Source: Candidatus Woesearchaeota archaeon (GTDB lineage: Archaea; Nanobdellota; Nanobdellia; CSSed11-243R1). Taken from it: DNA of 15,419 bases. Shown here piece after piece: positions 1 to 15,419 of this stretch. The position numbers were made by a program, and so were the translations under genes. Every line of letters begins with the position of its first letter. Within the stretch, counting starts at the first letter, position 1. Under the pieces are notes generated by a model. That model was not told the origin of the DNA. It ran no database searches and worked only from the letters and a program-made list of their open reading frames with translations. The stretch lies in assembly GCA_007133845.1 (NCBI GenBank), contig SLLY01000019.1:1-15419 (forward strand), written 5' to 3'.

Positions 1-122
1 TCGCCTTTATTTAATTCTTCAAAATTCTTTTTATTGTTTTCATTAAAAGCATAAACTAAATTTGATTTTATAATCGCCCAATTTTCCATATTTGTTATAG
101 TAAGCCAATAATTTTTAGTCAT
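1..122 (-). CDS. EVE-domain protein, N-terminal part (gene runs off the window)
   Basis: Only the first 40 codons are present. The protein opens MTKNYWLTITNMENWAIIKS and continues with a Gly/Asp turn near residue 40. This resembles the start of archaeal EVE (formerly DUF55) proteins, where an N-Y-W-L strand is followed by an E-N-W helix start and a K-x-G-D turn. EVE domains belong to the PUA-like fold and are thought to bind modified bases in DNA or RNA; that is family knowledge, and the base recognised here is unknown. The ATG overlaps the TGA of the upstream winged-helix gene in an ATGA arrangement, so the two are probably co-transcribed and translationally coupled. A GGTGA lies just before the ATG. 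The domain call rests on the N-terminus only and the catalytic or binding pocket is outside the window. Confidence 0.65.
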   Translation of the reverse strand, partial: MTKNYWLTITNMENWAIIKSNLVYAFNENNKKNFEELNKG

Positions 123-382
123 TTTAATTCACCTATTACTTTTTTACCTAATTCTGTAATTTTATATAGTCTTCCTCTTTTTTCTTCATCATTTAAGCAC
201 ATAACTAATTTATTATCTTTAAGGTCTTTTAAAAAGTTACTCACATGATTTAGGCGAATTTTTGTTTTTTCTGAAATTTCAGAAGGAGTTAAATAACTAA
301 CATCTGCCAAACTCTCTAAAATCTTTTTACGATATTCCGAATTTTTTAACAAACTAACCCCTTTTATCATTTGCTTGTCCAT
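119..382 (-). CDS. Winged-helix (ArsR/MarR-like) DNA-binding regulator
   Basis: An 87-residue protein made almost entirely of one winged helix-turn-helix. Helix 1 is about residues 13-26 (SEYRKKILESLADV), the HTH is residues 31-56 (LTPSEISEKTKIRLNHVSNFLKDL), and the wing is residues 57-75 (NKLVMCLNDEEKRGRLYKIT). It has no sensor domain and no metal-binding Cys cluster, so the inducer cannot be read from the sequence. Known small archaeal proteins of this shape act as dimeric repressors. A TATA box at 402-411 lies about 25 bp before the ATG, implying a leaderless mRNA, and a perfect 6+6 bp inverted repeat sits between the TATA box and the start; autoregulation is inferred from that. The stop overlaps the start of the EVE gene by four bases, so both form one unit. 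Confidence 0.8.
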   Translation of the reverse strand: MDKQMIKGVSLLKNSEYRKKILESLADVSYLTPSEISEKTKIRLNHVSNFLKDLKDNKLVMCLNDEEKRGRLYKITELGKKVIGELK

Positions 383-383
383 A

Positions 384-413
384 CATACAAATAATGTATG
401 CCTTTATATAAGG
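384..413 (-). promoter_or_regulatory. TATA box with a 17-bp palindrome before the winged-helix/EVE operon
   Basis: On the minus strand a TTATATAAAG box (forward 402-411) is centred about 25 bp before the ATG at 382. CATACA-N5-TGTATG (384-400) is a perfect inverted repeat placed where a bound dimer would block the transcription machinery. It is probably the operator of the 87-residue regulator; this follows from position and symmetry only. Confidence 0.5.
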
Positions 414-444
414 ATAACCACATATAACACACAAACTACACACA

Positions 445-452
445 TATATAAA
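445..452 (+). promoter_or_regulatory. TATA box for the candidate structured RNA
   Basis: TATATAAA at 445-452, in a purine/AT context, predicts transcription start around 473-478. That is just before the first base-paired strand of the RNA candidate at 485. No plus-strand reading frame follows, so the box would serve a non-coding transcript. The neighbouring A/T box at 402-411 faces the opposite gene. Confidence 0.4.
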
Positions 453-474
453 TCTTTTGTTGTTTTCGTCCTGC

Positions 475-637
475 CTAAATAAATAGAAAAATTTGCGTGA
501 GTGAAACGAACCTCTTAACCTTTGTTAGACGAAATTTTTAATTTCGTTGTGGTTTTCGTTGGTCGGTTAAGAGAAGTTTTTCTGCGAGGCGAAGCCGAGA
601 CTATCTGTCCGTAGGACTGGGGGGCTTCCGTTTTTTT
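475..637 (+). ncRNA. Candidate structured RNA, about 160 nt, family not recognised
   Basis: This stretch has no coding frame, is richer in G and C than its surroundings, and folds by eye into nested helices. Helix 1 pairs 485-494 with 574-583 (10 bp, one G-U). Helix 2 pairs 512-520 with 565-573 (9 bp, CTCTTAACC with GGTTAAGAG). The 3' strands of helices 1 and 2 are directly adjacent, so they can stack. A side branch, 495-511, contains a short CGT/ACG hairpin. Inside helix 2 is a 7-bp hairpin at 529-547 (ACGAAAT/ATTTCGT). The 3' part pairs 591-596 with 623-628, encloses a GTCC/GGAC hairpin at 607-617, and ends in seven T residues. A TATA box lies about 25-30 bp upstream. I could not match SRP RNA, RNase P RNA, or C/D or H/ACA guide signatures. 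Strand is chosen from the TATA box and the T run; the reverse strand is possible. Confidence 0.45.
591..637 (+). terminator. Stem-loop and T-run terminator of the candidate RNA
   Basis: GAAGCC (591-596) pairs with GGCTTC (623-628) around an inner GTCC/GGAC hairpin, and TTTTTTT follows at 631-637. T runs are the known archaeal termination signal. The hairpin may be part of the RNA fold and not needed for termination. An alternative short GGC/GCC hairpin (588-596) competes for the 5' strand. Confidence 0.45.
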
Positions 638-724
638 ATCAATCAGCGAGGGACAAATTGCGTATAACATATATTAAACGCACTAATAGAGATTATTTTA
701 GTATATGTATAATAATTTGGTGTC

Positions 725-817
725 TTAGAGAACGAATCTCAGATAGAACCATATGAAAAACCCGAAAACCATGCCAAAAACAATTAATTTCCATCTATCT
801 TCTTTCGAAATTTCCAT
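725..817 (-). CDS. 30-residue single-pass membrane protein
   Basis: A very short gene: charged N-terminus MEISKEDRWK, then a hydrophobic segment of about 20 residues (LIVFGMVFGFFIWFYLRFVL) that would span a membrane once. GAGGTGA lies four bases before the ATG, the same placement as in front of the upstream 90-residue membrane protein, and the two leaders are near-identical copies of one repeat. It is the last gene of a three-gene minus-strand set (1832 to 725). I do not recognise a family. The argument for expression is the good ribosome binding site, the stop immediately after a complete membrane span, and operon position; no homology can be claimed. It may be a small partner of the 90-residue membrane protein. 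Confidence 0.55.
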   Translation of the reverse strand: MEISKEDRWKLIVFGMVFGFFIWFYLRFVL

Positions 818-819
818 AA

Positions 820-876
820 TTTCACCTCAAAATTGATTTCAAAACTTTTAATCTTTGATAAAAACTTTTAATCATA
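820..876. repeat. Duplicated spacer, copy 1
   Basis: 57 bp nearly identical to 1143-1200 (differences only near 834-835). It covers the end of the 90-residue gene, the spacer, and the ribosome binding site of the 30-residue gene. Inside each copy, ACTTTTAATC occurs twice, so the unit is itself a smaller duplication. Confidence 0.9.
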
Positions 877-1140
877 CTCCTGAACCGATTCATCTATGAT
901 ATATGTTTCGAATGCTAAGCTTCCAGATACCATAATTAATCCAATTAAAATTATCCTACCAAAAGGAGAAAATAAATACATCAATGCACCATAACTTACG
1001 ATCCCATAGACAATGCCAGATAAAATTAATGCATATGAAGCCATCCAAAATAAACCTCTTTTAAATTGTCTTTGAACAAAAAAACCTAATCCCCATACAA
1101 AAAAATTCAAAATTGCCATATCGATTCGTCCTTTTTTCAC
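868..1140 (-). CDS. Small multi-pass membrane protein, TM2-like
   Basis: A 90-residue protein with three hydrophobic segments: about residues 9-23 (AILNFFVWGLGFFVQ), 29-52 (GLFWMASYALILSGIVYGIVSYGA) and 55-76 (YLFSPFGRIILIGLIMVSGSLA). The first segment with its following basic QFKRG turn resembles archaeal TM2-like small membrane proteins (N-F-F-x-W-G-x-G-F followed by a basic loop); function in those families is unknown. The start is GTG at 1140, chosen because GAGGTGA lies four bases before it, exactly as before the ATG of the next gene in the copied leader. The ATG at 1119 lacks such a site. It lies between the coiled-coil winged-helix gene and the 30-residue gene, linked by the duplicated spacers. 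The C-terminus is acidic (DESVQEYD). Confidence 0.7.
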   Translation of the reverse strand: MKKGRIDMAILNFFVWGLGFFVQRQFKRGLFWMASYALILSGIVYGIVSYGALMYLFSPFGRIILIGLIMVSGSLAFETYIIDESVQEYD

Positions 1141-1142
1141 AT

Positions 1143-1200
1143 TTTCACCTCAAAATTTTATTTCAAAACTTTTAATCTTTGATAAAAACTTTTAATCATA
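1143..1200. repeat. Duplicated spacer, copy 2
   Basis: 58-bp partner of 820-876. On the minus strand it starts with TATGATTAA, which equals the last two codons and stop (Y-D-stop) of the 90-residue gene, although here it lies outside any gene, after the stop of the 209-residue protein. This is a scar of a tandem gene duplication or deletion. Confidence 0.9.
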
Positions 1201-1202
1201 TA

Positions 1203-1832
1203 TTATATTTTGACTGTGTAATATATCCTCTTTCCGGAAGCCTCTTTTTTTAATATATCCATTTCAGCCAATCTATTTAATCTAAAAGATGCGGTAGATC
1301 TAGATAAATCAAGATGTTTAGCCAACTGATTTGCTGTAACTTTACCTTGTTTTTCTATCCAAGATATTACTTCTTTATCTTTTATTGTTAGATTTTCTAT
1401 TTCTCCAATTGCTTTTTCAAGATTTTCACTTTTTACACCTTTTTCGTCTAATTCTTCTTTTGTTTCATTCAAAATACTCAATATTTCGTCTAATTTATCT
1501 AATTTTTCTAATTTTTCTAATTTTTCTAATTTTTCTAATTTATTCATTTTTAAGTTCATTTGATTCAAAACATAGCTTAATTCTTCTAATATCTTTGTAT
1601 TAACGATTTTTGCTTGTGAAAGAGGGTGTTGTTTAGCGGCTTCTAAAGTATCTGTCCATGATTTTATAGCGTTTTCAGTGTCATCTAATACACTTTCATT
1701 CCTAAGATTTTCAAGATTTAAAGTCACAGACTCTTCCTTTTCTTCTGTTTCTTCTTCTTCTACCTGCTCTTTTTCATCTTTTTCTTCATTTTTTTTCTTC
1801 AAAAGCTTCTTAAGCTTAGTTAAAATACTCAT
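1203..1832 (-). CDS. Coiled-coil protein with C-terminal winged helix
   Basis: A 209-residue protein in four parts. Residues 1-14 are a basic amphipathic helix (MSILTKLKKLLKKK). Residues 15-35 are a Glu/Lys-rich low-complexity stretch. Residues about 55-150 are helical with a run of K-L-E triplets at 97-115. Residues about 150-209 form a winged helix of MarR/helix-turn-helix type (VISWIEKQGKVTANQLAKHL, then DLSRSTASFRLNRLAEMDIL and a YYTV wing strand). It probably binds DNA as an oligomer through the coiled coil; the amphipathic N-terminus could touch the membrane. Both are inference. It heads the operon with two small membrane proteins and is transcribed away from the 9-bp repeat arrays, whose nearest copy starts about 40 bp before its ATG, so it is a candidate to bind them. 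Confidence 0.75.
   Translation of the reverse strand: MSILTKLKKLLKKKNEEKDEKEQVEEEETEEKEESVTLNLENLRNESVLDDTENAIKSWTDTLEAAKQHPLSQAKIVNTKILEELSYVLNQMNLKMNKLEKLEKLEKLEKLDKLDEILSILNETKEELDEKGVKSENLEKAIGEIENLTIKDKEVISWIEKQGKVTANQLAKHLDLSRSTASFRLNRLAEMDILKKEASGKRIYYTVKI
1491..1544 (-). repeat. 9-bp in-frame tandem repeat (Leu-Glu-Lys triplets)
   Basis: Six consecutive copies of a 9-bp unit (TAATTTTTC on the plus strand); the four middle copies are identical and the outer two differ slightly. Each encodes a Leu-Glu-Lys or Leu-Asp-Lys triplet. Being a multiple of three, copy-number changes keep the frame and would lengthen or shorten the helix. Confidence 0.9.
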
Positions 1833-1874
1833 ATATGTATTTTAAAGCTTAACTTATTTATTAACTTTTCGCCA

Positions 1875-1985
1875 ACACATTCGACACATTCGACACATTC
1901 GTCAACAAGTTCGACACATTCGACACATAAACCCAACACATCCAACACCAACACATCCAACACATATCCAACACATTCGACACAT
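1875..1985. repeat. 9-bp degenerate repeat array A
   Basis: Starts with three perfect copies of ACACATTCG (1875-1901), followed by degenerate units of the ACACATTCG and ACACATCCA types with short insertions. Positions 1884-1919 are identical to 2168-2203 in array B (36 bp). No convincing gene covers it: the reading frame that stays open does so because the unit is nine bases long. Confidence 0.9.
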
Positions 1986-2076
1986 ATTATATGAACTTTT
2001 AAACAAGCTTTTTTTACGCTTTAAATTAAATTTAAATTATAATATACGTTTTTTTAAAATTCTTATTTTTTAAACA
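1986..2076. other. AT-rich core between the two repeat arrays
   Basis: About 90 bp with very few G or C bases, including the A/T stretch TTAAATTAAATTTAAATTAT. It has no gene. Such a segment between repeat arrays resembles an unwinding element, but no origin-specific box is recognisable. Confidence 0.5.
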
Positions 2077-2203
2077 AACCCAACACATCCAACACTCAAC
2101 ACATCCAACACCAACACATTCGACAACAAATTCGACACATTCGACACCAAACCCAACACATTCGTCAACACATTCGACACATTCGTCAACAAGTTCGACA
2201 CAT
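2077..2203. repeat. 9-bp degenerate repeat array B
   Basis: Same unit family as array A and same orientation: ACACATCCA-type units dominate the left side (2081-2115) and ACACATTCG-type units the right (2116-2203). The same split occurs in array A in the reverse order. The final 36 bp duplicates part of array A. Confidence 0.9.
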
Positions 2204-2279
2204 GCATTCAAAAGACATCTAATTTTTATTATACATAATATATAATAACACATTTATTTTCCATATTGAAAAATAAAAA

Positions 2280-2423
2280 AGTGAGAGTTATGAAATAGCT
2301 ATATGTCGATCTAGAAAGTATAGTGAAAAAATGCTAAAAAAATGTCTTGAAAAAGTGAGACATAAAGGCAGAAAGTGAGGGTTATAATCACAAAATGTGG
2401 TAAAAAATAGAAGTGAGAGTTAT
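2280..2423 (+). repeat. Four dispersed copies of a 12-bp motif, AGTGAGRGTTAT
   Basis: AGTGAGAGTTAT occurs at 2280-2291 and 2412-2423, AGTGAGGGTTAT at 2374-2385 and the weaker AGTGAGACATAA at 2354-2365, all in one orientation. The region has no gene. The copies lie just beyond the 3' end of the half-zinc-finger regulator gene. They look like binding sites, but no promoter facing a gene is adjacent. Confidence 0.75.
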
Positions 2424-2453
2424 CTAAAATTAAAAAACATTAAAATGAGCCCC

Positions 2454-2816
2454 TTAACTGTTGGTTCGTATCTTTATATCTTTTATTACTTTATCTACAT
2501 CTATATCTATATTTTTTAATCTAATAAGCTTCATTTTAATCCCTGTTGACTCATATACGTCCTTTGGATCGACTATTTCTATGAAATTATCTAGGTATTT
2601 TTCCAATAAATAGCTAACAGAGTATGGATTCATGTTAGTTCCTTTTGCTATTCTACGTATCCAAGTCCAGTCCTCTTGTTCTTTAAGAAATTCTAAAATC
2701 TTTCGCATTCTTTTTATTGGTTTTCTCTTTCCAACTTTGTAATTTTTCTTAACTTTAAATTTTTTTTTGTCTTTTGTGTCAAATTCCTTGTTGCAGTGTG
2801 GACAAACGTGTTTCAT
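2454..2816 (-). CDS. Half zinc-finger plus winged-helix protein
   Basis: A 120-residue protein. It opens MKHVCPHCNKEF, a C-x2-C knuckle with two nearby His residues (3 and 7), then a strongly basic linker (residues 14-38), then a helical winged-helix-like domain at about 39-85 (MRKILEFLKEQEDWTWIRRI, then NPYSVSYLLEKYL) and a hydrophobic wing region. There is no second C-x2-C, so a complete zinc site would need the His residues or dimerisation. The combination suggests a nucleic-acid-binding regulator. GGGTG precedes the ATG, and a TATA box (forward about 2849-2858) lies about 25 bp before the likely start of transcription, so it is monocistronic or heads a short unit. Its target is unknown; the four 12-bp motifs downstream are possible sites. 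Confidence 0.65.
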   Translation of the reverse strand: MKHVCPHCNKEFDTKDKKKFKVKKNYKVGKRKPIKRMRKILEFLKEQEDWTWIRRIAKGTNMNPYSVSYLLEKYLDNFIEIVDPKDVYESTGIKMKLIRLKNIDIDVDKVIKDIKIRTNS

Positions 2817-2923
2817 CTTTACACCCGTAAATACATAAAAACTCTATACTTTATATAAATATCTATTTAAAAAAAGAGTCAAATAAACCTTTTTTTGCAG
2901 TTTAAAGCATAAATTTTGCTAAT

Positions 2924-3205
2924 TTATGAGATAAATGAATCTATAATAGCCAAACATTCTCCCTCTATACAATCACAATAACCCTGTCCACAATCCATAG
3001 TTCCGGGCACACATTCCTCTGTACAAAAAATGTCTGTGCAATTGGGAGCTAAACTTATATGAACACAATCAGTTGGATGGCAACATTGTGCTGGAACACA
3101 GTCCTTAGACGTTTCGCATTCAACTTCTGTAGTTCTCAAACAACCTATGGTAAAAACTGCAATAGTTACCATAACAAAAACCCCTATAATAATTAATTTA
3201 TTCAT
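2924..3205 (-). CDS. Cysteine-rich secreted lipoprotein
   Basis: A 93-residue protein with a signal peptide (residues 1-21) ending in a lipobox-like T-I-G-C, so Cys22 may carry a lipid anchor. The mature part has twelve more Cys residues between positions 30 and 84, enough for six disulfides, with repeated C-V-P motifs (D-C-V-P-A-Q-C-C-H-P at 35-44 and C-V-P-G-T-M-D-C at 65-72) and a C-x-C near the end. Proteins with this pattern are common in small archaeal genomes and have no established function; I recognise the type, not a named family. It would be displayed on the outer face of the cell membrane. A weak TATA box near 3230 fits a leaderless start. Confidence 0.75.
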   Translation of the reverse strand: MNKLIIIGVFVMVTIAVFTIGCLRTTEVECETSKDCVPAQCCHPTDCVHISLAPNCTDIFCTEECVPGTMDCGQGYCDCIEGECLAIIDSFIS

Positions 3206-3244
3206 AAAAATATAAGAAAAAGAAAGAATAAAAAGGTTGTTAAT

Positions 3245-3679
3245 CTATTTTGAATCTTTAAGTCTCATGAGTGGAACAGGACTTGGTAAACCAACCTTTT
3301 CAGCTTGATGTAATGCTTCTATTTGTGCATCTTTAAAAGCAACATCTAATGCTTTTTTCATTATTTCTGGTTTGACTTTTTTATCGTTTTTCCAACCATT
3401 CAATATTTCATCCACTACATCATTTGCATCAACATAAAAAATTTCGCCTATTATCTTGATGTTTCCCAAGCTTTTTCCTTGTGGTTCTTCCAAAGCAAAG
3501 TCTGTTTTAAACTCATACTCAAAAATAACACCTTTTTGTTCTGTACTTACTTGTTGTTGTATTTCTTTTACGTCAGTAATAGAAATATCGTTCTTAAATT
3601 TTCCTGGTTTTATCCTATCAACTTCAAGAACTTCTCGCTTAGCAGAAGATTCTCTCAATTTTTTTCTAATTATTGGCAT
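3245..3679 (-). CDS. Conserved hypothetical protein, possibly SecB-like
   Basis: A 144-residue soluble protein. The middle alternates strands: residues about 31-36 (DISITDV), 50-60 (GVIFEYEFKTDF) and 72-83 (GNIKIIGEIFYV). A long helix follows at about 108-127 and the C-terminus reads GLPSPVPLMRLK. The long antiparallel strands followed by a C-terminal helix recall the SecB chaperone fold, of which archaeal relatives exist; this is a fold-level guess from strand order and not from a conserved motif. AGGTGATAG lies before the ATG and a TATA box (forward about 3708-3718) sits further up. There is no signal peptide or membrane segment. It is flanked by genes for exported and membrane proteins, which would suit a targeting chaperone but does not show one. 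Confidence 0.6.
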   Translation of the reverse strand: MPIIRKKLRESSAKREVLEVDRIKPGKFKNDISITDVKEIQQQVSTEQKGVIFEYEFKTDFALEEPQGKSLGNIKIIGEIFYVDANDVVDEILNGWKNDKKVKPEIMKKALDVAFKDAQIEALHQAEKVGLPSPVPLMRLKDSK

Positions 3680-3769
3680 TTACTATCACCTAAGAAAAAG
3701 ATAATTTTAAGCTTTATAAAACTAATTATTTTTTTACAAATAAAGGATTCACTGGAGGATATTAAACAA

Positions 3770-4975
3770 TTATTGCTTATTCTTAATAGCTTCTTTATAT
3801 TTCCTTTTTAAATTCCAAAATATTGAAAAAATTGAAAATCCTAATATTATAAAAGCAAACGCCGCAAAACCCCATCTCAAACTCATTAATTCTGATACAA
3901 TTCCAAAAAAGACGGCTAAAAACACCGCAGAGAGATGAACTAAAAGAGAATTTATAGACATAATTGTAGCTCTCTGATCTGTTCTAATCTCTTTTTGAAT
4001 ACCACTTTCAACCAGAACTCTACATATAGCTATAAAGAAAAATATTAATAAAAATGGTATAAGCATTATAAAAGAATTGTAAAATAATGAACAAATTAAT
4101 AATATTGATGCAACAATAGATAATAAATAAATCATATTTTGATTTGAATATCTTTTATTAAATTTATACGCCAATCTAGAACCAAATGCGTCAAAAATCA
4201 TCATTACAAGCGCTGCCGCGCCAAAAAACATGATTGGAAGTCCTACCCACTCATAAAAAAGTTGAGAAAATTCATCCAATGACATAACGATTGCTATAAT
4301 AACCATGGAATACAAAAGAAAATTGAGTAATTTTTTATTGGATGCAGACTCCTTGAAAGCATTCTTAATATAATCTATGTATTTTACTTCTTTTGTCGAA
4401 GTTTTTCTATATTTTACTTCATGGAAAAAGAATATTGGAATTATAGAAATCACCATAGCAAAAGAAGATAACAAAAGTGTTAATGTAAAACTATAAGCTC
4501 CGAGAAAACCTCCTAAAAACATAGAAGAACCTATAGCAATGCTAGAATAAAAGTGACCTTTACCCGAAATTTTTTCGTATTGGTTTTCCTTTTTGAACTT
4601 TTTCAGATTGTCATACAAAAGCGCTTCTTGAGTTCCAGAACAAAAAGTAATCTGTACTGCACAGAATAGAAAACCTAATGCAAAAAGCGAAAAACTGTTT
4701 GCAAATATCCAAATTCCAAATCCTATCGCTTTAAACAACATACCTATAATCATCATATGTTTACGATTGTATTTATCCGCAAGCGCACCAGTTGGAACTT
4801 CAAATAACACAATGAAAGCGCTCCATATAGCAATTAAGATAGAAACCTCAAAAATTGAAAGTCCTCTTAATCTAAAAAGAATAACATAAACTGCATAGAT
4901 AAATGCAAAATCTTTGAAAAATTTGTAAACATAAAATGCGTTCGTAAATTTTTTGAAACCTGTAATAGTTTCCAT
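3770..4975 (-). CDS. Major facilitator superfamily transporter
   Basis: A 401-residue protein with about twelve membrane spans. The MFS motif A is seen between spans 2 and 3 (GALADKYNRKHMM, about residues 63-75), preceded by F-E-V-P-T-G, which is typical of drug/metabolite efflux-type members. The second half holds an equivalent R/K-rich loop after span 8 (Y-K-F-N-K-R-Y-S-N). It moves a small solute across the cytoplasmic membrane by proton or solute coupling; the substrate cannot be deduced. Length is normal for the family and no break is visible. A TATA box about 25 bp before the ATG implies a leaderless message, probably monocistronic. It could equally be an uptake or an efflux protein. 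Confidence 0.85.
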   Translation of the reverse strand: METITGFKKFTNAFYVYKFFKDFAFIYAVYVILFRLRGLSIFEVSILIAIWSAFIVLFEVPTGALADKYNRKHMMIIGMLFKAIGFGIWIFANSFSLFALGFLFCAVQITFCSGTQEALLYDNLKKFKKENQYEKISGKGHFYSSIAIGSSMFLGGFLGAYSFTLTLLLSSFAMVISIIPIFFFHEVKYRKTSTKEVKYIDYIKNAFKESASNKKLLNFLLYSMVIIAIVMSLDEFSQLFYEWVGLPIMFFGAAALVMMIFDAFGSRLAYKFNKRYSNQNMIYLLSIVASILLICSLFYNSFIMLIPFLLIFFFIAICRVLVESGIQKEIRTDQRATIMSINSLLVHLSAVFLAVFFGIVSELMSLRWGFAAFAFIILGFSIFSIFWNLKRKYKEAIKNKQ

Positions 4976-5060
4976 AATTTAAAATAAACAGATGTAGTTA
5001 TAAAATTATTTAAAATAAAAAATAAAGAAAAAATAATTTAATTTCTTCTAAAATTACATT

Positions 5061-5798
5061 TTATTCATTTTTGTCTGTAATTTCTTCACTCGTGTCTTCT
5101 ATCTCTCTCGTTTCTCTTATCCTAATTCCCGGCAATACATAAAATACATTATATTCCGAGTCACTTATTTCTGGTCTCGCGATTCTTTGTTGGGCTTCTT
5201 CTCCTTTTTCAGCTATGTTCTCGAATGTTTCTTCAAGCCTTTCCTGTGTTCTTATATGTCCCTGAATTGAACGTTCTCTTGCGTGTTGTATTGCTTCTCT
5301 TGCTTGTTCTGGAACTTTCTGTTCAATTTCTTCTAAAACTGCAATGTGTTTTATTGTTGCTTCTGAAACTGTTTCTATTACATCTGCATATCTTGCACAA
5401 GTTTCATCTTCCTTTTCTACACATTCTTGATATCTGTTCTGAATTCTTTCTCTTGTTTGATTAATATCTCTGGTATACTCTTGCATCAAATCTTCAACAA
5501 ACTCAGGTTTTTCTCTGTCTGCCATTTCTCTTGCTTCAGAAAGTCTTCTTTCAGCAAATTGCATTCTAAGGTTTGCTCTTGCAACTTCATCTCTTGTAAA
5601 TGCCATTTGTATTCTTTCTACTGCCCTTTTGATTCCATAAAAAGCAGAATCTGGAGTTATTCCTGCCGCAGGCAGTAAAATTTCTTCTGGTTCTTCTGTC
5701 TCATTTATTGTTTCATTCACATCAACTTCATCTGCAAAAGCTATAATAGGCATAACAAAGACAAATAAAGCGAAAATTGCTAAAATTTTGTATTTCAT
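5061..5798 (-). CDS. Exported DUF5667-like helical protein
   Basis: A 245-residue protein with a Sec signal peptide (residues 1-22, ending A-F-A before D-E), an acidic linker, then G-I-T-P-D-S-A-F-Y-G-I-K-R at about 45-57 and F-A-E-R-R-L-S-E-A-R at about 81-90. That pairing of a P-D-S-x-F-Y opening with an R-L-x-E-A helix is characteristic of DUF5667 proteins, which are exported, mostly helical, and without known function. The rest is long charged helices (about 90-205), probably coiled coil, then a hydrophobic strand (YNVFYVLPGIRI) and an acidic tail. I chose the ATG at 5798 because GTGGTGG lies just before it; the GTG codons at 5810 and 5807 are that ribosome binding site. The TTTTTAAATTT box near 5830-5838 places transcription start around 5808. 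Confidence 0.75.
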   Translation of the reverse strand: MKYKILAIFALFVFVMPIIAFADEVDVNETINETEEPEEILLPAAGITPDSAFYGIKRAVERIQMAFTRDEVARANLRMQFAERRLSEAREMADREKPEFVEDLMQEYTRDINQTRERIQNRYQECVEKEDETCARYADVIETVSEATIKHIAVLEEIEQKVPEQAREAIQHARERSIQGHIRTQERLEETFENIAEKGEEAQQRIARPEISDSEYNVFYVLPGIRIRETREIEDTSEEITDKNE

Positions 5799-5862
5799 AT
5801 TAACCACCACATATATAAAAACATTTGAAATTTAAAAAGTTTTTAGAATAGCCCCGCGCGGA

Positions 5863-5892
5863 CTTTCGTCACCTTTAGATTTTTTTGGTGGA
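5863..5892 (-). other. tRNA-Gln intron 2 (30 nt, T loop, position 59/60)
   Basis: The BHB is clear: exon helix CGCGG/CCGCG, central helix TTCG/CGAA (4 bp), three-base bulges AAT and AGT, and an intron helix CACC/GGTG. Cutting each bulge after its second base joins the exons to give loop TTCGAAT and stem CCGCG, a perfect T arm. Confidence 0.85.
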
Positions 5893-5921
5893 TTCGAACC
5901 GCGGTCGCAAGGTCCAGAGCC

Positions 5922-5979
5922 TTATGCTTTCGAGACTTATGCTTTCGAGCTTATGCTTTTTGAAGCATATTTTTCTAAA
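5922..5979 (-). other. tRNA-Gln intron 1 (58 nt, anticodon stem, position 29/30)
   Basis: Central helix ATGC/GCAT, bulges AAT and AAG, exon helix AGC/GCT. Cutting after the second bulge base gives a perfect 5-bp anticodon stem CAAGG/CCTTG. The intron helix beyond the bulge is weak. The intron carries a 7-bp hairpin (5952-5958 with 5963-5969) and extra copies of its own 3' splice half at 5936-5942 and 5950-5956. Confidence 0.75.
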
Positions 5980-6030
5980 TTGCATGCTTGACCACTACAC
6001 TACGGGGCTATAAAAAAAATAAACCACACT

Positions 6031-6045
6031 ATAATTTAAAAAGTT
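6031..6045. promoter_or_regulatory. Shared A/T box between tRNA-Gln and dtdA
   Basis: ATAATTTAAAAAGTT is the only clear TATA-like box in the 54-bp spacer. Its centre (about 6037) is about 28 bp from the tRNA start on the minus strand and about 26 bp from the dtdA ATG on the plus strand. One near-symmetric box may therefore serve both directions. Confidence 0.45.
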
Positions 6046-6063
6046 ATAGAAACATTATATACT

Positions 6064-6795
6064 ATGGTTTTACTTGTAGCGTCTAAAAAAGATATTGCGG
6101 GAATGAATATAGGAAAACAGTGTGAAAATCTCGGATTGAAAGTTCATTATATTGATGAGGACTTGCTTTATGTTCAAAATCTTCCCGATGCAGATTATTA
6201 CATTTTCCTTTCTAAACATAAATCAGAATCTGGAAAACCATGTTTAACTTCACATTTTCCAGGAAATTTTTCCAACGCAAAATTTGGAGGAAAACCAGGA
6301 GAACTGGGTTTTACTTTTCCAAGCATTCAAAAGAATTTTATGAAAAATTTGAATCAAATAAATAATTCTCAAAAATATCAAATAGTTTTGGAAGCGACTC
6401 ATCACGGACCCACGCACTTCAAAAAACCCGTTATGTTTGTAGAAATAGGTTCAACAGAAAAAGATTGGATGAATAAAGATATTGCACTAATCATGGCAAA
6501 ATCAATTAAAAAAATGATTCAAAAAAATGAGATGTTTCAAAAAAACGCGATTGCTTTTGGAGGAACACATTATCCTGAAAAATTTACAGATTTATTGTTA
6601 AAGGATGATTTTGCTTTAGGACATATAATACCTAAATACGCAATTAAAAATTTGAATGAAAAAATTTTTATGCAAATGATTGAAAAATCAATTGAACCAA
6701 TAAAATATTGTATAATCGACTCTAAAGGATGTAATAGAAAGGGAGAAATAATCCAAATGTGTAAAGAAAATGGATTAGAAGTGATGAAAATATGA
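6064..6795 (+). CDS. dtdA: D-aminoacyl-tRNA deacylase, archaeal/plant type
   Basis: A 243-residue protein of the DtdA/GEK1 family, which frees tRNAs wrongly charged with D-amino acids by hydrolysing the ester bond. Family motifs are all present: FLSKHKSESGKPCLTSHFPG (48-67), G-G-K-P-G-E-L-G (75-82), L-E-A-T-H-H-G-P-T (109-117), V-E-I-G-S-T-E-K-D-W (126-135), F-G-G-T-H-Y-P-E-K-F (165-174) and G-H-I-I-P-K-Y (186-192). The conserved His residues in these motifs are expected to hold the metal ions; that is family knowledge. The length is close to the family norm, slightly short. The A/T box at about 6037 sits 26 bp before the ATG, so the message should be leaderless. The stop overlaps the next gene's start by four bases. 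It starts back to back with tRNA-Gln. Confidence 0.95.
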   Translation: MVLLVASKKDIAGMNIGKQCENLGLKVHYIDEDLLYVQNLPDADYYIFLSKHKSESGKPCLTSHFPGNFSNAKFGGKPGELGFTFPSIQKNFMKNLNQINNSQKYQIVLEATHHGPTHFKKPVMFVEIGSTEKDWMNKDIALIMAKSIKKMIQKNEMFQKNAIAFGGTHYPEKFTDLLLKDDFALGHIIPKYAIKNLNEKIFMQMIEKSIEPIKYCIIDSKGCNRKGEIIQMCKENGLEVMKI

Positions 6796-7238
6796 ATTTA
6801 ATATTTCAGGTTATTACAACTCTTGCACTTGTTCTTGGAATTTTTTTAGGTGAAGCAGTATCCACAAAGGCGTTTGGAACATTCGAAAAATGGTGGTATT
6901 ATTTAATTGAAATTATCCTTTTTGTGATAATAATTGTTATCGTTTTCAGTATAATCGAGATAGAATTTTATGCGGAAAATATAACCTATTTAATTTCATT
7001 TTTAGTCGGTTTTATAAGTATAATATTTGCGAGAGGTGTAATTTCGGGATTGGGTTTTTTTTCAGAACAATTTAAAGAAAAGATACTAAAGCAGAAAAAT
7101 GAAATGGATTATATAATAGGCTTGAAAAAAGCTCTTGGGAGACGAAATTTTAAGGATGACGAAATTAAAAAAATCTCGAAAGAGGTTGGATTTTATGATA
7201 AAAAAATAAAAAAAGTTGACATGTTTTTTAAAAAGTAG
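6792..7238 (+). CDS. Small membrane protein with three spans, function unknown
   Basis: A 148-residue protein. Three hydrophobic segments lie at about residues 4-21 (IFQVITTLALVLGIFLGE), 36-56 (YYLIEIILFVIIIVIVFSIIE) and 65-87 (YLISFLVGFISIIFARGVISGLG). The remaining 60 residues are a basic, helical cytoplasmic tail (E-K-I-L-K-Q-K... to the end F-F-K-K). The ATGA overlap with dtdA makes translational coupling likely. I recognise no family. A short spacer with no strong terminator separates it from the secretion ATPase downstream, so it could be a membrane partner for that ATPase; this is only a neighbourhood argument. Confidence 0.75.
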   Translation: MNLIFQVITTLALVLGIFLGEAVSTKAFGTFEKWWYYLIEIILFVIIIVIVFSIIEIEFYAENITYLISFLVGFISIIFARGVISGLGFFSEQFKEKILKQKNEMDYIIGLKKALGRRNFKDDEIKKISKEVGFYDKKIKKVDMFFKK

Positions 7239-7285
7239 AAAGTCTTATTAATGCTTTAGTACTTTTTAGTAAGTAAGGGGTGTAC

Positions 7286-9355
7286 ATGGCAAAATATAAA
7301 ATTGTTAAACTTGGCAGAAAGAATTATCTAATATTTGATTGGAAAGATTATGCTACAACCGCTTCTTTAGGAGATACTATATGTTTTAGAGAATTATTCA
7401 AAAAAATAATTGATTTTCCTTATATAGATAACGTAATATTCAAAAAGTCTTACAGAAAAATTTTAGATGTAGATTCTTTTAAAATTTTCAAGGAATATGT
7501 TGAAGTAATTAACAATCTTCCTGAAGAACCCGATTTATGTGATGAGGATTTTGAAACATTGGCAATATTCAATTACATCTCAAAAGAAGATGGAATTGGT
7601 GCTATAGAACATCTAAAAAATTCTAAATTTTGTAAAAAAGATAAAGACTATTTTGAAACATTAAAAAATAGACTTAAAAAAACAGAATTGTGGAAACTTG
7701 TTGAAAAATATAAAAAACATCCGAAAAATGAAAAGTATCATTTGATATTCAAAGATAGGATTCTTCCGGGCTTCGTAACTTACATCACTAAAAAAATGGA
7801 CGAGGATGCAAAAATTTTAGAATCTTACGAATTGGATGGTTCAGAAATAACTATATATGAAACACCTGAAAAATCTAATCCTGTATATTATATAAAACCA
7901 AAAGAATTAAACGTGAGCTCTGAAAAACTTAAAATTTTAAATAAAGCATTTCAAAGATTGAGTAATGAAGAATTTGATTTGAAGCAGAGTAAATCAATAT
8001 GTAAAAAAGTTTTGGGGGAGATAGATGAAAATTTAAAGGGTGAAGAAAAAGAAGCTCTTTTAAAAATTCTGCAGAGATACTCTTTTGGATATGGAGTTAT
8101 TGAAATATTCTTAAAAGATGCGAATTTACAAGATGTTTTTATAGATTCTCCTGGAGATAAACCTATTTATGTCTATCACAAAGATTACGAAGAATGTGAA
8201 ACGAATATTATCTTATCTCCCGAAGAAATAGAAAAACTTTCTACAAGATTTAGAATGATTTCCGGAAGACCTTTTGATGAATCTTATCCTGTTCTTCATG
8301 CAAAAATAGGTGAACTTGGAATAAGAATTGCGGGAGTTACAGAACCTATGACATTTTCAGGAACAGGATTTGCTTTTAGAAAGCACGCAGTTAAGCCGTG
8401 GACACTTCAGCAATTCATAAAAAATAAAATGATAACTCCTGAAGCAGCGGGACTTCTTTCCTTTTTAGTTCATGGACAGCAATCTATGTTGATAACAGGA
8501 CCAAGAGGTAGTGGAAAAACATCTTTTTTGGGTGCATTAATTGCTGAAATACCTCAAAAAAATAGAATGATAATCATAGAAGATACACCAGAAATACCTG
8601 TAGAAGATTTGAGAGATAATGGATTTAATATACAACATCTAAAAATAAAATCTACTCTTCAAAGAGAGGCATATGAAGTTACAGCAGATGAAGCTTTGAG
8701 AAGCGCATTACGTCTTGGAGAATCGGTATTAATTATAGGAGAAGTTAGAGGAGAAGAAGCAAAATCTCTTTTTGAAGCGATGAGAATAGGTGCAGCTGGA
8801 AACGTAGTACTAGGAACAATACATGGCAGTTCTGCATACGATGTTTGGGATAGAATTGTGAATGACTTGAATGTTCCTTCGACATCATTTAAAGCGGCAA
8901 ATTTTATAGTAAGTTGTGCACCCATAAGAAAACAAGAGGAATTAAAAAGAAATCGTAGAGTTGTAGGTATAACAGAGGTTCTAAAATATTGGAAGGAAGA
9001 TCCCCATGCCGAAAAGGGATTTCTAAATATTTTTGATTATAATCGAAAAAGGGACAGACTTATTTTATCTGAAAAAGAACTTAAAAAAAGTATTGCTTTA
9101 AAGGAAATCATTAAAAAACGTGGTATGTCAATGAGTCAAGCATTAAAATCAATAAAAACTCGAGCTAAAATAAAAGAAGAGATAGTAAAAGCAAGTAAAA
9201 AAAATCCAAATTTATTAGGTTTAAATTTCGCAACCAAATCAATGAATAAATATTATGAACTGGCAAGATTACAAAATAAAAAAATAAGTTATTCTAAATT
9301 ATTAAGAGATTTTAAAAAGTGGTTAAAAAAGCAACAAAAAGAATTTAAAGACTAA
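7286..9355 (+). CDS. Type II/IV secretion-system ATPase (VirB11/GspE/ArlI class)
   Basis: About 689 residues. The N-terminal ~230 residues are a variable domain without recognised motifs. Residues about 250-380 form the family's N2 domain (V-I-E-I-F-L-K-D-A-N-L-Q-D-V-F-I-D then R-F-R-M-I-S-G-R-P-F-D-E). The motor domain has Walker A GPRGSGKTS (about 405-413), an Asp box I-I-I-E-D-T-P-E-I (about 431-439), Walker B L-I-I-G-E-V-R-G-E-E (about 481-490) and the His box G-T-I-H-G-S-S (about 509-515). It would form a hexamer that powers assembly of a pilus-like filament or a secretion machine at the membrane. I start at ATG 7286 behind GGGGTG; GTG at 7280 lies inside that site. The usual polytopic membrane partner (ArlJ/TadC type) is not in this window. 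A helical basic tail of about 100 residues ends the protein. Confidence 0.9.
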   Translation: MAKYKIVKLGRKNYLIFDWKDYATTASLGDTICFRELFKKIIDFPYIDNVIFKKSYRKILDVDSFKIFKEYVEVINNLPEEPDLCDEDFETLAIFNYISKEDGIGAIEHLKNSKFCKKDKDYFETLKNRLKKTELWKLVEKYKKHPKNEKYHLIFKDRILPGFVTYITKKMDEDAKILESYELDGSEITIYETPEKSNPVYYIKPKELNVSSEKLKILNKAFQRLSNEEFDLKQSKSICKKVLGEIDENLKGEEKEALLKILQRYSFGYGVIEIFLKDANLQDVFIDSPGDKPIYVYHKDYEECETNIILSPEEIEKLSTRFRMISGRPFDESYPVLHAKIGELGIRIAGVTEPMTFSGTGFAFRKHAVKPWTLQQFIKNKMITPEAAGLLSFLVHGQQSMLITGPRGSGKTSFLGALIAEIPQKNRMIIIEDTPEIPVEDLRDNGFNIQHLKIKSTLQREAYEVTADEALRSALRLGESVLIIGEVRGEEAKSLFEAMRIGAAGNVVLGTIHGSSAYDVWDRIVNDLNVPSTSFKAANFIVSCAPIRKQEELKRNRRVVGITEVLKYWKEDPHAEKGFLNIFDYNRKRDRLILSEKELKKSIALKEIIKKRGMSMSQALKSIKTRAKIKEEIVKASKKNPNLLGLNFATKSMNKYYELARLQNKKISYSKLLRDFKKWLKKQQKEFKD

Positions 9356-9373
9356 ATTATAAATTTTCTTTAT

Positions 9374-9492
9374 GGGTCAGTAGCTCAGCCTGGGAGAGCG
9401 CATGACTGAAGCAACATTTTCCACTTCGTGCAAAGCGTTGGTGGAAGGTTTAAGAAATCATGAAGTCGCCGGTTCAAATCCGGCCTGACCCA
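9374..9492 (+). tRNA. tRNA-Phe(GAA) with canonical intron
   Basis: 74 nt after splicing. Acceptor GGGTCAG/CTGACCC, discriminator A; D stem GCTC/GAGC with the GG of the D loop present; anticodon stem CATGA/TCATG; anticodon GAA; T arm GCCGG-TTCAAAT-CCGGC. The 45-nt intron lies at the usual 37/38 position. CCA is not encoded. A TATA-like box AATTTAAAG at about 9342-9350, inside the end of the ATPase gene, is correctly spaced. The loop C-T-G-A-A-G-A matches archaeal tRNA-Phe. Confidence 0.95.
9412..9456 (+). other. tRNA-Phe intron (45 nt, position 37/38)
   Basis: BHB: exon helix CATGA/TCATG, central helix CTGA/TAAG with one G-A mismatch, bulges AGC and AAA, then intron helix AAC/GTT and TTCCAC/GTGGAA. 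Cutting after the second bulge base gives the standard seven-base anticodon loop. Confidence 0.85.
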
Positions 9493-9500
9493 TTGCACCT

Positions 9501-9560
9501 TTTTAAAAAAAGCTGCACCAAAAACCAGAGTACTTTTAAAAAAAGCTGCACCAAAAACCA
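9501..9560 (+). repeat. 27-bp direct repeat, two exact copies after tRNA-Phe
   Basis: Positions 9501-9527 and 9534-9560 are identical. Each contains a T4-A7 run followed by GCTGCACCAAAAACCA. The hexamer TGCACC also occurs just before the first copy (9494-9499), so it is present three times (9494, 9514, 9547). The pattern resembles the tRNA-Thr intron. The rest of the spacer up to 9651 holds only A/T boxes (about 9619-9628 and 9640-9648) for the next gene. Confidence 0.9.
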
Positions 9561-9651
9561 AAATTATTTTTCTTTAAGAAAAAATGCTTGAACAAAAGAA
9601 ATTCACAATGAATCAAAAACCTTATAATCTATAATTACTTATAAATTAGTA

Positions 9652-10425
9652 ATGACAAGGCTAATTACACTTTGTAGCGGTAAAGGAGGAGTAGGTAAAA
9701 CAACAATATCAACAAATTTAGCAGCTGCTTTACATAAATTCGGAAAGGATGTCATGCTTGTTGATGGAAATACAACAACTCCTAATGTTTCAGTAATTCT
9801 TGGAATGCCTAAATTACCAATAACTATACAAGATGTTTTAGCTGGAAATGCAAAACTTGAAGAGTCTATATACATTCATCCTTCTGGATTAAAAATAATA
9901 CCTGCGGGTTTATCTATGAAATATAACAAGCAGAAATATAATAAAAAAATGGCGAAAGTATTCAATGAATTGGTTGGAAGTATAGAATATGGATTGATTG
10001 ATTGTTCGGCAGGATTAGGAAATGAGGCAAAAAACGCCATGGAAGCTGGAGATGAATTCATATTGATAACAAATCCAGAAATTCACGCTCTTACGGATGG
10101 TTTGAAAGCGATAGAACACGCTAGAGACATTGGAATAAAAACTTTGGGTGTTATTCTAAATCGTGTTAATAATAAAAGTTATGAAATGTCTAAAGAAAAT
10201 GTTGAAGAATTTCTTGAAACTCCTGTTATTGGGATGATTCCAGAAGATGAAAGTATTAAAAAAGCAATTTCAATAAAAAAACCATTAGTATATGCATATC
10301 CTAATTCTCCTGCAAGCAGAGCAATAAAAAGACTTGCTGCAAGAATGATAGGGGAAGATTACAGAACAATTGAACCAGAAACGTTTTCTCAAAAGATTTT
10401 AAGAATGTTCGGCGTATACAAGTAG
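9652..10425 (+). CDS. MinD/ParA-family ATPase
   Basis: A 257-residue P-loop ATPase of the MinD/ParA group. The deviant Walker A motif KGGVGKTT is at residues 11-18 with the signature Lys11. The switch region reads V-D-G-N-T-T-T-P-N (37-45), where many MinD proteins have V-D-A-D; Asn40 here is a subfamily-type change. Walker B is Y-G-L-I-D-C-S (about 114-120). The C-terminal S-Q-K-I-L-R-M-F-G-V-Y-K could be a short amphipathic membrane-binding helix. Such proteins cycle between ATP-bound dimer and monomer to position machinery on membrane or DNA. Its location behind the secretion ATPase (separated by tRNA-Phe) suggests positioning of that machine, by analogy with TadZ-type or archaellar positioning; division or partition roles are also possible. 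Confidence 0.88.
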   Translation: MTRLITLCSGKGGVGKTTISTNLAAALHKFGKDVMLVDGNTTTPNVSVILGMPKLPITIQDVLAGNAKLEESIYIHPSGLKIIPAGLSMKYNKQKYNKKMAKVFNELVGSIEYGLIDCSAGLGNEAKNAMEAGDEFILITNPEIHALTDGLKAIEHARDIGIKTLGVILNRVNNKSYEMSKENVEEFLETPVIGMIPEDESIKKAISIKKPLVYAYPNSPASRAIKRLAARMIGEDYRTIEPETFSQKILRMFGVYK

Positions 10426-10456
10426 AATTATAAATATCAAATATTTCTTATTTTAT

Positions 10457-11731
10457 ATGAAGTATAAAGCACCAAAAGGTACAAGGGATTTTTTGCCTGA
10501 AGAAAAAATTTTAAGGAATAAGATAGTTTCAACTCTGAAAAACGTATTTGAAAAATATGGATTCAACCCCATTGAAACTCCTGCTTTAGAAATGTATAAT
10601 ACTTGCACGGCAAAATTTTCTGCGGGAGAAGGAACTGATGTTTTAGAAGAGTTATTTACGCTAAAAGATAGAGCGGATAGAATTATGGGTTTAAGGTATG
10701 AATTAACATTTCCTTTTGCAAGAGTTATAGCAAACAACCCTCAAATTCCTAAACCGTTCAAAAAGTATCAAATAGGACGTGTTTGGAGAAATGGACCTGT
10801 AAAACTTGGGAGATATAGAGAATTTTGGCAGGCAGACGTAGATGTAATAGGAAGCGAGAACATTTATTTAGATGCTGAAATTTTAGCGTTAGCCCAAGAA
10901 GTATTTCAAAAACTCAATTTAAAAACAAAAATAAAAATAAATAATATAAATCTTTTAAATGAAATTTTAGAATTTTATGAAATTCCTGAAAAATTAAAAA
11001 CGCAAGTGATAATTTCTATAGACAAACTTGAAAAATTAGGCAAGCAAAAAATTATAAAAGAACTAACAAAGAAGAAATTACAGAAAGATAAGGCAGAGAA
11101 AATTTTAGAATTACTTGAAATTAACGATTTAAAGATTATAGAATCCAAAATTGGAAAAAATAAAGGTATTGACGAATTAAAAGAATTATTTTCAGCATTA
11201 AAAAAATTCGATGTCAAAAATTATGAATTCTGTTCCAATTTAGCAAGAGGACTTATTTATTATACTGGAACTATATTTGAAGTTTATTTAGAAAATTCGG
11301 AAATAACATCTTCTATTGCCGCGGGAGGAAGATGGGATAATATGATTTCAAAATTCGCAGGAACAAAAGAAAAAATTCCTGCTGTTGGCATATCTTTTGG
11401 CATTGATGTAATGATGGACGCAATAAAAATTGAAACAGAGAAGTTTGATAAAAGCATTGCAGAAGTTTTCGTAATACCGATAAAAGAAATAAATGAATCT
11501 ATAAAAATTGTAAATAAATTAAGAAAATCAGGAATTAAATCAGATATAGATTTGACAGAAACAAGCATAAGCAAGAATTTAGAATATGCAAATAGTCTCG
11601 GAATATCAAAAGTTATAATCGTGGGACCGAAAGATTTAGAAAAAAATAAAGTAACATTAAAAAATATGAAAACAGGAAAAGAAAAAAAGATTGAGTTAAA
11701 CAAAATAATTTCAGAATTGAAGAAAGAATAA
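10457..11731 (+). CDS. hisS: Histidyl-tRNA synthetase
   Basis: A 424-residue class II synthetase that charges tRNA-His in the cytoplasm. Visible landmarks: the N-terminal A-P-K-G-T-R-D-F-L-P (5-14); motif 1 around Y-G-F-N-P-I-E-T-P (35-43); motif 2 Y-Q-I-G-R-V-W-R-N-G then G-R-Y-R-E-F-W-Q-A-D-V-D (about 104-130); the histidine-specific L-A-R-G-L-I-Y-Y-T-G-T-I-F-E (about 263-276); G-G-R-W-D-N (about 291-296); motif 3 A-V-G-I-S-F-G-I-D (about 310-318); and a C-terminal anticodon-binding domain (about 330-424). The usual D in R-G-L-D-Y-Y-T is Ile here, a minor deviation. Length is normal. It follows the MinD-like gene by 31 bp and precedes pyrH by 43 bp; a TATA-like AATTATAAATATC lies just upstream. 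Confidence 0.95.
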   Translation: MKYKAPKGTRDFLPEEKILRNKIVSTLKNVFEKYGFNPIETPALEMYNTCTAKFSAGEGTDVLEELFTLKDRADRIMGLRYELTFPFARVIANNPQIPKPFKKYQIGRVWRNGPVKLGRYREFWQADVDVIGSENIYLDAEILALAQEVFQKLNLKTKIKINNINLLNEILEFYEIPEKLKTQVIISIDKLEKLGKQKIIKELTKKKLQKDKAEKILELLEINDLKIIESKIGKNKGIDELKELFSALKKFDVKNYEFCSNLARGLIYYTGTIFEVYLENSEITSSIAAGGRWDNMISKFAGTKEKIPAVGISFGIDVMMDAIKIETEKFDKSIAEVFVIPIKEINESIKIVNKLRKSGIKSDIDLTETSISKNLEYANSLGISKVIIVGPKDLEKNKVTLKNMKTGKEKKIELNKIISELKKE

Positions 11732-11774
11732 TTGCATAGAAAGATATTTTAAAACTAATTAATTTAATTTATTG

Positions 11775-12431
11775 ATGAAAATAGTTATTTCGCTTGGAGG
11801 TTCTATAATTATTCCTAAAGAACTTGATGTAAAATTTTTAAAGGATTTTTCCAATTTAATCAAAAAATTGAAAAAAAAGCATAAATTTTCAATAATCTGT
11901 GGTGGAGGATATACCGCGAGACTTTATACTAGGAAAAAGAAAGAATTGGGATTGACAACAGATCAAGCACACAAGCTTGGAATTTTTGCAACACACTTAA
12001 ATTCAAAACTCATGGCTCAAATTTTAGGCGGGAAATTTTCAAACCAACACCCAGAAAAAATTGGCAGAATGAGAGGATTACTCGTTTCTGGTGGATATAA
12101 AGTGGGTTGGACAACAGACACAGATGCGGCTTTAATAGCAAAAACAATGAAAGCAGATGTTTTAATCAATCTTACAAATGTTGAAGGTGTTTACACAAAA
12201 GACCCTAACAAATACAAAAATGCAGAATTCATTAAAGAGATGAATTGGAAAAACTTTGAAGAAATGTTTGGAAAAAAAATAACAGGTGCTGGAAAACATT
12301 ATGTTTTTGATCCAGTTGCTGGGCAAATATGTAAAAAAAATAAAATAAAAGTTGTTGTTATGAGCAAAGACATAAAAAATCTAAATAACTTCATAAATAA
12401 AAGAAAATTCGTGGGAACTGTGATAGAATAA
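11775..12431 (+). CDS. pyrH: Uridylate kinase, archaeal type
   Basis: A 218-residue member of the amino-acid-kinase fold family. It phosphorylates UMP to UDP in pyrimidine nucleotide synthesis. Markers are the N-terminal I-S-L-G-G-S (5-10), the I-I-C-G-G-G-Y-T-A-R loop (about 40-49), G-W-T-T-D-T-D-A-A-L-I-A (about 111-122), N-L-T-N-V-E-G-V-Y-T-K-D-P (about 132-144) and the late G-K-H-Y-V-F-D-P-V-A (about 174-183). I start at the ATG at 11775, where a TATTTTAAAA box about 26 bp upstream predicts a leaderless start; the TTG one codon earlier is less likely. Its stop overlaps the start of the MscS gene (TAATG), so the two are probably translated together. Confidence 0.92.
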   Translation: MKIVISLGGSIIIPKELDVKFLKDFSNLIKKLKKKHKFSIICGGGYTARLYTRKKKELGLTTDQAHKLGIFATHLNSKLMAQILGGKFSNQHPEKIGRMRGLLVSGGYKVGWTTDTDAALIAKTMKADVLINLTNVEGVYTKDPNKYKNAEFIKEMNWKNFEEMFGKKITGAGKHYVFDPVAGQICKKNKIKVVVMSKDIKNLNNFINKRKFVGTVIE

Positions 12432-13465
12432 TGAGTTGGATAATATTTCTTGAAGAAAGAATATTGGATTTGATTCTTGTAGGTATTGTAGTGATGGGAT
12501 TATTAACGGTGGGCAGAACAATCTTCAAAATATTTGAAAACGTGATTAAGAAAATTTTTGAAAATAAAAATATCAAAACAAATATACTAAAATCTCTAGA
12601 AAACCCCATATATTTTGCATTAATTTTTGCTGGACTTCAAATAAGTCTCATGCATACAGAATTAATAACTGCGGCATATGAAAATTTATTTAAAAATATT
12701 TTTGCAATAACGTGGACATTAATTATTTCTTATGCTTTAATAAAAATTTTTGATTTTATTTTAGATGGGGATAAAAAAAGGAAGATTGGAAAAGGCGTTT
12801 CTTATTTATTAAAAAAATTAACTAAAATAGCAATTATTTTTATTGCAATTATTATAATTTTAAGGATTTTAAACATTGAAATAACTCCTTTATTAGCGAG
12901 TTTAGGTATTGCAGGTTTAGCTATCGCATTTGGATTAAAAGACACTTTAGAGAATTTTTTTGCTGGAATGTACTTAACTGCAGATAGACCAATTCGTCCT
13001 GGAGATTATATAGAAATAGATCAAAAAATAAGAGGAAGCGTTTTAGATATTGGGTGGAGAAGTACCAAAATAATAAATCCTGACAATAATGAGATAATAA
13101 TACCAAATAGAATTATGGGAAATAGTATAGTAACTAATTTTAATTTACCGCAGGGTGTTATGAGAACTGAGGTGAATGTTGACGTTGCTTATGGAAGTGA
13201 TGCAGATAAAGTTGAAAAAATATTATATAAAACAGCTAAAAAAATTAGGGATAAAATGGACGAATGTATAAAAGAAGAAGAACCAATAATTAGATTTTCT
13301 GAATTTGGAAGTTCTGGATTAAAATTTAGAATTTTTCTTAAAGTATCTGGAAGAAATGAACAATTCATTGTTGGAAAAGAATTAAGAAAAGCAATTTATA
13401 AAGAATTTAGAAAGAACAGAATAGAAATACCATTCACAACACACACAGTACATTTAAAAAAATAA
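12431..13465 (+). CDS. mscS: Small-conductance mechanosensitive channel, MscS family
   Basis: A 344-residue membrane protein. Hydrophobic spans are seen at about 11-30, 58-75, 90-110 and 132-149, followed by the MscS pore helix at about 153-178 (L-L-A-S-L-G-I-A-G-L-A-I-A-F-G-L-K-D). The beta domain follows with D-R-P-I-R-P-G-D-Y-I (185-194), G-W-R-S-T-K-I (208-214) and I-I-I-P-N-R (222-227). A mixed alpha/beta C-terminal vestibule ends the protein. Family members form heptamers that open under membrane tension to release solutes on hypo-osmotic shock. The 1-bp overlap with pyrH implies one operon. It converges tail to tail with the minus-strand gene at 13471, with only 5 bp between. Confidence 0.92.
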   Translation: MSWIIFLEERILDLILVGIVVMGLLTVGRTIFKIFENVIKKIFENKNIKTNILKSLENPIYFALIFAGLQISLMHTELITAAYENLFKNIFAITWTLIISYALIKIFDFILDGDKKRKIGKGVSYLLKKLTKIAIIFIAIIIILRILNIEITPLLASLGIAGLAIAFGLKDTLENFFAGMYLTADRPIRPGDYIEIDQKIRGSVLDIGWRSTKIINPDNNEIIIPNRIMGNSIVTNFNLPQGVMRTEVNVDVAYGSDADKVEKILYKTAKKIRDKMDECIKEEEPIIRFSEFGSSGLKFRIFLKVSGRNEQFIVGKELRKAIYKEFRKNRIEIPFTTHTVHLKK

Positions 13466-13470
13466 AAACT

Positions 13471-13803
13471 TTAAATTTTTACTAATATTTTTTCTCTATT
13501 GTATTTTTCTTTTATTTTATCATTTATTTTATCATCTATTTCATCATTTATTCCATAGATTCTTTTTAAATATTCCTTAGAAGTTTCATATCTTAATTGT
13601 TCTTCCAAAGGTATATCTGGTGCAAGACCTGATTTTAATTTTGTTTGTCTAAATTCTTTATATAGATTAGTATATTTTTTCAGAAGTTTATTTTTTTCAA
13701 ATTCTTTTTCTATTCTTAGTAAATCTTCAAAATTACTGGGTTCGGTTTTATAATTATCAAGAGGTCCATAAAAAAGTTCGAGCACTCTCTCAAAAATAGA
13801 CAT
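13471..13803 (-). CDS. Small helical protein, unknown function
   Basis: A 110-residue soluble, charged and largely helical protein. No known motif is visible. Residues about 23-59 form a Lys/Glu-rich helix, the centre contains G-L-A-P-D-I-P-L-E-E, and the end has an I-D-D-K-I-N-D-K-I-K-E-K run encoded by degenerate 12-bp repeats (plus-strand unit TTATTTTATCAT, about 13512-13550). I start at ATG 13803, which has GGGTGA five bases upstream; the GTG at 13812 is part of that site. A TATA box (forward about 13837-13848) fits a short leader. It is the only minus-strand gene in the right half of the window and diverges from the NSUN gene across about 100 bp of A/T-rich promoter. Confidence 0.65.
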   Translation of the reverse strand: MSIFERVLELFYGPLDNYKTEPSNFEDLLRIEKEFEKNKLLKKYTNLYKEFRQTKLKSGLAPDIPLEEQLRYETSKEYLKRIYGINDEIDDKINDKIKEKYNREKILVKI

Positions 13804-13900
13804 ATAAATCACCCTGTTATATAAAAATCGTTATTACTATATAAATTTCATCATTTCATAAATAGAAGCGATTATTAATAAAAAATACATAATTATTTTA

Positions 13901-14812
13901 ATGAAATTAAAAAAAGATTGGTTAGATAGACAGAATATAATAATTGATGATATAAATAAATTAGAGATATCTATGTTTCAAAAAATTCCAAAATCAATAC
14001 GAATAAATACTCTAAAAATAAAGAAGAAAGATATTCTTGAGATGTTAAATAAAAAAGGTTGGAAATTCAAACAAGTTCCATTTTTTGAAGATGGTTATAT
14101 TTTTGAAAATGACGTATATGGGATTGGGAATAGCTTAGAACACTTTTTGGGATATATATACAAACAAGAAGTTGCATCTATGGTTCCTCCAATTATATTA
14201 AATCCAAAAAATGAAATTATTCTTGACATGGCTGCCGCACCAGGTTCAAAAACAACTCAAATTGCTCAATTAATGAATAACGAAGGTTGTATTGTTGCAA
14301 ATGAAAAAAATCAAAAAAGAATATACTCACTTCAAGAAAACATTCAAAGATGTGGTGTTGTAAATACATTGATAGCTAAAACAGATGGTAGAAATTTTGG
14401 TAAATTAAATATTGAATTTGATAAAATACTTCTTGATGCACCCTGTACTGGAACTGGAATAATTATGAAATCTCCTAAAACAGCAAAAATATGGAGTGAG
14501 AAGACAACAAAAAATTATTCAGAACTTCAAAAGCAATTAATTAAATCCGCATACAATTCGCTAAAAGATAGTGGTATGATAGTATATTCAACTTGTTCGT
14601 TAGAACCTGAGGAAAATGAAGATGTTGTTAATTACGCAATACAAGAATTAGGAATGAAAGTAAAAGATATAAAATTAAAAAATTTTAAAACGAGAAAATC
14701 CATTACCCAATGGAAAAATAAAAAATTCGATAATGAAGTTGAAAAAGCTGTAAGAATTTATCCACATGACAACAATACAACTGGATTTTTTATTGCAAAG
14801 TTGATAAAATGA
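13901..14812 (+). CDS. NOL1/NOP2/Sun-family RNA m5C methyltransferase
   Basis: A 303-residue SAM-dependent enzyme that methylates carbon 5 of cytosine in tRNA or rRNA. Residues 29-55 carry the family's R-I-N-T-L-K start. Motif I is I-L-D-M-A-A-A-P-G-S-K-T-T-Q (about 107-120). Motif IV is L-L-D-A-P-C-T-G-T-G with Cys182, and motif VI is Y-S-T-C-S-L-E-P-E-E-N-E with Cys232. In the family, the motif VI Cys attacks the base and the motif IV Cys aids release, so the enzyme looks intact. It lacks its own PUA domain; the next gene, overlapping by four bases, supplies one, so the pair may act as a split enzyme. The closest archaeal relatives methylate tRNA, which suits the tRNA gene at the end of this operon, but the target base cannot be read here. 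Confidence 0.93.
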   Translation: MKLKKDWLDRQNIIIDDINKLEISMFQKIPKSIRINTLKIKKKDILEMLNKKGWKFKQVPFFEDGYIFENDVYGIGNSLEHFLGYIYKQEVASMVPPIILNPKNEIILDMAAAPGSKTTQIAQLMNNEGCIVANEKNQKRIYSLQENIQRCGVVNTLIAKTDGRNFGKLNIEFDKILLDAPCTGTGIIMKSPKTAKIWSEKTTKNYSELQKQLIKSAYNSLKDSGMIVYSTCSLEPEENEDVVNYAIQELGMKVKDIKLKNFKTRKSITQWKNKKFDNEVEKAVRIYPHDNNTTGFFIAKLIK

Positions 14813-15282
14813 AAATATTAAACAAAAAAGAAATAAAAAAGATAGAAAATAAAATTTATAGCATATATAATTCCGATTTAAAATTATCTAAATTTGCAGT
14901 GATGGAAAAGCAATATAAAAAAGAAATTTGGTTATCTTCAAAAAATATTTTCAAATTAGATTTAAAAAAATTTAATATAAGTTCTCTTGGAATGTATTTA
15001 GGAAGATTTGATAAAAATATAAAATTGGGTGTTGAAGGTTCTCAACTTGTAGGGGAAAAAGCAAAAAAGAATGTGTGTGAAGTGGAAGATGTGTGGAATT
15101 TCATAAGAGGCTTCAAAATAAAACCAACCAAAAAGATAAAATGTGATGAAAATCAATATGTAATTGTAAAATACGAAGATAATATTATTGGTTCAGCAAA
15201 ACTAAAAAATAATCAACTCGAAAGCATACTTCCAAAAAACAGAAAAATAAAAAGTCTTACAAAAAAGAAAATGCCTCGGTAG
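14809..15282 (+). CDS. PUA-domain RNA-binding protein (NIP7/NOP2-tail-like)
   Basis: A 157-residue protein starting in an ATGA overlap with the NSUN gene. Residues 1-70 resemble the pre-PUA region of NIP7 and of archaeal NSUN-linked proteins (helix then S-L-G-M-Y-L-G-R-F at about 59-67). Residues 73-143 read as a PUA domain: L-G-V-E-G-S-Q-L-V-G, then a strand region and Y-V-I-V-K-Y-E-D-N-I-I-G-S-A-K. PUA domains bind structured RNA such as the tRNA acceptor end. It probably guides the methyltransferase. The C-terminus is very basic (K-S-L-T-K-K-K-M-P-R). Its last ten bases lie inside tRNA-Thr: the final P-R codons are part of the acceptor stem, and the stop TAG is formed by tRNA positions 8-10. 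Confidence 0.82.
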   Translation: MKILNKKEIKKIENKIYSIYNSDLKLSKFAVMEKQYKKEIWLSSKNIFKLDLKKFNISSLGMYLGRFDKNIKLGVEGSQLVGEKAKKNVCEVEDVWNFIRGFKIKPTKKIKCDENQYVIVKYEDNIIGSAKLKNNQLESILPKNRKIKSLTKKKMPR

Positions 15283-15384
15283 CTCAGTTAACCTTTTTTG
15301 GAAAAAGCTTAACCAAAAAATCTGAAAAGTTAGAGCACTTGCCTCGTAAGCAAGGGGTCGAGGGTGCAAATCCCTCCCGGGGCT
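15273..15384 (+). tRNA. tRNA-Thr(CGT) with D-loop intron
   Basis: 74 nt after splicing. Acceptor GCCTCGG/CCGGGGC (one T-G pair), discriminator T as is common for archaeal tRNA-Thr; D stem GCTC/GAGC; anticodon stem CTTGC/GCAAG; loop CTCGTAA with anticodon CGT; T arm GAGGG-TGCAAAT-CCCTC. The 38-nt intron interrupts the D loop near position 17/18. Removing it gives D loop AGTTAGTTA, with A where G18 is expected; the T loop has G at position 55 where T is expected. The gene overlaps the upstream coding gene by ten bases, and AAATAAAAAG at about 15245-15254 is a possible internal TATA box. CCA is not encoded. Confidence 0.92.
15290..15327 (+). other. tRNA-Thr intron (38 nt, D loop)
   Basis: BHB: exon helix TAGC/GTTA (one G-T), central helix TCAG/CTGA, bulges TTA and AAA, then an A-T pair, a CC bulge and the 8-bp hairpin TTTTTTGG/CCAAAAAA with an 11-base loop. 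Cutting after the second base of each bulge gives the D loop described. The hexamer TTAACC occurs at 15288-15293 and again at 15309-15314. Confidence 0.8.
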
Positions 15385-15419
15385 TATCTAAAGCGTATGG
15401 TTGTAACCAAAAGATTTAA

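Follow-up and report, generated by a model that had tools for sequence, protein, structure and literature searches.

We studied a glutamine tRNA gene in a contig of a DPANN archaeon of the Nanoarchaeia, which agrees with the guess in a first-pass annotation that the host might belong to the DPANN. The window, by which we mean the whole 15,419-nt stretch that was analysed, carries this tRNA-Gln(CTG) gene, a divergent ORF beside it, and two further tRNA genes, for phenylalanine and threonine (Table 1). The ORF presumably encodes a D-aminoacyl-tRNA deacylase (DtdA). The genome of the window, G000, is a 517-kb assembly that is 78% complete. Our comparison covers six genomes of its family (G000 to G005), and a search at the level of the order draws the same six.

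Table 1. Features of the window, with what each call is based on
Feature	Position	Strand	Basis
tRNA-Gln(CTG) precursor, 161 nt	5849..6009	-	Splice-and-fold search; shuffles
Exon 1, tRNA positions 1-29	5980..6009	-	Identical in G001
Intron 1, 58 nt, position 29/30, BHB	5922..5979	-	Fold; orthologous 44-nt intron in G001
Exon 2, positions 30-59, anticodon CTG	5893..5921	-	Splice search
Intron 2, 30 nt, position 59/60, T loop, BHB	5863..5892	-	Fold; absent from G001
Exon 3, positions 60-73	5849..5862	-	Splice search
DtdA-like ORF, 243 aa, divergent neighbour, synteny anchor	6064..6795	+	ORF; relatives in 4 of the 5 other family genomes
tRNA-Phe(GAA), insert in anticodon loop region	9374..9492	+	57.3 bits; splicer parse not clean
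Three tandem intergenic stretches like the core introns, directly 3' of tRNA-Phe	9495..9601	+	Last by pattern, first two by eye
tRNA-Thr(CGT), 38-nt D-loop intron at 15290-15327 (17/18)	15273..15385	+	Splicer; Rfam sees the 3' part only

The usual search tools overlook some tRNA genes of genomes like these: ARAGORN found no tRNA anywhere in the window, and the Rfam tRNA model gives tRNA-Gln(CTG) just 14.6 bits, under its 29-bit cut-off. Our own search strips BHB introns and scores the cloverleaf that is left, and it was run blind to the expected answer. It recovered the same two introns, at 29/30 and 59/60, that the first-pass annotation had proposed, and the coordinates, the intron lengths of 58 and 30 nt, the mature length of 73 nt with A73, and the anticodon CTG all came out as proposed. 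It is also true, as had been claimed, that the cloverleaf forms only once both inserts are removed: read on the minus strand from 6009 to 5849, the spliced product is 73 nt with its stems paired and with A1:U72. The cloverleaf score rose from 13.7 with no intron removed to 24.0 after removal of one and 33.8 after removal of two, and it fell to 32.8 when three were removed. We dinucleotide-shuffled these 260 nt 200 times; whatever the number of introns removed, the highest score of any shuffle was 22.3, and none of the 200 came up to 27.5.

Both introns end in BHB junctions, that is, a 4-bp central helix and two 3-nt bulges with the cut after the second bulge base (the bulges were assigned partly by eye on the RNA folds). 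Intron 1 has H = AUGC:GCAU, bulges AA|U and AA|G, and h = AGC:GCU, and intron 2 has H = UUCG:CGAA with bulges AA|U and AG|U, so the central helix is 4/4 in each. In intron 2, h is the T-stem GCGG:CCGC, and h' is CACC:GGUG behind one mismatch. In the window copy, with TCC at both ends, the boundaries at 59/60 are ambiguous by as much as 3 nt, and 59/60 is the frame that yields a BHB. Relatives with empty sites give the boundaries too: position 59/60 is uninterrupted in G001 and G003, and 29/30 is uninterrupted in G003 and G004. Because the T arm of the G001 gene and the whole G003 gene are uninterrupted, the boundaries are backed independently of the fold.

We conclude, with a probability of about 0.94, that tRNA-Gln(CTG) is a functional gene interrupted by two archaeal BHB introns, with a transcript that is probably spliced to a 73-nt tRNA. 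Three points speak against it: the first h' pair of intron 2 is mismatched, duplicated units in intron 1 (see below) are alternative 3' sites that could mis-splice, and a search for the splicing endonuclease EndA did not find it in the 78%-complete G000 assembly (see below). We considered whether the gene might be a decayed pseudogene with two random insertions, as its escape from ARAGORN and its low Rfam score might lead one to think. Yet the exons are identical to those of the congener G001 at 73 of 73 positions, all of the stems pair, and both inserts lie in BHB frames, which together argue against a pseudogene. Nor did we find an intact substitute: among the 22 Rfam tRNA hits (E <= 10) in the 78%-complete G000 assembly, no other tRNA-Gln(CTG) was found, a finding that would have counted against the original annotation had it gone the other way. 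So we reject the pseudogene, which strikes us as very improbable. Another reading is a tRNA that is split or permuted and assembled in trans, for which the split tRNAs of Nanoarchaeum equitans are a precedent (PMC4090602). But the three exons lie contiguously and in order within 161 nt of one strand, and the BHBs form in cis, so we reject this reading as well and give it almost no weight.

If the gene works, then we would expect the whole 161-nt stretch to be transcribed, EndA to cut both introns after the second base of each 3-nt bulge, and the RtcB ligase to join the three exons into the 73-nt tRNA, which would then be charged. This scheme builds on the cloverleaf, the BHB geometry, the empty-site boundaries, the conserved exons, and the RtcB gene, all of which can be read from the sequence.

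The same gene was found in five of the six family genomes (it was not found in G005), and each of the five has a different set of introns: 29/30 and 59/60 in G000, 29/30 only in G001, 21/22 in G002, none in G003, and 59/60 in G004. Its distance from the DtdA-like gene is no more than about 0.1 kb in G000, G001, and G003, and no more than about 1.4 kb in G004 and G002. (A separate contig scan with the DtdA-like protein as the query found no relative.) Between G000 and G001, the DtdA-like proteins are 86% and 82% identical over two contig pieces, and the 73 exon positions of the tRNA do not differ at all, despite the 14-nt difference in the length of intron 1 and the lack of intron 2 in G001. 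Nor is this the only such gene: nine tRNA genes score at least 30 in both G000 and G001, and three of these, Val(GAC), Gln(TTG), and Gln(CTG), differ in their introns. That close relatives have different intron sets in one gene suggests that tRNA introns are gained and lost quickly in this group.

Intron 1 appears to have grown in place. It contains three copies of a AGCATAAG-CTC unit, a duplicate of the sequence around the 3' splice site; the last copy extends into exon 2. The orthologous 44-nt intron at 29/30 in G001 has two such units and is 14 nt shorter. We infer that intron 1 was lengthened by tandem duplication of a unit that holds its own 3' splice site, and it may also have lost cryptic sites. 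In the window copy, both upstream units are changed beside the would-be splice site, and G001 retains an exact cryptic duplicate.

Intron 2 may be a recent gain, or it may have been lost recently in G001, and it may also have spread, in one direction or the other, between this gene and the second glutamine tRNA gene of G000. That gene, Gln(TTG) on contig C24, is the sole other tRNA-Gln among the 22 Rfam hits in G000, and it has introns at 21/22 and 59/60. Its 59/60 intron matches the one in Gln(CTG) at 28 of 28 aligned nucleotides. Each of the two introns of our gene pairs solely with its own close copy, and both fall outside the core cluster described below at 32 bits. Movement of the intron need not be the explanation, as gene conversion of the shared 3' half of the two genes would leave the same pattern. 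The T arms and the 3' strands of the acceptor stems are identical in the two tRNAs, their 59/60 introns are nearly so, and neither glutamine tRNA gene in the congener G001 has a 59/60 intron. There is no direct evidence against conversion for intron 2, and we rate the odds of it as about even. Another intron does defy conversion, however: 66-nt introns at 59/60 in Gln(CTG) of G004 and in Arg(GCG) of G005 share 95% identity over 65 nt, and the exons around them differ, so that conversion cannot account for them. Most of the differences between these two copies are close to the intron end that pairs with the exon of its own gene. A third copy, at locus L090 of G003, is 97% identical over 63 nt and lies in what by eye is Arg(CCT), a locus for which our splicer gives no parse.

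Across the six genomes, we scored 143 candidate places, 104 of them in five genomes and 39 in G002. The candidates were Rfam tRNA hits with E <= 10, plus one T-loop pattern in G000 only, so genes with disrupted arms are under-sampled. At 34 of the 143 places, the splicer gave no clean parse or there was no tRNA. A score of at least 30 was reached by 93 tRNA genes, of which 64 are interrupted; among the 87 introns called in them, 52 are off the canonical 37/38. By genome, the numbers of genes and introns were 15 and 17 (G000), 14 and 14 (G001), 28 and 16 (G002), 12 and 14 (G003), 15 and 17 (G004), and 9 and 9 (G005). In three genes of G004 the parses are nested and over-count the introns by five entries, and we dropped these before comparing introns, which left 82, or about 0.9 per resolved tRNA gene in a sample that is biased because Rfam under-represents heavily broken genes. 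A few of the positions are doubtful (for example, those of "FGAA" in G003 and C1:272822 in G002). For comparison, the reported average is 0.21 introns per tRNA gene in archaea and 0.84 in the Thermoproteales (PMC8450103). By eye, we also saw a tRNA-Asn in G004 (L239; C2:24332, 24407) and a tRNA-Gly in G001 (L259; C92:1607-1788) that have three core-type introns each, and both are absent from the Rfam tRNA hits.

Many of these introns are related to each other. An all-against-all comparison of the 82 introns gave 228 pairs of at least 25 bits whose two members come from different isoacceptors, while 20 shuffled sets gave an average of 0.8 such pairs and a maximum of 2. One sequence cluster holds 38 of the 82 introns and spans many tRNAs, with positions that include 15/16, 16/17, 27/28, 30/31, 37/38, 39/40, and 59/60. 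The 38-nt intron of tRNA-Thr(CGT) in the window pairs with the 37/38 intron of Pro(CGG) in G004. The core pattern of the cluster is CTTTTCTTT-loop-AAAGAAAAG-GCTGCACC-AAAGAAA, and it matches 10, 11, 31, 44, 60, and 63 times in G000 to G005, respectively (overlapping matches may count twice); the reversed pattern matches 0, 0, 0, 6, 2, and 11 times. A CTTTCTTT:AAAGAAAG hairpin can be drawn by eye in many core introns, and since it is in the best structure of just 3 of the 10 that we folded, we do not claim a conserved fold.

The core sequence is not confined to tRNA genes. We fetched 30 loci and read the flanks of the pattern hits by eye: most copies are inside tRNA genes, some of them outside Rfam hits, and at least six are intergenic (L236, L238, L241, L244, L249, and L261). 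The match at L253 is within a coding sequence and seems fortuitous. A copy that matches the last of the tandem stretches behind tRNA-Phe in the window also lies 3' of tRNA-Phe in G001 (C27:4015-4047). Furthermore, the 16S rRNA gene of G005 (L264/L267) is interrupted by a 44-nt insert of the core family that has BHB-like ends, with 4/4 pairs in the central helix and 1/3 of the outer pairs. This site is uninterrupted in G003 (L265) and G004 (L266), and a probe for it had no match in the other three family genomes.

Outside of the order, we searched with a covariance model of the core, which is a sequence model only, as RNAalifold gave no base pairs. At E <= 1e-4 there are matches in 23 of 111 genomes of the Nanoarchaeia: the six from the order have 9-51 hits, G006 has 12, G089 has 15, and the others have 1-5. 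At two loci in G031 we recognized, by eye, tRNA-Ser and tRNA-Glu genes with core introns. In G006 (L268-L272, the 5 of its 12 copies that were fetched), as well as at L278 in G089 and L199 in G002, core-like elements lie 3' of uninterrupted tRNA genes. Some of the elements at these loci are followed by what looks, by eye, like a decayed copy of the 3' end of the tRNA.

The copies in G089, a distant relative from another Nanoarchaeia family, bear on how the introns arise. In five of the eight regions fetched from this genome (L273, L274, L275, L279, and L280), the element sits between direct duplications of 28-63 bp, and in one of the other three (L276) it is inside a tRNA-Ile gene. The duplications are perfect or nearly so, and several of the elements are at the starts of genes, as if insertion had duplicated a long target. 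One might suppose from the duplications that a new intron duplicates its target when it inserts and that the duplicate becomes the second splice site. The introns themselves speak against this: their ends are no closer to the adjoining exon ends than are permuted pairs (80 introns; p = 0.20 and 0.92), and the same holds within the core family (p = 0.23 and 0.63). A direct comparison of flanks gave scores of at least 14 for 9 of 107 true pairs and for 26 of 847 mismatched pairs, which is a loose control, as some of the mismatched pairs come from overlapping loci and their maximum is 46. We doubt that introns arose by target duplication and would give it less than one chance in ten.

Which enzymes would remove these introns? 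RtcB is encoded in four of the six family genomes, including G000. EndA (PF01974) was also found in four, and not in G000 (78% complete) or G003 (68%). There is a single EndA gene in each of G002 (181 aa), G004 (176 aa), and G005 (176 aa), whose genomes are 89-91% complete, and there are two in G001 (177 aa and 187 aa). The second EndA of G001 (L038, on contig C95), which is 43% identical and has the triad intact, could be contamination or a true paralog. Y113, H123, and K154, which we take to be the catalytic triad with positions taken from EndA of M. jannaschii, are invariant in all five copies. The best match in the PDB for the 177-aa protein of G001 is 1a79 (M. jannaschii EndA), and the alignment, which spans residues 8-177, contains just one gap, of a single residue, so this protein has no inserted loop. 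A broad-specificity EndA, (alpha-beta)2 or epsilon2, would have two subunit genes or a long fused chain and a CSL or ASL loop, and we did not find one in G002, G004, G005, or G001. EndA of these four relatives apparently resembles the narrow, single-gene alpha4 type, in which one short catalytic chain forms a homotetramer. The resolved junctions have full central helices, a feature that our search requires, so the splicer alone cannot demonstrate that all of the introns are strict.

Putting these observations together, we suggest an introner-like family of BHB introns, mostly of 45-66 nt, that would be proliferating through the order by moving from one tRNA isotype or position to another and by entering 16S rRNA, with related copies outside of genes and in other families of the Nanoarchaeia. 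A narrow alpha4-type EndA might tolerate these introns by itself because each copy carries a BHB end that is matched to its target, and tRNA-Gln(CTG), with its different introns in each of five genomes, would be a record of the turnover. Judging from genome comparisons, we would call this proposal a coin toss. Intron gain can be tested directly here, through the five configurations of tRNA-Gln, the empty and filled sites in 16S rRNA, and the nearly identical introns in different tRNAs.

In the open-access literature in PMC, we found no report of intron proliferation, a shared intron family, or such an intron density for these archaea. Positions 29/30 and 59/60 are both among the listed positions of archaeal introns (PMC4090602), and similar introns are common to different tRNAs (Fujishima 2010, as cited in PMC4033280 and PMC4090602). 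Our genomes resemble those of the Thermoproteales and other archaea in their BHB junctions, in having more than one intron in a gene, and in introns common to different tRNAs. What differs is that the host here is an order of DPANN Nanoarchaeia, that EndA of the relatives is alpha4-like, and that the central helices are of 4 bp (as our search requires). The first-pass annotation was correct that multiple non-canonical introns are present in a DPANN archaeon, but they are not as unexpected as it supposed: multiple or non-canonical tRNA introns are on record for the DPANN hosts Nanoarchaeum equitans and ARMAN-1/2 (PMC4033280, PMC4090602), and multiple introns are what our genomes have in common with them (PMC4033280). 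Nanoarchaeota are listed with alpha2-beta2 enzymes (PMC4090602) and ARMAN with an epsilon2 enzyme that has an extra loop (PMC6379350), whereas we found neither type in the family that we studied.

More distant archaea offer parallels as well. In the Asgard lineages Atabeyarchaeia and Freyarchaeia, 92-95% of tRNA genes are interrupted, often off 37/38 and several times per gene (PMC11291895), so their tRNA genes are intron-rich in much the same manner. They are an unrelated lineage, however, and the portion of PMC11291895 available to us does not mention a common intron family. In Caldiarchaeum, the intron content of tRNA-Thr varies at one locus within a population, and integration of a mobile element has been proposed (PMC3293823). 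We also see differing intron content at one tRNA locus, but while a mobile element is proposed there, our comparison on that point is with the ORF list of the window only.

Thus, the tRNA-Gln(CTG) gene itself is a further case of a known class, as its intron positions and DPANN hosts with multiple introns are already on record. Less expected is a lineage that appears to combine an intron density like that of the Thermoproteales, a common intron family that reaches 16S rRNA, and an alpha4-like enzyme. Relaxed cutting of BHBs and intron-rich genomes have been tied to (alpha-beta)2 and epsilon2 enzymes with extra loops (PMC6379350, PMC12397907, PMC4090602), and an association has been drawn between intron-rich sets of tRNA genes and broad-specificity endonucleases that have special loops (PMC6379350). 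A density like that of the Thermoproteales together with an apparently narrow enzyme would decouple the number of introns from the breadth of the enzyme.
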